DNA of 53,264 bases from a virus: positions 1 through 53,264 of IMG/VR virus record IMGVR_UViG_3300044940_000352, one strand, 5' to 3'. The position numbers and the translations under genes are program-made. Under the pieces are notes generated by a model. That model saw only the letters and a list, made by a program, of their open reading frames with translations. It had not been told where the DNA came from and made no database searches. Shown here piece by piece: positions 1 through 53,264 of this stretch (position 1 is its first letter; every line of letters starts with the position of its first letter).

Positions 1-15
1 AACAGCTAACAAAAG

Positions 16-1899
16 ATGGCTTACCGTCTAGCTCATAAAAGTTACGCAAAGTTAAACTTAGAAAGACAAAATACTTTAGGAACTTACGGGTTATCGATCA
101 ATATAATTCTCAAAAAAAGAGAAGAAGAAGCGAAAGAGTTTCTTAATGATGTAAAAGATAGAAGTAATTATTCAGACATTATAGAATGGATTTCGCATTA
201 CAGATTTATAAACGGTAAGCCCTGGTCATTTAAGTCGCTAGGAATTAAGATGGAGCTGGGAAAGTACGATGTAGTACCTTCCCAGTTTTCACGTCATTAT
301 TTAAATCAGTATCTAAGATCACAGGCACCCACTAAATCAATAATTAAAGCAAGACAGACAGAAATGTCCGAAAATCATTTAAACGAATTAATTTTTGTTT
401 GTCTTAGTCATGGATATAGAAGAGTTCATCATTTATTTCCGACAGATGTCATGGGAGATAACTTTTCATCTGAAAAAATTAGTCCGGCAATTAAAGAATC
501 TCCTAGAATAAATAGACAATTAGATTCAGCTAATATAAGAAGATTTAAATTTTTAAACGGTTCACAGTATAGTATTTCTGGTGCGATTGGAAAAGCTGGT
601 GGGCGATCTGGATCAAGAGATGTAATTGCGTACGATGAGTACGATTTTATGCCTGAATCTATTGTTGGTGTGTTTCGGGCTATGCTTTCTCACAGTGATA
701 TGCAGTGGGAGAGATTTTTTAGTACTGGAACTGTTCCAGGAGTAGGAATAGATAAAAAGGTTTCTGAGGGTTCCGAAAATGAATGGCACTTTAAATGTGC
801 AAAATGTAAAACTGAACAGACGTTTGATTTTTATGAAAACATTATTAATGGTTTTGAAGCGAATTCATTTGAACAAATATCTCCCAGTTACGAGAAAAAA
901 TTAGATTTAGTTTATATAGGTTGTAGAAAGTGTAAAACTCCTATTGATAGAAATTCAAATTATTATATTAAAAATTCTTTTTGGGTGCCTAAAAAGAAAG
1001 AATTAATAAATATTCATGATTCTTATAGAATGGTTGCCCCGATTGTACCGTGGAATACTGGTAAGTCGCTTTTAAGAAAGTCTCATAAATTAAGTTCTTA
1101 CCCTTGGCAATTTTGGAATGAAGATTGGGGTACAGCGTTTATCAAAGGTAACAGTCGTTTAAGTCAAGGAGACATTTTAGCTTGTCAGGGTGACTACAAA
1201 TTACAAACAGCTTTCACAGCTCAGATGAGTAATCGTTCTATTGGTATTGACTGGGGTGAGAAGCAGTCTTGGGTTGTTGTTAAAGTTGCATATTTTGGTA
1301 AAAATAGATTTAACGCCATTGTATATTTGGAGGAAATAAATGAAAACGTGATTTTAAGAGCTGGATTAAGTCCTAAAGATGGTCTTGCTCATGTTAAACG
1401 AGTCGCTCAAATAATTAGACATTTTGATATTGATATTATTGTAAATGATGCAAATGGAATTGGAATTGATCGAAATAAAACTTTAATGCAGTATTTTCCT
1501 AACAAAGTTTACGGAGCTTTTTTTGATACGTCGGAGTCTGGTAAACAGTTGCGTGGGAGTGCTTCTAAATTAATCGTTCCAAACTGGAATGAAGATCAAA
1601 AAAGAGTCACTTTTTCTAAACTTTCCCGTGTAAAAGAAATACAAAATCAGTTTAGGCAAGAAAAAGTATTGATTCCAATAGCAACCGGGGATTATAATGA
1701 AACAATTAGGAAATTTATTGACCACCATTGCAATTTAGGTATCCAGCCCAGATTGAATGTCGAGGCAAATAGAGAGTACGAAATTGTTGTAAAGTTTGGT
1801 GATGACCATTTTTTCGATTCTAACATGTACGCTGATGTCGGATTAGAGAAGTTAGTGGGGGTAGGTTTTCGAAATAATACAGGTGGTCTCATAATATGA
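16..1899 (+). CDS. terL: Phage terminase large subunit (GpA-like, ATPase plus nuclease)
   Basis: Packages phage DNA into the prohead: an N-terminal ATPase motor and a C-terminal nuclease. At 627 aa it fits the GpA/TerL size range. A Walker B-like DVIAYDEYD lies at residues 202-210. The Walker A position (about 111-120, KARQTEMSEN) is not canonical, as in many TerL proteins. Two CxxC pairs (C261/C264 and C303/C306) form a probable zinc ribbon, seen in lambda-type GpA. The RNase H-like nuclease shows GIDWGE with D412, NDANG with D478 and a late Asp in FFDSN. An in-frame TAA at 7-9 limits the start to this ATG, although no strong Shine-Dalgarno is visible. The small terminase subunit is not seen and may lie upstream of the window. 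The function is secure; the exact subfamily is inferred. Confidence 0.9.
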   Translation: MAYRLAHKSYAKLNLERQNTLGTYGLSINIILKKREEEAKEFLNDVKDRSNYSDIIEWISHYRFINGKPWSFKSLGIKMELGKYDVVPSQFSRHYLNQYLRSQAPTKSIIKARQTEMSENHLNELIFVCLSHGYRRVHHLFPTDVMGDNFSSEKISPAIKESPRINRQLDSANIRRFKFLNGSQYSISGAIGKAGGRSGSRDVIAYDEYDFMPESIVGVFRAMLSHSDMQWERFFSTGTVPGVGIDKKVSEGSENEWHFKCAKCKTEQTFDFYENIINGFEANSFEQISPSYEKKLDLVYIGCRKCKTPIDRNSNYYIKNSFWVPKKKELINIHDSYRMVAPIVPWNTGKSLLRKSHKLSSYPWQFWNEDWGTAFIKGNSRLSQGDILACQGDYKLQTAFTAQMSNRSIGIDWGEKQSWVVVKVAYFGKNRFNAIVYLEEINENVILRAGLSPKDGLAHVKRVAQIIRHFDIDIIVNDANGIGIDRNKTLMQYFPNKVYGAFFDTSESGKQLRGSASKLIVPNWNEDQKRVTFSKLSRVKEIQNQFRQEKVLIPIATGDYNETIRKFIDHHCNLGIQPRLNVEANREYEIVVKFGDDHFFDSNMYADVGLEKLVGVGFRNNTGGLII

Positions 1900-2174
1900 G
1901 CAAAATTAAATTCATAAAAAATAGGAAGAAATCGGTAAAAGCGATAGGTTGTTACGTTGTGCAATTAAGTGCCAAATATTTCGATATTAGTAAGCCTAAC
2001 AGTTTAGCTGAGTTAATTTTTCCAGTAAGTAAAGATGGAGAAATGGAAACATGCCAAATAATTATTTACAACCAAAGTAAAGATTTAGTTTCTAAATTTA
2101 CAGAAACAGATAAAAATAAGATTAAAAAATTGTTTGACGTTTATACAGACCAAAGTAGTTTGTCTCTATTATGA
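1896..2174 (+). CDS. Hypothetical small phage protein
   Basis: I do not recognise this 92-aa protein. It starts in an ATGA overlap with the terminase stop and ends in an ATGA overlap with the next gene, so it is translationally coupled within the packaging operon. The N-terminus is very basic (KFIKNRKKSVK), the middle is beta-like and the C-terminus is charged and helical. Its position between terminase and portal suggests a packaging or head role, which is inference only. Confidence 0.7.
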   Translation: MSKIKFIKNRKKSVKAIGCYVVQLSAKYFDISKPNSLAELIFPVSKDGEMETCQIIIYNQSKDLVSKFTETDKNKIKKLFDVYTDQSSLSLL

Positions 2175-2398
2175 TTTATGATTCTAGAACTTGCGATAAG
2201 TATATTCCAGATTCTCAGCTTATTTCAGTTGAAGAAATCCACGATCAGCTTAAAACAAAATATCCAAATTATTCAAAATTAAGAAGAGTTGTTTCTAATG
2301 CTTACAGAGATAAAAAAATTAATAAGTATAAAGAAGGATACTATATTAATGACTTAAAATTCTGGGAATGGCTTAAAAATGAAAAAGGAATTTTTTAA
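2171..2398 (+). CDS. Small hypothetical protein, possibly helix-turn-helix-like
   Basis: A 75-aa protein overlapping its upstream neighbour by ATGA and ending one base before the next ATG. The middle (ISVEEIHDQLKTKYPNYSKL, then a basic helix with RRVVSNAYRDKK and a GYYI turn) could be read as a small DNA-binding helix-turn-helix or wing fold. No clear family match is recognised. A small terminase subunit or a regulator are both possible from position; neither is shown. Confidence 0.65.
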   Translation: MIYDSRTCDKYIPDSQLISVEEIHDQLKTKYPNYSKLRRVVSNAYRDKKINKYKEGYYINDLKFWEWLKNEKGIF

Positions 2399-2686
2399 AT
2401 GGGCAAAAAAACTAAGTTATTGTTAAGAAGAATTAAAGTTGCCGTTTTAAAAAAAGAAGCGGAACGAAATAAGCTTATTGATTATATAGATCGAATAAAT
2501 AGTTTAGTGGTTAAGTTGAATCAGGATGCTATATTAGATTTAGAGATAAAAATACAAGATACTAAAAAAGAATTAAAAACTATTAAGCAAGAGGGCGATA
2601 GACGGTCACTTGAAAATAAAATAATTGGTTACGAGTCTTTTATTGAATATCATAAAAAATTAATGTCGAGGTATCTAAATGTCTAG
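2399..2686 (+). CDS. Coiled-coil hypothetical protein
   Basis: A 95-aa highly charged and almost wholly helical protein. Heptad-like spacing of Leu/Ile runs from about residue 20 to residue 80 (KLIDYIDRINSL, ILDLEIKIQDTKKEL, ENKIIGYESFIEY), which suggests a coiled coil. It directly follows the previous stop codon. The operon position between terminase and portal suggests a small structural or assembly factor, but I do not recognise the family. Confidence 0.65.
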   Translation: MGKKTKLLLRRIKVAVLKKEAERNKLIDYIDRINSLVVKLNQDAILDLEIKIQDTKKELKTIKQEGDRRSLENKIIGYESFIEYHKKLMSRYLNV

Positions 2687-2834
2687 TTTTTTATTTTTAT
2701 TAATTGTTAGTTTTGTACTTGGTTTTTTAGCGGGTTGTTTTAGTGTTAAATTAATCTCTAAGTATATAATTTTCTCAAAACCTAGAAGTAACTCCGATAA
2801 AGTTATTTCAAGTTTGCCGAGAAAGGGAGTATAG
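2679..2834 (+). CDS. Small single-pass membrane protein
   Basis: A 51-aa reading frame that overlaps the end of the previous gene by 8 bases and stops just before the portal start. Residues 3-23 (about SFLFLLIVSFVLGFLAGCF) form a hydrophobic membrane segment, followed by a basic tail (KPRSNSDK, LPRKG), so N-out/C-in is likely. The overlap, the tight packing and the GAAAGGGAG at 2821-2829 (the portal Shine-Dalgarno inside its 3' end) fit an operon gene. No function is recognised. Confidence 0.55.
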   Translation: MSSFLFLLIVSFVLGFLAGCFSVKLISKYIIFSKPRSNSDKVISSLPRKGV

Positions 2835-2837
2835 TAA

Positions 2838-4493
2838 GTGGCAACCTGGGATCAATTTAGCGAAGAAATTCCAAAACCTTTTTTATTTCAGCCAAATTCG
2901 ACTAACGCCGATATACATGCGTCGGCAAAATTTTTAGGAATGACTCCGGAAGATTTTTTACTAAAATCGGGTGTAGTTGCTAAATTAAATAGTATGTCCG
3001 GAGCAGAGAACGTAGAAGTTCCAAAATCTCAAACGTATGCTAAAGATGTACAGTTTAACAGTCGTGGGGTGATCGAGCGAATTGGTTCTGTTCCTTTTTC
3101 TCTGTTAAGAGATTGTCAAAATAAAAATCCATTAATTTCGGCAGTAGTCAATCTTAGAGTTGCACAAATTAGACAGTTCACTCAGCCTTCCCCAGACCCC
3201 AAAGGTGAGTCACCGGGTTTTGTGATTGAGAAAAAAGATAAATTGTCAAGAGTTACTCACGCTGAAAGAGAAGAGATGCAACGATTGACTGAATGGGTAT
3301 ATAATACTGGAAGAAGAGATTTTAAAGGCTCTGAAATGCGGGAAGATTTATTTCCAGATTATTGTGTTCGTTTAGTCGATGATTTATTTTGTATTGATCA
3401 AATGGCTACCGAGTTACAGTATGATCGATCCGGAAATCCGGTTTCGTTTTTTGCAGTAGATGGGGCAACAATCAAAAAAGTAGTGTATGGCGGTTTGAAT
3501 GGTATAAAAAGTGATATTGATCCTCGATACAATTATTTTCCACAAAATAATTTAGATAAAAAGTTGATGGATGCTAGAATTCGTGCAATTCCAGAAATTA
3601 ATGATATTGCTTATGTGCAAGAAATTGTGGGACAAATAGTAGCTGGATATACCTATAGGGACTTGCATTTACAAATTTCAAGAAAACGAACTGATGTTTT
3701 AAAGTATCATTACGGTTACTCGAAAACTGAACAATCTGTGCATGTTATTACAGCTTTTCTGTTTGCTCTAGCGTATAATATGGAATCATTCGACAATGGA
3801 ACTATTCCTAAAATAGCATTAAATTACAAAGATAAATCATTCTCTACTGAACAGCTACAGTTAATGCAAGATCAGTGGCTTGCTAATTTTAAGGGTTTAA
3901 ACGGTGTTTGGCGTATTCCTATTTTGTCGGGTGCGGTTGAAGTTTTAGACTTGTTAAAGAATAATCGTGATATGGAGTACATGGACTATACTGAGTTTGT
4001 TGGTAGTCTAATACTAGCAGTTTTTAATACGGATAGTTCTGAGCTTGGATTAAGATATGCTCAGGCACAAAATGTTTTAAATGAAAATCAAGAAGGTAAG
4101 CAAAAACATTCTCGTGACCGTGGTTTAATTGATACGTTGACTATCTTTGAACAAAATATGGAATCAATATTTATTAAGTTTGGAATTAATAAGTATCGAT
4201 TGCGATTTACGGGAATCCGAGATGAAGACTCTTCTCAAAAATTAGATCGAGAAGGTAAAGAAGTTAAAATATATAGAACTGTTAATGATATTCGTAAACA
4301 AAATGATTACGATCCGATTGAGGGTGGCGATATTATTTTAGATCCTACTTTTTTGCAAAATTTGCAATCAATTAGACAAGAAAAACAAATGCAAACAGAA
4401 CAGGAAACAGAACAGGCACCGAATTTAGATGATGATTTTAATTTTGATGATTTATTTAAAGCAGAAAAACCGAAGGTGAGGACTTTGATTTAA
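2838..4493 (+). CDS. Phage portal protein
   Basis: Forms the dodecameric portal ring at the capsid vertex through which DNA enters. At 551 aa it matches the portal size range. It follows the terminase, as expected, and shows typical portal features: an N-terminal NKNPLISAVVNLRVAQIRQF segment, a central YVQEIVGQIVAGYTYRDLH region, a hydrophobic helix (VITAFLFALAYNM) and an acidic C-terminus rich in Gln/Glu/Asp. The start is a GTG at 2838 with GAAAGGGAG upstream. Assignment rests on overall pattern, length and synteny rather than on a single catalytic motif. Confidence 0.82.
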   Translation: MATWDQFSEEIPKPFLFQPNSTNADIHASAKFLGMTPEDFLLKSGVVAKLNSMSGAENVEVPKSQTYAKDVQFNSRGVIERIGSVPFSLLRDCQNKNPLISAVVNLRVAQIRQFTQPSPDPKGESPGFVIEKKDKLSRVTHAEREEMQRLTEWVYNTGRRDFKGSEMREDLFPDYCVRLVDDLFCIDQMATELQYDRSGNPVSFFAVDGATIKKVVYGGLNGIKSDIDPRYNYFPQNNLDKKLMDARIRAIPEINDIAYVQEIVGQIVAGYTYRDLHLQISRKRTDVLKYHYGYSKTEQSVHVITAFLFALAYNMESFDNGTIPKIALNYKDKSFSTEQLQLMQDQWLANFKGLNGVWRIPILSGAVEVLDLLKNNRDMEYMDYTEFVGSLILAVFNTDSSELGLRYAQAQNVLNENQEGKQKHSRDRGLIDTLTIFEQNMESIFIKFGINKYRLRFTGIRDEDSSQKLDREGKEVKIYRTVNDIRKQNDYDPIEGGDIILDPTFLQNLQSIRQEKQMQTEQETEQAPNLDDDFNFDDLFKAEKPKVRTLI

Positions 4494-4745
4494 ATGATTA
4501 TTGAAGAGGCAGTAGATGAGACCGGGCATAAATATATTGTAATGTCGAAAAATTCTCATGGAGCTTATGTTCAAGTTTTGTTTGCCAATAATTATGTATT
4601 GCTGGAAGATGGTACAGCTTGTATCGATTTACCGTTGATCCAGTTGCACTCGGATAGTACATTAGTTCCGATAGTTTTGGAAAATGATAAAATTATTAAA
4701 GTTACTGTTAAAGGCAATTATATTAAGGTGCCCATTTATGCATAA
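4494..4745 (+). CDS. Hypothetical protein
   Basis: An 83-aa protein, mostly beta-strand in pattern, beginning directly after the portal stop codon. It has no membrane segment and no motif I recognise. Its end overlaps the next gene's start by 8 bases, so the two are probably coupled and may work together. Confidence 0.6.
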   Translation: MIIEEAVDETGHKYIVMSKNSHGAYVQVLFANNYVLLEDGTACIDLPLIQLHSDSTLVPIVLENDKIIKVTVKGNYIKVPIYA

Positions 4746-5025
4746 ATCAGTTAAATTATATATCCGTGGTGAGCAATTCCAAAACGGTGAAATATACGTT
4801 CCAGTTTTTGAGCTAGATAATAATAAAGTTAGTAGTGTTCCGTTAAACGATTTTTTGGCGGAGCTTGATTCTTTAAATGGTGAAATAATAACGTCCGGGT
4901 TTATATTTGATCCTTCCGTTGGAGTAAAAACTATCGTATTCTGTGCCGTGGTATCGTTTCCAGTTAGTCAAAAAATTTTACCAAATATTCAAAAATATAC
5001 AAAAAGACTCATAAAATTAGATTGA
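4738..5025 (+). CDS. Hypothetical protein
   Basis: A 95-aa protein. I place the start at ATG 4738 because AAGGTG at 4726-4731 gives a well-spaced Shine-Dalgarno; an upstream in-frame ATG at 4684 lies deep inside the previous gene and has none. The sequence is beta-rich (SVKLYIRGEQF, EIYVPVFELDNNKV) with a basic C-terminus. The family is not recognised. An 8-bp inverted repeat follows its stop codon. Confidence 0.6.
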   Translation: MHKSVKLYIRGEQFQNGEIYVPVFELDNNKVSSVPLNDFLAELDSLNGEIITSGFIFDPSVGVKTIVFCAVVSFPVSQKILPNIQKYTKRLIKLD

Positions 5026-5052
5026 TTTTCATTTATGCTTGGTTAATCTAAT
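5016..5052 (+). promoter_or_regulatory. Inverted repeat and weak promoter before the lysis genes
   Basis: ATTAGATT (5016-5023) and AATCTAAT (5045-5052) form a perfect 8-bp inverted repeat with a 21-base spacer. A weak promoter reading overlaps it: TTGATT at 5022-5027 and TAATCT at 5044-5049. The next ATG is only 7 bases past the -10-like box, and no Shine-Dalgarno precedes it. This may be an operator or a hairpin controlling the peptidase gene. Confidence 0.35.
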
Positions 5053-5055
5053 CGT

Positions 5056-5682
5056 ATGAGCGAGTTTTTTACCGATCCACTAGTACCGTACGAAACACAA
5101 AGAGACAATTTTAATTTAGATCAAACACCAAATAGAAATAATCAGTGTATGATTGAAAGTTTTGCTCATTTGGCTAGATATGCGGGGCAAATTTTAAACG
5201 ATCGTGCTTTTGATAGAATAACAGCTTACAGTTATTTGCACAATATTGAAAAAGTTAATTTGAGAAAACCAGGGGAAGATAGATTTCATGGTTTGTTGCA
5301 TATAAGATACTTAAATTTTGTTTTTCAAGGTCGATTAGAATTTGAACGAGTTACGTTTAGTAATCAGCAAATTAGAGATTATATACAAAAATATAAAGCA
5401 CCTGTTGTCGTTGGATTTTGGATTGGACACTTATTAAGAAATGCCACTTCCCATATATCCCCGGTTGTTGGTGGTAGTAATTCAATTCCAAAAACTTTAA
5501 TATTACAAGACCCTTATGGTGATCCAAATACAAATTATGGAAATCATAATGGAGAGCTTGTAAGAGTTACCGATGATTTTTTAAAAAAAATGCTTGTTAA
5601 TGGTTTTGAGTACGAAAGAAACGGTCGCAAGCATAGATATACTTCTTATTCTTATATCATAAAAGAGGAATGTTTCAAATGA
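5056..5682 (+). CDS. C39-like cysteine peptidase, candidate endolysin
   Basis: A 208-aa protein with the spacing of a papain-like C39-type peptidase: Q30-C31 in NRNNQCMIES (oxyanion Gln and nucleophile), H133 in TSHISPVVG and D152 in QDPYGD. Families with this DNQC...H...DPYG pattern include bacteriocin-leader peptidases and phage or bacterial peptidoglycan peptidases. There is no signal peptide. The neighbouring gene encodes a two-TM holin-like protein, which supports a lysis role (inference). No Shine-Dalgarno is visible, and a -10-like box sits so close to the ATG that translation may be leaderless. Processing of a head or tail protein is the main alternative. Confidence 0.55.
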   Translation: MSEFFTDPLVPYETQRDNFNLDQTPNRNNQCMIESFAHLARYAGQILNDRAFDRITAYSYLHNIEKVNLRKPGEDRFHGLLHIRYLNFVFQGRLEFERVTFSNQQIRDYIQKYKAPVVVGFWIGHLLRNATSHISPVVGGSNSIPKTLILQDPYGDPNTNYGNHNGELVRVTDDFLKKMLVNGFEYERNGRKHRYTSYSYIIKEECFK

Positions 5683-6002
5683 GTCGTAAAAAATATACAG
5701 CCAAAGAATTAATAAATCTTGATCCAAATTCCGAACAAGCTAAGGAATTGTTAAAAACAAGCTTAGAGTTTGTCGATCACTCTATCACTCGGAGTTCAAA
5801 TTTACTTAGATACTTAATTTCGTTTTTAATGCTTGGTCTTGGTTTTGTCTCAGCTCATTATTACCCGGGTGTTTCGATTGGTTACAACGATATTACACTT
5901 ACTGGATTATTTTCGGGAGGTGGCGTAATAATGCTTACCTACCAGTTTATTCGAGACGGTGTAGAATTTGCCGTTCAAGTATATAAACAAATAAAATCTT
6001 AA
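5679..6002 (+). CDS. Two-TM holin-like membrane protein
   Basis: A 107-aa protein starting at ATG 5679, which has GAGGA at 5665-5669 at good spacing and an ATGA overlap with the peptidase stop; the ATG at 5670 is too close to that site. A charged N-terminus is followed by two membrane segments (about residues 42-60, NLLRYLISFLMLGLGFVSA, and 73-91, TLTGLFSGGGVIMLTYQF) and a short basic tail. Size, topology and position beside a candidate cell-wall peptidase fit a holin. No family signature proves it. Confidence 0.5.
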   Translation: MSRKKYTAKELINLDPNSEQAKELLKTSLEFVDHSITRSSNLLRYLISFLMLGLGFVSAHYYPGVSIGYNDITLTGLFSGGGVIMLTYQFIRDGVEFAVQVYKQIKS

Positions 6003-6028
6003 ATCGGTCTCCTGAATTTAAAACTTTG

Positions 6029-6064
6029 GCACGGGAAGAGTAAATTCTTTTCGTGCTTTTTTTT
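6029..6064 (+). terminator. Intrinsic terminator
   Basis: An 11-bp stem (GCACGGGAAGA 6029-6039 with TCTTTTCGTGC 6046-6056, including two G-U pairs), a 6-base loop and eight T residues. It ends the terminase-portal-lysis operon. Confidence 0.85.
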
Positions 6065-6074
6065 GTAAAATTGT

Positions 6075-6102
6075 TTGACAAAAATATATGATGGTTTATT
6101 TT
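6075..6102 (+). promoter_or_regulatory. Sigma70-like promoter, probably giving a leaderless mRNA
   Basis: A perfect TTGACA at 6075-6080 and TATTTT at 6097-6102 (4 of 6 consensus bases) with a 16-base spacer, directly after a terminator. The ATG of the next gene lies at 6113 with no Shine-Dalgarno, so the transcript would have almost no leader. Confidence 0.6.
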
Positions 6103-6112
6103 TGATATTTAT

Positions 6113-6319
6113 ATGCGTCGAGCTAAAATCGTTTCGGAAACGTCATCGGAGTCTTACCTAGTGTATTTTCATAGATTTTATTACGATCAAAAGAATGAGG
6201 AATTAATGGCAGTAGTAGAATTAAATCGATTAATATATCAAGTCAAAGCAGATTCGTTGATTTTTGAAAATGATCCGGATGCGGAAAAAAGTATTTATAT
6301 GGGGGATAACAATGGTTAA
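6113..6319 (+). CDS. Small hypothetical protein
   Basis: A 68-aa protein opening a new transcription unit behind a terminator and a TTGACA promoter. No Shine-Dalgarno precedes the ATG, and the predicted transcription start is within about 5 bases of it. It is beta-rich at the start (RRAKIVSETSSESYLVYFHR) and acidic at the end. Family not recognised. Confidence 0.6.
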   Translation: MRRAKIVSETSSESYLVYFHRFYYDQKNEELMAVVELNRLIYQVKADSLIFENDPDAEKSIYMGDNNG

Positions 6320-6644
6320 GGAAATTATAAGTTATATCGAATCAAGTGGTTTAGATCGGAGTTTGAATGATTTTAAAAAAGATATTTATAGTTTAGAGAA
6401 AATCTTAATCGATTTAAGAAGAATGGATATATCAAAAGATCGGAATTGGACAAGTCTTACTGATTTTGAAGAATATGAAAAGTCTTTACAACCAAAAGAA
6501 TATTACATAAATAATATACAAGGATCAATTCAAGATAAGATTGCAGAGTTAATCGTTCATTCTTTTATTTTGTCGTATCGATTAAATTTAGATCTGGATT
6601 GGCATCTAACGCTTTACCTTTCCCATAAATTCAAAAAAAATTAA
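6312..6644 (+). CDS. Hypothetical helical protein
   Basis: A 110-aa protein. The start is placed at ATG 6312 because a GGGGG run at 6301-6305 supplies a Shine-Dalgarno; the ATG at 6264 has none. It overlaps the previous stop by 8 bases. The sequence is mostly amphipathic helix with no recognised motif. Confidence 0.6.
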   Translation: MVKEIISYIESSGLDRSLNDFKKDIYSLEKILIDLRRMDISKDRNWTSLTDFEEYEKSLQPKEYYINNIQGSIQDKIAELIVHSFILSYRLNLDLDWHLTLYLSHKFKKN

Positions 6645-6662
6645 TCAGGCAACAGATCAGGC

Positions 6663-6911
6663 ATGGCACACCCAAGAATAATTAAGTTTAATGAGCACGG
6701 AGAGCCAATGATTGTATGTTCAAAGTGTTCCCAGTGGAAAAAGTTTAGTGAGTTTTCCCAAGATAAACATAGGACTAGTTTTTTAAAATTAAAAAGCAGT
6801 TGTAAAGAATGTCAAAATAAAACTAACGTTAATTGGTTACAAAATAATAAACATAAAATCAAAGAGTATAACGCAAAGCGGAGAAAAATTAAACATGATC
6901 CACAAGTGTAA
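6663..6911 (+). CDS. Small zinc-ribbon protein (CxxC pairs)
   Basis: An 82-aa protein with two CxxC pairs, C19/C22 (VCSKCSQWK) and C47/C50 (SSCKECQNK), joined by a KFSEFSQDK segment, and a very basic C-terminus. This C-x2-C...K..F...C-x2-C layout is common in phage zinc-ribbon proteins related to HNH or endonuclease VII-like genes. No complete HNH triad is visible, so nuclease activity is not supported. DNA or RNA binding is likely from the charge. Confidence 0.6.
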   Translation: MAHPRIIKFNEHGEPMIVCSKCSQWKKFSEFSQDKHRTSFLKLKSSCKECQNKTNVNWLQNNKHKIKEYNAKRRKIKHDPQV

Positions 6912-7149
6912 AATCAAAAAAGAGTATGAGGCGGTTTGTTTTGATAGCTTTGATAAATTTGATATTATTGTTAATTGGTTGAAGAAAGATTTTTCAGTTA
7001 AATTGGAATCAAATAATTTACATATATTTTTGCGGCGTTCAAAATATAATCAATTAGTAAATATTGGTGATTGGATTGTTTACGATGGTGTAAATTTTAG
7101 TGTTTACAAAGATGACAATTTTATGAGTATATTTGAGGTTATGTTATGA
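6895..7149 (+). CDS. Hypothetical protein
   Basis: An 84-aa protein overlapping the zinc-ribbon gene by 17 bases. The pattern is alternating beta and alpha (EAVCFDSFDKFDIIVNWLK, NLHIFLRRSK, GDWIVYDG, FSVYKDDNF) and resembles the small 'GDWI...dG.f.v...eF...y' proteins common in phages. That family has no known function, and the match is by eye only. Confidence 0.55.
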   Translation: MIHKCKIKKEYEAVCFDSFDKFDIIVNWLKKDFSVKLESNNLHIFLRRSKYNQLVNIGDWIVYDGVNFSVYKDDNFMSIFEVML

Positions 7150-7325
7150 GAATTTTTGGTATTTACAATTCAATAGTAGTTACTGTTTTGTACTTTATGT
7201 TTTCTTTTGTTTATTTAAGTTTTAATTTTTTAAATTGGCACCCGGTTATGAGATTTATTTTTATCTGGTTAATTGTTATAGCTAACATTCTGTACGCTAT
7301 GTGGTTTATTGCTAATAAGAGATAA
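7146..7325 (+). CDS. Small two-TM membrane protein
   Basis: A 59-aa frame starting in an ATGA overlap with the previous stop. Two hydrophobic segments (about residues 8-28 and 36-56) are separated by a short NWHPVM turn, and a positive NKR tail ends it. The coupling and the complete absence of noncoding space support a real gene. Function unknown; small membrane proteins in phage accessory blocks can be holin regulators or exclusion factors. Confidence 0.5.
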   Translation: MRIFGIYNSIVVTVLYFMFSFVYLSFNFLNWHPVMRFIFIWLIVIANILYAMWFIANKR

Positions 7326-7330
7326 AAAAA

Positions 7331-7777
7331 ATGTACGAAGTTAAACCTGTTTTATTTATTGATATAGATAGTACGGTTAGACAAACTGCATCGGGTAAAG
7401 CTTTCCCAGAAAATAAATATGATTATAAATTATATCCTGGAATTGAAGATAAAATTTGGAAATATAAAGACGCTAATTATGAAGTTGTTGGTTTATGTAA
7501 TAGCCAATTCAAATTAGAAAACATGTTTATTCGTAATCCTTTTTATTCTATTTATTATTGTTTTTATCCGCAAGATATAAAGTCAATTATACGTAAACCA
7601 GGGATAGGTATGATTGCTTTAGCAGAAAGAGATTTATTTTATAATTTTGTGATTATTGACTATAAAAATTCTATAGTAATTGGTGATAGAGTTGTAGACT
7701 CAGAGCTTGCACAAGCTTTAAAAATTAGGTTTATTTGGTCAGAAATTTTTCGAAATGGCGACACTTTTTTGTTTTAA
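7331..7777 (+). CDS. HAD-superfamily phosphatase
   Basis: A 148-aa protein with the four HAD motifs in order: FIDIDST (nucleophile D11 and acid D13), LCNS (S58, motif II), IRKPG (K89, motif III) and IVIGDRVVDSE (D119 and D123, motif IV). The short cap-less form resembles histidinol-phosphate phosphatase-like and polynucleotide 3'-phosphatase HADs, which in phages trim nucleic-acid ends or nucleotides. The substrate cannot be read from the sequence. Its 3' end overlaps the first copy of the repeated promoter-like element. Confidence 0.7.
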   Translation: MYEVKPVLFIDIDSTVRQTASGKAFPENKYDYKLYPGIEDKIWKYKDANYEVVGLCNSQFKLENMFIRNPFYSIYYCFYPQDIKSIIRKPGIGMIALAERDLFYNFVIIDYKNSIVIGDRVVDSELAQALKIRFIWSEIFRNGDTFLF

Positions 7778-7809
7778 TTTACTTACATTAATGAAAGAGG
7801 TAAATAACG
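7758..7809 (+). promoter_or_regulatory. GCGACAC promoter-like element, copy A
   Basis: GCGACAC at 7758-7764, a T tract, TTTACTT at 7778-7784, CATTAA at 7786-7791 (28 bases after the first G) and GAAAGAGG at 7793-7800, followed by the ATG at 7810. The 5' end lies inside the last codons of the HAD gene. It belongs to a seven-copy family in this window. Confidence 0.7.
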
Positions 7810-8409
7810 ATGAGAACACTTAAAGAGTTAGAAAAAAGACAAGAAGTAATAAGTTACGAAGAATTTGACCCAGAAAATTACGAAAATTGCTGTGTCGAAT
7901 CCTTGGATTATGGCGGTTTGTTAGTATACAAAGAGCAAGGCACACATTATATTGTTATAGACAACGGGGATGGGTATGGAATTTTCAAAACAAAAAATTT
8001 ACCCTGGGATCAAGTAAGCACAGAAACAAAAAGCCGAATCAAAGCTTTGATTAAAAAAAATACAACAAAAGTTGGACAAACCCCTGGGAATGCTAAAATA
8101 GCACCTAACGTGCTTAATAATGCGAATCTCAAGGATGCCGATCTTAAACTTAGAAAAGAAAAACAAAAAAGGAAAATCAGTATAATCAAAATTTACAAAT
8201 CAAACATTATGGTTTGGCTAGATGACGAGAACGGAGATAATGGAGAAACATTACATTTTTACAAGGACAACTATGAAACAGTCTCCGATCTTCCAACTAT
8301 CCAAGAATTAAGAATTGATTTAAACGTTACCTATAAAGACGCAAAAAATCTAAAAGAAACACTTGTCGGTGGATCGACAGGTAGTTTGTTTTTCTACCTT
8401 GCGGGTTAG
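7810..8409 (+). CDS. Hypothetical protein
   Basis: A 199-aa protein expressed from promoter-like copy A. The N-terminal part (to about residue 85) is an alpha/beta segment with YIVIDNGDGYGIFK. A central stretch has Asn/Ala/Leu repeats (NNANLKDADLKL) that look like a few pentapeptide-repeat units, then a very basic linker, then a beta-rich C-terminal part (ISIIKIYKSNIMVWLDDENG). Family not recognised. The stop codon falls inside a strong 12-bp hairpin. The pentapeptide-like stretch may relate it to the next gene. Confidence 0.65.
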   Translation: MRTLKELEKRQEVISYEEFDPENYENCCVESLDYGGLLVYKEQGTHYIVIDNGDGYGIFKTKNLPWDQVSTETKSRIKALIKKNTTKVGQTPGNAKIAPNVLNNANLKDADLKLRKEKQKRKISIIKIYKSNIMVWLDDENGDNGETLHFYKDNYETVSDLPTIQELRIDLNVTYKDAKNLKETLVGGSTGSLFFYLAG

Positions 8410-8447
8410 ATAGCTAGCCCGTAAGGATAGAAAAGTAAGCTTTTCTA
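8380..8447 (+). promoter_or_regulatory. Cluster of hairpins before the pentapeptide-repeat gene
   Basis: AGGTAG/CTACCT flanks a short loop near 8380-8398 and slightly overlaps the next stem. CTTGCGGGTTAG (8398-8409) pairs with CTAGCCCGTAAG (8414-8425) over 12 bp with a 4-base loop. TAGAAAAG (8428-8435) pairs with CTTTTCTA (8440-8447) with a 4-base loop. No T run follows, so these are not simple terminators in the + direction. They lie just before the GAGG at 8455-8458 and may protect mRNA or control translation. Confidence 0.5.
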
Positions 8448-8467
8448 AAAAAATGAGGTATAAAAGA

Positions 8468-9148
8468 ATGAAAAAACTAAGTAAAACTGAGATAGAAACA
8501 ATTTTGGAAAAACATAAATTATGGTTAGAGGGCATAGATGGTGGTGAGAGAGCTGATTTTAAAGACGCTGATTTAAGAAATGTCGATTTCAGAGATGCTG
8601 ATTTTAGAAATGCTGATTTCAAATCGGCTGATTTAAGAGATGCTGATTTAAGAGATGCTGATTTTAGAGATGCTGATTTTAGAAATGCTGATTTCACTTG
8701 TGCAAATCTTATGGATGCTGATTTTAGAAATGCATATTTGGCGAGTGTTAATTTTGCATATGCTAATTTAAGATATTCTGATTTCAGAGACAATAATCTT
8801 AACGATGCTAATTTCAGAGATGCCGATTTAAGATTTACTAATTTTACAAATGCAAATCTTATGAATGCTGATTTTAGAAATGCTAATCTCGAAAACGCTG
8901 ATTTTCGAGGTGCTAAGATATTTCTTTGTGTAGGAGATGGGATATACATAAAAAACATAATTGGTCTTAAATGGCATATTGCATTCACAAAAGACCAGTT
9001 AGCAATCGGATGCGAACAACACTCGATAGAAGAGTGGGAATCTTTCAGCGATGAAAGAATTTCAGAAATAGATTCGAAAGCTTTAAGATTCTGCAAAGAG
9101 TATAAAGATTTTATAATCCCCATAGTTAAGAAAATGAATGGGAGATAA
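8468..9148 (+). CDS. Pentapeptide-repeat protein
   Basis: A 226-aa protein. The start is placed at ATG 8468 with GAGG at 8455-8458; the ATG at 8453 overlaps that site. After a helical N-cap (LSKTEIETILEKHKLWLEG), about residues 30-155 are tandem A(D/N)(L/F)xx pentapeptides that form a right-handed quadrilateral beta-helix. The C-terminal region (HSIEEWESFSDERI...) is the usual tail of phage pentapeptide proteins. Some relatives mimic DNA and protect gyrase, but most have no known role. At DNA level the region is a degenerate 15-base repeat, and neighbouring near-identical units suggest recent slippage. Confidence 0.85.
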   Translation: MKKLSKTEIETILEKHKLWLEGIDGGERADFKDADLRNVDFRDADFRNADFKSADLRDADLRDADFRDADFRNADFTCANLMDADFRNAYLASVNFAYANLRYSDFRDNNLNDANFRDADLRFTNFTNANLMNADFRNANLENADFRGAKIFLCVGDGIYIKNIIGLKWHIAFTKDQLAIGCEQHSIEEWESFSDERISEIDSKALRFCKEYKDFIIPIVKKMNGR

Positions 9149-9164
9149 GAAGGAGATAAAAACG

Positions 9165-9476
9165 ATGAACAAAACAGTAGCTAAAACAATTTTTAATCAG
9201 TTAGGCGGAGATAGATTTCTAGTTATGACAGGGTCGAGTTCTGTCATAATCGAGAATGGCTTGTTATTAAAACTAAAAATAACTAGGGTTGCTAAGTATT
9301 TAGAAATTGTACTGAATGGAAACGATATGTTCGGAAACGATATGTACGATTTAACATTTTTTAATCTTGATCGTAAAAGTGGACAGAAAAAAATCAAAGA
9401 ACAAATAATGGATGTTTACGCCGAGCAGTTAGTTGAGATTTTTGAAAATTATACAAAATTGCGTACTCGGTTATAG
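9165..9476 (+). CDS. Conserved phage protein ('FLxMTG' type), function unknown
   Basis: A 103-aa protein starting at ATG 9165 with AGAAGGAGA upstream (9147-9155); an ATG at 9138 lies inside the previous gene. The pattern GGDRFLVMTG...LLLKL...LEIVLNGNDMYDLTFF...VYAEQLVEIFE matches a small protein found in many unrelated phages with the core 'NKFLAMTGAK...YDVEF...VYADQL'. Its function is unknown. Recognition is by eye. Confidence 0.7.
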   Translation: MNKTVAKTIFNQLGGDRFLVMTGSSSVIIENGLLLKLKITRVAKYLEIVLNGNDMFGNDMYDLTFFNLDRKSGQKKIKEQIMDVYAEQLVEIFENYTKLRTRL

Positions 9477-9480
9477 TAAT

Positions 9481-9690
9481 ATGATTATTTACATAAATGT
9501 TTTAAATGCGGATGGGTCGGTAACAAATATCGACTCATTAGATAGTTCTAAATTTAAAAGCGATTTTGATTTTAGAAAGGAAAGAAACAGAATAATAACT
9601 GAGTATAAAATGTTAGGTTTAGATTGTTTTTGGAATTTTTCCCAGACTTCTAAACCCGTATTTAAGTATAAAAAAGTAGGTAAAAAATGA
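9481..9690 (+). CDS. Hypothetical protein
   Basis: A 69-aa protein. I choose ATG 9481, just after the previous stop, because an upstream ATG at 9433 would overlap the conserved gene by 44 bases. No strong Shine-Dalgarno is seen for either. It ends in an ATGA overlap. The basic C-terminus and the FDFRKERNRIITEYKMLG helix are its only notable parts. Confidence 0.5.
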   Translation: MIIYINVLNADGSVTNIDSLDSSKFKSDFDFRKERNRIITEYKMLGLDCFWNFSQTSKPVFKYKKVGKK

Positions 9691-10067
9691 ATTTAAATTA
9701 TAAAAATATAAGTCTACAAATTCCCGACATAAAACAGTTGAGAAGAAAAGAAGATAGTTTGCAAGAGAATTCATACGAGCTTGTTTGTTTTGCGAAAGGA
9801 TCGGATGGATTAGTTTACTGTGTTCGGTGGGATGAAAAATCAGATGGTAGCTTTGATATAGAAAATCCAAATTCAGTTAAAGAACAAAAAATAAAAATTT
9901 TTAAGTTTGAAGTAGAAATAAAAGTTTTTGAAGATAAAATAACTGAAAATTTTGATTTATTAGATGCGGTCATTGAATACATTTTGTCGCAAAGTATTTT
10001 ACTGGACATTCCAGACTATGAAAAACAGATTTTTGTAAATAGGAATAGTTTGAAAAAACAGGAGTAA
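9687..10067 (+). CDS. Hypothetical protein
   Basis: A 126-aa protein coupled by ATGA to the previous gene. A beta-rich first half (SYELVCFAKGSDGLVYCVRW) is followed by a long helical, acidic second half. No recognised motif; no membrane segment. Confidence 0.6.
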   Translation: MNLNYKNISLQIPDIKQLRRKEDSLQENSYELVCFAKGSDGLVYCVRWDEKSDGSFDIENPNSVKEQKIKIFKFEVEIKVFEDKITENFDLLDAVIEYILSQSILLDIPDYEKQIFVNRNSLKKQE

Positions 10068-10072
10068 AGAGT

Positions 10073-10432
10073 ATGGATTTAGAAAATAGTGAAAAACTTT
10101 GTAATTATTTAGACCAAAAACTAAATTTAAAAAATGTTCAGGTTATTATTTTAAAACACAGGCTTAATAAAAATAGAATTATACTTGATAGTTTTGGAAA
10201 TCAAAAAAGCTTAGAGCAGTACTATGATCTTTTCCAGCCCATGAACAATCAAGTAGCTAATACAATAACAGATTTAATCGAGCCGATGGTTTTAGATTTA
10301 GCTGAGACAATTCAATTTTTTATGAATGACCATAATATAAAATCCAATTGGATTTTCGGTTTTACTGATTCAGCGATTTTAGAATTGGAAGACATAGCCT
10401 GTTTTAGAAATCAAGTTAAAAGCAGAATTTAA
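10073..10432 (+). CDS. Hypothetical protein
   Basis: A 119-aa protein with a Shine-Dalgarno AGGAG just upstream (about 10060-10064). It is largely helical, with a LIEPMVLDLAETIQFFM segment that is amphipathic rather than membrane-spanning. Family not recognised. The stop codon is directly followed by promoter-like copy B, so this is the last gene of its unit. Confidence 0.6.
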   Translation: MDLENSEKLCNYLDQKLNLKNVQVIILKHRLNKNRIILDSFGNQKSLEQYYDLFQPMNNQVANTITDLIEPMVLDLAETIQFFMNDHNIKSNWIFGFTDSAILELEDIACFRNQVKSRI

Positions 10433-10433
10433 A

Positions 10434-10484
10434 GCGACACTTTTTCTTTTTAGTTTACTTTTATAAATGAAAGAGGTAAAAACG
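10434..10484 (+). promoter_or_regulatory. GCGACAC promoter-like element, copy B
   Basis: GCGACAC at 10434-10440, a pyrimidine tract, TTTACTT, TATAAA at 10462-10467 and GAAAGAGG ending at 10477, then the ATG at 10485. It is essentially identical to copy F over the whole element, including the start codon. Confidence 0.75.
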
Positions 10485-10840
10485 ATGGAAATTAAATTAA
10501 GTCAAAATGGCAATCAGAGATTAAAAAAATAATCTTTATTATTTGCAAATATCAGGAATTGGTTCAAAAGATAGACGAAAATCATAAATTTAGAATGGAT
10601 CTTATACAGATGGATTCTGAGTTTCACGTTGAAAAAGTAGAAGAATACGAATACATAATATATGCGAAAAATTTAGAGAATAATCAAGAGTTGACTTGGA
10701 TAATTGTTGATGGTATTGCGGAAGAAAGAAAAATCCATACTTTGAAAAAGGAATTAGACCATCCCGTATTTCAAATAGAATGTATGTCGGATATATACAA
10801 AGATGAGGTCAGCACAACGCAATCATTTCATCGTGATTGA
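10485..10840 (+). CDS. Frameshifted gene (programmed -1 slip or broken gene)
   Basis: ATG 10485, with the standard GAAAGAGG of copy B, opens a 15-codon frame that stops at 10530-10532. Just before that stop lies A-AAA-AAA after TTA, a canonical -1 slippery heptamer. A -1 slip there joins it to the long frame that runs to 10840 without interruption (IIFIICKYQELVQKIDENHK onward, about 100 further residues). That long frame has only a TTG at 10559 with no Shine-Dalgarno of its own. Either the gene uses programmed frameshifting, or a one-base change has broken it, or translation starts at the TTG. Protein family not recognised. Confidence 0.5.
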
Positions 10841-10857
10841 TCTCTCAAACACAGTTT

Positions 10858-10890
10858 CCCGGTTCTGTTCAAAAACCGGGGTTTATTTTA
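10858..10890 (+). terminator. Intrinsic terminator
   Basis: CCCGGTT (10858-10864) pairs with AACCGGG (10874-10880), followed by a T-rich tract. It separates the frameshifted gene from promoter-like copy C. Confidence 0.75.
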
Positions 10891-10891
10891 A

Positions 10892-10942
10892 GCGACACTT
10901 TTTTAATTTGTTTTACTTACATTAATGAAAGAGGTAAAAACG
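10892..10942 (+). promoter_or_regulatory. GCGACAC promoter-like element, copy C
   Basis: GCGACAC at 10892-10898, a T tract, TTTACTT at 10913-10919, CATTAA at 10920-10925, GAAAGAGG ending at 10935 and ATG at 10943. Confidence 0.75.
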
Positions 10943-11119
10943 ATGAACAAAACAGAATTAAATCAAATAATTGAGAATGCAAATAACCGTTTTGGATACG
11001 AAAGATTTTCGTTTATAACTGGTTACAAGACCAGATATGGATTGCTCAACAAAAACGGGGTTGTGGAAAGAGTAATGGATAAAAAAGCATTTATCGCTCA
11101 TATCACTGAGCAATTCTAA
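10943..11119 (+). CDS. Small hypothetical protein
   Basis: A 58-aa protein. The start is ATG 10943, at the standard spacing from GAAAGAGG; the in-frame ATG at 10925 is part of the promoter/Shine-Dalgarno element itself. The sequence (ELNQIIENANNRFGYERFSF, then RYGLLNKNGVVERVMDKKAF) is alpha/beta and of unknown family. The hammerhead ribozyme begins two bases after its stop codon, so its message would be cut just downstream. Confidence 0.6.
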   Translation: MNKTELNQIIENANNRFGYERFSFITGYKTRYGLLNKNGVVERVMDKKAFIAHITEQF

Positions 11120-11120
11120 A

Positions 11121-11181
11121 ACCTCACTGATGAGCTTTAAATAAGCGAAACCTTCCCATGCAACTGGGAATGGTCTGAGGT
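11121..11181 (+). ncRNA. Type I hammerhead ribozyme
   Basis: All core elements of a self-cleaving hammerhead are present in order. Stem I 5' strand ACCTCA is at 11121-11126 and the core CTGATGA at 11127-11133. Stem II is GCTT (11134-11137) with AAGC (11143-11146) around a 5-base loop. The core GAAA is at 11147-11150. Stem III is CC-TTCCCA (11151-11158) with TGGGAA-(bulged T)-GG (11165-11173) and a 6-base loop. The cleavage triplet GTC is at 11173-11175 and stem I 3' strand TGAGGT at 11176-11181. Cleavage is predicted after C11175. The open stem is stem I, hence type I. The TGAGG of stem I is also the Shine-Dalgarno for ATG 11190, so folding hides it and cleavage should free it. Confidence 0.88.
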
Positions 11182-11189
11182 ACAAAACG

Positions 11190-12059
11190 ATGAAAACAGA
11201 TACTAAATATTTTAAAGCTTTATACGATTTTTGTGTAAATTCCGAAAAATTAACACAAAAAGACATTTGCGAATTTTGCAAAAATTACAAATCACAAAAT
11301 CTTGTAAATGTATCGCAAAAAGAGTCTTTGGCGTTTGCAAAAACTGTCATGCAAAAAAGAGCCGAAAGAAAACAAATCAAAGATGCAGAATTTGAAACTT
11401 TGAGAGATAGGTACAATTTGTCCAAGGTTTCTATTCTTTCTGAGTTATTTTTGGAAAAGTTTAAGTTCCTTGCGATCACCAAAAACCGAACAGTTTTTAC
11501 TGCAAGCGATGAAGAATTCGAATTGCTTAAAAGATATAAAACTGCCAAGTCAGGCAAGTACTTAAACTCACAATCGATTTACAGTGTTAATTTTTGTCTA
11601 TCGGACATTGATAGCGTTCCCAGAAAATTCCTTGTGATTGACGGGATTATCAATAAAAAGATTTACTCAAAAACCGTGAAACAAGGAATCACTTTGATCG
11701 ATGCGGAAGTTTTTGTGCAAGATGGTCGAGACATTGAAGCAAAAAGAGTTAAGATTGCGGTTCGTGGGAATTTTGCATATCACTCTGAAATTTCATGGGG
11801 CGACGCGATCGAAGGTTTGTACAAAAAAATCGATAAATCAGTCAAAAAATACTTTCGGCTCAACAATGTCACTTTAGATACTAAGATGACAAGAAGACTT
11901 TACTCTGAAATCACAGGGGCTTGTAGTTTTGGAGTAAATGAGTTTTGTAAAAAGTATGGCTTGGAAAATACAAAAGAAATTGCAGTCCGAGACTTGCTTC
12001 CAATTTTGGAAAGTGAAAACGCTTATGGATTGCAAATTTTGAAAAAAGCTTTAATATGA
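11190..12059 (+). CDS. Hypothetical protein downstream of the hammerhead ribozyme
   Basis: A 289-aa protein that I do not recognise. The N-terminal 90 residues are helical and basic (QKDICEFCKNYK, QKRAERKQIKDAEFE). The centre (YSVNFCLSDIDSVPRKFLVIDG, KRVKIAVRGNF) is beta-rich, and the C-terminus (YSEITGACSFGVNEFCKKYG, LPILESENAYGLQILKKAL) is helical again. GAGG at 11177-11180 is its Shine-Dalgarno, 9 bases before the ATG, and lies in the 3' strand of hammerhead stem I. No GCGACAC element precedes it, so it is expected to be read from copy C through the ribozyme. An intrinsic terminator follows. Confidence 0.7.
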   Translation: MKTDTKYFKALYDFCVNSEKLTQKDICEFCKNYKSQNLVNVSQKESLAFAKTVMQKRAERKQIKDAEFETLRDRYNLSKVSILSELFLEKFKFLAITKNRTVFTASDEEFELLKRYKTAKSGKYLNSQSIYSVNFCLSDIDSVPRKFLVIDGIINKKIYSKTVKQGITLIDAEVFVQDGRDIEAKRVKIAVRGNFAYHSEISWGDAIEGLYKKIDKSVKKYFRLNNVTLDTKMTRRLYSEITGACSFGVNEFCKKYGLENTKEIAVRDLLPILESENAYGLQILKKALI

Positions 12060-12066
12060 GATTTAA

Positions 12067-12094
12067 GGGAACCGATTTGGTTCCCTTTTTTTTT
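12067..12094 (+). terminator. Intrinsic terminator
   Basis: GGGAACC (12067-12073) pairs with GGTTCCC (12079-12085), followed by a long T run. The arms are identical to those of the terminator at 15136. Confidence 0.9.
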
Positions 12095-12101
12095 ATTCTA
12101 A

Positions 12102-12149
12102 GCGACACTTTTTTTTAGTTTACTTTTATAAATGAAAGAGGTAAAAACG
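12102..12149 (+). promoter_or_regulatory. GCGACAC promoter-like element, copy D
   Basis: GCGACAC at 12102-12108, a T8 run, TTTACTT, TATAAA at 12127-12132, GAAAGAGG, then ATG 12150. The spacing from GCGACAC to TATAAA is 25 rather than the 28 found in the other copies, a three-base shortening in the T tract. Confidence 0.75.
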
Positions 12150-12473
12150 ATGAGAACAGTAGAAAAACAAAATATTGAACTAGATAGTTCGGTTGATTTA
12201 TATCAAGAAACCATTACGGTTTATGGTGAGGATTCGGATGGAAATCTTTTATTTTCTATCGATGTCAACGGTAAGACAATTCCTCAAGCCTATGCAGAAA
12301 TCGGGAAAATTGTAAATTACAGAGAGTTCTGTGAAATTGTGCAAATTGCCCGATGGAAATACAGTAAGGAGCTTAAAGAGCACAACGAAAGAAACGCTGA
12401 TTCATATGCCTCTTATTGGAGAGGGAGTCGAGGAAAATCTTACTCTCACTATCGCAGAGAGTACGGAGCTTAA
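12150..12473 (+). CDS. Hypothetical protein
   Basis: A 107-aa protein starting at ATG 12150, at standard distance from GAAAGAGG; the ATG at 12132 belongs to the upstream element. An acidic beta-like N-terminal half (DLYQETITVYGEDSDGNLLF) is followed by a Tyr/Arg/Ser-rich basic tail (YASYWRGSRGKSYSHYRREY) that could bind nucleic acid. Family not recognised. It forms a single-gene unit with its own terminator. Confidence 0.6.
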   Translation: MRTVEKQNIELDSSVDLYQETITVYGEDSDGNLLFSIDVNGKTIPQAYAEIGKIVNYREFCEIVQIARWKYSKELKEHNERNADSYASYWRGSRGKSYSHYRREYGA

Positions 12474-12479
12474 TTTCAG

Positions 12480-12518
12480 AATCCTTCCAAGATTAAAAAC
12501 CTTGGGAGGATTTTTTTT
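12480..12518 (+). terminator. Intrinsic terminator
   Basis: AATCCTTCCAAG (12480-12491) pairs with CTTGGGAGGATT (12501-12512) over 12 bp with one G-U pair, followed by a T run to 12518. Confidence 0.9.
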
Positions 12519-12521
12519 GTG

Positions 12522-12574
12522 ACGACACTTTTTTAATTTGTTTTACTTATATTAATAACAGGAGAATAAATAAA
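12522..12574 (+). promoter_or_regulatory. GCGACAC promoter-like element, copy E (variant)
   Basis: ACGACAC at 12522-12528, a T tract, TTTACTT, TATTAA at 12550-12555. The downstream part differs from the other copies: the Shine-Dalgarno is CAGGAGA and the spacer to ATG 12575 is AT-rich. The upstream core is conserved while the translation signal is not, which supports a transcriptional role for the core. Confidence 0.65.
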
Positions 12575-13348
12575 ATGAATCAATCAATTTTACCAAAATC
12601 AGCTTTGGCGGTTTGTAAGCATTCTGATCGTACAGATAAATATAGATTTATCTCTACTTTGGAAGTTATCAAAGAAGCCGAAAAATACGGTTGGAACGTG
12701 GTTAGAACCGGTGAGGCAAATTTAAGAAAGAAATCTATCGAGCGAGGAATCGATGGTTTTCAGAAACATATAATCATCATGGAACATCCAAATTTTCGTG
12801 ATGGCAAGAAATCAATTCAGTTTTGCATTCGGAATTCTCATAACGGTACTTCCGGTTTGCAGTTGTTTATCGGATGTATGGTCGTGGCTTGTGCTAACCA
12901 GTTATTTTCCAAAGATATGCTGGGAAAAGGAAATGCAATTTCGATCCGGCACTCTGAAAACGGATTTCAAGCGATGAAAACATTTATTTCTCAGTTCGAT
13001 TTACTGGTAAATAAATTTGCAAATGGAATTAGACGTTTCGAGGAAAAAGTTCTTTCCCCAGAACAAGTAAAAGTTTTCGCTCAAAAAGCTATCGAGTTAA
13101 GATACGATTCAGAGCAGTTCAATCAAAGTACTGTAGAAGAATCTGTGCGATGCTTACACTTTGAACAAAAAGAAGACAATCTTTGGAATGTTTTGAATCG
13201 AGTTCAAGAGTCGTTGGTTAGGGGAAACTTGCATATTGTTTCGAAAAAAGGCAAGTTAAGAAGAACTAGAAAAATTAAATCTATGGAGGTACTTGTCGAT
13301 TTAAACACAAAACTATTAAATCTTGCTAACGATTTAGTCGAAGCATAA
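12575..13348 (+). CDS. DUF932 / TIGR03299-like phage-plasmid protein
   Basis: A 257-aa protein with the DUF932 pattern: YRFISTLEVIKEAEKYGWNV near residue 30, GFQKHIIIMEHP, a central IRNSHNGTSGLQLFIGCMVV segment, IRHSENGFQAM and a C-terminal VLNRVQESLVRGNL...GKLRRTRKIKSM. The family is widespread on phages and plasmids and its biochemical role is not established. It is somewhat short for the family and has its own promoter-like element and terminator, as a stand-alone early-type unit would. Confidence 0.8.
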   Translation: MNQSILPKSALAVCKHSDRTDKYRFISTLEVIKEAEKYGWNVVRTGEANLRKKSIERGIDGFQKHIIIMEHPNFRDGKKSIQFCIRNSHNGTSGLQLFIGCMVVACANQLFSKDMLGKGNAISIRHSENGFQAMKTFISQFDLLVNKFANGIRRFEEKVLSPEQVKVFAQKAIELRYDSEQFNQSTVEESVRCLHFEQKEDNLWNVLNRVQESLVRGNLHIVSKKGKLRRTRKIKSMEVLVDLNTKLLNLANDLVEA

Positions 13349-13370
13349 AATCTCTCACAACAATTTACTA

Positions 13371-13402
13371 TACCCGTCAATTTTTTGGCGGGTATTTTTT
13401 TT
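13371..13402 (+). terminator. Intrinsic terminator
   Basis: TACCCGTC (13371-13378) pairs with GGCGGGTA (13387-13394) with one T-G wobble, followed by eight T residues. It ends the DUF932 unit; the next gene has a strong AAGGAG Shine-Dalgarno but no promoter-like element, so some read-through or an unseen promoter is needed. Confidence 0.85.
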
Positions 13403-13416
13403 AAGGAGTAAAAAAA

Positions 13417-14028
13417 ATGAATAAAATAATAGAAAAAATAATTAATAAAAAAACTAATTTAAACAATTTCATTTTAGTTGAACCATCTAAGAATAAAAAA
13501 GTAAATCGGTTTATTGCAACTGATTTAAGTTCTCTAGTCGTTGTTCAATCTGATTTATTTGGGAAGTATTGGAGTAAGTCACAATATTTAAGGTATCCAG
13601 AATTAGATGGATTCAATATTGCCGACTTTCATGTAAAATTAAAAGAAGAATGGAGGAATGTGATTAAATTAAAAGTATCGGAAAGTGTCTACAAGCTGAA
13701 TTTAAAAAAAGAAAAAGGTGTTAAGAAAAAAGATAAAATAAAATACGTTAGTATTATTCCTTTTTGTAATGTATGTATCGACGTGTTTTATTTTAATTTA
13801 TTGATTGGTGAAAACTGGACAGTAATGCTTAATAAACCGGTACCGCAAAAGTTAACGTTTATTAATGAAGATAAAAATATTTTGTTTGTAGTTTGTCCGT
13901 TCAGGCACGAATTCGTACAAAGTATAGAAAACGACCCCAGTTTTTTAAAACAGAATCATCTTGCTAGTAACGTGGAAGCCAAAGAAGTGAGAAACTTTTT
14001 GGATGCTTACCATGTTCTTGTGGAGTAG
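13417..14028 (+). CDS. Hypothetical protein
   Basis: A 203-aa basic protein with TTAAGGAG upstream. It has mixed alpha/beta content with a lysine-rich centre (YKLNLKKEKGVKKKDK) and a hydrophobic beta segment (YVSIIPFCNVCIDVFYFNLL) that is probably a buried core. Family not recognised. It ends 3 bases before the next gene. Confidence 0.6.
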   Translation: MNKIIEKIINKKTNLNNFILVEPSKNKKVNRFIATDLSSLVVVQSDLFGKYWSKSQYLRYPELDGFNIADFHVKLKEEWRNVIKLKVSESVYKLNLKKEKGVKKKDKIKYVSIIPFCNVCIDVFYFNLLIGENWTVMLNKPVPQKLTFINEDKNILFVVCPFRHEFVQSIENDPSFLKQNHLASNVEAKEVRNFLDAYHVLVE

Positions 14029-14031
14029 ATT

Positions 14032-14397
14032 ATGCAATGGTCAAAAATAAAACACAAAAGAAAATTTAAGAGGTATCTTATTGCCGTTGCAAAAGGAGCT
14101 GATTTTGGTGATAGACTAAGAATATTAATGTCTTTGTTTGGTGATAGAAAGTCAAGTTGTACTTTTTTTGTCAAACCATCGGAAGAAGTTCCTTTGACTT
14201 TAACAGTCGTTGCGGTGATAGAAGAATCCAATCTATTTGCGATTTATGGTTTTGATATATTAGACAAAATAGAAAAAAGTAAACTATCGGGGGATAGTTA
14301 TTTTTCTGATTTTGTTTCTTTTCATGACCTTTATCGAGGTGGGGATTTAGTTCTGGACTTGCCAAATTATGTTCAAGAGTTCGTGAATAATAAATAA
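14032..14397 (+). CDS. Hypothetical protein
   Basis: A 121-aa protein in an operon with the previous gene. The basic N-terminus (SKIKHKRKFKRYLIAVAKG) is followed by alternating beta strands. No motif recognised. Its stop codon directly precedes promoter-like copy F. Confidence 0.6.
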   Translation: MQWSKIKHKRKFKRYLIAVAKGADFGDRLRILMSLFGDRKSSCTFFVKPSEEVPLTLTVVAVIEESNLFAIYGFDILDKIEKSKLSGDSYFSDFVSFHDLYRGGDLVLDLPNYVQEFVNNK

Positions 14398-14448
14398 GCG
14401 ACACTTTTTCTTTTTAGTTTACTTTTATAAATGAAAGAGGTAAAAACG
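14398..14448 (+). promoter_or_regulatory. GCGACAC promoter-like element, copy F
   Basis: GCGACAC at 14398-14404, a pyrimidine tract, TTTACTT, TATAAA at 14426-14431, GAAAGAGG and ATG 14449. It is the same as copy B throughout. Confidence 0.75.
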
Positions 14449-14633
14449 ATGGAAAATTTAGTCGATCAAATAATTGCTTATGAATCCGGTGAAATGACTG
14501 AATCTGAAATGATTGAATTTTTTCAAAGTATTTTGGATTCTAAATTAGTTTGGATTCTAAATTAGTTTGGCAATTACAAGGACATTACGGTCGAACAGCT
14601 CAAAATCTTATTGACGCTGGGTTGATTGGATAG
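14449..14633 (+). pseudogene. Small conserved phage protein (DUF7417-like) broken by a 17-bp tandem duplication
   Basis: ATG 14449 reads ENLVDQIIAYESGEMTES and onward, then stops at 14563-14565 after 38 residues. A 17-base unit at 14535-14551 is repeated exactly at 14552-14568. Removing one copy restores an uninterrupted frame of about 55 residues to a TAG at 14631-14633, whose end (VWQLQGHYGRTAQNLIDAGL) is the hallmark of a small phage protein family of unknown function, YE.GE...EEeiI.lFq.LidsGlaWqLQGhYGR. The break looks recent, as both units are identical. A 38-aa product may still be made. Confidence 0.8.
14535..14568 (+). repeat. 17-bp perfect tandem duplication
   Basis: Two exact adjacent copies of a 17-base unit beginning GGATTCTAAA, at 14535-14551 and 14552-14568. 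Because 17 is not a multiple of three it shifts the frame of the host gene and exposes a TAG stop. Confidence 0.95.
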
Positions 14634-14641
14634 TTTTTAAA

Positions 14642-14676
14642 GGGGAGTCCATTTCGGATTCCCCTTTTTTTTATTT
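14642..14676 (+). terminator. Intrinsic terminator
   Basis: GGGGAGTCC (14642-14650) pairs with GGATTCCCC (14656-14664) with one G-U pair, followed by a T run. Confidence 0.9.
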
Positions 14677-14693
14677 TTAGGAGAGATATAAAA

Positions 14694-14867
14694 ATGATTC
14701 AGAAAATAAATTCATCCAGTGAGCTAAATTTTAAAAATAATCGGGAAAAAGAAAATAAAAGCCCATCCAATAGCAAAGATAAATCCCAGGAATTTTTAAA
14801 TCTGTTAAAACAATCAGAACCTAAAAAACCAGTTAAAACCTGGTTTGCAAATCCGTGGAAAAAATAA
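14694..14867 (+). CDS. Small hydrophilic hypothetical protein
   Basis: A 57-aa frame with AGGAGAGA upstream at 14679-14686. It is rich in Lys, Asn and Ser, probably disordered, and ends in a KTWFANPWKK tail that looks like a conserved short linear motif. Its TAA is immediately followed by promoter-like copy G. The clear Shine-Dalgarno and the fit between a terminator and a promoter support it; function unknown. Confidence 0.55.
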   Translation: MIQKINSSSELNFKNNREKENKSPSNSKDKSQEFLNLLKQSEPKKPVKTWFANPWKK

Positions 14868-14917
14868 GCGACACTTTTTTGTTTTAGTTTACTTCTATTA
14901 GTGTAAGAGGTGAGCAA
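14868..14917 (+). promoter_or_regulatory. GCGACAC promoter-like element, copy G (variant)
   Basis: GCGACAC at 14868-14874, a T tract, TTTACTT, TATTAG at 14896-14901 and AAGAGG before ATG 14918. The 5' half matches copy A closely; the region between the -10-like box and the start is diverged. Confidence 0.7.
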
Positions 14918-15124
14918 ATGGCACAAGTTAAAATTGTAGATAAATCTATCGGTAGACCATTTTACATGGATTTCGAAAGTATTGAGGAAGCACAAAAACA
15001 TATTGCTTCTATGGATTGGAGTAATGAGTCAAAATTTGAGTGGTTTGATTCACAAGGATTTTTCTCTTTTGAAGATTATTTTTCAAAAATCCATCACTAC
15101 TACACTTTCGAATTAGTATCGTAA
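14918..15124 (+). CDS. Small hypothetical protein
   Basis: A 68-aa protein with AAGAGG upstream, forming a single-gene unit between copy G and a terminator. Acidic and aromatic residues are frequent (ESKFEWFDSQGFFSFEDYF). Small acidic proteins of this kind are common among phage host-takeover genes, but nothing here shows a target. Confidence 0.6.
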   Translation: MAQVKIVDKSIGRPFYMDFESIEEAQKHIASMDWSNESKFEWFDSQGFFSFEDYFSKIHHYYTFELVS

Positions 15125-15135
15125 AAAACATTTAA

Positions 15136-15161
15136 GGGAACCATGCCGGTTCCCTTTTTTT
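15136..15161 (+). terminator. Intrinsic terminator
   Basis: GGGAACC (15136-15142) pairs with GGTTCCC (15148-15154), then seven T residues. It closes the accessory block. Confidence 0.9.
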
Positions 15162-15174
15162 ATGCCTTTTTAGA

Positions 15175-15203
15175 TTGATTTTTTAAGTGTGTTTTTTTAA
15201 ATT
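15175..15203 (+). promoter_or_regulatory. Promoter with a near-leaderless start
   Basis: TTGATT at 15175-15180 and TAAATT at 15198-15203 with a 17-base spacer. ATG 15211 lies 8 bases past the -10 box and has no Shine-Dalgarno, so a leaderless mRNA for the MuF operon is likely. Confidence 0.5.
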
Positions 15204-15210
15204 TATATTT

Positions 15211-15606
15211 ATGCAAGTTTACTTAGGAAGTAATTTTAAAGAAGTTAGAAAAGATATTTTTGGATATGTTTCGTTTTCCGACATTGGAATTAATAGCTTA
15301 TTAATTAATAACAAAACCGAAAAAGAAAAGGTTAAGGTTTGTTATTTTTACACTCCGTCCAAATACGAACATTTTAAAATTATGAAAGATTTTAAGTCAG
15401 TCGAGTTCATGGATATTTTGGATGGTACAGATTCTAGTTATATTCCAGATTGTAATATTAAAGATTTAGCAAATAATTTAGAAGAGTTGGAGAAGTGGCA
15501 AAGAGAAGCTTATCGAATAGTAATTCAAGTAAGCAATCCGGTGAATCCAGAACAACCTTATTATTTATACACGGTAAATGGGAAGGTTCAAAAAATTGGA
15601 AAATAG
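15211..15606 (+). CDS. Hypothetical protein at the head of the MuF operon
   Basis: A 131-aa protein. ATG 15211 is preferred over a GTG at 15187 because the promoter's -10 box lies between them. The N-terminal beta-strands (MQVYLGSN, VCYFYTPSKYEHFKIM) resemble a small ADP-ribosyltransferase-like or MuF-adjacent fold ('VYLGS'), but key residues are not clear. It overlaps the MuF-like gene by up to 29 bases. Confidence 0.55.
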   Translation: MQVYLGSNFKEVRKDIFGYVSFSDIGINSLLINNKTEKEKVKVCYFYTPSKYEHFKIMKDFKSVEFMDILDGTDSSYIPDCNIKDLANNLEELEKWQREAYRIVIQVSNPVNPEQPYYLYTVNGKVQKIGK

Positions 15607-16942
15607 TAAAGAACCAGAGCAGTTATATTATTTAGAGGATTTATCGGAGGAGTTTTCAAACGTAGTCGAGTTATTGATTTTTAATGTCGTTACTGGGATA
15701 GTTCATAACTTAGGAATTGCAAATCCAAATAAAATTAAAACAGATAAAGAGCTATTCAAATCGTTTTTAGGAGATTTCGCAAAGCTTCCAAAAAATATCA
15801 AAGGTTATTTTTTAAGAAGATTTCCCGGATCAGTTTTTTCGCCGTTTGAATTACAAAAAATAAAAATCAATCTAAAAACTGTTATGACTCCGGATCAATA
15901 TCGAGAAATTGATAAACAAATTAAAAATTATTTAGAACCTTATTTGAATAGGTTAGCGGAAGAGGGGGCAGTAAAATCCTCAGCCCTCTCTTTATATTCC
16001 CTCCTTAAAGAGTCAGAAAAATCTCCGGTTAAAACGTACGGTAAGAAAACATTTGAAGAAGTTGAAGCGAGTACATTCTTTGGCTATGTTCCGGATACTT
16101 ATACAGATTTTCAAAAACGATTAGATGCGGATAGATACCAGTTGAAAGCTTTGACGAATTCCTACAGTAGGATGGCTGATTATGTTAAGCGAGTAGATGA
16201 AGACACTAGATCAATGATTGCAAATCAAATTCGATTAGGTGCAATGAACGGAATTTCTCCTATGGAATTGTCGAGTAATCTATACTTTGGTGCCAAAGAT
16301 TATATAAAAGATAATCCAGAGTTGTCAAATGATACTCTACTTTCTACTAAGAGAGATTGGAGACGTGTAGCATATACAGAGCTTGCAATGTACCATGAGT
16401 CAATGAAAGCCGGAACTTTGGAAGGAGAAGCAAGTAAAACACCTGTTTATTTTGTGTTCACTGGTGGGACTTGTGATTTTTGTCAACCAAGGGAAGGAAC
16501 CATTGTTAGACTTATACCTTCTAGTGAGGTTAAAAATCAGAATAATGATAGTTTGTCGGCAATGGGTATTAATGACCCATATACAGATATTGCTTATTGG
16601 TCAGGTAAAAATAATGTCGGATTTAAAAAAGATAAATGGAGAGTTTGTACTCCGGCTCATCCGTACGGTAGAGCGGTTATGAGTAGATTTTTCCCAGATA
16701 GGGAGACCTGGAACCCATTATTAAGAATCCCAGAAATAAAAAAAGTAGCGGAAGAAAAAGATGACAAGCTTGATCTTATATTTGACGAATTTTATAAAAA
16801 GTTAAATGATAAACTTATGAATGTACAAAACAAAGCCGAGGCAGTAAGAGCAAAGAAAGATTCTGATTATATGCAAGGCAAATACAGAAAAGAAAAAGAA
16901 TACTATCCAGAATGGGTCGGATCAAGGAAAAAGAATAAATGA
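15578..16942 (+). CDS. MuF-like minor head / head-morphogenesis protein
   Basis: A 454-aa minor capsid protein of the Mu gpF/SPP1 gp7 type, which binds the portal and is carried into the virion. The signature core lies at about residues 262-310: RRVAYTELAMYHE, then GGTCDFCQPREGTIVRL with C299 and C302, the known C-x2-C...REG block. The N-terminal half is a helical portal-binding region. ATG 15578 has no Shine-Dalgarno; a TTG at 15596 sits 9 bases after GGAAGG and may be the true start. The genes that follow look like cargo of the MuF/polyvalent type. Confidence 0.8.
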   Translation: MGRFKKLENSKEPEQLYYLEDLSEEFSNVVELLIFNVVTGIVHNLGIANPNKIKTDKELFKSFLGDFAKLPKNIKGYFLRRFPGSVFSPFELQKIKINLKTVMTPDQYREIDKQIKNYLEPYLNRLAEEGAVKSSALSLYSLLKESEKSPVKTYGKKTFEEVEASTFFGYVPDTYTDFQKRLDADRYQLKALTNSYSRMADYVKRVDEDTRSMIANQIRLGAMNGISPMELSSNLYFGAKDYIKDNPELSNDTLLSTKRDWRRVAYTELAMYHESMKAGTLEGEASKTPVYFVFTGGTCDFCQPREGTIVRLIPSSEVKNQNNDSLSAMGINDPYTDIAYWSGKNNVGFKKDKWRVCTPAHPYGRAVMSRFFPDRETWNPLLRIPEIKKVAEEKDDKLDLIFDEFYKKLNDKLMNVQNKAEAVRAKKDSDYMQGKYRKEKEYYPEWVGSRKKNK

Positions 16943-18372
16943 ATCATTCAGAAATTAGAGAAGTATTAAATAAAGATTTTCAAGAATTAGAAACAATTTG
17001 TTCAGAGCTTGAAAGTAGAAATCACGGTTGTGTTAAAGTTGTGAGTTCTAATACTAATCGGATTAAAGATTATGTAATTGATGGAAAACCTGTATTTGTT
17101 AAACTAAATAATAAAGTTTATGCAGTGGTAGGTGAGGATGAGTCCGGACTAGTGATTTTAGATTCCACAGGACTTTGGGCACTGGTTCCAGATCGCATTT
17201 TTGAAAATAAATGGAATGGCGAGGCAGTATATCTTACCGGTGAGCCTTATCGTGCTTTAAATTTTAATAATAGTTTTGTAATTTATGATCCCATCCAATC
17301 GAACTGGGATTCAGAAAATAATTTAAAACTATTTAAATCAATAGAAGTATTACAGAAATTAGATATACTACCCAAAAAATATCTACCTTCTAGCCCTGTA
17401 ATTTTAACCGCAAAAAAACCCAGTAAAGAAGAAAGAAAAGATCATCAGGTAGCTCACTCGATTGGAGTAAATATAACTGTGCTACAGAGTGACAATATTT
17501 TAGAAGCCGTGTTACATGAGATTGGTCATGTTTATTGGAATACGGTGTTAACGGATACTGAGAAGGATAGTTGGAAATCTATTTTAAAAAATATTAATAT
17601 AGATAAAGAAGAAACAGTGCCAAAAATAATTAAGAACCCTTATGAATTGTCAAATGGAGAAGAGCTTTTTTGTACTACTTATGCTTGGTATATGCTGGGA
17701 TTAATTTTCAATGAAGGTTATTTTGAAATTCTTAAAAATACTTTTTTAGATGGATATAATCTATTAGAAAATATTTTTATGCGGAGAGAGAAGAGTATTA
17801 TTGATAGTCAAAATTTTCGTAGTTTAGAATCTTTGACCAAATCATATATTAAGCATATAATGAAAGAACCTATATTAGTGAATTTAAAAAACAAAAAACT
17901 TTTTAAAGCTTTTATATCTAATAATAAGACAAATGAAATTGAACAAAAAGTAAAATATATCGCAAGCGATATTCCGGTTGGATTATTAAAGTCATCAGTG
18001 ACTCGATCGTACTTTCAAGTTTTGGATGGGAAACTAAAAGATATGATATTGATCACAGATAATCGTAGTGGGGAGATTGACTGGGAATTTATGAAATCAA
18101 ATCCAAACGAATTGAAATTAGAAAAGACTTACGAATTTACCACAGAGTACAAAAAAACCGTTCCTTATGCAAATTGTATTTTAACTTTATGTAAGGCGAA
18201 GGGTAAGAAGTTACCGGAGCCGATGCGTTTAGAAAAAACTGAAAACGGTGCTAAGATAGTTTACAGTAGTTGGCGAAAGTTACCAGAGAATTCCCCAGTT
18301 GTGGAGATAAAAGAATCAAAGCCTACAGTCTTAGAGAAAGCAAAATCGCTTTGGAATTGGTTAGCTAAGTGA
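16939..18372 (+). CDS. HExxH zinc metallopeptidase, candidate virion cargo
   Basis: A 477-aa protein coupled by ATGA to the MuF gene. VLHEIGHVYWN at residues 191-201 contains the HExxH zinc motif (H193, E194, H197). A likely third zinc ligand is a Glu in NGEELFCTTYAW (E241 or E242), the gluzincin layout. The N-terminal 150 residues (DGKPVFVKLNNKVYAVVGED) form a beta-rich domain of unknown role, and the C-terminal 170 are unassigned. The position behind MuF suggests an injected effector or a head-maturation protease; the sequence does not tell which. Confidence 0.65.
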   Translation: MNHSEIREVLNKDFQELETICSELESRNHGCVKVVSSNTNRIKDYVIDGKPVFVKLNNKVYAVVGEDESGLVILDSTGLWALVPDRIFENKWNGEAVYLTGEPYRALNFNNSFVIYDPIQSNWDSENNLKLFKSIEVLQKLDILPKKYLPSSPVILTAKKPSKEERKDHQVAHSIGVNITVLQSDNILEAVLHEIGHVYWNTVLTDTEKDSWKSILKNINIDKEETVPKIIKNPYELSNGEELFCTTYAWYMLGLIFNEGYFEILKNTFLDGYNLLENIFMRREKSIIDSQNFRSLESLTKSYIKHIMKEPILVNLKNKKLFKAFISNNKTNEIEQKVKYIASDIPVGLLKSSVTRSYFQVLDGKLKDMILITDNRSGEIDWEFMKSNPNELKLEKTYEFTTEYKKTVPYANCILTLCKAKGKKLPEPMRLEKTENGAKIVYSSWRKLPENSPVVEIKESKPTVLEKAKSLWNWLAK

Positions 18373-18908
18373 AAAATGAAGTCGATTTAAGATTGTCAAT
18401 TGCCAAAAGCTTAGCAATCCAGTTTAATGAGTTCTGGTTCTACAAAATACCAGATGGAATGGGTTTAGCTGGAATTAGTCGCTTTATAGTTGAAAAGCCT
18501 TTTGATTGTTTTCTTTTTACTCCAAAAAGTCAAGGATTGAAACAAGAAACGAGAATGGGAATTGAATTAAAATTTCATAAAAGTTCTGGTGCCTTCCAGA
18601 TTAAAGATATACGTAAATCAGAAAAACCTAAACATAACATAAGACCAAATCAAATCGAAGGTTTATTAAAAGCAAAGAGGCAAGGTCTGAGAGCGTGTTT
18701 TCTGATTGGAGTAGAATTTGAGAATAGAAACGGTTCTGAAAAATTTATAGTTGTGATAAAGCCGGAAGAGATGAAGAAACTCTGGGATTCGGATACTAAG
18801 GAAATAACCTTACAAGAATTAAAAAAATATTTTATGATTCCTTGGATCAAAAAAGGTAGAGTTTCTTTGTGGGATATGAAGTATTTCTTAAATTCAAAAT
18901 GGGATTGA
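18369..18908 (+). CDS. RecU-like PD-(D/E)xK nuclease
   Basis: A 179-aa protein starting at GTG 18369 in a GTGA overlap with the previous stop. The nuclease core is visible: D46 in EKPFDCFLF, E66-x-K68 in MGIELKFHKS, and Q95 in IRPNQIEGLLKAK, followed by FLIGVEF. This order and spacing match the RecU/penicillin-binding-factor-related Holliday-junction resolvase fold. It could resolve branched DNA before packaging or be injected. The nuclease fold is well supported; the substrate is inferred. Confidence 0.7.
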   Translation: MKNEVDLRLSIAKSLAIQFNEFWFYKIPDGMGLAGISRFIVEKPFDCFLFTPKSQGLKQETRMGIELKFHKSSGAFQIKDIRKSEKPKHNIRPNQIEGLLKAKRQGLRACFLIGVEFENRNGSEKFIVVIKPEEMKKLWDSDTKEITLQELKKYFMIPWIKKGRVSLWDMKYFLNSKWD

Positions 18909-19229
18909 AGAATTAATTCCTGGGAGTTTGTCAGTACCCAAACCGACGGCGTTTGTCTCTAATATCTGTTTTTGTTCGGCGTTAAATAAAATATTTTGTT
19001 GGGTTTTAAGTTTATTAAATTCAATCATTATTTGTTTTAATTGCCCAATATTTTTTTCCAAAATATCTATGCTTAGGTTATCAAGTGATAAATTTAGTGT
19101 AATATAAGTATGGTTTTGTTTTGATTGGTATATTTTTTCCACCTTTGAAATTAAGAAAATTTCTTCTATTTGCTTTTTCAGAATATTAATTTTAGATTGA
19201 ATTGTTTCAACGGTTTCCATAAAGTACAT
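18894..19229 (-). CDS. Lone minus-strand coiled-coil protein
   Basis: An 111-aa protein on the minus strand, the only convincing gene in this orientation. It fills the gap between two + strand genes and overlaps the nuclease end by 15 bases. It reads as an amphipathic helical protein (TIQSKINILKKQIEEIF, DILEKNIGQLKQIMIEFNKL) with a flexible, Gly/Asn-rich C-terminus. A second in-frame ATG at 19220 is an alternative start. No Shine-Dalgarno is clear. Family unknown; a regulator or a tail/virion helper are possible. Confidence 0.5.
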   Translation of the reverse strand: MYFMETVETIQSKINILKKQIEEIFLISKVEKIYQSKQNHTYITLNLSLDNLSIDILEKNIGQLKQIMIEFNKLKTQQNILFNAEQKQILETNAVGLGTDKLPGINSSIPF

Positions 19230-19245
19230 ATTATAGGAATTTACT

Positions 19246-19305
19246 ATGAGTCAATTCGAAAATCCAAATCTATTAAAAAAAATAAAAGGACAGAAACATG
19301 GATAA
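19246..19305 (+). CDS. Possible 19-aa leader peptide
   Basis: ATG 19246, preceded by AGGA at about 19235-19238, reads MSQFENPNLLKKIKGQKHG and its TAA overlaps the start of the next gene (ATG 19298). The overlap suggests translational coupling, but the frame is so short that chance is a real alternative. Confidence 0.3.
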   Translation: MSQFENPNLLKKIKGQKHG

Positions 19306-20146
19306 AGTTTTAAGTTTACAAAAAAAGTGGATTTCAAATTTCGTGGATGCTTGCTTTCCGAAAGATAACGAAGAAGAAAACATGAATTTGATTAAATCTG
19401 AGTTAGTTAAGTTACAAACAAATAAGGCTAATAGTTTTTGGAATTTAGTAAACTATCGGAAAGCTTCCCAGTTGTACAATAGCATTGAAAATCTTATGAA
19501 AGCTAGAGAAGGATTAGTTCCTAAAAAAATAACAGTTCAAGGAAAAAATGGAAATTATCAAAAGACTGTATGGATTAAAAGTAATAAAGAAAATATATCT
19601 GGAATATTGAACAAAATAAACGAAGTAGAATCAGTTCATAAATTACAAGAAATTTCCGATAAGATTATGAACGAAGAAAAGTTTAAGAATTTGTCGGATA
19701 GCGATAAACAAAAAATTAAATCTGCAATAGAAAATAAAATAGAAACTAAAAACGATGGAAGGCAGTTAAGTAATCTAAATGATTCTCAAAAAGTTATATA
19801 CGATTATTTTAAAAAAGATTTAAATGAATCTTGGAGTGATATTTTTAATAACGGAGCTGGAAACGGTTACCAAGGAATCACTTATACAAATGACAATCTA
19901 AAACACTTAAAGAAAAATAAAAAAGCTTTCCAAGATAACTTACGAGAAATGATTGATGAAGGAATTTTTGGAGAACCTAATGAACCAAAATTTTCATTGT
20001 TTGGTGATAAGTTTGATGAATCTGAAACTAAACAAGTGATGGAATACATTGAAAAAAATAAAATTCCAAAAGATAGAAGCGTTATTGATTTTATAGTTTG
20101 GTCAAACGTGGAAAATACAGCTTACAGTTTATATCCGGATAAGTAG
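19298..20146 (+). CDS. Virion-cargo-like protein with shared module and DUF7222-like end
   Basis: A 282-aa protein. Residues about 60-96 hold the module shared with the next two proteins: a helix ending LMKA, then REGLVPKKITV, KNG and VWIKSN. The C-terminal half (YDYFKKDLNESWSDIFNNGAGNG, then GITYTNDNLKHLKKNKK and a VIDFIVWSNVENTAYS end) resembles the DUF7222 domain seen in phage polyvalent proteins. The role is unknown. Position in the MuF cargo set suggests packaging in the head. Confidence 0.55.
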   Translation: MDKVLSLQKKWISNFVDACFPKDNEEENMNLIKSELVKLQTNKANSFWNLVNYRKASQLYNSIENLMKAREGLVPKKITVQGKNGNYQKTVWIKSNKENISGILNKINEVESVHKLQEISDKIMNEEKFKNLSDSDKQKIKSAIENKIETKNDGRQLSNLNDSQKVIYDYFKKDLNESWSDIFNNGAGNGYQGITYTNDNLKHLKKNKKAFQDNLREMIDEGIFGEPNEPKFSLFGDKFDESETKQVMEYIEKNKIPKDRSVIDFIVWSNVENTAYSLYPDK

Positions 20147-20156
20147 GTAAAAATAA

Positions 20157-23100
20157 ATGAATAGTAATTTAATTAAAAAAAGAGTTTGGATTCCCGCAAC
20201 TGGTAAAGTTCGAGGACACTACAAGACAGTAAACGTATCAATTAAAGAAGAAAAGGAGAGTAATGTAAATGGAAACACAGAACCCGTTGAAGGAAATGAG
20301 CTTAGAACAAATGGTGAAAGAAATCCCTCAGTTCGAGAACGAATTGAAAGAACTGATGAGCATGCCGGAGGAAGTGCGGGATCAAATAATCAGCGAATCC
20401 AACCTAATGTACGATATGCTACAAGCGACCAAGAGTACTCACAAGAAGGATATAAACTCGGGCGATGGACAAACACCGTCATCCCAGAAAATAGTTACGT
20501 TCCCGACAGCCTTCTTAAACATATAAACAAAGCACAAAGAGATTTTGTAAATCTTGCTATTGACAATTTTAAAAAAGATAACAAAACTATTTTAAATTTC
20601 GATGGTACAGGCACCGGGAAAACAAGACAAGAGATTGGTTTAGCAGAAACGTATTTGAAAGAAAATCCGAATGCAAAAATTTTAATTGTTACTGAATCAG
20701 AATCTATTATTACAAACGCTTTTAATACTGATGCTAAAATAATGGGTTCGAGTTTAAATCGAATTAAATCAGGTGAGGGTAAATCGGGTGAAATTAATAT
20801 AACTACTTATTCTATGTTAAAAAATATTGGCAAAGAATACGATTTAGTAATATTTGATGAATCGCATAATTTAAAAAATTCTGATAGTGAGAAATCCAAA
20901 CAAGGATTGGAGTTTATTTTGGGTGCCAAAAATGTAGCAATGTTCTCAGCTACTCCGGTCGATAAGCCGGAGCATTTACACTACATAGCGAGTGCCCTAC
21001 AAATAAACTTTAGTTCTCTAATGGATATGATTGGAATGACAAGTAGGGAATATAAAAAATCCGATGGAACTATAAAAATATCTTATGAGCCTAAATCCGG
21101 ATATAATTACAAAAACGTAGCTGAAAAAATAGAAGCATTTTTTAATACAATAACAGATCGAGGATTGGCAGTAAAAAGAGAAGTTGAATTAAAAAATTTA
21201 AAAACAAATATAAATGACATTTCTATTCCAGAGGAGTATATTGATACTTTTAATCAAGCTTACAACGATTATGAGAATTATATTGATTCTATAGAAAATC
21301 CAATGTTTCGTGGAATAGCCAAAGCCACGGGATTAATGAAGTTAAGAGGAATGCTAGAATCGTTTAAAGCAAAAGAAACAATAAAAAGAACTATTGAATC
21401 AATTAAAAACGGCGAACAAGTTGTAATCGTTGGAGCAAGAACTAACGAAACAGTCAATACTACTTTTGGAAAAGAAGGAAGTCAATCATACAGCCACGAT
21501 GCAGTCTTACAATCTATTTCAGATGGATTAAAAGCACAAGGGATTGAGGTAGTTGATTATTTTGGAAGTAAGAAAGATAAAACAGGCGTTTTCCAGTTTC
21601 AATCTGGTAAAGCACAGGTTTTTATTACAACTCCTCAGTCCGGAGGTACTGGGATCAGTCTTGACGACGTACAAGGTGATAAGCCGAGAAGAATGTTTTT
21701 AACTTCCTTACCTTTTTCCGCAAATAATTTTGTACAAGTTCTAGGAAGAATAAATAGAAAGAACACTAAGTCACCCGCTTTTGTCGAATTAATGTATGTA
21801 GATCATCCAATAGATAACTGGAATAAATCGGTAATGGCTACAAAATTAGTTACTCTAGGTGCCACAGTCGAGGGTGATTATTCTCGAATTAATGCGGACA
21901 CCTTGGCACTTGTAGAATCAGTAGATTCGGAATCGGTTGCCAAAGAAATTATAAATAGTAATTCGGATTTACCGTTGCCAAAAGTTGTAGCGAATAATAG
22001 ACAAGTTATGGACTACAATATTTTACAAAAACCAACTAATGTTATAGAAAAGAAAAAAGGACAAGGTGTAAAGTTTAAATCGTTTAAAGAATTTTTGAGT
22101 CATGTTCCATTTACCCCAGGTGATATTCCAAATGTTAACGTGTACTGGAAAGATGCAAATATAACTATTAGTGGTAAAGATTATTTAATGTCAGATTTAA
22201 TTAGAACACAGCCAAAAATGGCATTTAGCTATATTAAAAAAGCATTAAGTAGAAAAGGACAAGATGCAGTTGAATCCGGTAAGTTTAATGAGGAAAGTTT
22301 GTCAAAAATTAGATTCATGGGGCAAGTTACCGGAGAAGAAAAAGCAAGAGTAGCAAATTTACAAAAATCAGTCATTAATGAGGGCGTGGATTTCTTAATA
22401 GATTTTTTAATGTATTTTGATCAAGACTTCCAAGATGAATTAATGAAGGCAGTTCGTCCGGGAATGGAGTTAAGACCTGTACGAGATAAAAGAGGAAATC
22501 GAGTAAATCGTTGGTTTAAAATTGGAGAGGCACCACCATCTATAAAATTTAGAGAATCAAAACATTTTGGAGAGATTCCTTCTTATGCAAAACCAAATGA
22601 GATTGAAAAGTTAATAGAAATTGACAAAGTAATTTCAAGCGGTAACCTTTCCCAGGCGGAAAAAGAAAAAGCTATAAAAATAGCTAAAGATTATATTTCC
22701 AAAATCAAAGAAGCTAAAGATGAATTTAAAAAAGACGGAATACAAATTTCCGCAGATTTACGATTTAAAATTATGCGAAAACCAGGAGAGGGAAAAGAAA
22801 TAAATTTAAAGATAAGTGAAATAGAAACTTTACTTAAACATGGACAAATTGGAATTGTATCGGCGGGAAGAAATCCTAAAATTAAAGAAGATATGGAACT
22901 TACCGATGAACAAATTTCTAAGAGAGATGAAGATTTAAAAAAAGATTTAATTAAGATGGGGTTTCAGTTTGTTCGAGCAATAGGAACTTATGAAGGTTTA
23001 AAAGAAGAAAGTTTTATTTTCTTTTTGCCAGAAGCAGAAAAGTCCGAAGTGATAGATTTAGGAGCAAAATACAACCAAGATTCGGTCGTTTTTGTAAATC

Positions 23101-23279
23101 AAGGACATAACCAGATGATTTTTACGACAGGAGAGGACAAAGGTAAAGCGTACGAAGGCACGTCTTTCCAAAAAGTTAGTAAAACGCAAGAAGACTTTTT
23201 TACGGAAGTTGTTACTCCCAGAGGTAGAATAAAATTTAATTTAGATTTTAATTTTGAAAGAAAGGTAGAGGTAAAGTAA
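20157..23279 (+). CDS. SF2 helicase polyvalent protein with DUF3293-like C-terminus
   Basis: A 1040-aa multidomain protein. Near the N-terminus is RVWIPATGKVRGHYKTV (residues 9-25), a form of the shared module. Residues about 35-125 are a low-complexity linker. The SF2 helicase follows: GTGTGKT (150-156), VIFDESHN (231-238), FSATP (263-267), GGTGISLDD (from 496) and QVLGRINRKN (527-536), a strawberry-notch-like motif VI. A second module, RPGM...WFKIG, lies near 765-785. The C-terminus (IGIVSAGRNP, then YEGLKEESFIFFLPE and QDSVVFV) matches the DUF3293-like domain of phage polyvalent proteins. It probably enters the cell with the DNA (inference). Confidence 0.75.
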   Translation: MNSNLIKKRVWIPATGKVRGHYKTVNVSIKEEKESNVNGNTEPVEGNELRTNGERNPSVRERIERTDEHAGGSAGSNNQRIQPNVRYATSDQEYSQEGYKLGRWTNTVIPENSYVPDSLLKHINKAQRDFVNLAIDNFKKDNKTILNFDGTGTGKTRQEIGLAETYLKENPNAKILIVTESESIITNAFNTDAKIMGSSLNRIKSGEGKSGEINITTYSMLKNIGKEYDLVIFDESHNLKNSDSEKSKQGLEFILGAKNVAMFSATPVDKPEHLHYIASALQINFSSLMDMIGMTSREYKKSDGTIKISYEPKSGYNYKNVAEKIEAFFNTITDRGLAVKREVELKNLKTNINDISIPEEYIDTFNQAYNDYENYIDSIENPMFRGIAKATGLMKLRGMLESFKAKETIKRTIESIKNGEQVVIVGARTNETVNTTFGKEGSQSYSHDAVLQSISDGLKAQGIEVVDYFGSKKDKTGVFQFQSGKAQVFITTPQSGGTGISLDDVQGDKPRRMFLTSLPFSANNFVQVLGRINRKNTKSPAFVELMYVDHPIDNWNKSVMATKLVTLGATVEGDYSRINADTLALVESVDSESVAKEIINSNSDLPLPKVVANNRQVMDYNILQKPTNVIEKKKGQGVKFKSFKEFLSHVPFTPGDIPNVNVYWKDANITISGKDYLMSDLIRTQPKMAFSYIKKALSRKGQDAVESGKFNEESLSKIRFMGQVTGEEKARVANLQKSVINEGVDFLIDFLMYFDQDFQDELMKAVRPGMELRPVRDKRGNRVNRWFKIGEAPPSIKFRESKHFGEIPSYAKPNEIEKLIEIDKVISSGNLSQAEKEKAIKIAKDYISKIKEAKDEFKKDGIQISADLRFKIMRKPGEGKEINLKISEIETLLKHGQIGIVSAGRNPKIKEDMELTDEQISKRDEDLKKDLIKMGFQFVRAIGTYEGLKEESFIFFLPEAEKSEVIDLGAKYNQDSVVFVNQGHNQMIFTTGEDKGKAYEGTSFQKVSKTQEDFFTEVVTPRGRIKFNLDFNFERKVEVK
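20269..20526 (+). CDS. Nested overlapping gene inside the helicase N-terminus
   Basis: An 85-aa frame, +1 to the helicase, with AAGGAGAG at 20252-20259 at a good distance from ATG 20269. It reads as an ordinary helical soluble protein (LKEMSLEQMVKEIPQFENEL, then LKELMSMPEEVRDQIISES). The helicase frame here is a disordered Asn/Arg/Gly/Glu-rich linker between the N-terminal module and the motor. Local GC is visibly higher than in flanking sequence, as expected for double coding. I favour a real overprinted gene; a chance open frame cannot be excluded. Confidence 0.5.
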   Translation: METQNPLKEMSLEQMVKEIPQFENELKELMSMPEEVRDQIISESNLMYDMLQATKSTHKKDINSGDGQTPSSQKIVTFPTAFLNI

Positions 23280-23280
23280 A

Positions 23281-25227
23281 ATGAACGTAATTTCTCAAAT
23301 GTATGGAAAAGTAGTAAGAACTGTCAATGAAGATAAGTGTGTGATTGTAGATTATGAAAATGAAAAGTACCGATTGTTAAAAGAAGACGGGTCATTCATA
23401 TACGACAAATTTAATATAGTTGATGATGAACCATTAAATCAAGATTCTAAGCTTGGGCAAACATTCAAAAGGTTTGAAAAACTACAAAATGCTTTGATTG
23501 AAAGTAGTAAAGAAACTTTGCAAAAAGCAAGACCGGGGCTTGTTCAAAAAATAGTTCAAGTAAAAAGTAAAAACGGAAAAACGTTTAATAGAGTCGTATG
23601 GGTACGACCAGACGGAGATATAGGAGGTAAAGAGAAGAGAATTTCTAAATCCAACAAATGGTACGATAAACTAAAACCCACTGAGGATGAATTTTCTAAA
23701 ATTAAAGGAAAGGACGTTAATACATTAGTTAATTATATTCAAGAAAGATTTTGGCAAGGAGCACAAGTTAAAGAAAAAACCATTGTTACTCCCAGTGGAA
23801 TAAAAAAAATAGCGAAAGTAAAAGTATCCGGTTCTTATACTGAACCTGGGACGCTTGCATACGCTTTTGTAAAATCAAATGTCGATGGTTATGAGATTGA
23901 TGACTTGATTCAAGAAGCTACTATAAAGCTTATGGAGCTACAAGATCGAGGTAGTTTCCAGAATGTAGCCTTAGAAAAATTCCCTTCTTATGTTGCGACA
24001 ATATTTTCAAATGTTGGTAGAAACATGAGTCGAACAAATAAAAATAAATCTATAGGAGATGCAATTGATAGTTTCGTAGAAACAATTCAAGCGGAAGAAA
24101 AAGCCAGTGAACAAGAAGTAAAACAACTTTCAATAGTTGCAAAACAAAAAGTAGATGACATTTATTCGGCAGTCATAAAAGAAATTAAATCAAATAAAGT
24201 GAGTTCGTTTAAAGAAAGAGGCGTTACGATTTTCAATCAATACTTAGCCGGTAAGAAATCTAAAGAAATTGCTAAAAATTTAGGAACTAACGATAACACT
24301 ATTAAGCAAGTATTAAAAAGATTGAATGTATATGTTAATAAAGTAGCGGATTCTATGGGAGTAAAAACAGAAAATCCGGCTAAGACTTTTAAGCAAGCTT
24401 ATCGGCAAATAAATAGACCATCAGCTTTAGCAAAATCTTTTAAATATATTTCCAGACCAGATGGAACGTACGCTTTTGTAAAAGTGCCTGAACCTAGACC
24501 AGTAACGGAAGAAATTGAATTTAATGGATTTATTATAACTATTGAAAATCCAACCGGCTCTATTAGAAGCGGAGAGGATTGGTTTACTTTTATGGACTAC
24601 CCGTATGGGTATGTACAAAATACAGTTGGAATGGACGGAGAAGAAGTCGATTGTTTTTTAGGCTCTTATCTAAACTCTCCCCACGTTTATGTCGTAACCA
24701 TAAAAGACCCGTTTACTGGTGAGATAGATGAAGAAAAAGTATTTTTTGGCTTTAATAATGATGATGAAGTTATGGAAACGTTTTATCGACATTATGACGA
24801 TGATTCTTTTTTTCACTCTATTGAATACATGAATATTGACCAGTTTAAATCTTATTATTTGGCGAATAATGAAGAGTTTAATTCTTTAAGAAAATCTCAT
24901 GGGTTACAGAATAGAAAATACGTATATGAGAATTTAGAAAAATCTGGTAAAGGTTCAGATATTGGAACAATATCAACTAGGAGAGATGGAAGTAAATGGA
25001 AAAAAGTGTCAGATAGAAAGTGGGAGAGAGTAAAGCAAGAAACAGAACCAAAGACAAAAAATCCGCTTTCCAGGCTTCCTAAAACTTCTAAAGAGGCGTT
25101 TGTCTCAGCTATTAAAGGTTTAGCAAATATTATTGCAGATGGTTTGTCCGGTGAAAAAACTGAATCAGTAGGAACAGAAATTGGACATGGAATAGACCAG
25201 ACTACCAATGTAATTAAAAAGAAGTAA
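23281..25227 (+). CDS. Polyvalent protein: sigma-factor-like and inorganic-pyrophosphatase-like domains
   Basis: A 648-aa protein. Module 1 (residues 72-112) ends RPGLVQKIVQV...KNGK...VVWVRPDG. Residues about 200-255 look like sigma70 region 2 (YEIDDLIQEATIKLMEL and FPSYVATIFSNVGRNMSR). Residues about 315-350 look like region 4 (QYLAGKKSKEIAKNLGTNDN, then TIKQVLKRL). Residues about 410-530 match the InPase domain of polyvalent proteins (RSGEDWFTFMDYPYGYV, then GMDGEEVDCFLGS and EEKVFFGFN). A further GTISTRRDGSKWKKVSDRKW motif lies near 561-580. The protein probably travels in the virion. Transcriptional activity is inferred, not shown. Confidence 0.7.
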   Translation: MNVISQMYGKVVRTVNEDKCVIVDYENEKYRLLKEDGSFIYDKFNIVDDEPLNQDSKLGQTFKRFEKLQNALIESSKETLQKARPGLVQKIVQVKSKNGKTFNRVVWVRPDGDIGGKEKRISKSNKWYDKLKPTEDEFSKIKGKDVNTLVNYIQERFWQGAQVKEKTIVTPSGIKKIAKVKVSGSYTEPGTLAYAFVKSNVDGYEIDDLIQEATIKLMELQDRGSFQNVALEKFPSYVATIFSNVGRNMSRTNKNKSIGDAIDSFVETIQAEEKASEQEVKQLSIVAKQKVDDIYSAVIKEIKSNKVSSFKERGVTIFNQYLAGKKSKEIAKNLGTNDNTIKQVLKRLNVYVNKVADSMGVKTENPAKTFKQAYRQINRPSALAKSFKYISRPDGTYAFVKVPEPRPVTEEIEFNGFIITIENPTGSIRSGEDWFTFMDYPYGYVQNTVGMDGEEVDCFLGSYLNSPHVYVVTIKDPFTGEIDEEKVFFGFNNDDEVMETFYRHYDDDSFFHSIEYMNIDQFKSYYLANNEEFNSLRKSHGLQNRKYVYENLEKSGKGSDIGTISTRRDGSKWKKVSDRKWERVKQETEPKTKNPLSRLPKTSKEAFVSAIKGLANIIADGLSGEKTESVGTEIGHGIDQTTNVIKKK

Positions 25228-25251
25228 AATAACAGGGAAAATAACAGGGAA
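25228..25251 (+). repeat. Short direct repeat at a ribosome binding region
   Basis: AAAATAACAGGG occurs twice in a row (about 25226-25249) directly before ATG 25252. The second copy provides a CAGGGA Shine-Dalgarno, but it lies very near the ATG. Confidence 0.6.
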
Positions 25252-25527
25252 ATGGAAAATTTAAATTATGGTATTGAAAACGGCAAGGTTCATATTTTTA
25301 ATCAGAAAGGTAAGCTTAGGTGTCAAAATTGTCAAAATGGGCTTGGAATTCGAAATAATAAAACTTTTCTTATGCAAACCTCAGTCAGTTTATTAAATAT
25401 AAATGAATCCGGGGAAATCGATTTAATTCTAAGATGCGGACAGTGTAAGAATTTAACAACGATTCCTATTGAAGTACAAGATGGAAAACTAATATACAAA
25501 AAATTCGATCGTAAATTAAATATTTAG
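25252..25527 (+). CDS. Small zinc-ribbon protein (Com-like)
   Basis: A 91-aa protein with two CxxC pairs, C24/C27 (LRCQNCQNG) and C62/C65 (RCGQCKNL), spaced as in a treble-clef or zinc-ribbon fold. Mu Com, a small zinc-binding translational regulator, has a similar size and layout, but the match is only by pattern. It closes the cargo operon; a promoter and terminator follow. Confidence 0.6.
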   Translation: MENLNYGIENGKVHIFNQKGKLRCQNCQNGLGIRNNKTFLMQTSVSLLNINESGEIDLILRCGQCKNLTTIPIEVQDGKLIYKKFDRKLNI

Positions 25528-25557
25528 TTGCTTTTTTTTAAATATTAATCATATAGT
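25528..25557 (+). promoter_or_regulatory. Candidate promoter of the capsid operon leader
   Basis: TTGCTT at 25528-25533 and TATAGT at 25552-25557 (5 of 6) with an 18-base spacer. The predicted start is near 25564, about 25 bases before the terminator hairpin described next. Confidence 0.45.
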
Positions 25558-25588
25558 AAAACAAGACATTCTAAATTGACGGGAAGAG

Positions 25589-25651
25589 ACCCGACAACTT
25601 CTATAAACCCTTTTGAGCAAAAAAAGGAAATGGAGGTTGTCGGGTTTTTTT
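25589..25651 (+). terminator. Intrinsic terminator, possible attenuator ahead of the capsid genes
   Basis: ACCCGACAACTTC (25589-25601) pairs with GAGGTTGTCGGGT (25633-25645) over 13 bp with one G-U pair, then a T run to 25651. The loop contains a second stem (CCTTTT with AAAAGG). Upstream, GACGGGAAGAGACCCG could fold a weaker hairpin that takes the 5' arm. Placed after a promoter and before the prohead protease, it may regulate read-through. Confidence 0.8.
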
Positions 25652-25672
25652 ATTTCCCGGTAGAGGTAAAAT

Positions 25673-26521
25673 TTGCGAATAGAAATTGGATCATGGACGC
25701 TACAAAAATCAAAACATTTCATAGAAACGGATAGTATTCTTCCAGTATCTATTATTGCAAATAGATTTAACGTAGATAAAGTGGACGATCAAATTGATCC
25801 TTTAGCTTTTACCCCAGATGTAATAGATTTTTTTCTCAAAGAAGGAATTGTTGATTGGCAGCACGAATCTAGGACAGCCCCAACCACAGAACAAAGAGCT
25901 TTCGCAATTTTAGGAAAGCCCGTGGATTTTGAATGGTACACGGAGAACAATCAAAAACTTCCCAAAGTTTATGCAAACTTAACAAAAGATCATAAAATAG
26001 TAAAAGAAGCAATCATGCCTCATTTAAAAGCAGACCAACCTGTATTAGGTGCCTCAGTCGGTGGATCAATATTAGAGACGATTAAAACTTTCAATGAAAT
26101 TCTTGAAAAAATAGTTCGTAAGATATTAAAAATTAAATGGGATCATATAGCTATCGCTGGAAGACCGTATGTAATGTCTGATGGCAGTGCGGTGACACTT
26201 GCTAAATCAATTATATATCAAGAAAAAAATCAATCTGTACTAGAAGATATAGTTTCTTTTAACAATTTAGAAAGTTTTAATAATTCTAGTTTATTGGCAA
26301 AATCTTTAGAAGCCGGGCAAACTCCGGCGATTGCTTTAGCAAAGCAAAGTTTAGAAAAAGCGATGGACATTGCAATAGATTATATCAATGGATTACAAAA
26401 TGGTAGTATCCCAGTCGGTAAACAAGCCTTAATTGATTTTTATATTTCAAAAGGACTTTCCAAAGATATAGCAGACAAAACATATAATTTTATTAAATTA
26501 ATAGTGGGGGAAAATTTATGA
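25673..26521 (+). CDS. Prohead maturation protease
   Basis: A 282-aa protein starting at TTG 25673 with AGAGG upstream. Catalytic residues typical of the phage prohead serine protease fold can be seen: H64 in VDWQHES and S128 in LGASVGGSI, and the region near EFE/RPYVMSDGS supplies further core strands. It cleaves scaffold and capsid precursors inside the prohead. The order protease, scaffold, major capsid supports this. The C-terminal 100 residues are helical and may act as part of the scaffold. Confidence 0.8.
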   Translation: MRIEIGSWTLQKSKHFIETDSILPVSIIANRFNVDKVDDQIDPLAFTPDVIDFFLKEGIVDWQHESRTAPTTEQRAFAILGKPVDFEWYTENNQKLPKVYANLTKDHKIVKEAIMPHLKADQPVLGASVGGSILETIKTFNEILEKIVRKILKIKWDHIAIAGRPYVMSDGSAVTLAKSIIYQEKNQSVLEDIVSFNNLESFNNSSLLAKSLEAGQTPAIALAKQSLEKAMDIAIDYINGLQNGSIPVGKQALIDFYISKGLSKDIADKTYNFIKLIVGENL

Positions 26522-26581
26522 AAAAGTTTATTTTTTAACCTACTTGTAAATCTGGAAAAATTAATAAGGAGTAATAAAAAA

Positions 26582-27283
26582 ATGGAACCAGAACAAAATA
26601 ATCAAGACCCCACAGAACAGTTAAGGTCTCTGTTAAACGAAACTCTTAGAAAGTCAGAATCGAACGATGATGACGGTGATGGTTATGACGCAGAGAATAT
26701 GAAAAAGTACATGAAGCGATTCATGAAAGAAAATCAATCTTTTATGAAGGACTGTTTAAAAAACTTTGATGAGGCGAAAGATTTAAGAAAGTCTTTGCAA
26801 TCAAGTTTTGATTCTATTGATCCAGATACTATGAATGGTGCTGATGCAATTATGATTGACGGTACTGAAATTCTTGGTAAAGCGATTGATATGAATTCCA
26901 AAATGGTTCATGTAACAGAAAATCTTTTGGATGGTATAGCTCAAAATTATGTAGAGCTAAAATCTAACAGAGAAATTTTAAACAAAGCTTGTGCGGTAAT
27001 TCTTAACCTAACAGATAAGTTAAATAAAATTTCCCATGAACCTTTGTTACAAAAATCAGTAACAAGCTTTGCAAATCAATCAATAGGAAATAATGCTTCC
27101 CCGATTGTAAAAGCAAAAGAGTTAGGTTACGCTAAGATTAAAGAGCGTCTTTTCAAATCAGCTTTGGCAGATTCAAGTTTGAATCCATTGGTTGGTATGC
27201 TTGATAGTTGCAATGGATTTTTGGAAAGAATTGAACCAAATGCACTTTCGCAAATCGTTGCGATTGCAAGTAAGGAGGGTTAA
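26582..27283 (+). CDS. Probable capsid scaffolding protein
   Basis: A 233-aa highly helical acidic protein with AAGGAG upstream, located between the prohead protease and the major capsid gene. The N-terminus has an acidic run (ESNDDDGDGYDAEN) and the rest is coiled-coil-like (KNFDEAKDLRKSLQSSFD). Position, length and composition fit a scaffold. No sequence family is recognised, so this is mainly from context. Confidence 0.6.
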   Translation: MEPEQNNQDPTEQLRSLLNETLRKSESNDDDGDGYDAENMKKYMKRFMKENQSFMKDCLKNFDEAKDLRKSLQSSFDSIDPDTMNGADAIMIDGTEILGKAIDMNSKMVHVTENLLDGIAQNYVELKSNREILNKACAVILNLTDKLNKISHEPLLQKSVTSFANQSIGNNASPIVKAKELGYAKIKERLFKSALADSSLNPLVGMLDSCNGFLERIEPNALSQIVAIASKEG

Positions 27284-27288
27284 ACGAA

Positions 27289-28800
27289 ATGGATATTTCT
27301 CAGTTCAATCCAGACCTATATAATGGTTTTGGGATAAGTACAGATAAAGAAGTTCAACAACTTCTTAAAGCCTTGGAAGTTACGGCGGGACAATCGACAG
27401 ATATTTCCACCTATAACAGTGCGACAGCTTTACAACCGCAGTCTTTAGAAGATAGTCTTGTTCTATTGACAGCTCAGGAATCTCACGCTTCTCTTTGGAA
27501 AAATGTTCCAAAAGGTAGTGCAACAAGTACGCTAGAAGAATACTCAGTCCAAACCGGATATGGACAACAAGGTGGTTGGGTAGGACAAATGGAAACTCCG
27601 GAAGAGTCTGATCCAAATGCTCAAAGAAAATTCGGCGTAATGAAATTTTTACGGCAACAGTGGAAGTTTTCCGATGTAGCCGGAATGGTCAATAGTATAA
27701 CACCTATCGAAACATGGGCAAAGCAAAGTTCTATTCAAAGATTGATCCGACAAGCAAACCGATCTTTATACAGCGGGAATTCTCTTTTGATTCCAACTGA
27801 AATTGACGGGTTTGAATATGCGATTAGAACAAATGGTTCATCCGCTCATGTTATTGATATGCGAGGAGCTATTCCTACTCAAGATGTTTTTGATAACGCT
27901 GGTCAGTTGATTATGGACAACTTTGGAAATCCAAACGCTAAATTGTTCACTTCCCCAGCTGGATTAAATACAATCAATAACATTATGAAAAATAATGGAC
28001 AGAATACTACTCAAAGAATTTCCCAAGGACAAATTGGTGCCGATGGTAGTATCTCTATTGGAACAAAAGTAAAAGATATTCATACAGCTTTTGGTACTCT
28101 TGAACTAGTGAGTGATATTTACATTGGTTCCGAGTATGAAGCAAAAACTGTATCAAGAGTTCCTAATCCTTCTAACCCACAAACATTAGTTGAAGGTGCT
28201 ACCTCAGTTCGTGCTCCGCTAACACCTGTACTAACGAGTGTAACTCCTATTTCATCTCCGGTAGCGGGAAGTAAATGGTCTACCTCTGGTTCTGGTGGTC
28301 GAGTTGCGGGTGCTTATCGATATAGAGTACAAGCTAAGAATCAATTTGGAACTTCTTTAGCTACTTCCGCAAGTAACGCAGAGACAGTAGTTTCCGGTGG
28401 TGCTTTGGATATTGTTATTACACCAAATCCAAATTCTGCATATCCAGCGACATGTTTCGAAGTGTTTTCCGAAGCACAACCTGGAACAGGCGTATATCTT
28501 TACACTGGTTCGGTTGCTTCCAATGGATTAGCCCCGGTTACTTTTAGAGATGTAAACCAAAAAATTCCAGGCACCACCTGTTATTTTATTTTGGATTTAA
28601 CTTCTACTGGTACGGAAAGAACTTTCTTGCTTAAAAGACTTGCACCAGTATTTTCGCAAGAATTTGCAAAGATTGGTATGTATCGTTGGGGAGTCATGAA
28701 CCTATACTGTGTTCCACAGTATTATGCACCGTTGCGTTTCGTACTTATCGAAAATGTTCCGGTGGGTGTTCGATCTACCTCACCTCTGTTAAACGTATAA
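27289..28800 (+). CDS. Major capsid protein with an FN3/Ig-like insertion
   Basis: A 503-aa capsid protein. The HK97-like body is divided into residues about 1-300 and 430-503. Between them lies a proline-marked segment (about 308-430) with GAYRYRVQAKNQFGTS, CFEVFSEAQPGTGVYLYTGS and VTFRDVNQKIPGT, which has the strand pattern of a fibronectin type III/Ig-like domain. Such domains decorate capsid surfaces. The SD AAGGAGG is strong, consistent with high expression. The capsid assignment rests on order, length and the Q-rich helical N-terminus with ESHASLWKNVPKG. Confidence 0.8.
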   Translation: MDISQFNPDLYNGFGISTDKEVQQLLKALEVTAGQSTDISTYNSATALQPQSLEDSLVLLTAQESHASLWKNVPKGSATSTLEEYSVQTGYGQQGGWVGQMETPEESDPNAQRKFGVMKFLRQQWKFSDVAGMVNSITPIETWAKQSSIQRLIRQANRSLYSGNSLLIPTEIDGFEYAIRTNGSSAHVIDMRGAIPTQDVFDNAGQLIMDNFGNPNAKLFTSPAGLNTINNIMKNNGQNTTQRISQGQIGADGSISIGTKVKDIHTAFGTLELVSDIYIGSEYEAKTVSRVPNPSNPQTLVEGATSVRAPLTPVLTSVTPISSPVAGSKWSTSGSGGRVAGAYRYRVQAKNQFGTSLATSASNAETVVSGGALDIVITPNPNSAYPATCFEVFSEAQPGTGVYLYTGSVASNGLAPVTFRDVNQKIPGTTCYFILDLTSTGTERTFLLKRLAPVFSQEFAKIGMYRWGVMNLYCVPQYYAPLRFVLIENVPVGVRSTSPLLNV

Positions 28801-28801
28801 C

Positions 28802-29179
28802 ATGGCAATAGGTAGAGCAAACGGATTACCTAAGTATTCAATGAGTCCCTCTTTATCTAAGAGGGACTTAGAGACCGCTAAGGTAAATAATCAATTTGTG
28901 GTTTCTGGAAATGCACCAAGTTTCCCAGGAAATCTAACAAGTGCAAATAGTAGGATTATTGTTTTTTTAGAATCTTATTTTGCAACGAATATCGGGAATA
29001 TTTTGGATGGTGACAATACACCAATTATTTCAAACATTCCCGCAAATACTTTAATTGAGTATGGATTCTCTCCAATTAGAATCGAAGGCGGGGTAAGGTT
29101 TAGCGGGAATGGCGTTATTGCAAAAGGGTTTTTTATTGAGGTTGGATATGATATGGATCAAGGAGTAACAGTACAATGA
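28802..29179 (+). CDS. Putative capsid decoration or small head protein
   Basis: A 125-aa beta-rich protein directly downstream of the major capsid gene and coupled by ATGA to the next gene. It has Gly/Asn/Pro-rich turns and no membrane or signal segment. The position suggests a decoration or cement protein; the family is not recognised. Confidence 0.5.
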   Translation: MAIGRANGLPKYSMSPSLSKRDLETAKVNNQFVVSGNAPSFPGNLTSANSRIIVFLESYFATNIGNILDGDNTPIISNIPANTLIEYGFSPIRIEGGVRFSGNGVIAKGFFIEVGYDMDQGVTVQ

Positions 29180-29460
29180 GTACAGCAGATAAAGCATTTA
29201 ATACAGAGCGAGTTTTGGAAAACGAAACTAAATCAAAATTTGTGGGTATCACAGAGGGACGTTACTATACTGTAGAAACTGCAGTACAAGACGAAGATGT
29301 TTCAATATCGCATGATCTCGGATATATTCCCAGAGGATATTTGGTAGTAAGAAAAGACAAAAATGGGGTTGTTTATGATGGTTCACAAGAATGGACTGAT
29401 TCAACAATTTCTATTCGATGCGATGTCAATGATGTCAATTTGACGCTTTTGGTTTGGTAA
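29176..29460 (+). CDS. Hypothetical head-associated protein
   Basis: A 94-aa beta-rich protein overlapping the upstream gene by ATGA. The pattern VSISHDLGYIPRGYLVVRKD...STISIRCD resembles short beta-sandwich proteins often found in the head-tail region of phage genomes ('HgLG..P.g.iV'). Function unknown. Confidence 0.55.
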   Translation: MSTADKAFNTERVLENETKSKFVGITEGRYYTVETAVQDEDVSISHDLGYIPRGYLVVRKDKNGVVYDGSQEWTDSTISIRCDVNDVNLTLLVW

Positions 29461-29469
29461 GGTAAAGTC

Positions 29470-29853
29470 ATGGCTTTAAAATCGGAAGTAAACGGTCAAA
29501 TTGTAATATCCGATCAAGATAATAATACAGTAGTATTTTCGAAACAATTAAATCAAATGTTCAAGTCTGTTACAGGCTTGGACAGTTTTTCGGGTTTAAC
29601 AAAAAGAAAAATACTAGATGGCGATAATTCGGGAAACCCGGTTGCTTTAGATACAAACGGAGTTTCACCTATTAAAGGTTTTGTTATTTGGATCGAATCG
29701 GGAAATGGAACTTTAGAATTTGCACACGGTGGCAATTCAGTTCCGTTACAAATTGATAGTGCTTTGATTGTCTTTGGAAGCTTTACTCTTCCAACAGTTA
29801 AAAGTGTCGGAGCAGTAACAAATCCCCTTACTTTTTGGTATGGGTTTTTCTAA
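29470..29853 (+). CDS. Putative small structural protein
   Basis: A 127-aa beta-rich protein in the same small-protein cluster behind the capsid gene. The central GFVIWIESGNGTLEFAHGGN segment is typical of phage decoration or fibre-base beta sandwiches. No family recognised. Confidence 0.5.
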   Translation: MALKSEVNGQIVISDQDNNTVVFSKQLNQMFKSVTGLDSFSGLTKRKILDGDNSGNPVALDTNGVSPIKGFVIWIESGNGTLEFAHGGNSVPLQIDSALIVFGSFTLPTVKSVGAVTNPLTFWYGFF

Positions 29854-29886
29854 GAGGGGGAAACCCCTCTTTCTTAAAAGGTAAAT

Positions 29887-30930
29887 ATGGAAATAAATCC
29901 ATTATTAAATAGATCATCTAAATTAAACGGTCGAACGGGATACTATTTTGACAATCCCACATCACCAACAAATAGACCTGATTGGCATAATAGGTATTTT
30001 CCAGATTTTGGATGTCCTCTCACCCCAGATGATTTAAGATATAACGTAGGTTTTGGTAATGATTTTACAGCAAGTGTTGATAACACTACAATGACCGATG
30101 AGAATTTATGGTATTTTATAGATAACGCTATTGGTATCGTAGAACGGTCATTAAATATAGATATTTTACCAAAAATCAGATTGTACGCTGATCCTATTAA
30201 TCCAAACACAGGAGAGTCTATAGAAAGGCAACCACCTCCAAAAGATGAAAACGGACAATACATTAAATCCGATACTTATTTAACTGGAACGATTCCAATC
30301 AAACTACAACAGTATTTAGATCAAATGAATCAGTATCAAAAAAATACTCGTGTAGTTAGGGAACCGGGTTATCCCTACAGAGAGGCAAACTCAAAACAAT
30401 ATTTATTTACTCTTTGGCGTGGTAGACCGACAATTCAAATTTTTTCCGCTCAAATACTAGATCCGATCCAAACAGGATTAGTTAATATTTTTCCATTTCG
30501 ACAAGATTTTTTAGGTTTAAATGGTTATTCTAATTTTTTTCCTTCTCAGCTTACAAGTAGTTTGTTTGTGCTTGGTGGTAGAACTCCTCAGATATATCAA
30601 TTTAAATATCCTTTTAAAGATTTCCCACAAGCGATATTTGCAGACTATATGTCCGGTTATTTATTTGCAGATCAAGTTCCAAAAGATTTAATAAATATTA
30701 TTAGGATTATAGCCGGGATTTACTTATTAGATGATGTTGGTGATGGTATTCTTGGTCCTATAGCTAGTTCCAGTGCAAACTTAAATTCTATCTCAGAATC
30801 CTTTGGAACTACTTTGTCCGCAACCAGTGCGACATTTGGGGCTAGAATTAAACAGTGGGAAGGAATGCTTAAAAACTTTATGAAATTAGATGCACCAAAA
30901 TATGATAGAGTTGTTATAGGTAGTTTATGA
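29887..30930 (+). CDS. Putative head-tail connector protein
   Basis: A 347-aa protein with AAGGTAAA upstream. It contains NVGFGNDFTASVDNTTMTDE, a long helix, and IIRIIAGIYLLDDVGDGILG near the C-terminus. Location between the capsid cluster and the neck genes suggests an adaptor/connector. I do not recognise a named family. It is coupled to the next gene by an ATGA overlap. Confidence 0.5.
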   Translation: MEINPLLNRSSKLNGRTGYYFDNPTSPTNRPDWHNRYFPDFGCPLTPDDLRYNVGFGNDFTASVDNTTMTDENLWYFIDNAIGIVERSLNIDILPKIRLYADPINPNTGESIERQPPPKDENGQYIKSDTYLTGTIPIKLQQYLDQMNQYQKNTRVVREPGYPYREANSKQYLFTLWRGRPTIQIFSAQILDPIQTGLVNIFPFRQDFLGLNGYSNFFPSQLTSSLFVLGGRTPQIYQFKYPFKDFPQAIFADYMSGYLFADQVPKDLINIIRIIAGIYLLDDVGDGILGPIASSSANLNSISESFGTTLSATSATFGARIKQWEGMLKNFMKLDAPKYDRVVIGSL

Positions 30931-31436
30931 TTGAACAAATTGTTGGAACAATAAATGATAAACCTTATATTTTTTGTCAGTGCGAAACAGTAGAAGAACA
31001 AAAAAAATATAATTTACCATTAAATGTAACTTCTTTTTGGAAACATGGATCGGAAGTTATTTTGGCACCGGGGCAAATAATAAATAAAATACAAGAATCA
31101 ATCAAAGAAAATAAATTCGTTCCACAAGAATTGGCGAGTAAGAAAAATATAGAGAGTTACTATCAAAAATTAATAAATCATCAGAATCAAATGGTCATTG
31201 AACATGCAGAGAGACAAATAGAAGAAATTAATAAGTTACCTAATAAAGAACATTTTGTTCCATATATCAAAGAAATGGAAAAGCTTATAGAAAATCATAA
31301 AAATCAAATTTACAATTTTGATATTGACGGAGTGACCAGAGCTGATTCTAATCGAGCAAAAAAAATTCTAGGTGAGCAGGCATATAATCAATTATTTCCA
31401 GAGGGATCAATTTGGTTGGATAATAAAAAAATATGA
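30927..31436 (+). CDS. Hypothetical helical protein in the connector cluster
   Basis: A 169-aa protein. Residues about 60-130 are long charged helices (QNQMVIEHAERQIEEINKL) likely to form a coiled coil. It overlaps both neighbours, so it is part of the head-tail connector operon. No recognised motif. Confidence 0.55.
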   Translation: MIEQIVGTINDKPYIFCQCETVEEQKKYNLPLNVTSFWKHGSEVILAPGQIINKIQESIKENKFVPQELASKKNIESYYQKLINHQNQMVIEHAERQIEEINKLPNKEHFVPYIKEMEKLIENHKNQIYNFDIDGVTRADSNRAKKILGEQAYNQLFPEGSIWLDNKKI

Positions 31437-32701
31437 AAGATCAAAACCAAGGTAGAAATAACTTTCCAATCAAACCAAAAGTAAATCCTCAAAGGTTTGC
31501 CCAGTTAATAAATAATCAAGGTACGTTTGCTAGAATTATGCGTTCTAAAACTTGTCCATGCGTGGGTGCAAATAAAGGAACTCCGGATTTATATTGTCAA
31601 CTGTGTTTTGGAGAAGGATTATTGTATGACTATCAAAGAGAAATAACCATCACAGACGATCGTTGCGTAGTCTTAGAAAATTATAGTAACAAAGCTTATG
31701 TTTATTATGTTCCGATGCTTAAACCGATTAAATTCCAACTTCTTTCTGGGAAATCTCAGTTTGGTATAGTAGATTTAAAAATTTTAGATTTTGATTCAAA
31801 CAGTATAACAGTTGAAGGCGAATTAAGAGACGAAGATAGAATTCGGGGATCATATATAGTAGACCGATATGAATTTGTAGAAAATGATATAACTGATGTA
31901 ATTCCAAATACTAATATTTTAACGGTATCAAAACTTACCGCAAATGATTCATATAACACTTCTAATTCAATCAAAGCAAAAGGAGATATAACAAAAATTG
32001 TTAAAGTATATGAAACTGAAAATACAAATAACGTTTATGAGGTAAAAACCTTTTACAAAAATTTTATTGAATTAGTTCAGCCTCCCACCAATTTGCAACC
32101 CGGTTTCCTTTCCGTAGATTATTATTTCGCCCCAGTTGTTAAAGTATTACATAGAGATTTAGAATCTTCTAATGAAAAAGATAAAATTGGACAAGATTTA
32201 CCTATGGGTACTGTATTTTTTTCAATCGATGGTTACTGGGAAATCGCAGAGGGAGATTTAATAACTTTATCCATCACAGAATATTTTAAAAATCAAGTCA
32301 TTGCAAGATCGGAAACCGGAATTGACTCTTTATGGGAGTTCGATGTAACAAGAGTAGTCGATGATATTATTAGTGCGTCCGGTCAAATATATAAAAAAGA
32401 TATTGATTTTCATTTACAAAATTATAGAAATATTGTTTGGCATGAAAATTCACCTAACATTGGCGAAGCATATACAGTTAGATATGCTTACAATCCTACA
32501 TATATTATTTTCAGGCAACAGCCTTCTCCAAATGCTTTACAAAATAAAGTTTTTCCAAAAGGGTTTTATGCTCATATATTTTCAAAATTTAATCGGGTTT
32601 CTTACCAAAATATTAAAAATAAAACAGAACCCACTTTCTTTGAACTTTCCCAGAGTATGAAAGAAAATTTACAATTTCAGATGTTAGGAATTGATGAATG
32701 A
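31433..32701 (+). CDS. Neck/connector protein with a cysteine cluster
   Basis: A 422-aa protein. Near the N-terminus C41-x-C43 and C55-x2-C58 (TCPCVGANKG, YCQLCFGEG) form a DnaJ-like zinc-binding cluster unusual for a structural phage protein. The remainder is beta-rich with repeated ITDVIPNTNIL-type turns. Its order among the neck genes suggests a head-closure or tail-attachment role (inference). Coupled to its neighbours by short overlaps. Confidence 0.5.
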   Translation: MKDQNQGRNNFPIKPKVNPQRFAQLINNQGTFARIMRSKTCPCVGANKGTPDLYCQLCFGEGLLYDYQREITITDDRCVVLENYSNKAYVYYVPMLKPIKFQLLSGKSQFGIVDLKILDFDSNSITVEGELRDEDRIRGSYIVDRYEFVENDITDVIPNTNILTVSKLTANDSYNTSNSIKAKGDITKIVKVYETENTNNVYEVKTFYKNFIELVQPPTNLQPGFLSVDYYFAPVVKVLHRDLESSNEKDKIGQDLPMGTVFFSIDGYWEIAEGDLITLSITEYFKNQVIARSETGIDSLWEFDVTRVVDDIISASGQIYKKDIDFHLQNYRNIVWHENSPNIGEAYTVRYAYNPTYIIFRQQPSPNALQNKVFPKGFYAHIFSKFNRVSYQNIKNKTEPTFFELSQSMKENLQFQMLGIDE

Positions 32702-33441
32702 AAAATTTAAGTTTATTTGACATTGATGATCCTAACTTAGATCAAAAATTATTGGACGCTTTGTACAATAGACTAAAAGATCAAATTCCGGATAAACTTG
32801 TAAATTCAGTCAATGCGGTTATAGACAATACATATAAGTTTTGGGTTATGTCGGCAATAGGAGAATCACCTTTCGGAGAAAGATACGCAAAGTTAGTAGA
32901 TCGAAGATATTTAAAAAATGTAAACGATACCGGTAGTATATTTATAGAAAATGAGGCAGATTTATTTTATAATTTAGTAGAAAACGGTTCTAAAAGTTGG
33001 TCTATAAAAGACGCTTTATTAAAAGGCAAAGTTGCAAAAAGAAACTTAGCAGAGCATGGAACATTGTTTGTAAGTGTTCCGATGCGAGCTAGAACGCCCG
33101 TTAAAAGAGGAGATGGAAAAGTTCATTCCAGTTTTACAAATGAATTGCCTCAAGATATTTATAGAGCTTTAAAAACTGGTCAAAATTTATCCTCCCAACA
33201 AAAAGTAGTTGCCGGAAATTTAAATCTAGCAAATGTAAAAGCTATTCCGACTGTGTTTAAAGATAACAATTATATAAATTTCGTAACAGTAAGCGAAAAG
33301 TCTAAAGGTTGGAAACACCCTGGATTTAATAAAACTCCAATATTTAAAAAAGTAGAAGAACACTTAAAAGATTCTATGAAAATATTATTAGATACTTTTG
33401 TAGAAGCATATGCAGAAATTTTAAAAAGGGAAATCAAATGA
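32698..33441 (+). CDS. HK97 gp10-like neck / virion morphogenesis protein
   Basis: A 247-aa protein. The C-terminal portion (VSEKSKGWKHPGFN, about residues 203-216) matches the 'SdksrGWiHPG' signature of HK97 gp10/virion-morphogenesis neck proteins. LVENGSKSWSIKDALLKG in the middle is also usual for these proteins. The family completes the head-tail joint. Overlaps its neighbours by ATGA. Confidence 0.65.
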   Translation: MKNLSLFDIDDPNLDQKLLDALYNRLKDQIPDKLVNSVNAVIDNTYKFWVMSAIGESPFGERYAKLVDRRYLKNVNDTGSIFIENEADLFYNLVENGSKSWSIKDALLKGKVAKRNLAEHGTLFVSVPMRARTPVKRGDGKVHSSFTNELPQDIYRALKTGQNLSSQQKVVAGNLNLANVKAIPTVFKDNNYINFVTVSEKSKGWKHPGFNKTPIFKKVEEHLKDSMKILLDTFVEAYAEILKREIK

Positions 33442-34238
33442 ATCGAGTCAGTTATTCACATTATGGAGTCACTCAGAAACAAATAGTAAATTTGTTACAA
33501 GCGGAACTAAATCAATACAAATTAGATGACGTTGGACAAATACTAAATAATAGAACTATAAAGATTCAAGTGACTTTAGATCATCCGCTGATGGTTCTTG
33601 CCGGAGCTATTCTTTTTAGTTCGGGTGCAAACTTACCGGATATAAATGGAATGTTTCCCAGAATTTCGGTGACAGACGCAAGTCACAGAGAAAAAGAAAC
33701 TTCTATAGGTCAAGGAATCAAAGATTATTCAATATTAAAAACAAGTGATATTCAAAACTTTAAAAACAGTATGGGATCAATGAAAGATCGAATTGATAAA
33801 GGCTTGTTAATAACTAATCAGCAAGTGGACAATATGTTAGCAATTACAGAGTCCATAGGTGGTGAGGCGATTTTAATGCGACAACAAGTCATGCAAGATG
33901 TAACTTATTATATATCTGTTTGGTGTTTGAGTATTGACGAAAGAATAGTTTTAACTCAAATTATGGAATCCACTTTATTTGGATTAAAACAAGAGTTAAT
34001 AAAACAAGGATTTAGAAACCCACAAATTAATACAGATACAGGTATCACAAATTCTAATTTTGGTAGAATGATTTTTGGTTCTGAACTAGAACTTACTGGT
34101 ATTAATACTATTACGAATTATACTTTATTTAAAGAAAAACCTTTAAAAAGTTATAATTTAGAATCGTTTCCAAATTTTTTAAAATTCGGAGATGAGAACT
34201 TTGAACCTTATAGAGTATGGAGTAAAGAAGATGAGTAA
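33438..34238 (+). CDS. Putative tail-completion / neck protein
   Basis: A 266-aa protein between the gp10-like gene and the sheath. Mixed alpha/beta; IKIQVTLDHPLMVLAGAILFSSG is hydrophobic but not a clear membrane span. Position suggests a tail terminator. No family is recognised. Confidence 0.5.
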   Translation: MNRVSYSHYGVTQKQIVNLLQAELNQYKLDDVGQILNNRTIKIQVTLDHPLMVLAGAILFSSGANLPDINGMFPRISVTDASHREKETSIGQGIKDYSILKTSDIQNFKNSMGSMKDRIDKGLLITNQQVDNMLAITESIGGEAILMRQQVMQDVTYYISVWCLSIDERIVLTQIMESTLFGLKQELIKQGFRNPQINTDTGITNSNFGRMIFGSELELTGINTITNYTLFKEKPLKSYNLESFPNFLKFGDENFEPYRVWSKEDE

Positions 34239-34569
34239 AAAACTAGATCAAAAACTGGATGAAAAACCAGATGAAAAACATAATGAAAAACATAATGAAA
34301 AACATAATGAAAAACATAATGAAAAACATAATGAAAAACATATTTCTTTATTAGAATTTATTGCAAATTTTTCAGGAATTAGAAGTGATGGAAATTATTT
34401 AGAAGTTGCATTTAAATCATATTGTAAAGAAAATAAGATAAATGACAGGGTTTCCGAGGAAACCTGGAAGGCAAGGTTTGATTTTTTTAAAGAAAGTCCC
34501 CCTTCTAAAACATTGCCCGATTATTTAAAATCAAAAACTAAATCAAAAATTATGAAAGGCGGTCAATAA
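34231..34569 (+). CDS. Small protein with EKHN tandem repeats
   Basis: A 112-aa protein. ATG 34231 is chosen since GGAG at 34220 lies at a fitting distance; an upstream ATG at 34192 is inside the previous gene. Residues about 15-38 are a run of Glu-Lys-His-Asn tetrapeptides encoded by a 12-base tandem repeat. The C-terminal half (LLEFIANFSGIRSDGNYLEV) is a compact helical domain. It lies just before the sheath gene; function unknown. Confidence 0.55.
   Translation: MSKKLDQKLDEKPDEKHNEKHNEKHNEKHNEKHNEKHISLLEFIANFSGIRSDGNYLEVAFKSYCKENKINDRVSEETWKARFDFFKESPPSKTLPDYLKSKTKSKIMKGGQ
34261..34344 (+). repeat. 12-bp in-frame tandem repeat (EKHN)
   Basis: Five exact copies of GAAAAACATAAT at 34273-34332, flanked by variant copies at 34261-34272 and 34333-34344. 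The unit is a multiple of three, so copy-number change would keep the frame. Confidence 0.95.
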
Positions 34570-34570
34570 A

Positions 34571-36316
34571 ATGGCAACAGCTAGAAAATTTGGTGCCTTG
34601 GACATTTATATTCCAGGCACCTACGTAAATCAACAGTTTCCACCAGCTCCGGGTTCTGGTAGAGCATCGGCTAACATTGTAGCTATCATAGGGGAGTCTG
34701 GTGGTGGGGTACCGGTTAATGCAAACGTGAGTGATTCAGAAAAATTAAATTTTTTCACAAATACTCGTGACGTAATTGACAAATTGGTTAATGGAAACGG
34801 AATGTACGGTTCTTATTTTTATTTAACTCCGTCTAACGATCCAAACATTTCCCCACCTACTCAGCTTATTTATATTCGAGCAAATAATGCTACAAAATCA
34901 AGTAGTGAAATTCAAAATTCTAGCAACGTGCCTTGTATTGATCTAAAATCTGTTAGGTATGGAACTCTAGGAAATCAAATTGCTAAGAAAGTTGAAACCG
35001 GTTCTGTTATTGGAAAAAAAGTTACTATTAAGTTCCGTGGACAAACAATCATGGAAGAAGACAATATAACTTACGAATATTTAAAAATTGCTTATGTCGG
35101 TTCTGGAAGTTCGGCAGAACTTTCTATTTCCAATGGTGTTTTATCAACTGTTATTGGAACAGTCACGTCGGATGCAATTAGTTTAAATTTAAGTGAATAT
35201 CAAACCATTTCGGATTTAGTGGCTAAGATTAATGAATTCCCAGCTTATGAGGCGGAGGCGGTTTCTTTCTCTTTTAAAAATCCCTTAACATTAGATGGCG
35301 TTACTAACTTAGATATTTTCACTGAGCAATCTCTTTTTGGTACGATTCAAGCAGTAATAGATCGTATTAATGGCGTTGCGGGAAATGAAGTGGAAGCGTC
35401 TATAGTTTCCGAATCTGTACGAACTGGAACACTAAATAATGATTCTGGATTTATTTCCTTTACTGGTGGAACCTCATCGGTAGCAAACACACAAAATTGG
35501 ATTGATGCTTTTACTTTAGCAGATAAATTCAATATTAATTATGTTTTGCTTGCTAGTGGTGATCCAACCGTACAATCTATTCTATCAAACCATGTTTCTG
35601 TTAATAGTGCTACAAAAAACAGAAAAAATAGACAAGGTGGTTCGGGTGCTTTACTTGGAGATAACTTCTCTACAAAATTGACAAGAGCAAGACTTTTAAA
35701 TAATGCAAGAATTGAATATTTTGGTACTCCTATTCTAAGAGAAGATCCGTTAGATCAAAATAGAACTAGAATATTTGATCCTTTTTATGGGGCGTTTATT
35801 GGAGCAGGTATTAGATTTGGAAACAGTATTACAATATCGGCTACTGGAAAAAGTGCAAATATTCAAGGAGTTGGAGAGTTGTATAGTGTCTCACAAGAAG
35901 AGCAATTAATTCAAGCGGGAGTATCATATTTTAAACCATCGGAAAATGGTTTTGAAATCGGACATAACATAACTACTTCCCAGGCAGAGAATCCAATTTT
36001 ACAATTGCCGTCAGTTATGCGAACAGTTGATTTTATATCGTTGGACTCTATTCGTCGAATAGATAGTAGAATGAAAAATCTAACTTCTGCCCCGACACAG
36101 TCTGTAATTAAAGAATTTCAAAACTGGTCAATAACTGTTTTGTTACCTTCTTATATAAATGAAGGACTATTAATAAGATTTCAAGATGTTCAGTTTTCGT
36201 TAGTTGGTGATTCTTGGCAATTTGAATTTACAGGAATCGTCCCAGCCCCGTTACATTATGCTTTTGTGACTCAAAAGTTTGTACTGAACGGTTTCGATCA
36301 AGCAATAACAGTTTAA
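34571..36316 (+). CDS. Tail sheath protein
   Basis: A 581-aa protein that forms the contractile sheath. The conserved sheath C-terminal pattern is present (residues about 495-580): SLDSIRRIDSRMKNLTSAPT, a middle NWSITVLLPS, and an end SWQFEFTGIVPAPLHYAF. A beta-rich insertion occupies roughly residues 150-310, as in many myovirus sheaths. Directly upstream of the tube gene, as expected. This is the main evidence for a contractile tail. Confidence 0.85.
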   Translation: MATARKFGALDIYIPGTYVNQQFPPAPGSGRASANIVAIIGESGGGVPVNANVSDSEKLNFFTNTRDVIDKLVNGNGMYGSYFYLTPSNDPNISPPTQLIYIRANNATKSSSEIQNSSNVPCIDLKSVRYGTLGNQIAKKVETGSVIGKKVTIKFRGQTIMEEDNITYEYLKIAYVGSGSSAELSISNGVLSTVIGTVTSDAISLNLSEYQTISDLVAKINEFPAYEAEAVSFSFKNPLTLDGVTNLDIFTEQSLFGTIQAVIDRINGVAGNEVEASIVSESVRTGTLNNDSGFISFTGGTSSVANTQNWIDAFTLADKFNINYVLLASGDPTVQSILSNHVSVNSATKNRKNRQGGSGALLGDNFSTKLTRARLLNNARIEYFGTPILREDPLDQNRTRIFDPFYGAFIGAGIRFGNSITISATGKSANIQGVGELYSVSQEEQLIQAGVSYFKPSENGFEIGHNITTSQAENPILQLPSVMRTVDFISLDSIRRIDSRMKNLTSAPTQSVIKEFQNWSITVLLPSYINEGLLIRFQDVQFSLVGDSWQFEFTGIVPAPLHYAFVTQKFVLNGFDQAITV

Positions 36317-36335
36317 AAAAGGGAAGGTAAAAAAT

Positions 36336-36797
36336 ATGGTATTCACAGGATTAGCAGGAGCCTCGGAGGGTGTAGTTGGTGCGGGACTTGACTCTATAAT
36401 TACACAAGATGGGCGTATAGTAGGATTTGCGAGTGAGGCAAATGTTCAAGAAGATTACGAATTGGAAGGTATTAGAACTCTAGGATTTTATGGAGACCGA
36501 TTCTTTAAGTCAATGGGATATACGGCAAATATGAATGTCGGTACTTACTTGCTTAGAGCTAGAAATGAACCCGGTGCTTTATATACTACTGGGTGGCAAC
36601 CAGACGGATCATTTAACTTAAATACGGCGGGTGCTTTTGATTTTGCTTTTGCCGATTTAGGTACTTTGGATATTCTTTTGACTTGTTTGTCGTGTAAAAA
36701 TAGTACAATTGATACGGCGTTTCCGGCAAGAGGATTAAATACAAAACAAGTATCTTGGCGAGTTTCAAGAGTTATTCCCGGATTAGAAACAAGTTAA
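36336..36797 (+). CDS. Tail tube protein
   Basis: A 153-aa protein directly after the sheath gene, with GGGAAGG upstream. Tube proteins of contractile tails have this size and beta-barrel make-up (GRIVGFASEANVQEDYELEG, TLGFYGDRFFKSMGY, WQPDGSFNLN). Two cysteines (CLSCKN) are near the C-terminus. Assigned from order and fold pattern. Confidence 0.75.
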   Translation: MVFTGLAGASEGVVGAGLDSIITQDGRIVGFASEANVQEDYELEGIRTLGFYGDRFFKSMGYTANMNVGTYLLRARNEPGALYTTGWQPDGSFNLNTAGAFDFAFADLGTLDILLTCLSCKNSTIDTAFPARGLNTKQVSWRVSRVIPGLETS

Positions 36798-36838
36798 AAT
36801 TAAATTGGAACGACTTTCAAAATAGGAGAAAGAACCAA

Positions 36839-37249
36839 ATGGCAAAAAAATCAAAAGAAGTAAAGGAACCAGTTTTCAAAATTGGTTCCGCTTTATGGAC
36901 AGAAAAAGATCGAATAAAATCTATTAATATAAAAGATGAAGACGGTAACGAATGGGAATTTCAGATCAAAGCAATTCTACCAAGCGATTTAATTCAAATT
37001 GGTAGAAGAACAGCAATTTTGCGGGGTGGTGTTCCTTTTGATTCTATAGACGCAAGTACGAATGAGTGGATTGAAAGACAAGCGACATTAGAATTCGGTT
37101 TGGTGGGTTTTCCAGATTGGTTTGATATTGTAGAGTGTGTGGATGGTGATTTATTAAGTTACCTTTATAATCAAATTTATCTTTGGTCTACTTCCTTTAA
37201 AGAAGGATTAAAAAAAAATAAACATACTGAAAGAAGCGAGGAAAAGTAA
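36839..37249 (+). CDS. Tail assembly chaperone, upstream frame (gpG-like)
   Basis: A 136-aa protein. ATG 36839 with AGGAG at 36823-36827 is the start; an ATG at 36755 lies within the tube gene. The order tube, two short frames, tape measure is the classical place of the gpG/gpGT pair. The end carries a run of nine A's (37210-37218). Reading -2 (or +1) there joins it without a stop to the next gene. Sequence family not recognised; role by synteny. Confidence 0.6.
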   Translation: MAKKSKEVKEPVFKIGSALWTEKDRIKSINIKDEDGNEWEFQIKAILPSDLIQIGRRTAILRGGVPFDSIDASTNEWIERQATLEFGLVGFPDWFDIVECVDGDLLSYLYNQIYLWSTSFKEGLKKNKHTERSEEK

Positions 37250-37271
37250 ATATCTTATTGATGGAGTATTA

Positions 37272-37748
37272 ATGAAATATTTGGGTATATTGCCTCAAGG
37301 AATAAATAGAGACAATATACCTTTAGAACAAAGAACGTTTTTATTTTATTTACTTGGTAATGTTCCTAGTTTAGAAACAGTTCAAAAAATTGTTAGTTAT
37401 GAAACTAAATTGAATGACATTCATAGAAAAAATTGGAAACGAAGACTGATTAAAGATCAAGGAAAAGATTATTTGGAGGTTATGGCAAAAATGGAAAAAC
37501 AATCTTTTCAAGATTATGTACAGTCTGTAGCCGAACAAAATAAAAAATTAGAAATACAAGCTTTAAATGAAGTCTTTGGAATTATAGATAAAGAAAAATC
37601 TCAAATTAATAAAATAGAAAAGTTATTTGCTATTAATCGAGATACAATAAATAAATTAAAAGAGGAAGAAAAACTAAAAGAAAATCCAATTAAAGTATCG
37701 AAACAAAGTTTTTTTGACCGACTAAGAGGTAAGAAAAATGGCAAGTAG
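37272..37748 (+). CDS. Tail assembly chaperone, downstream frame (gpT-like)
   Basis: A 158-aa helical, charged protein between the candidate chaperone and the tape measure. It has its own ATG and GGAG at 37263-37266. Its frame is open upstream to 37212, so it can also be made as the extension of the previous gene through a frameshift at the A9 run. It overlaps the tape-measure start by 11 bases. Confidence 0.55.
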   Translation: MKYLGILPQGINRDNIPLEQRTFLFYLLGNVPSLETVQKIVSYETKLNDIHRKNWKRRLIKDQGKDYLEVMAKMEKQSFQDYVQSVAEQNKKLEIQALNEVFGIIDKEKSQINKIEKLFAINRDTINKLKEEEKLKENPIKVSKQSFFDRLRGKKNGK

Positions 37749-39414
37749 CAAACTAGATGTTTCGCTTAAACTAAAAGCAGAAAAAAGTGTCATTGGTGGT
37801 AAAGTTCCACAAAAAGGAAATATTGCCTCTGGTAATTTAGACAATAAAAGTATGCTAGGTGGAAATATTAAAATAGCAGAAACATTTAGAAAATCTGTTT
37901 TAGAAATTGGTAAAAAATTTTCTGATGTCGGTAATAAAATTAGTCAAAGTAACCAAACTTTAAAAAAGGGAATTGATGATTTAAAGAATGCGGTTAATAA
38001 TTTAAAAACAAAAATTGGAAGTAGTTCTATCGGTCAAGGTGCAAGTGGATTATATAACAGTGCCAAAGCCGGGGCGGGAATGATTGCTTCTTCTTTACCT
38101 TTCATCGGAGCTGGAATCGGTTTAGGGATTATGAAGACCATGCAAATGGCTTCTAACTATAGAGAGCAAGTCAGTGGTCAAGCTAGTACTATTGGTATGA
38201 CCGGTTTAATAAGAAGACCAAAATCTAATGCTTTTAATAATGCAGAGTACGGTGAGTTTTTAAAATCAGCAAGAGTTTCATCTGGACAGTACGATTTGCT
38301 ACAAGATGCAAACGCCCAACAATTAAAACGAATAGAACAATATAAATTAAAATTTGGTGTTTCAGGATCAGAATTAGGTTCGTTAGTTGGTGTAGCGGGA
38401 GGAGTATCAGGTTTTGAACAGCTTTTAACTGGGGCAAATAAAGTCACAGCCGGAGGTTCCCAGACTCAAGAATTTTTAAACGAAATGAAAAGTATATTAG
38501 AGTCAGCCGTTAAAGAAGGAATGAATTCATCTGAGGTAGCTAAGATTGGTGATGACTTTAACTATACAGTCGCAAAAATAAATCTTGGTAATAAAAACAT
38601 GACCATGGACTTAGCTTTAAAACTTGGTAAGTCGTTAAAAGATATTCGATCAAAAGTAAACACTGGTGATATTTCTGATCCAGTAGGTTGGAGATATGCA
38701 AAAACAGCTCAAGATATGTTAAAGAACGCAGATCAAAGCACTATTGACTATCTAAATAGCCAAGGAGTTTTTGGAGATTTAAATAATGTAGCACCAAACA
38801 CTGATTTAACCAAAATGTTTAATCCCGAAACCATTAGTTCCATGATAAAAATGTTACAAACTGGTAGAGGTGGTGAACTAGATAAAAGAGTAATGCAAGA
38901 TTTTTACAATGCTTCTATGAATTCGAGCGGAAAAGCAGATTTTGGGCGTTTTGATACACTGATGGAATCGTTTTTCCCAGGTAGAACAACAAATGAATCT
39001 TTAGCTTTATTTAAAAGTTTTGGGATGGATGATAGAGAAGTAAAAAGCCGATTAGAAGAAAAAAGTAAAGAAGGACTTGCAAAAGAAGTTGGAAATCAAT
39101 CTGGTGTAAATGAATTATTAAGAATCAATAAAATAACAAACGATGAGAATAGTAGAAAATTAAATAATTTATCTAGCGAAGCTTTAAATCAAGCTACAAA
39201 ATTAAATGAATCTTTAAACAAGTTAATAGACACTTTATCCGGCGGTGCTAGTGGTGAGGGCTTAACAAAAATAATAGATAGTTTAGGAACAGGAATGCAA
39301 AAATTGATCGAAGGTTTTAGTGAGTTGGTAGGATATGCAAATAGTTTATCAAATTCAATAAAGAAATTTTTACCTTTCACTTCTAATAAAGAAATCAATG
39401 TAGCGGGTGAATAA
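37738..39414 (+). CDS. Tape measure protein
   Basis: A 558-aa protein that sets tail length. A helical N-terminus (residues 45-100) is followed by a Gly/Ala-rich hydrophobic stretch (AGAGMIASSLPFIGAGIGLG, about 110-130), typical of tape measures, and long helical regions to the C-terminus. Its place after the chaperones and before the baseplate hub is canonical. It is short for the class, implying a short contractile tail. Confidence 0.75.
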   Translation: MASSKLDVSLKLKAEKSVIGGKVPQKGNIASGNLDNKSMLGGNIKIAETFRKSVLEIGKKFSDVGNKISQSNQTLKKGIDDLKNAVNNLKTKIGSSSIGQGASGLYNSAKAGAGMIASSLPFIGAGIGLGIMKTMQMASNYREQVSGQASTIGMTGLIRRPKSNAFNNAEYGEFLKSARVSSGQYDLLQDANAQQLKRIEQYKLKFGVSGSELGSLVGVAGGVSGFEQLLTGANKVTAGGSQTQEFLNEMKSILESAVKEGMNSSEVAKIGDDFNYTVAKINLGNKNMTMDLALKLGKSLKDIRSKVNTGDISDPVGWRYAKTAQDMLKNADQSTIDYLNSQGVFGDLNNVAPNTDLTKMFNPETISSMIKMLQTGRGGELDKRVMQDFYNASMNSSGKADFGRFDTLMESFFPGRTTNESLALFKSFGMDDREVKSRLEEKSKEGLAKEVGNQSGVNELLRINKITNDENSRKLNNLSSEALNQATKLNESLNKLIDTLSGGASGEGLTKIIDSLGTGMQKLIEGFSELVGYANSLSNSIKKFLPFTSNKEINVAGE

Positions 39415-41177
39415 TGCAATACTCAACTATTGATCCGAATAAACTAATATATGTAGCCGGAGTTGAAGCTTTAAAAGAATATAACGAAGGTAAAAGAGTA
39501 AGAGTTTCAAATAGTCGTGTAAAGCTTACTGTATCTCCGTTCTTACCACCCTTTGTTCCAGTTGAAATTTTAGGGGCTGATGTTTCCGGTTTAATAACTA
39601 GCGTGTCTTGGGATAAAAGTATATCCGCACCAGCGGGTAGTTTTTCAGTAACTATGGTTAATGATAAAGCTAAAATAAAAAAAATTGGTTTAGGTTTTCC
39701 TTTAGCAAATATCTGGGATCAATTTGGAGCTTCTCTCTTAGATATTTTTAAACCTATGACTATGGCTAAATTAGATATTGACGGTTATCATATAATGACG
39801 GGTTTTGTAGAGTCAGTCATAAAAAATACAAATGCTGAGGGACAAGAAACGGTAACAGTAAACTATAGTGAATTAGGCGAACTTTACAATAGACAAATAG
39901 GAAATTTATATCAAAATTTTGATTTATTAAGTGATGATAAAAAAAGTTTTATATTTGGCGATCCAAATAAAACCATGCACACTGCAATAACGTTAAAGCA
40001 AATGACTCTTGCACAAGCTTTTAGTATTTTAACAAATTCTTTTTTATCAAGTACTTTAAATTATGGCGTGTTAGGTTTTCCACCTTACTTTAAGTGGTCA
40101 GATAACGGAACTCTACCGTTTAGATTTATTTCGGCACCGGCTCCACTAGGTGGTATAGCAAATAATTCTTTTTTAAATAGTACTCCGGCAGATTTTGCAA
40201 TAACCCCAAATGATTTTGGTATGACTTTTTGGGACTGGGTAACCAGAATATGCCCGTCTCCCTGGATGGAATGCTTTACAGAATCAGGTGGTCGGACAAT
40301 AAACACTGGAAGAGTTAGTGATGTTTCCAGTCAAGGAACTGATGTTAGTAGTATATTTAATAATAGTACAATAAATATTCCAAAGTTTAATATAACCCCA
40401 ATGCTACCTGGATTATGCTATTTAGTTGTTAGATCCACACCTTTTGACAATCCAATCACAGGATACAATCCGTATCAATATGTAAACTATAATGCAAGTA
40501 ATGGAGTTTTGGATTTAATCATATCGGGTGATTTTGTAGTAGTAACCGATTATGATGTTATTAGTAAATCGCTGGGTAATTCACAAGAGAATCAATATAC
40601 AGCCTTTAAAGTAAATTCTTCTAAAGGATCAAATACAAATGTTATTTCCGGTTTTGGTAGACCTATTTTTAGTAGAGGGGGTTTTCTACCAATCATGCCT
40701 GGTGGTCAGCGAACTTACGGTAACAGATATATGGAAAAAGATATAAACGTTACTAGCTTAAATAATACTGGTTTTGTCGGACAAATTTTAAATGATAAAA
40801 CAAATACAATAATTAATCCCACTAATCCTTATTTTAACACTTATGTGGCGAGTACGTATTTGCAAGCGTGGTATAGAAATGCTTCTAAGTTTAGAGAAGG
40901 ATCAATAACAACCAGAATGATTCCATACGCTCGCCCGGGTATGATGTTTTTATATCTTGATCCAAAAAACGGTAAGTCAGACGATCAAAGAGAAAATGGA
41001 ACTTATTATATAGATTCTTTGGCTGGTAACTGGACTTATGGAGAGACAGATTCTATGCAATTTTCTTTAACTCGTGGAACGCCTTTACCATTTGATGCAA
41101 CGAGTTTATCTTTACTCTTACTTGACTGGGAGCTTACAAGTTACCCAGGAATTAATAATGGATTAGTGGATGGATAA
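39414..41177 (+). CDS. Baseplate hub protein (gp27/gpD-like)
   Basis: A 587-aa protein. The N-terminal half shows a hub pattern: ISGLITSVSWDKSISAPAGS, a beta segment with FSVTMVNDKAKIKK and GYHIMTGFVESV, and VTVNYSELGELYNRQIGN. A long middle region is beta-rich. It directly follows the tape measure and is followed by a spike. Function is assigned from fold pattern and order. Confidence 0.65.
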   Translation: MQYSTIDPNKLIYVAGVEALKEYNEGKRVRVSNSRVKLTVSPFLPPFVPVEILGADVSGLITSVSWDKSISAPAGSFSVTMVNDKAKIKKIGLGFPLANIWDQFGASLLDIFKPMTMAKLDIDGYHIMTGFVESVIKNTNAEGQETVTVNYSELGELYNRQIGNLYQNFDLLSDDKKSFIFGDPNKTMHTAITLKQMTLAQAFSILTNSFLSSTLNYGVLGFPPYFKWSDNGTLPFRFISAPAPLGGIANNSFLNSTPADFAITPNDFGMTFWDWVTRICPSPWMECFTESGGRTINTGRVSDVSSQGTDVSSIFNNSTINIPKFNITPMLPGLCYLVVRSTPFDNPITGYNPYQYVNYNASNGVLDLIISGDFVVVTDYDVISKSLGNSQENQYTAFKVNSSKGSNTNVISGFGRPIFSRGGFLPIMPGGQRTYGNRYMEKDINVTSLNNTGFVGQILNDKTNTIINPTNPYFNTYVASTYLQAWYRNASKFREGSITTRMIPYARPGMMFLYLDPKNGKSDDQRENGTYYIDSLAGNWTYGETDSMQFSLTRGTPLPFDATSLSLLLLDWELTSYPGINNGLVDG

Positions 41178-42069
41178 AATGAAAAAAGCAATAAAAGGAA
41201 GAGTTAATAAAGATCACCAAACAGGACAAAGAGATAGCTCATTAAGACAGGCTTATTTAGAAAATATAAATCAATCTAATGCTATTCGAGTAGGGTATAT
41301 AAAATCCGTTCAAAGTGAACCTTTAAATGTAAACACCAGAGTATCCATCGGTGCTTATTTTACTAATATGGAATTTACAAATGTTCCTTTTCCGGGTATG
41401 TCAGTTTCCACGGATCAATCAGGCAAATTAGGTGTAAACGTTGTCGGATTGCACGGTTTTTACGAGGGTGCGGTAGAAGGAAAGATGGTCGCTTATGGAT
41501 TTATAGACGGCAATAATCAAAATCCTATTGTTCTTAATTCATATCCATATATTGCCAAAACCCAACCGGGAACAGATGAAAATTATATATCGCCGTTAAG
41601 TAAAAAAAACTTTGATTCACAAGACGTTTTCATGGCTCATTTTACTGGAAGTTATATAGTATTAAATTCTAAACTTCCAGTTCCAGGAACTATTCAAGTT
41701 TTTTCAAAAGGTCGTTTATTAGTAGAATCTGAAATTGATATAAGTATTAAATCCAGAACAAATATTGATATAGAGTCTAATGCGGAAGTTAATATTAAAG
41801 GTGCCTCTATTAATTTGGAAACTATCGATGGTCATAAACTATCTTTAAGTCCTTTAGGTTTAAAATTAGAAGATCCTTTAGGTAATGAGTTTGAATTTAG
41901 TTTAGGAGAAGCTAAATTTAATATGACTGGTATTACAACTAAAATTGGAGCGTACGGATTAATATCCGACACAGACATAGTTGGAGGTGATCTAGCGATT
42001 CCAATATCTTTATTGACTCATAAACATTTAGGTAATTTAGGCTTTCCGACTGGAAGTTCAATTCCGTAA
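41170..42069 (+). CDS. Baseplate spike (OB fold plus beta-helix, gpV-like)
   Basis: A 299-aa protein. An OB-fold-like N-terminal domain (RVGYIKSVQSEPLNVNTRVS, then GVNVVGLHGFYEGAVEGKMV) is followed by a repetitive beta region (IDISIKSRTNIDIESNAEVN, then INLETIDGHKLSLSPLGLKL) that suggests a triple beta-helix. It ends with THKHLGNLGFPTG. Membrane-puncturing spikes have this architecture. An ATG at 41179 is an alternative start. Confidence 0.7.
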   Translation: MDKMKKAIKGRVNKDHQTGQRDSSLRQAYLENINQSNAIRVGYIKSVQSEPLNVNTRVSIGAYFTNMEFTNVPFPGMSVSTDQSGKLGVNVVGLHGFYEGAVEGKMVAYGFIDGNNQNPIVLNSYPYIAKTQPGTDENYISPLSKKNFDSQDVFMAHFTGSYIVLNSKLPVPGTIQVFSKGRLLVESEIDISIKSRTNIDIESNAEVNIKGASINLETIDGHKLSLSPLGLKLEDPLGNEFEFSLGEAKFNMTGITTKIGAYGLISDTDIVGGDLAIPISLLTHKHLGNLGFPTGSSIP

Positions 42070-42084
42070 AAGAGGTAATAAAAA

Positions 42085-42360
42085 ATGTCATTAATAAATA
42101 ACTTACCACAAGCAAAAATTAATTTAAAAAATGATTTATTAAGTTTTTTTAATTCAAATAATATTCCAAAAACTACTGAGGAAGCTAGTGAACAATTAGC
42201 AGAAATCATAATGGATAACGTGTATAATTATATAATAACTGCAAAAGTTAAAATTCCTTCCTTAACTGCGAATGTTAGCGTGCCAAATGTAGAGCCGGGT
42301 AGTGCGACAAGAAATGGTTCTGGAAGTACATTAGCAAGTGATACAGGAGAATTAGAATAA
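42085..42360 (+). CDS. Small baseplate-associated protein
   Basis: A 91-aa protein after the spike with AGAGGTAA upstream. A helical first half (EEASEQLAEIIMDNVYNYI) leads to TAKVKIPSLTANVSVPN, the layout seen in small proteins that follow phage spikes, then a Gly/Ser-rich end. Function unknown. Confidence 0.5.
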   Translation: MSLINNLPQAKINLKNDLLSFFNSNNIPKTTEEASEQLAEIIMDNVYNYIITAKVKIPSLTANVSVPNVEPGSATRNGSGSTLASDTGELE

Positions 42361-43181
42361 TGTCTATTCAACAATTATTTAAAGCTATCGGAGTAGCTTA
42401 TGAACCAACTAACGCTTACTCTTTTGAGTTTAGAACTTCTAAGGGTGGATTTATCACGGAAGTTTTTATGTTACTTCCACCAGAGTCTTATGAGGTCACA
42501 GAACCAACTAGATCAACTTTAACAAAAACTATCGGAGGCGGGTATCTTAAAGATTTTGGAAATGATTTTAAAGAAATTAATATTAGAGGTAGTTCTCATT
42601 TTTTTTATTTGGGTAGTCCATCTAATAAAGGTGAGTCGTTTACTAGAAGAGATGATTTCATAAATGGTTATGAGGAGTTTATGAAATTAAGATTTTTAAT
42701 TTCAAGATATAGAGACTATACATTGACTCCTGGTGGGAATCTTGGTAGGTTAGTAGTTCCTACAATATTTGGTTCTAATAATTCTCTTTTTCCAGTTCTT
42801 GCTTTAGCAAATAAAGTACGAACTAATCTAATTCAAAATAAAAATGCGACTTATGATGAAATAGAATTAATTTGGCATAATTATGATGACGACGATCATT
42901 TTAAAGTTAGAGTTGCAAATTTCCAATCAAGTAGAAGTAAAGAAGATCCTTTTTCTGTAAATTTTAATATCGTTTTAGAAGCTTATGAAATTGATGCAAA
43001 CAGATCGGGATTTTCTAATGTCCCCGTATCCAGGAGAAAAAAATCGTCTGTTAAAGAACAAGCTAGAAAAATTTATTTATACTCTGGAACTTTATCTACT
43101 GAAACCGCTCCTGATGTTTTACCGGTTCAGACTATAAATGGATTAAATACGGTTACAGCTATACCACCAGGAGGAAATTGA
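42360..43181 (+). CDS. Putative baseplate/tail protein
   Basis: A 273-aa protein between the spike and the LysM gene. The region RSTLTKTIGGGYLKDFGNDF, then EINIRGSSHF resembles phage tail-tube initiator or baseplate proteins by eye. A short acidic patch (HNYDDDDHF) may bind metal. Assigned from position; family not recognised with certainty. Confidence 0.5.
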   Translation: MSIQQLFKAIGVAYEPTNAYSFEFRTSKGGFITEVFMLLPPESYEVTEPTRSTLTKTIGGGYLKDFGNDFKEINIRGSSHFFYLGSPSNKGESFTRRDDFINGYEEFMKLRFLISRYRDYTLTPGGNLGRLVVPTIFGSNNSLFPVLALANKVRTNLIQNKNATYDEIELIWHNYDDDDHFKVRVANFQSSRSKEDPFSVNFNIVLEAYEIDANRSGFSNVPVSRRKKSSVKEQARKIYLYSGTLSTETAPDVLPVQTINGLNTVTAIPPGGN

Positions 43182-43182
43182 T

Positions 43183-44286
43183 ATGAATTTACCAATTTCA
43201 TTTAGACAAAATCAATCAATTTTAACCTTATCAAAGAGATTACAAAATTTAAGATCGGCTTTTGCTTTAGCAATTTCTGAAATTCAAGCAAATATAAAAA
43301 CAGTTCAAATTGCACTTGGAACCCTCCCTAGTGATTTAATAAATACAATAAAAATCTTAACAAAAGAGATAGAAACAAGTTTTATTCCAGTAGAAGAGTT
43401 TCCAGATTTTGAGTTAGGTCTAGTCTCTCTCTCAGATTTTGTACCGGATGATGTTTTAAGATTTTACAATGGTATAAGGCAATTAGAACTTGCATATAGT
43501 CAGTTAGTTGCCTTACAAATAGTAAATCAAAAACTTCCTGTAAAAAATGCAAATCCTGGGAACGTAGAAAGTGATGTTTATTTTAAAACTTTATCGGATC
43601 GAGAGTTTGGAGGAGTTGGGGGCTATGCAAATCCTACAATCGAAATAGAACAAAATTACTCTTATTACAAGATTTTACAAAATGATACTCTTCCGGATAT
43701 AGCCAGAAAAGTATATAACGGTGATTATACAAAATGGGTATTAATAGCGGAAGCAAACAATATAACAGAAAACGATTTAATATCCAAAAATTTTATTGGT
43801 CAGACGTTACGAATTCCAAATGATGAAGGAGCGTTTTTACAGACTCCGGAAAATCAAGTAGATGAAAAACCACCAATAGAATTTAATGATAAAAATTTAG
43901 AAAAATACTTATACGGTTCTGATTTAAAAATAAAAAATAAAAAACTACAAATATCTGGGAATGGCGATTTAGATAAAGTTATTGGAGTAGATTGTTTAAT
44001 TCAAAATTTGCAATCAAATATTCAAATTCCTTTGGGCGGATTAAATCCGATGCAACCGGGTTTAGGAGTTGAAAAATTAGATGACACTAAACAATCTTTA
44101 TTTATTGTTCAATTAGATCGATACCTTTCGCAGATCGAGGGACAGTTAGAACGAGACCCAAGGGTTTTAAGTGCAACGATTGATAGACGAGAATTAGAAA
44201 ATAGACAAGACACTCTAATAGCACCTGTAATAGTCACTCCGATAGGTGGACAATCAAGACCTATTAGAACAAATTTGGAGTTTTAA
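43183..44286 (+). CDS. LysM-domain baseplate protein
   Basis: A 367-aa protein. Residues about 160-213 form a LysM domain (YSYYKILQNDTLPDIARKVY, then WVLIAEANNI and FIGQTLRIPN). In contractile tails such proteins (gp53/gpX-like) stabilise the hub or contact peptidoglycan. A helical N-terminus and a C-terminal region with QIEGQLERDPRVLSA complete it. Confidence 0.7.
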   Translation: MNLPISFRQNQSILTLSKRLQNLRSAFALAISEIQANIKTVQIALGTLPSDLINTIKILTKEIETSFIPVEEFPDFELGLVSLSDFVPDDVLRFYNGIRQLELAYSQLVALQIVNQKLPVKNANPGNVESDVYFKTLSDREFGGVGGYANPTIEIEQNYSYYKILQNDTLPDIARKVYNGDYTKWVLIAEANNITENDLISKNFIGQTLRIPNDEGAFLQTPENQVDEKPPIEFNDKNLEKYLYGSDLKIKNKKLQISGNGDLDKVIGVDCLIQNLQSNIQIPLGGLNPMQPGLGVEKLDDTKQSLFIVQLDRYLSQIEGQLERDPRVLSATIDRRELENRQDTLIAPVIVTPIGGQSRPIRTNLEF

Positions 44287-44288
44287 AA

Positions 44289-45701
44289 ATGGCTGAAATT
44301 TTAAGAGTACTTACCCCTGAGCAAATTGCAAAACTTGGTCGAGATTATATTGTTAGTAAAAATTCGCAAATAACAAATTTTAACGATGGTTCAGCTATTC
44401 AATCAATACTAGAGGCAATCGGTTTAATTGAAAGTACAACAGGAGCTTCTTATTTAGAAGCATTAAAAAAAGCTATCCCAGTTGCTTTATATGATGGTTT
44501 AAAATTTAATAGGAAGGGGGCTACAAATGCAAACGGTTTTGTAAGAATTTATAGAATTCCTAAATTTACATTAGAATACACTGGAACAGAACCATTTTGT
44601 AATTTATCCATTAATTCAAATTCATTAGTTACTAATACTGGAAATGTTTTAGATGACTTAAATATAGACTTAAATGTTTTTAATACTATTCAAAGTTTAG
44701 TTGCAGAAATAAATAATAATCCAAAATATAATGCTACTGTTATTCCAGGAAATGAATTAAATCAATCAAACAATTTATTTCCTTTTATTAATTTAGATAT
44801 AAAACCTTTGTTTAATTTTCAAAATAATCCAGGAGTTGGAATTTTGACTAATTCAGATTTAGAAATTACAATTCCTACTACTACTAGTTTTATCATTGAT
44901 TCTCAAATATATCAAACAGTGGAACCCGGATTTATACCAGATGGATTAGATACAAGTAACCCAATATCTATTAATTCGAATACAACTGGAAGTATAAATA
45001 ATAAATCATCTTTTGCTTTAGATACATTTAATGGAAAAGGTGCAATTACTTCTTCTATTATAGGCGGAGTTGTTTATGCAATAAATGATGTTTCTATTTC
45101 TGGGGGCACCGAAGAAGAGTCAGACGATGACAGAGCTTTACGTTTTCAAATAACAGTAAATGGATTGAACGGCGGTACTAACTTTAACATTCAAGCCAAA
45201 ATATTAGAAATTCCACAAATAAGATCGGTTGCGATATTAGAAAGAACCCCGTTACCCGGAACAAATACAATAGTTGCGGACAGAGGAGATGGGACTCTTA
45301 CATTAGAAGATATTAATGCAATGAAATTAAAAATTGAAGGTGATCCAAACGATATTGCAAATAATCCGGGAGTTGGAGTAGCGGGAATGAATTACAATTA
45401 TGCACCCCCGGTTGTTGTGCCTCTTCCGGTAACAATAACAGTTATTAGAAAAGGTATTTTATCTGATTCACAAGAAATATTAAATGCAGTAAGAAATGCT
45501 ATATCTAATTATATAAATACTCGAAGATTAGGTGTAGAAGTAGTAGCAAATGAGATCGAAGCCTTAGCGTTATTTGCTCATCCATCGGTGTACGACGTGA
45601 ACTTAGTAACGCCAAATACAAATGTTATTCCAAACACAAATGAAGTTTTAAGAGTTGGCATATTTTCAGCCCCATTAGTTTTAAATTTGGTGACTATATG
45701 A
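44289..45701 (+). CDS. Baseplate J-like wedge protein
   Basis: A 470-aa protein. The conserved baseplate J core is clear: SGGTEEESDDDRALRFQITV (about residues 273-292), then IPQIRSVAILERTP and a C-terminal VPLPVTITVIRKG region. J-like proteins build the inner wedge. The neighbours are LysM and an I-like gene, as in P2/Mu. Confidence 0.82.
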   Translation: MAEILRVLTPEQIAKLGRDYIVSKNSQITNFNDGSAIQSILEAIGLIESTTGASYLEALKKAIPVALYDGLKFNRKGATNANGFVRIYRIPKFTLEYTGTEPFCNLSINSNSLVTNTGNVLDDLNIDLNVFNTIQSLVAEINNNPKYNATVIPGNELNQSNNLFPFINLDIKPLFNFQNNPGVGILTNSDLEITIPTTTSFIIDSQIYQTVEPGFIPDGLDTSNPISINSNTTGSINNKSSFALDTFNGKGAITSSIIGGVVYAINDVSISGGTEEESDDDRALRFQITVNGLNGGTNFNIQAKILEIPQIRSVAILERTPLPGTNTIVADRGDGTLTLEDINAMKLKIEGDPNDIANNPGVGVAGMNYNYAPPVVVPLPVTITVIRKGILSDSQEILNAVRNAISNYINTRRLGVEVVANEIEALALFAHPSVYDVNLVTPNTNVIPNTNEVLRVGIFSAPLVLNLVTI

Positions 45702-46351
45702 ATAACATAGCAGATCAAGTTAGTAAATATTTAGAATCTATACTAAATGTCGAAGACAATTTATTTAAAATTTTATTAGCCGATACAGAATCAAATTATG
45801 ATCCTATTATTCTAACCCCAAACAATTATAATATTGGTATGCTTTCAAATTTTTTAGAATGGAATAGACAGCTAACAATTTCTTTATTAAAACAAATTGT
45901 AATAACAAGTGCGACTGGAAAATTTATAGATTTTATATTACATAAACACTGTGATATTGTTAGGCTAGAAAATGAATCAGATGAGGACTACAAAACCAGA
46001 GCTTCTAACTATATAATAGCCCCAAAAATATCACCCGCTTCCATAATTCATTACACTAAAAAATTTTCCCGTCCAGGTATTCCTAAGATATTTTCTGGGT
46101 CATTGGATTCCGCTTTTTCTGATGTTTGTTTTGCGAGTTATTACAATAAAACTATAATTAATGATCCAAATTCAGTTTACAATCAATGGAATATTGTTCC
46201 AGCCATAACAAGATCAGTTGCCTCATCTGTTTATTTTTTTACTTTAGAATTAGAGAACTTAACGTCTGGTGAGATACCCGAGTTAATTGATACTGTAAAC
46301 AGATGGAAAGCAAGTGGAATAGATTATGAGGTAAGGGTAGTATATCAATGA
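45698..46351 (+). CDS. Baseplate wedge protein (gpI-like)
   Basis: A 217-aa protein coupled by ATGA to the J-like gene. TGKFIDFILHKHCDIVRLEN and ESDEDYKTRASNYI share the start pattern of J/I wedge proteins. The C-terminal part is an alpha/beta segment. It precedes the fibre gene, which matches the J-I-fibre order. Confidence 0.6.
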   Translation: MNNIADQVSKYLESILNVEDNLFKILLADTESNYDPIILTPNNYNIGMLSNFLEWNRQLTISLLKQIVITSATGKFIDFILHKHCDIVRLENESDEDYKTRASNYIIAPKISPASIIHYTKKFSRPGIPKIFSGSLDSAFSDVCFASYYNKTIINDPNSVYNQWNIVPAITRSVASSVYFFTLELENLTSGEIPELIDTVNRWKASGIDYEVRVVYQ

Positions 46352-48489
46352 ACCAAAACATAAGATTTTTAAATCAAAGTGATAAAGCAAGAATTGAGCA
46401 TGATTTAGTTTTATCAAGAATCGGCGAATTGCAGTATGATATTGCAAATAAACTAACAAGACTTTTATTTATGAAATTTCAAGGACAACCAAATGCAAAA
46501 GTAGCAGTCTTTGAAGGATTAGACGCTACTCCTGGAACGGGGCTTTCAGTTGAATTAAGTTTTCCAGCTTCCATTGCTCAAAGAATCGGAGATCAATTAT
46601 TAGTTGCCTATGATATAAACAATCAATCAAATTTAAAATCGTTTACTTTGGATACGGCTGATTTAACTAATCCAAGAGTAGACTCTATTTATATGCGAGT
46701 GAATAGAAGATTAAGATTTAATGATGAATCAGTGGATATTATTAATCCATTAAATGGGAATATAACACAAGAAACAAGAGATCGAGATAAAGAAATATAT
46801 TTACAGTTCGCAGTGTCAGAGGGAATTCCAGACCCATCCCCAGTTCCCGTTAATTTATCTATTGGAGATAGTGAGTACGCAAATGTAATTGGAACAGTAG
46901 ATTTAAGTTCCCCTATTGATTTATCTGAAAAATATTTACTTTATTTTACAGTAGGAGATGGAAATAATTTTGTTACAGTAGATTGTAGAGGAAATAATCC
47001 AAGTGCCACCACTGGAACAGAAATAGTCTCAGCTATTAATAGTGCGGGTTTTGGAAATATCGCTGATTTAGTTGGTAACTTTTTAAGAATTAGAGATTTA
47101 ACAGGTATAAATTGGAATTCTCGTTTAATATTTAAACAACCAAAAATGGTTATGAATTCCGGAATAACAGAAATTTTAGGATTGTCAACCGTTCCAGGTT
47201 TTTCTTTCTCATATCGGGGTGAAAATGAATGGTGTAAGGTTTGTGAAATTTTTATTCCGTCAAATGCTACAAGTCTTTCACCCGCAAATATTCGTAGTAG
47301 ATTTGAAAAAGATTTAGAGTGGCAAACAGAGGCTAACACTTTATTAAATTACAATTCGTACGAATCTCATAGATTAGATTCCGTTATGGATCACCCACCC
47401 GGTAGTGTATTTTTATTTCATTTAGCCCCGGAAGTTTCAGCTTTTTTAAGTTCTAAAACAACTAAATTTGAAAAACCTTACCAAGAATTGTATATTAATC
47501 CCATTGATCCGGGGGATCGGAGGCGATACTCGATTTCAAACGCTTTGGAACTGGGACTAAATACCGAAATGGTGTCTAGTATTGGATCGAGTTTGACTAA
47601 TCCACTAATAGAGCAAGCCTTTCCTTTGAGTAGATTGGATGCTAGACAAGAAGTAACTAGCGGAAATTATAGTTTGCTAACTTCCCTTTCGGAAAATACA
47701 AGTGATAAAATAAATTTTACGCCTACTACTGGTTTATTGTTTTCAGGTAGACAACAGCGTATGGGATTTTATTTAAAATCAATAGGTAGTGGATATACAA
47801 ATATTAGAATTATTTTGCACGATCAATTTGATAACTTGCTTTCCAGTGCGTCAATTCCTATTGCCTCTTTGTCAGATAACGGTGGTAATGGTCTTTGGAA
47901 TTATGCTGATTTACCTTTTGTACTAGATGAAAATGAAAACTATCACTATCATATTTTTGTCGAAGGATTTACAACTGGGAGTACTCCGGTGATTGGTGCA
48001 AACGGAAGCGGTTTAATTGCATTCAGAGAGCTTTATAAACCATTAGGAGGACTGTATGGATCAGTTTCAGAGCTTGATGTTTTTGTTCCATATAACCAAA
48101 ATTTAGAAAGAATAGTGCCTATTGCAGTTGCATCCGATGATTTAATAACTGTTCCCGGTACAGGATATGCTTCCGAAAATGGTTTTGGGATCATGGGAAC
48201 AAGTTACGATTTAACTGATTTAAGTGAATTTAATCTTGCAAATTACAATGATTATTTTATTGTAAACTTAATTCAAGGAATTGTAAAAGTGCCTTCTATT
48301 TTTGCGTCTCAGAGATTGTATGGAACATTTAATATGCGACAAACATTAGAGAACGTAACCACTAAAGGTATTTTTCGAGATATTCCAATTTCAGAAAGAG
48401 GAATTGCAAAAGGTAATATAAATTTGGAAGATTCTTTAATAAACAATGAATCATTTATTTCTACTCAAAAAATTAAAAGGTATTGGTAA
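46348..48489 (+). CDS. Tail fibre / distal wedge protein
   Basis: A 713-aa beta-rich protein following the I-like gene. It begins with a helical attachment region (LNQSDKARIEHDLVLSRIGE), followed by many Asn/Gly/Ser-rich beta strands. No catalytic motif. Location and composition suggest a fibre or fibre-connecting protein. The ATGA overlap couples it to the wedge. Confidence 0.55.
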   Translation: MNQNIRFLNQSDKARIEHDLVLSRIGELQYDIANKLTRLLFMKFQGQPNAKVAVFEGLDATPGTGLSVELSFPASIAQRIGDQLLVAYDINNQSNLKSFTLDTADLTNPRVDSIYMRVNRRLRFNDESVDIINPLNGNITQETRDRDKEIYLQFAVSEGIPDPSPVPVNLSIGDSEYANVIGTVDLSSPIDLSEKYLLYFTVGDGNNFVTVDCRGNNPSATTGTEIVSAINSAGFGNIADLVGNFLRIRDLTGINWNSRLIFKQPKMVMNSGITEILGLSTVPGFSFSYRGENEWCKVCEIFIPSNATSLSPANIRSRFEKDLEWQTEANTLLNYNSYESHRLDSVMDHPPGSVFLFHLAPEVSAFLSSKTTKFEKPYQELYINPIDPGDRRRYSISNALELGLNTEMVSSIGSSLTNPLIEQAFPLSRLDARQEVTSGNYSLLTSLSENTSDKINFTPTTGLLFSGRQQRMGFYLKSIGSGYTNIRIILHDQFDNLLSSASIPIASLSDNGGNGLWNYADLPFVLDENENYHYHIFVEGFTTGSTPVIGANGSGLIAFRELYKPLGGLYGSVSELDVFVPYNQNLERIVPIAVASDDLITVPGTGYASENGFGIMGTSYDLTDLSEFNLANYNDYFIVNLIQGIVKVPSIFASQRLYGTFNMRQTLENVTTKGIFRDIPISERGIAKGNINLEDSLINNESFISTQKIKRYW

Positions 48490-48495
48490 CAAATA

Positions 48496-48912
48496 ATGGC
48501 AAGAGATGTAAATTTCGCAAGTAAAGTCGTTAATGGCAGTGTAGTTTTTAATCAAGCTAGTCAACAAAACACAAGTTTGACGGGGTCTGGAACATTAAAT
48601 ACAGATATTTTTACTTTGTATTCAAGTGATATAAACGGCAACGGAACTAAAATTAAAAAAATTACAGTTTCTCAAATAGCTAGTTGTTCTGGAACTGAGG
48701 TTAGATTTTTTACTGGTAACGGTTCAAATAGAAGATTAAAGTTTACAATATACTTACCCCCAAAAGGTCTTTCTTCTAATGAAGCTACTCCAATATTTGA
48801 AAGATTTCCGGATATTGATCTTATCCCGGGAGATTCTTTATTTGTTTCGATTTCGTCTATTAGTGCTAATGCGAATCATTGTCATGTAACTATGGAAGGT
48901 GGAGATTATTAA
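48496..48912 (+). CDS. Small beta-rich tail protein
   Basis: A 138-aa protein between two fibre genes. The pattern (SGTEVRFFTGNGSNRRLKFT, then IDLIPGDSLFVSISSISANA) is a small beta sandwich. It could be a fibre connector or chaperone. It has no clear family. Confidence 0.5.
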   Translation: MARDVNFASKVVNGSVVFNQASQQNTSLTGSGTLNTDIFTLYSSDINGNGTKIKKITVSQIASCSGTEVRFFTGNGSNRRLKFTIYLPPKGLSSNEATPIFERFPDIDLIPGDSLFVSISSISANANHCHVTMEGGDY

Positions 48913-48913
48913 T

Positions 48914-51900
48914 ATGGAAACAGCTTTAAAAAACGGAACAGGAAATTCGGCTTACCCAGACAATATAATTGTAGATGATTTCGAAGAATTCGAAGTAGAT
49001 GATGTATCTGAGTTTAAAGTCGGCGATATGGTAGAGATGAACGGGTATGGAGAAGTTATCCCAGTCGTAGATCAAGGAAATATAGAATCTGGAAGTTTAC
49101 TGAATAGTAATGGATTTGAAAATTTTACAAATAATTCACTTATTGGATATTTAGGAAATGATTATTATTTATTTTTGCAACAACGTTCTTCTCAAAATTT
49201 TGCATTTGAATTAATCGTATTTAAAAAATTAAAAAATGGAAATTTTAAACGTATAAATAGTGAATTTGTTTCTACTGTAAATAATAATACAAATTTTTTT
49301 GGTTATGGTGTAATTCGAGAAAGTGTCAGTGTTAAAGATAATCCAATATTAGATAACGGGCGAAGTATTTTTAACTATAATCCGGACATAGCTTATTTTT
49401 ATATTAGTAGCAGAGAAAATAATATAAATCATTTTTACGTATGCTCATTTAATACAATAACAAAACAATTTGTAATTAGTAAAACGACGAATCCATTTGG
49501 ATATACTAGCGTAATAACAAATTCAGCTATTCAGTTATTAGAATGTACAGTTGATGATTCCACTAATTTAATTCCTGTGTTTAAAGTATTAATTTATGGT
49601 CGTGCAAATTCAGGTTTTTGTCATTTAGTAGAAATTAATGTAGCTAACTTATCTATAAATATATTAAATACCTTAGATATTGGAACTAATAATAATCGGT
49701 CTACAGACTCAACAATACAACCTTTATCATTTGTTAGTACATATAAAAACTATAAAGGCTACAATACAGTAAATAAATTAATTTTAGGAAATGCAATCAG
49801 CGGTAATAACTCAGTTTTAATAATTTTAGATATAACGAATACAATATCTAGTGGATCACCGGTTGTAATAACCGGTAAAATTATTTCTGGTATAGGAGTG
49901 ATGGATAATAATCAAATAGTTGTTGGTTTTAATTCTGGAAATATTGGTCTTTCATCTTATACGTGGTCTGGGAATAGTTTGACAGCTTTTGGAACTGATG
50001 TAAGTTTATATCCAAATATAAGTTCAAGTTTAAGTGCAAGTGTTATTAGTAGAACTAGATTAAGTGAACATAAATTTATTAATATAAAAAATAATTGTTT
50101 GTTAATCGCTTTTACTAATTATAGTAACCAAAGTTATCCTCATTTACTGTTAGTTAAAGTAAATAACGATTCTGTTAATACTTTCGCTATATATTCTAAA
50201 ATTAGATTAAGTGAACAAACAAATCAAGACGTGGATACGTCTATAGATGAAAATTTCGGTAGTGCGGTTTATTTTGTAAATAATTTAATAGTCACAGAAA
50301 AAAATATTTTAAATTTTAATGTAAATACAAAGTCAGACTTTTCTGATAATTATAGGAATTCTTCTATTCATACTTTTTATCCTTACAATTTTAAAGATTT
50401 AACTATGCTTTATAGCAAAGGCTTAAATAAACAAATTTATTTTAATTACGCTGACAATACAAACATAATAAATTCCGCAGATAACTCTCCACTAAGTCTT
50501 CTTAATACCAGTCCTTTAAATTGTGTAGATTTTATAGACTCAAATAAAACACTAATTATGTTAAGAAATAATTCTAGTATTGTTAAGTTAGTAACTACAG
50601 ATAAAAACGGATTAATTTTAAATGAAATAATTCAAAATTTAGCAATTACAATTGATTTAACACAACCTAGAACTATATTCATTAAAGTAATTTCAAAATC
50701 CCCAAATGGAGATTTTAAATTTGTATATATATATCAAAATAGCTCTGGACATATACTAGGTAGAATTATTAATTTTAATAACTCTACTCAGTTATTTACG
50801 GCTAATTCAGAATTTGTTTTAGGAAATGCAGGATCATATAAACTTCTTGATAAAATAGTTTTATTACACAATAATGTATTAGTAATAACTGCCGTTATCA
50901 GTTTAACATATCATTTAATTTTTATTAGAATCAATGGAAATTCTTTATCTTCTTTCAATAATACAACTGCATCAGTAACAACGGGCGGAGCTAATTTTGC
51001 AAATGCGGTTTTAGAACCAATAAACGGAAATATTATACTTTGGTCTTATTTATCAAATTGGCAAACAGGTGTCTATCAACTATATTATGGACTTTTTACG
51101 GGAAATAATTCTAATCCACAAAATTTAATTACGATATCAAACGTAGGATTTACAAGTATAACAAATGCAAAACCTACTTCTTTTAAATATATACCATTAA
51201 AAAATAATGCGGGAATAACTCACTTAACTAATTTTGGTAATAATTCAATATCACTTCCTACATATACTTACAAAACAAATTTAGTAAATATTAGAGAAGA
51301 CGCCGGAGCTTCTGGTGATAATATTCCAAATGGTGTTAGACAGGTAAATAGTATTTTTAACAACGATAACGACGATTCTAATACTTTACTTAGAACTCCT
51401 TTTTACCCCAGAATACATAACTATTGTAAAATATCTAATGATAAGTTTGCAGTCATAATGGGTTTTTACAATTCTATAATGATAAAAATTTACAACGAAC
51501 AAAATTTACAAATTAAAGAAATTTATTCTATAAAACTTTTTGATTATATGATGAGTGCTTCTAATAGCGGTAATACAACCTGGACACAAGAATCTAAATT
51601 TTATTCTATTTTAAAATCTACTAATAGAGGTATAGAATATTTTATTTGGCAACAAGATGGCGGTGGGAGTGTAATAAGTATAATGAAAGGAATTGTTTCC
51701 CCTAGAAACTATCTAGGACATGTAGCTAAAATTAAAAACAATTCCATCATAGTTACTAAAAAACCATTTAAAATAAATAATAACATAAAAAATAAATATG
51801 TTAGCATTGGAGAAGACGGAACTCAAATAGTGGAAAATGATCAAACAACTCCTATAAATTACAACAACGTAACTATTGATTATGAAGTTTGGAAAAATAA

Positions 51901-51991
51901 TAATGACGGAAATAATATCGTAGGTTTTATAGACGATAAAAATATATTTAGACCTATTCAAAACCCAAAATTTGCAAATAACGGATGGTAA
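48914..51991 (+). CDS. Large distal tail protein, candidate receptor-binding protein
   Basis: A 1025-aa protein. ATG 48914 has GGAG at 48901-48904; an ATG at 48899 is too close to the preceding gene. The sequence is extremely rich in Asn, Ser, Ile and Gly, with repeated blades of short strands that suggest beta-propeller or beta-helix repeats. No signal peptide, no membrane span and no catalytic motif. As the last large tail gene, it is the best candidate for host-receptor binding. Its high AT content and Asn richness differ from the other tail genes. Confidence 0.55.
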   Translation: METALKNGTGNSAYPDNIIVDDFEEFEVDDVSEFKVGDMVEMNGYGEVIPVVDQGNIESGSLLNSNGFENFTNNSLIGYLGNDYYLFLQQRSSQNFAFELIVFKKLKNGNFKRINSEFVSTVNNNTNFFGYGVIRESVSVKDNPILDNGRSIFNYNPDIAYFYISSRENNINHFYVCSFNTITKQFVISKTTNPFGYTSVITNSAIQLLECTVDDSTNLIPVFKVLIYGRANSGFCHLVEINVANLSINILNTLDIGTNNNRSTDSTIQPLSFVSTYKNYKGYNTVNKLILGNAISGNNSVLIILDITNTISSGSPVVITGKIISGIGVMDNNQIVVGFNSGNIGLSSYTWSGNSLTAFGTDVSLYPNISSSLSASVISRTRLSEHKFINIKNNCLLIAFTNYSNQSYPHLLLVKVNNDSVNTFAIYSKIRLSEQTNQDVDTSIDENFGSAVYFVNNLIVTEKNILNFNVNTKSDFSDNYRNSSIHTFYPYNFKDLTMLYSKGLNKQIYFNYADNTNIINSADNSPLSLLNTSPLNCVDFIDSNKTLIMLRNNSSIVKLVTTDKNGLILNEIIQNLAITIDLTQPRTIFIKVISKSPNGDFKFVYIYQNSSGHILGRIINFNNSTQLFTANSEFVLGNAGSYKLLDKIVLLHNNVLVITAVISLTYHLIFIRINGNSLSSFNNTTASVTTGGANFANAVLEPINGNIILWSYLSNWQTGVYQLYYGLFTGNNSNPQNLITISNVGFTSITNAKPTSFKYIPLKNNAGITHLTNFGNNSISLPTYTYKTNLVNIREDAGASGDNIPNGVRQVNSIFNNDNDDSNTLLRTPFYPRIHNYCKISNDKFAVIMGFYNSIMIKIYNEQNLQIKEIYSIKLFDYMMSASNSGNTTWTQESKFYSILKSTNRGIEYFIWQQDGGGSVISIMKGIVSPRNYLGHVAKIKNNSIIVTKKPFKINNNIKNKYVSIGEDGTQIVENDQTTPINYNNVTIDYEVWKNNNDGNNIVGFIDDKNIFRPIQNPKFANNGW

Positions 51992-51997
51992 ATAAAA

Positions 51998-52264
51998 ATG
52001 ATTTATGTATATAAAGATAATAAATTCAATAATTTGTATTATGCGACAAACGAATTAAGCAGTAGAGAAATAAAAGAAAGTAATTTAGGTTTTTTATGTA
52101 AGTTAAAAGATTCTGATTTTAATTCAGATATTTTAATTTACGGAATCTGGGATGGAAAAAAATTAAAAATCGACGAGGAAAAAAAGAAAAAAGATGCAGA
52201 AATTCAGGCAATAGGTCAGGGATCAATTGAAAAAGAAAAAGATTCAGAATCTATTAAAAAATAA
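51998..52264 (+). CDS. Small hypothetical protein after the fibre gene
   Basis: An 88-aa protein in the same operon. Beta-like N-terminus (IYVYKDNKFNNLYYATNELS) and a strongly charged Lys/Glu-rich C-terminus. A fibre assembly helper is plausible from location only. Confidence 0.5.
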   Translation: MIYVYKDNKFNNLYYATNELSSREIKESNLGFLCKLKDSDFNSDILIYGIWDGKKLKIDEEKKKKDAEIQAIGQGSIEKEKDSESIKK

Positions 52265-52273
52265 GAGAGTTAT

Positions 52274-52786
52274 ATGCAATTTATAGATTTTGTTATTAAA
52301 TACAGTTTACAATTTGTAATTTTAATCTTAGGTATCGGCGTTTTAAATTTACTATTTTTACGTGGATTAAAGTGGAAGGGTGAGACTATAATACCCACAC
52401 CGTCAAATATAATAAAAAAAGAAACTAAGTTTACTTACAAAGAGGCAGTTTACGTTCAAGAATTAATCGTTGTTTTTAATTTAGTTGGTGTTTTACGTGT
52501 TTCTCAAAAAGAAATGTTTTTTGATTATTTAAAACAAGAATTAGATGATCTTAGAAGCAAACCTTACGCTGGAAAAAAACTTATTATTAATCTTTCAACT
52601 GTAAAATTCATAAGTGCGACAGCTTTAAATTCTTTTGTAAAAATAATATTAGACGTAATTCAAAACAATGGAGTATTTCTCAAAATAATTTTTCCAAAAA
52701 AAGGATTAGAATCCCATTTTGCTTATTTACAAGCTTTGACTCAAAACTCCGAATCTGTAATAATTCAGCTTGCCGAATATGAATAA
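52274..52786 (+). CDS. Membrane-anchored STAS-domain protein
   Basis: A 170-aa protein. Residues 10-30 form a membrane anchor (YSLQFVILILGIGVLNLLFL). Residues about 60-168 follow the STAS (anti-sigma factor antagonist-like) fold: KKLIINLSTVKFISATALNS then FVKIILDVIQNNGVFLKI. STAS proteins bind partner kinases or anti-sigma factors. Phage STAS proteins are unusual and could act in signal interference or membrane control. Evidence is pattern only. Confidence 0.55.
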   Translation: MQFIDFVIKYSLQFVILILGIGVLNLLFLRGLKWKGETIIPTPSNIIKKETKFTYKEAVYVQELIVVFNLVGVLRVSQKEMFFDYLKQELDDLRSKPYAGKKLIINLSTVKFISATALNSFVKIILDVIQNNGVFLKIIFPKKGLESHFAYLQALTQNSESVIIQLAEYE

Positions 52787-52796
52787 CTAGTAAAAT
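52770..52796 (+). promoter_or_regulatory. Weak promoter giving a near-leaderless start
   Basis: TAAAAT at 52791-52796 is a good -10 box; TTGCCG at 52770-52775 is a weak -35 with a short spacer. ATG 52805 lies 8 bases after the -10 box and has no Shine-Dalgarno. Confidence 0.4.
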
Positions 52797-52804
52797 TTTG
52801 TCTT

Positions 52805-53146
52805 ATGCAGAGAAGTGTCAATATTCCCGTAGAACTATTATTTAAAACAAGTGCAAAAGATTTAAGCCTTGCCTCTTTATATGCTTATTATGAGTTAGTT
52901 GGTTTTTATGATTTTCGAGAAGCAAGCAAAGTCACGGGTATCCCAGTAACTAAAATAGGAAATTTAACAGCGACATTAATTCATAAAGGATATATAAACA
53001 GAAACGATATTAATAAAATTGTAAATACTACTTGCGAAAATTTTAATCCTTGGTTTCAAATAATTAAAAAAGAATTGTTTGAATCAGAAAAACGAAAAGA
53101 AAATAAAGAATTAATTAAATCAATAAAAGAAGGTAAAAAACAATGA
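52805..53146 (+). CDS. Winged-helix-like protein, candidate regulator
   Basis: A 113-aa protein. The middle (YDFREASKVTGIPVTKIGNL, then TATLIHKGYINRND) has the recognition-helix and wing pattern of MarR/ArsR-type winged helices. The C-terminus is a charged helix. No Shine-Dalgarno; a -10-like box lies just before the ATG, so translation may be leaderless. Regulator function is inferred. Confidence 0.5.
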   Translation: MQRSVNIPVELLFKTSAKDLSLASLYAYYELVGFYDFREASKVTGIPVTKIGNLTATLIHKGYINRNDINKIVNTTCENFNPWFQIIKKELFESEKRKENKELIKSIKEGKKQ

Positions 53147-53264
53147 TTAAAAAATTCATAATTATTTTAGTTTTTATTTTTGGGTGTGGAAATCCAGAAA
53201 TAAAAGAAATTAAAGTTCAATACAATGATCGCTCTAAACTCATTGAACAAGTTCAAGTAAGAAC
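53143..53264 (+). CDS. Lipoprotein (partial; runs off the window)
   Basis: Starts in an ATGA overlap with the previous gene. A basic start (MIKKF), a hydrophobic core (IIILVFIFG) and Cys15 form a lipoprotein signal with a loose lipobox (IFGC). The mature part (GNPEIKEIKVQYNDRSKLIE) is hydrophilic. An outer-membrane lipoprotein such as an o-spanin, or a superinfection-exclusion lipoprotein, would fit; the rest of the gene lies outside the window. Confidence 0.6.
   Translation, partial: MIKKFIIILVFIFGCGNPEIKEIKVQYNDRSKLIEQVQVR

Follow-up and report, generated by a model that had tools for sequence, protein, structure and literature searches.

A hammerhead ribozyme motif with the Shine-Dalgarno sequence of a phage gene in stem I

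Hammerhead ribozymes beside phage genes

Hammerhead ribozymes of phages and prophages have been found to flank genes, and the processing of transcripts into gene-length mRNAs was proposed (Perreault et al. 2011, PMC3088659). The sections of that study dealing with phage elements report cleavage of polycistronic RNAs in vitro, for one set also in E. coli, as well as a variant hammerhead (HHphage) of the haloviruses HF1 and HF2 that is followed by a start codon after 13 nt, the mapped transcript end being at most 3 nt away from its cut. Both there and in PMC6155905 the role of phage hammerheads is called an open question. Ribozymes engineered to embed the Shine-Dalgarno (SD) sequence have been used to control translation in E. 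coli (PMC5052635, PMC10966536), which indicates that a mechanism of this kind would be physically workable.

The element considered here was found in the window, i.e. the whole stretch of DNA analysed, a viral record 53,264 bases long with 31.8% GC. With the type I phage hammerheads (PMC3088659) it shares the core, the three helices, the open stem I, the predicted cut and the position between phage genes, while it differs from those presented there in that the SD forms the 3' strand of stem I, and in being one copy rather than a set flanking several genes. HHphage of HF1 and HF2 has in common with it the location shortly upstream of a start codon, but its core is a variant one, its hosts are archaeal viruses, it was discussed as salt-responsive, and the passages devoted to it describe no SD masking. 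Embedding of the SD in the ribozyme is what likens the locus to the synthetic SD-sequestering hammerhead and twister switches (Wieland & Hartig 2008, as presented in PMC5052635 and PMC10966536). In the accounts given there, cleavage of such switches frees the SD and turns translation on, whereas for the window element release is predicted; furthermore, they are engineered and usually combine the ribozyme with an aptamer for a chosen ligand, whereas the window element is natural and no aptamer was seen.

A search of the open-access literature (subscription papers and preprints being outside its scope) yielded no description of natural SD masking by a hammerhead. The glmS ribozyme, comparable as a natural RNA that cleaves itself ahead of a bacterial coding region, differs in its fold, in its need for a metabolite cofactor and in that cleavage lowers expression. 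The sequence-only reading of this DNA had regarded a hammerhead serving directly as a translation switch for a phage gene as new. This view has to be narrowed, since processing and the halovirus case are already found in PMC3088659, and it is the SD-masking form that appears to be undescribed in nature. The element is best considered as a further phage hammerhead, of a variant whose ribozyme includes the ribosome-binding site (RBS). If the mechanism discussed below is true, it would represent a natural version of the switch built by hand in synthetic biology, and a subclass with the SD in stem I permits a clean test of cleavage-dependent translation.

The hammerhead motif and its two-gene unit

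The structure lies on the + strand and contains, in order, the invariant core CUGAUGA, GAAA and an NUH triplet together with three helices, as expected for a type I hammerhead. Stem I is open-ended and consists of 6 bp, as checked pair by pair and with the covariance model described below, between ACCUCA (11121-11126), an anti-SD sequence, and UGAGGU (11176-11181), the SD of the gene starting at 11190. The core segments CUGAUGA (11127-11133) and GAAA (11147-11150, with A15.1 at 11150) were located by a core-pattern search, and enclose stem II (11134-11146), in which comparison with its class and inspection of the pairs identified 4 bp between GCUU (11134-11137) and AAGC (11143-11146), closed by the loop UAAAU. 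Stem III (11151-11174), obtained by fold prediction, carries a bulged U11171 and the loop UGCAAC, and is made up of the A15.1-U16.1 pair, CC/GG and UUCCCA/UGGGAA, so that it counts 9 bp with A15.1-U16.1 and 8 bp without. The cleavage triplet, established base by base, is GUC (11173-11175), and cleavage is predicted between C11175, the C17 of the consensus, and 11176, the position after C17 being the established site of hammerhead cleavage. Comparison with the class also delimits the spacer ACAAAACG (11182-11189) between stem I and the start codon. These features coincide with those proposed in the sequence-only reading, namely a complete type I hammerhead with the full core, helices of 6, 4 and 8 bp, one bulge in stem III, and a cut that the consensus position would place after C11175.

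When the segment 11119-11184 was folded, the minimum free energy (MFE) and the centroid structures were both the hammerhead, at −20.1 kcal/mol compared with −11.2 kcal/mol (s.d. 2.7) for shuffled sequences (z, −3.3). The core pattern occurs once in the whole 53-kb window, with 0.03 occurrences expected. The UAAAU loop fits the UNNNU loop of the class with a 6-bp stem I and a 4-bp stem II, and the A residues before and after stem I (positions −7 and +6) are kept; the latter, A11182, is the A just 3' of stem I that is conserved in 46 of the 53 class members, and is followed by C11183 (+7) where A is usual. As regards a peripheral tertiary contact between the flank of stem I and loop II, which may form here, the signature of the class is thereby retained for the most part. 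For some upstream and downstream extents of the folded RNA the predicted probability of the hammerhead fold fell to 0.02-0.2, values that are usual for other viral hammerheads with the same energy model.

A covariance search with the Rfam models had been proposed as a check by the sequence-only reading. It gave no match in the window at the gathering thresholds, the best matches below the cut-offs being RAGATH-1 (RF03152, 25.4 bits) and HH9 (RF02275, 24.3 bits), which are the nearest Rfam models; the gathering threshold is a curated score cut-off and not a defining property of a ribozyme. Because of this outcome, a separate model was built from other viral hammerheads. Viral contigs were scanned with the pattern CTGATGAGC-N4-14-GCGAAAC-N6-20-GTC, leaving stem I free, and 47 other viral hammerheads with a 6-bp stem I and a 4-bp stem II, among the matches listed, formed the training set, which included neither the window or any near-identical sequence nor any other sequence from the window's phage. 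The helices of the training set covary strongly, with 98.9% of the cells paired as compared with 37% when the strands are slid by one column, a figure to be read bearing in mind that the finder had required pairing. With this model, 11115-11191 scored 57.1 bits (E, 1.6e-14), the next best position in the window reaching 14.3 bits.

These results bear on the possibility that the motif is a chance or decayed one and inactive. The scores below the Rfam cut-offs, C11183 in place of the usual A, and the low fold probability in some contexts are compatible with it, but the E value of the covariance model, a runner-up 43 bits lower, the rarity expected for the core and the correct genomic position make it a very improbable explanation. 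The hammerhead is confirmed as a sequence and structure motif, and its self-cleavage is predicted.

The element is flanked by two co-oriented genes on the + strand, neither of which could be assigned to a family. The upstream one (10943-11119), an open reading frame of 58 codons, gave no confident match in family searches, and its TAA stop codon (11117-11119) is two bases before stem I. The downstream one (11190-12059), an open reading frame of 289 codons, gave nothing at useful E values in PHROGs, Pfam, PDB and phage records. Ahead of the upstream gene lies a copy (10882-10940) of a promoter-like direct repeat, family D4, which includes the standard RBS of that gene, and 12065-12092 is an intrinsic terminator with a 10-bp stem and a T tail. 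The D4 repeat is present in seven copies within 7748-14916, starting at 7748, 10424, 10882, 12089, 12512, 14388 and 14858; it has the form GCGACACTTTTTT..TTTACTT..ATTAATG before genes, and most copies end with the RBS GAAAGAGGTAAAAACGATG. The window contains two near-identical terminators, 12061-12092 and 15130-15161, of the form AAGGGAACC..GGTTCCCTTTTTTT.

Between the two genes there is neither a promoter-like repeat nor a terminator. Within the unit, the 11190 gene alone lacks a promoter-like repeat of its own, and the hammerhead occupies that place. The arrangement is thus intercistronic, and the unit is likely to be formed by promoter, 58-codon gene, hammerhead, 289-codon gene and terminator. 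The earlier proposal that the ribozyme splits the mRNA of the two genes fits this arrangement, in which the presumed promoter upstream and the terminator downstream would yield a single transcript.

The Shine-Dalgarno sequence as a strand of stem I

The segment UGAGGU contains the only plausible SD of the 11190 gene, GAGG, with a 9-nt spacer, and it matches the phage's recurrent RBS, GAGGTAAAAACGATG. The predicted cut would leave a 14-nt leader, 5'-OH UGAGGUACAAAACG-AUG, which nearly equals the leader that the phage's presumed promoters would make, GAAAGAGGUAAAAACG-AUG; the similarity suggests that a standard RBS is being used as one strand of stem I. As the sequence-only reading had it, the SD constitutes the 3' strand of stem I; it is predicted to be paired before the cut, with a probability of being unpaired of 0.04 in 11060-11230, which rises to 0.55 when folding starts from 10925 (10925-11230) and is about 0.43 in the short product after cutting. 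Release by self-cleavage, also proposed there, is supported by the energy model, in that the predicted cost of opening the RBS of the 11190 gene drops from 3.8 kcal/mol in the uncut RNA to 1.6 kcal/mol in the cut RNA in a local comparison, with gains of 2.2-2.6 kcal/mol across comparisons, although this model is ignorant of the hammerhead core and of tertiary contacts, and the values vary with the stretch folded.

The best-supported reading, which we hold to be somewhat probable, is that a constitutive type I hammerhead processes the two-gene mRNA and unmasks the SD. The analysis itself shows the motif with its statistical and comparative support, its position, the overlap with the SD and the recurrence at seven unrelated viral loci; cleavage in the cell, co-transcription, release of the duplex and the effect on translation are steps that we infer. 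Both genes would be transcribed together, and the hammerhead would fold once the stop codon at 11117-11119 is clear of the ribosome. The cut after C11175 would then divide the bicistronic transcript, giving two mRNAs. Until that point stem I would hold the SD, whereas afterwards only a 6-bp intermolecular duplex would remain, which should fall apart and expose the ribosome site, so that the second gene would be translated from the 14-nt leader. Against processing combined with unmasking stand the low probability of the hammerhead fold for some extents of the RNA, the lack of covariation within this locus, the SD being just approximately 43% unpaired in the short cut product, and the SD lying inside stem I in only one of 99 viral hammerheads listed.

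The latter count was obtained from a survey of the layout of viral hammerheads in general. Among the matches listed, 118 had enough flanking sequence, stem I being unconstrained. A frame of 40 codons or more with an ATG start begins 6-50 nt past the cut in 96 of the 118 listed (23% of random sites), the stop codon of a long frame is found within 30 nt upstream in 73 of them (9% of random sites), and both flanks, stop and start, are present in 64 (54%, against 2.5% of random sites). In these listed matches the distances from cut to ATG peak at 25-27 nt and the stop codon mostly touches or lies within stem I. That phage hammerheads process mRNAs in general is not new; the counts of this stop/ribozyme/start layout support the idea and make it quantitative. 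A 40.5-kb viral contig (L010, IMGVR_UViG_3300009515_000005) has five hammerheads according to the covariance model, and the four that were inspected are all intergenic and followed by an SD and an ATG.

In the 99 listed hammerheads for which the position of the SD was scored, it is downstream of stem I in 60, inside it in one, while none was found in 38; an SD in stem I as an enriched feature overall was therefore rejected in this listed sample, in which stem I was left free. Since most viral hammerheads in the stop/ribozyme/start position keep the SD outside stem I, at least among the matches listed, their common role would be mRNA processing, and the overlap with the SD could be compaction. 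Accordingly, one has to consider that the ribozyme merely separates the two mRNAs, with consequences for their ends and stability (5'-OH and 2',3'-cyclic phosphate), and that the SD overlap is a by-product of compact packing, which would have arisen when a standard RBS already in place, GAGGTA..AAAACGATG, came to form the 3' side of stem I. This reading, to which we assign a distinctly lower probability than to processing with unmasking, is favoured by the prevalence of the layout with the SD downstream of stem I, by the window leader being nearly the phage's standard RBS, and by the little time that fast constitutive cleavage would leave for masking to matter; the evidence that argues against it comes from other loci with the SD in stem I, considered below.

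The stronger proposal of a translation switch, made in the sequence-only reading, is not supported in a regulatory sense. No ligand-binding domain or other sensor is visible in the fold, where the 5-nt loop on stem II and the 6-nt loop on stem III leave no room for an aptamer, and the predicted gain is modest (approx. 2 kcal/mol) and dependent on the stretch folded. A regulated switch could still operate through translation of the upstream gene, in that ribosomes at its stop codon would occupy CUGAUGA together with the 5' strand of stem I, delaying folding and cleavage and coupling the two genes, or through a host or phage factor. The stop codon two bases before stem I, and its abutting or overlapping stem I in most viral examples listed, agree with such a coupling, but a ribozyme that has to stay clear of the coding region would be expected there anyway, and with no sensor or aptamer seen we consider regulation improbable. 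A switch based on pairing of stem II/loop II with 11207-11218 in an alternative helix (approx. −10 kcal/mol), which would undo the hammerhead, was also evaluated and was dropped, since most other viral hammerheads likewise lose the predicted stem I in longer folds.

Other viral loci and the phage context

Directed scans of viral sequences, in which stem I was required to carry GAGG or GGAG, yielded 13 distinct folding hammerheads, the window copy included. In eight of them, again with the window copy, a start codon is found 13-17 nt past the cut and thereby at an SD working distance, with spacers of 8-12 nt. Leaving out the window, an ATG lies 11-17 nt past the cut in 7/12, as compared with 2/98 in the listed sample with stem I free (Fisher p, 8e-7). 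The predicted gain in RBS opening on cutting has a median of 2.3 kcal/mol at the eight SD-in-stem loci and of 0.26 kcal/mol at the 98 others listed (p, 7e-5). The eight downstream frames are mutually unrelated in sequence, with a local GC content of 0.32-0.68, and the stop codon of a long frame is 4-8 nt ahead of the core in seven of the eight loci. Seven of the eight also have an above-chance model score or a hammerhead fold by inspection; the MFE fold of L020 is not a hammerhead, though its letters permit one, and the downstream frame of L116, which is repetitive, is perhaps not a gene.

As controls, the reversed-complement stem (GGAG..CTCC) gave three stretches, none of which folds as a hammerhead, and the same SD pattern applied to bacterial and archaeal genomes gave 31 stretches with no hammerhead by fold check. 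These chance matches in cellular genomes indicate that the pattern by itself means little when it is not accompanied by a fold check. Four further letter-pattern matches (L021, L146, L147 and L150) had no hammerhead fold and were excluded.

Thus, the comparison of sequences shows that the layout with the SD in stem I is not a one-off, as it is present at seven other unrelated viral loci. This recurrence among phages that are not related, together with suitably spaced start codons and a higher predicted release of the SD, argues against mere separation of the mRNAs with compact packing. It does so only partly, for recurrence shows that the SD is used as an RBS and not that masking matters. By extending the reading of processing with unmasking to these loci, a recurrent natural class of phage hammerheads may tentatively be proposed, of independent origins. 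Stem I of such hammerheads would use the RBS of the next gene as its 3' strand, the cut would both create the 5' end of the mRNA and license its translation, and the abutting stop codon may link this to translation of the upstream gene. By eye, five viral loci (L014, L015, L020, L006 and L009) have UGGU in loop II and ACC after stem I, which might pair into a pseudoknot extending over the SD-to-start-codon spacer as well, and in L014, L015 and L020 an additional base separates CUGAUGA from stem II.

With respect to the phage itself, the presence of a tail sheath gene indicates a contractile-tailed phage, and the head protein and the terminase are approximately 25-28% identical to those of distant phages of Bacillus, Listeria, Staphylococcus and others. 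The element is unchanged in two viral contigs, one of which is identical across all 6.9 kb compared. The other, L005, is a mosaic, whose match to the window begins at about 10930 and becomes full identity from 10993 up to the end of L005 at 13681, the DNA before 10930 being unrelated; ahead of the same upstream gene it has a sigma-70-like promoter, TTGACT-N16-TATATT, that replaces the D4 repeat. Relatives of the downstream gene were found in near-identical contigs only, and, the close relatives being identical over the element, there is no covariation within the locus. Similarity searches identified no cultured phage with the element, and the weak BLAST matches to the Pseudomonas phages Ep020 and PPSC2 are without a hammerhead.

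Three further coding regions on the + strand may be mentioned. The 148-residue protein encoded by 7331-7777 resembles polynucleotide kinase in its 3'-phosphatase part (PNK3P, Pfam E, 1.1e-8). Enzymes of this type act on 3'-phosphate or cyclic-phosphate ends, which are those left by hammerheads, and a link between this protein and the ribozyme would be a matter of speculation. At 8453-9148 an array of 15-nt repeats encodes five-residue repeats (ADFRN-like), so that the product looks like a pentapeptide-repeat protein, and 34192-34569 encodes a protein with a run of HNEK repeats.
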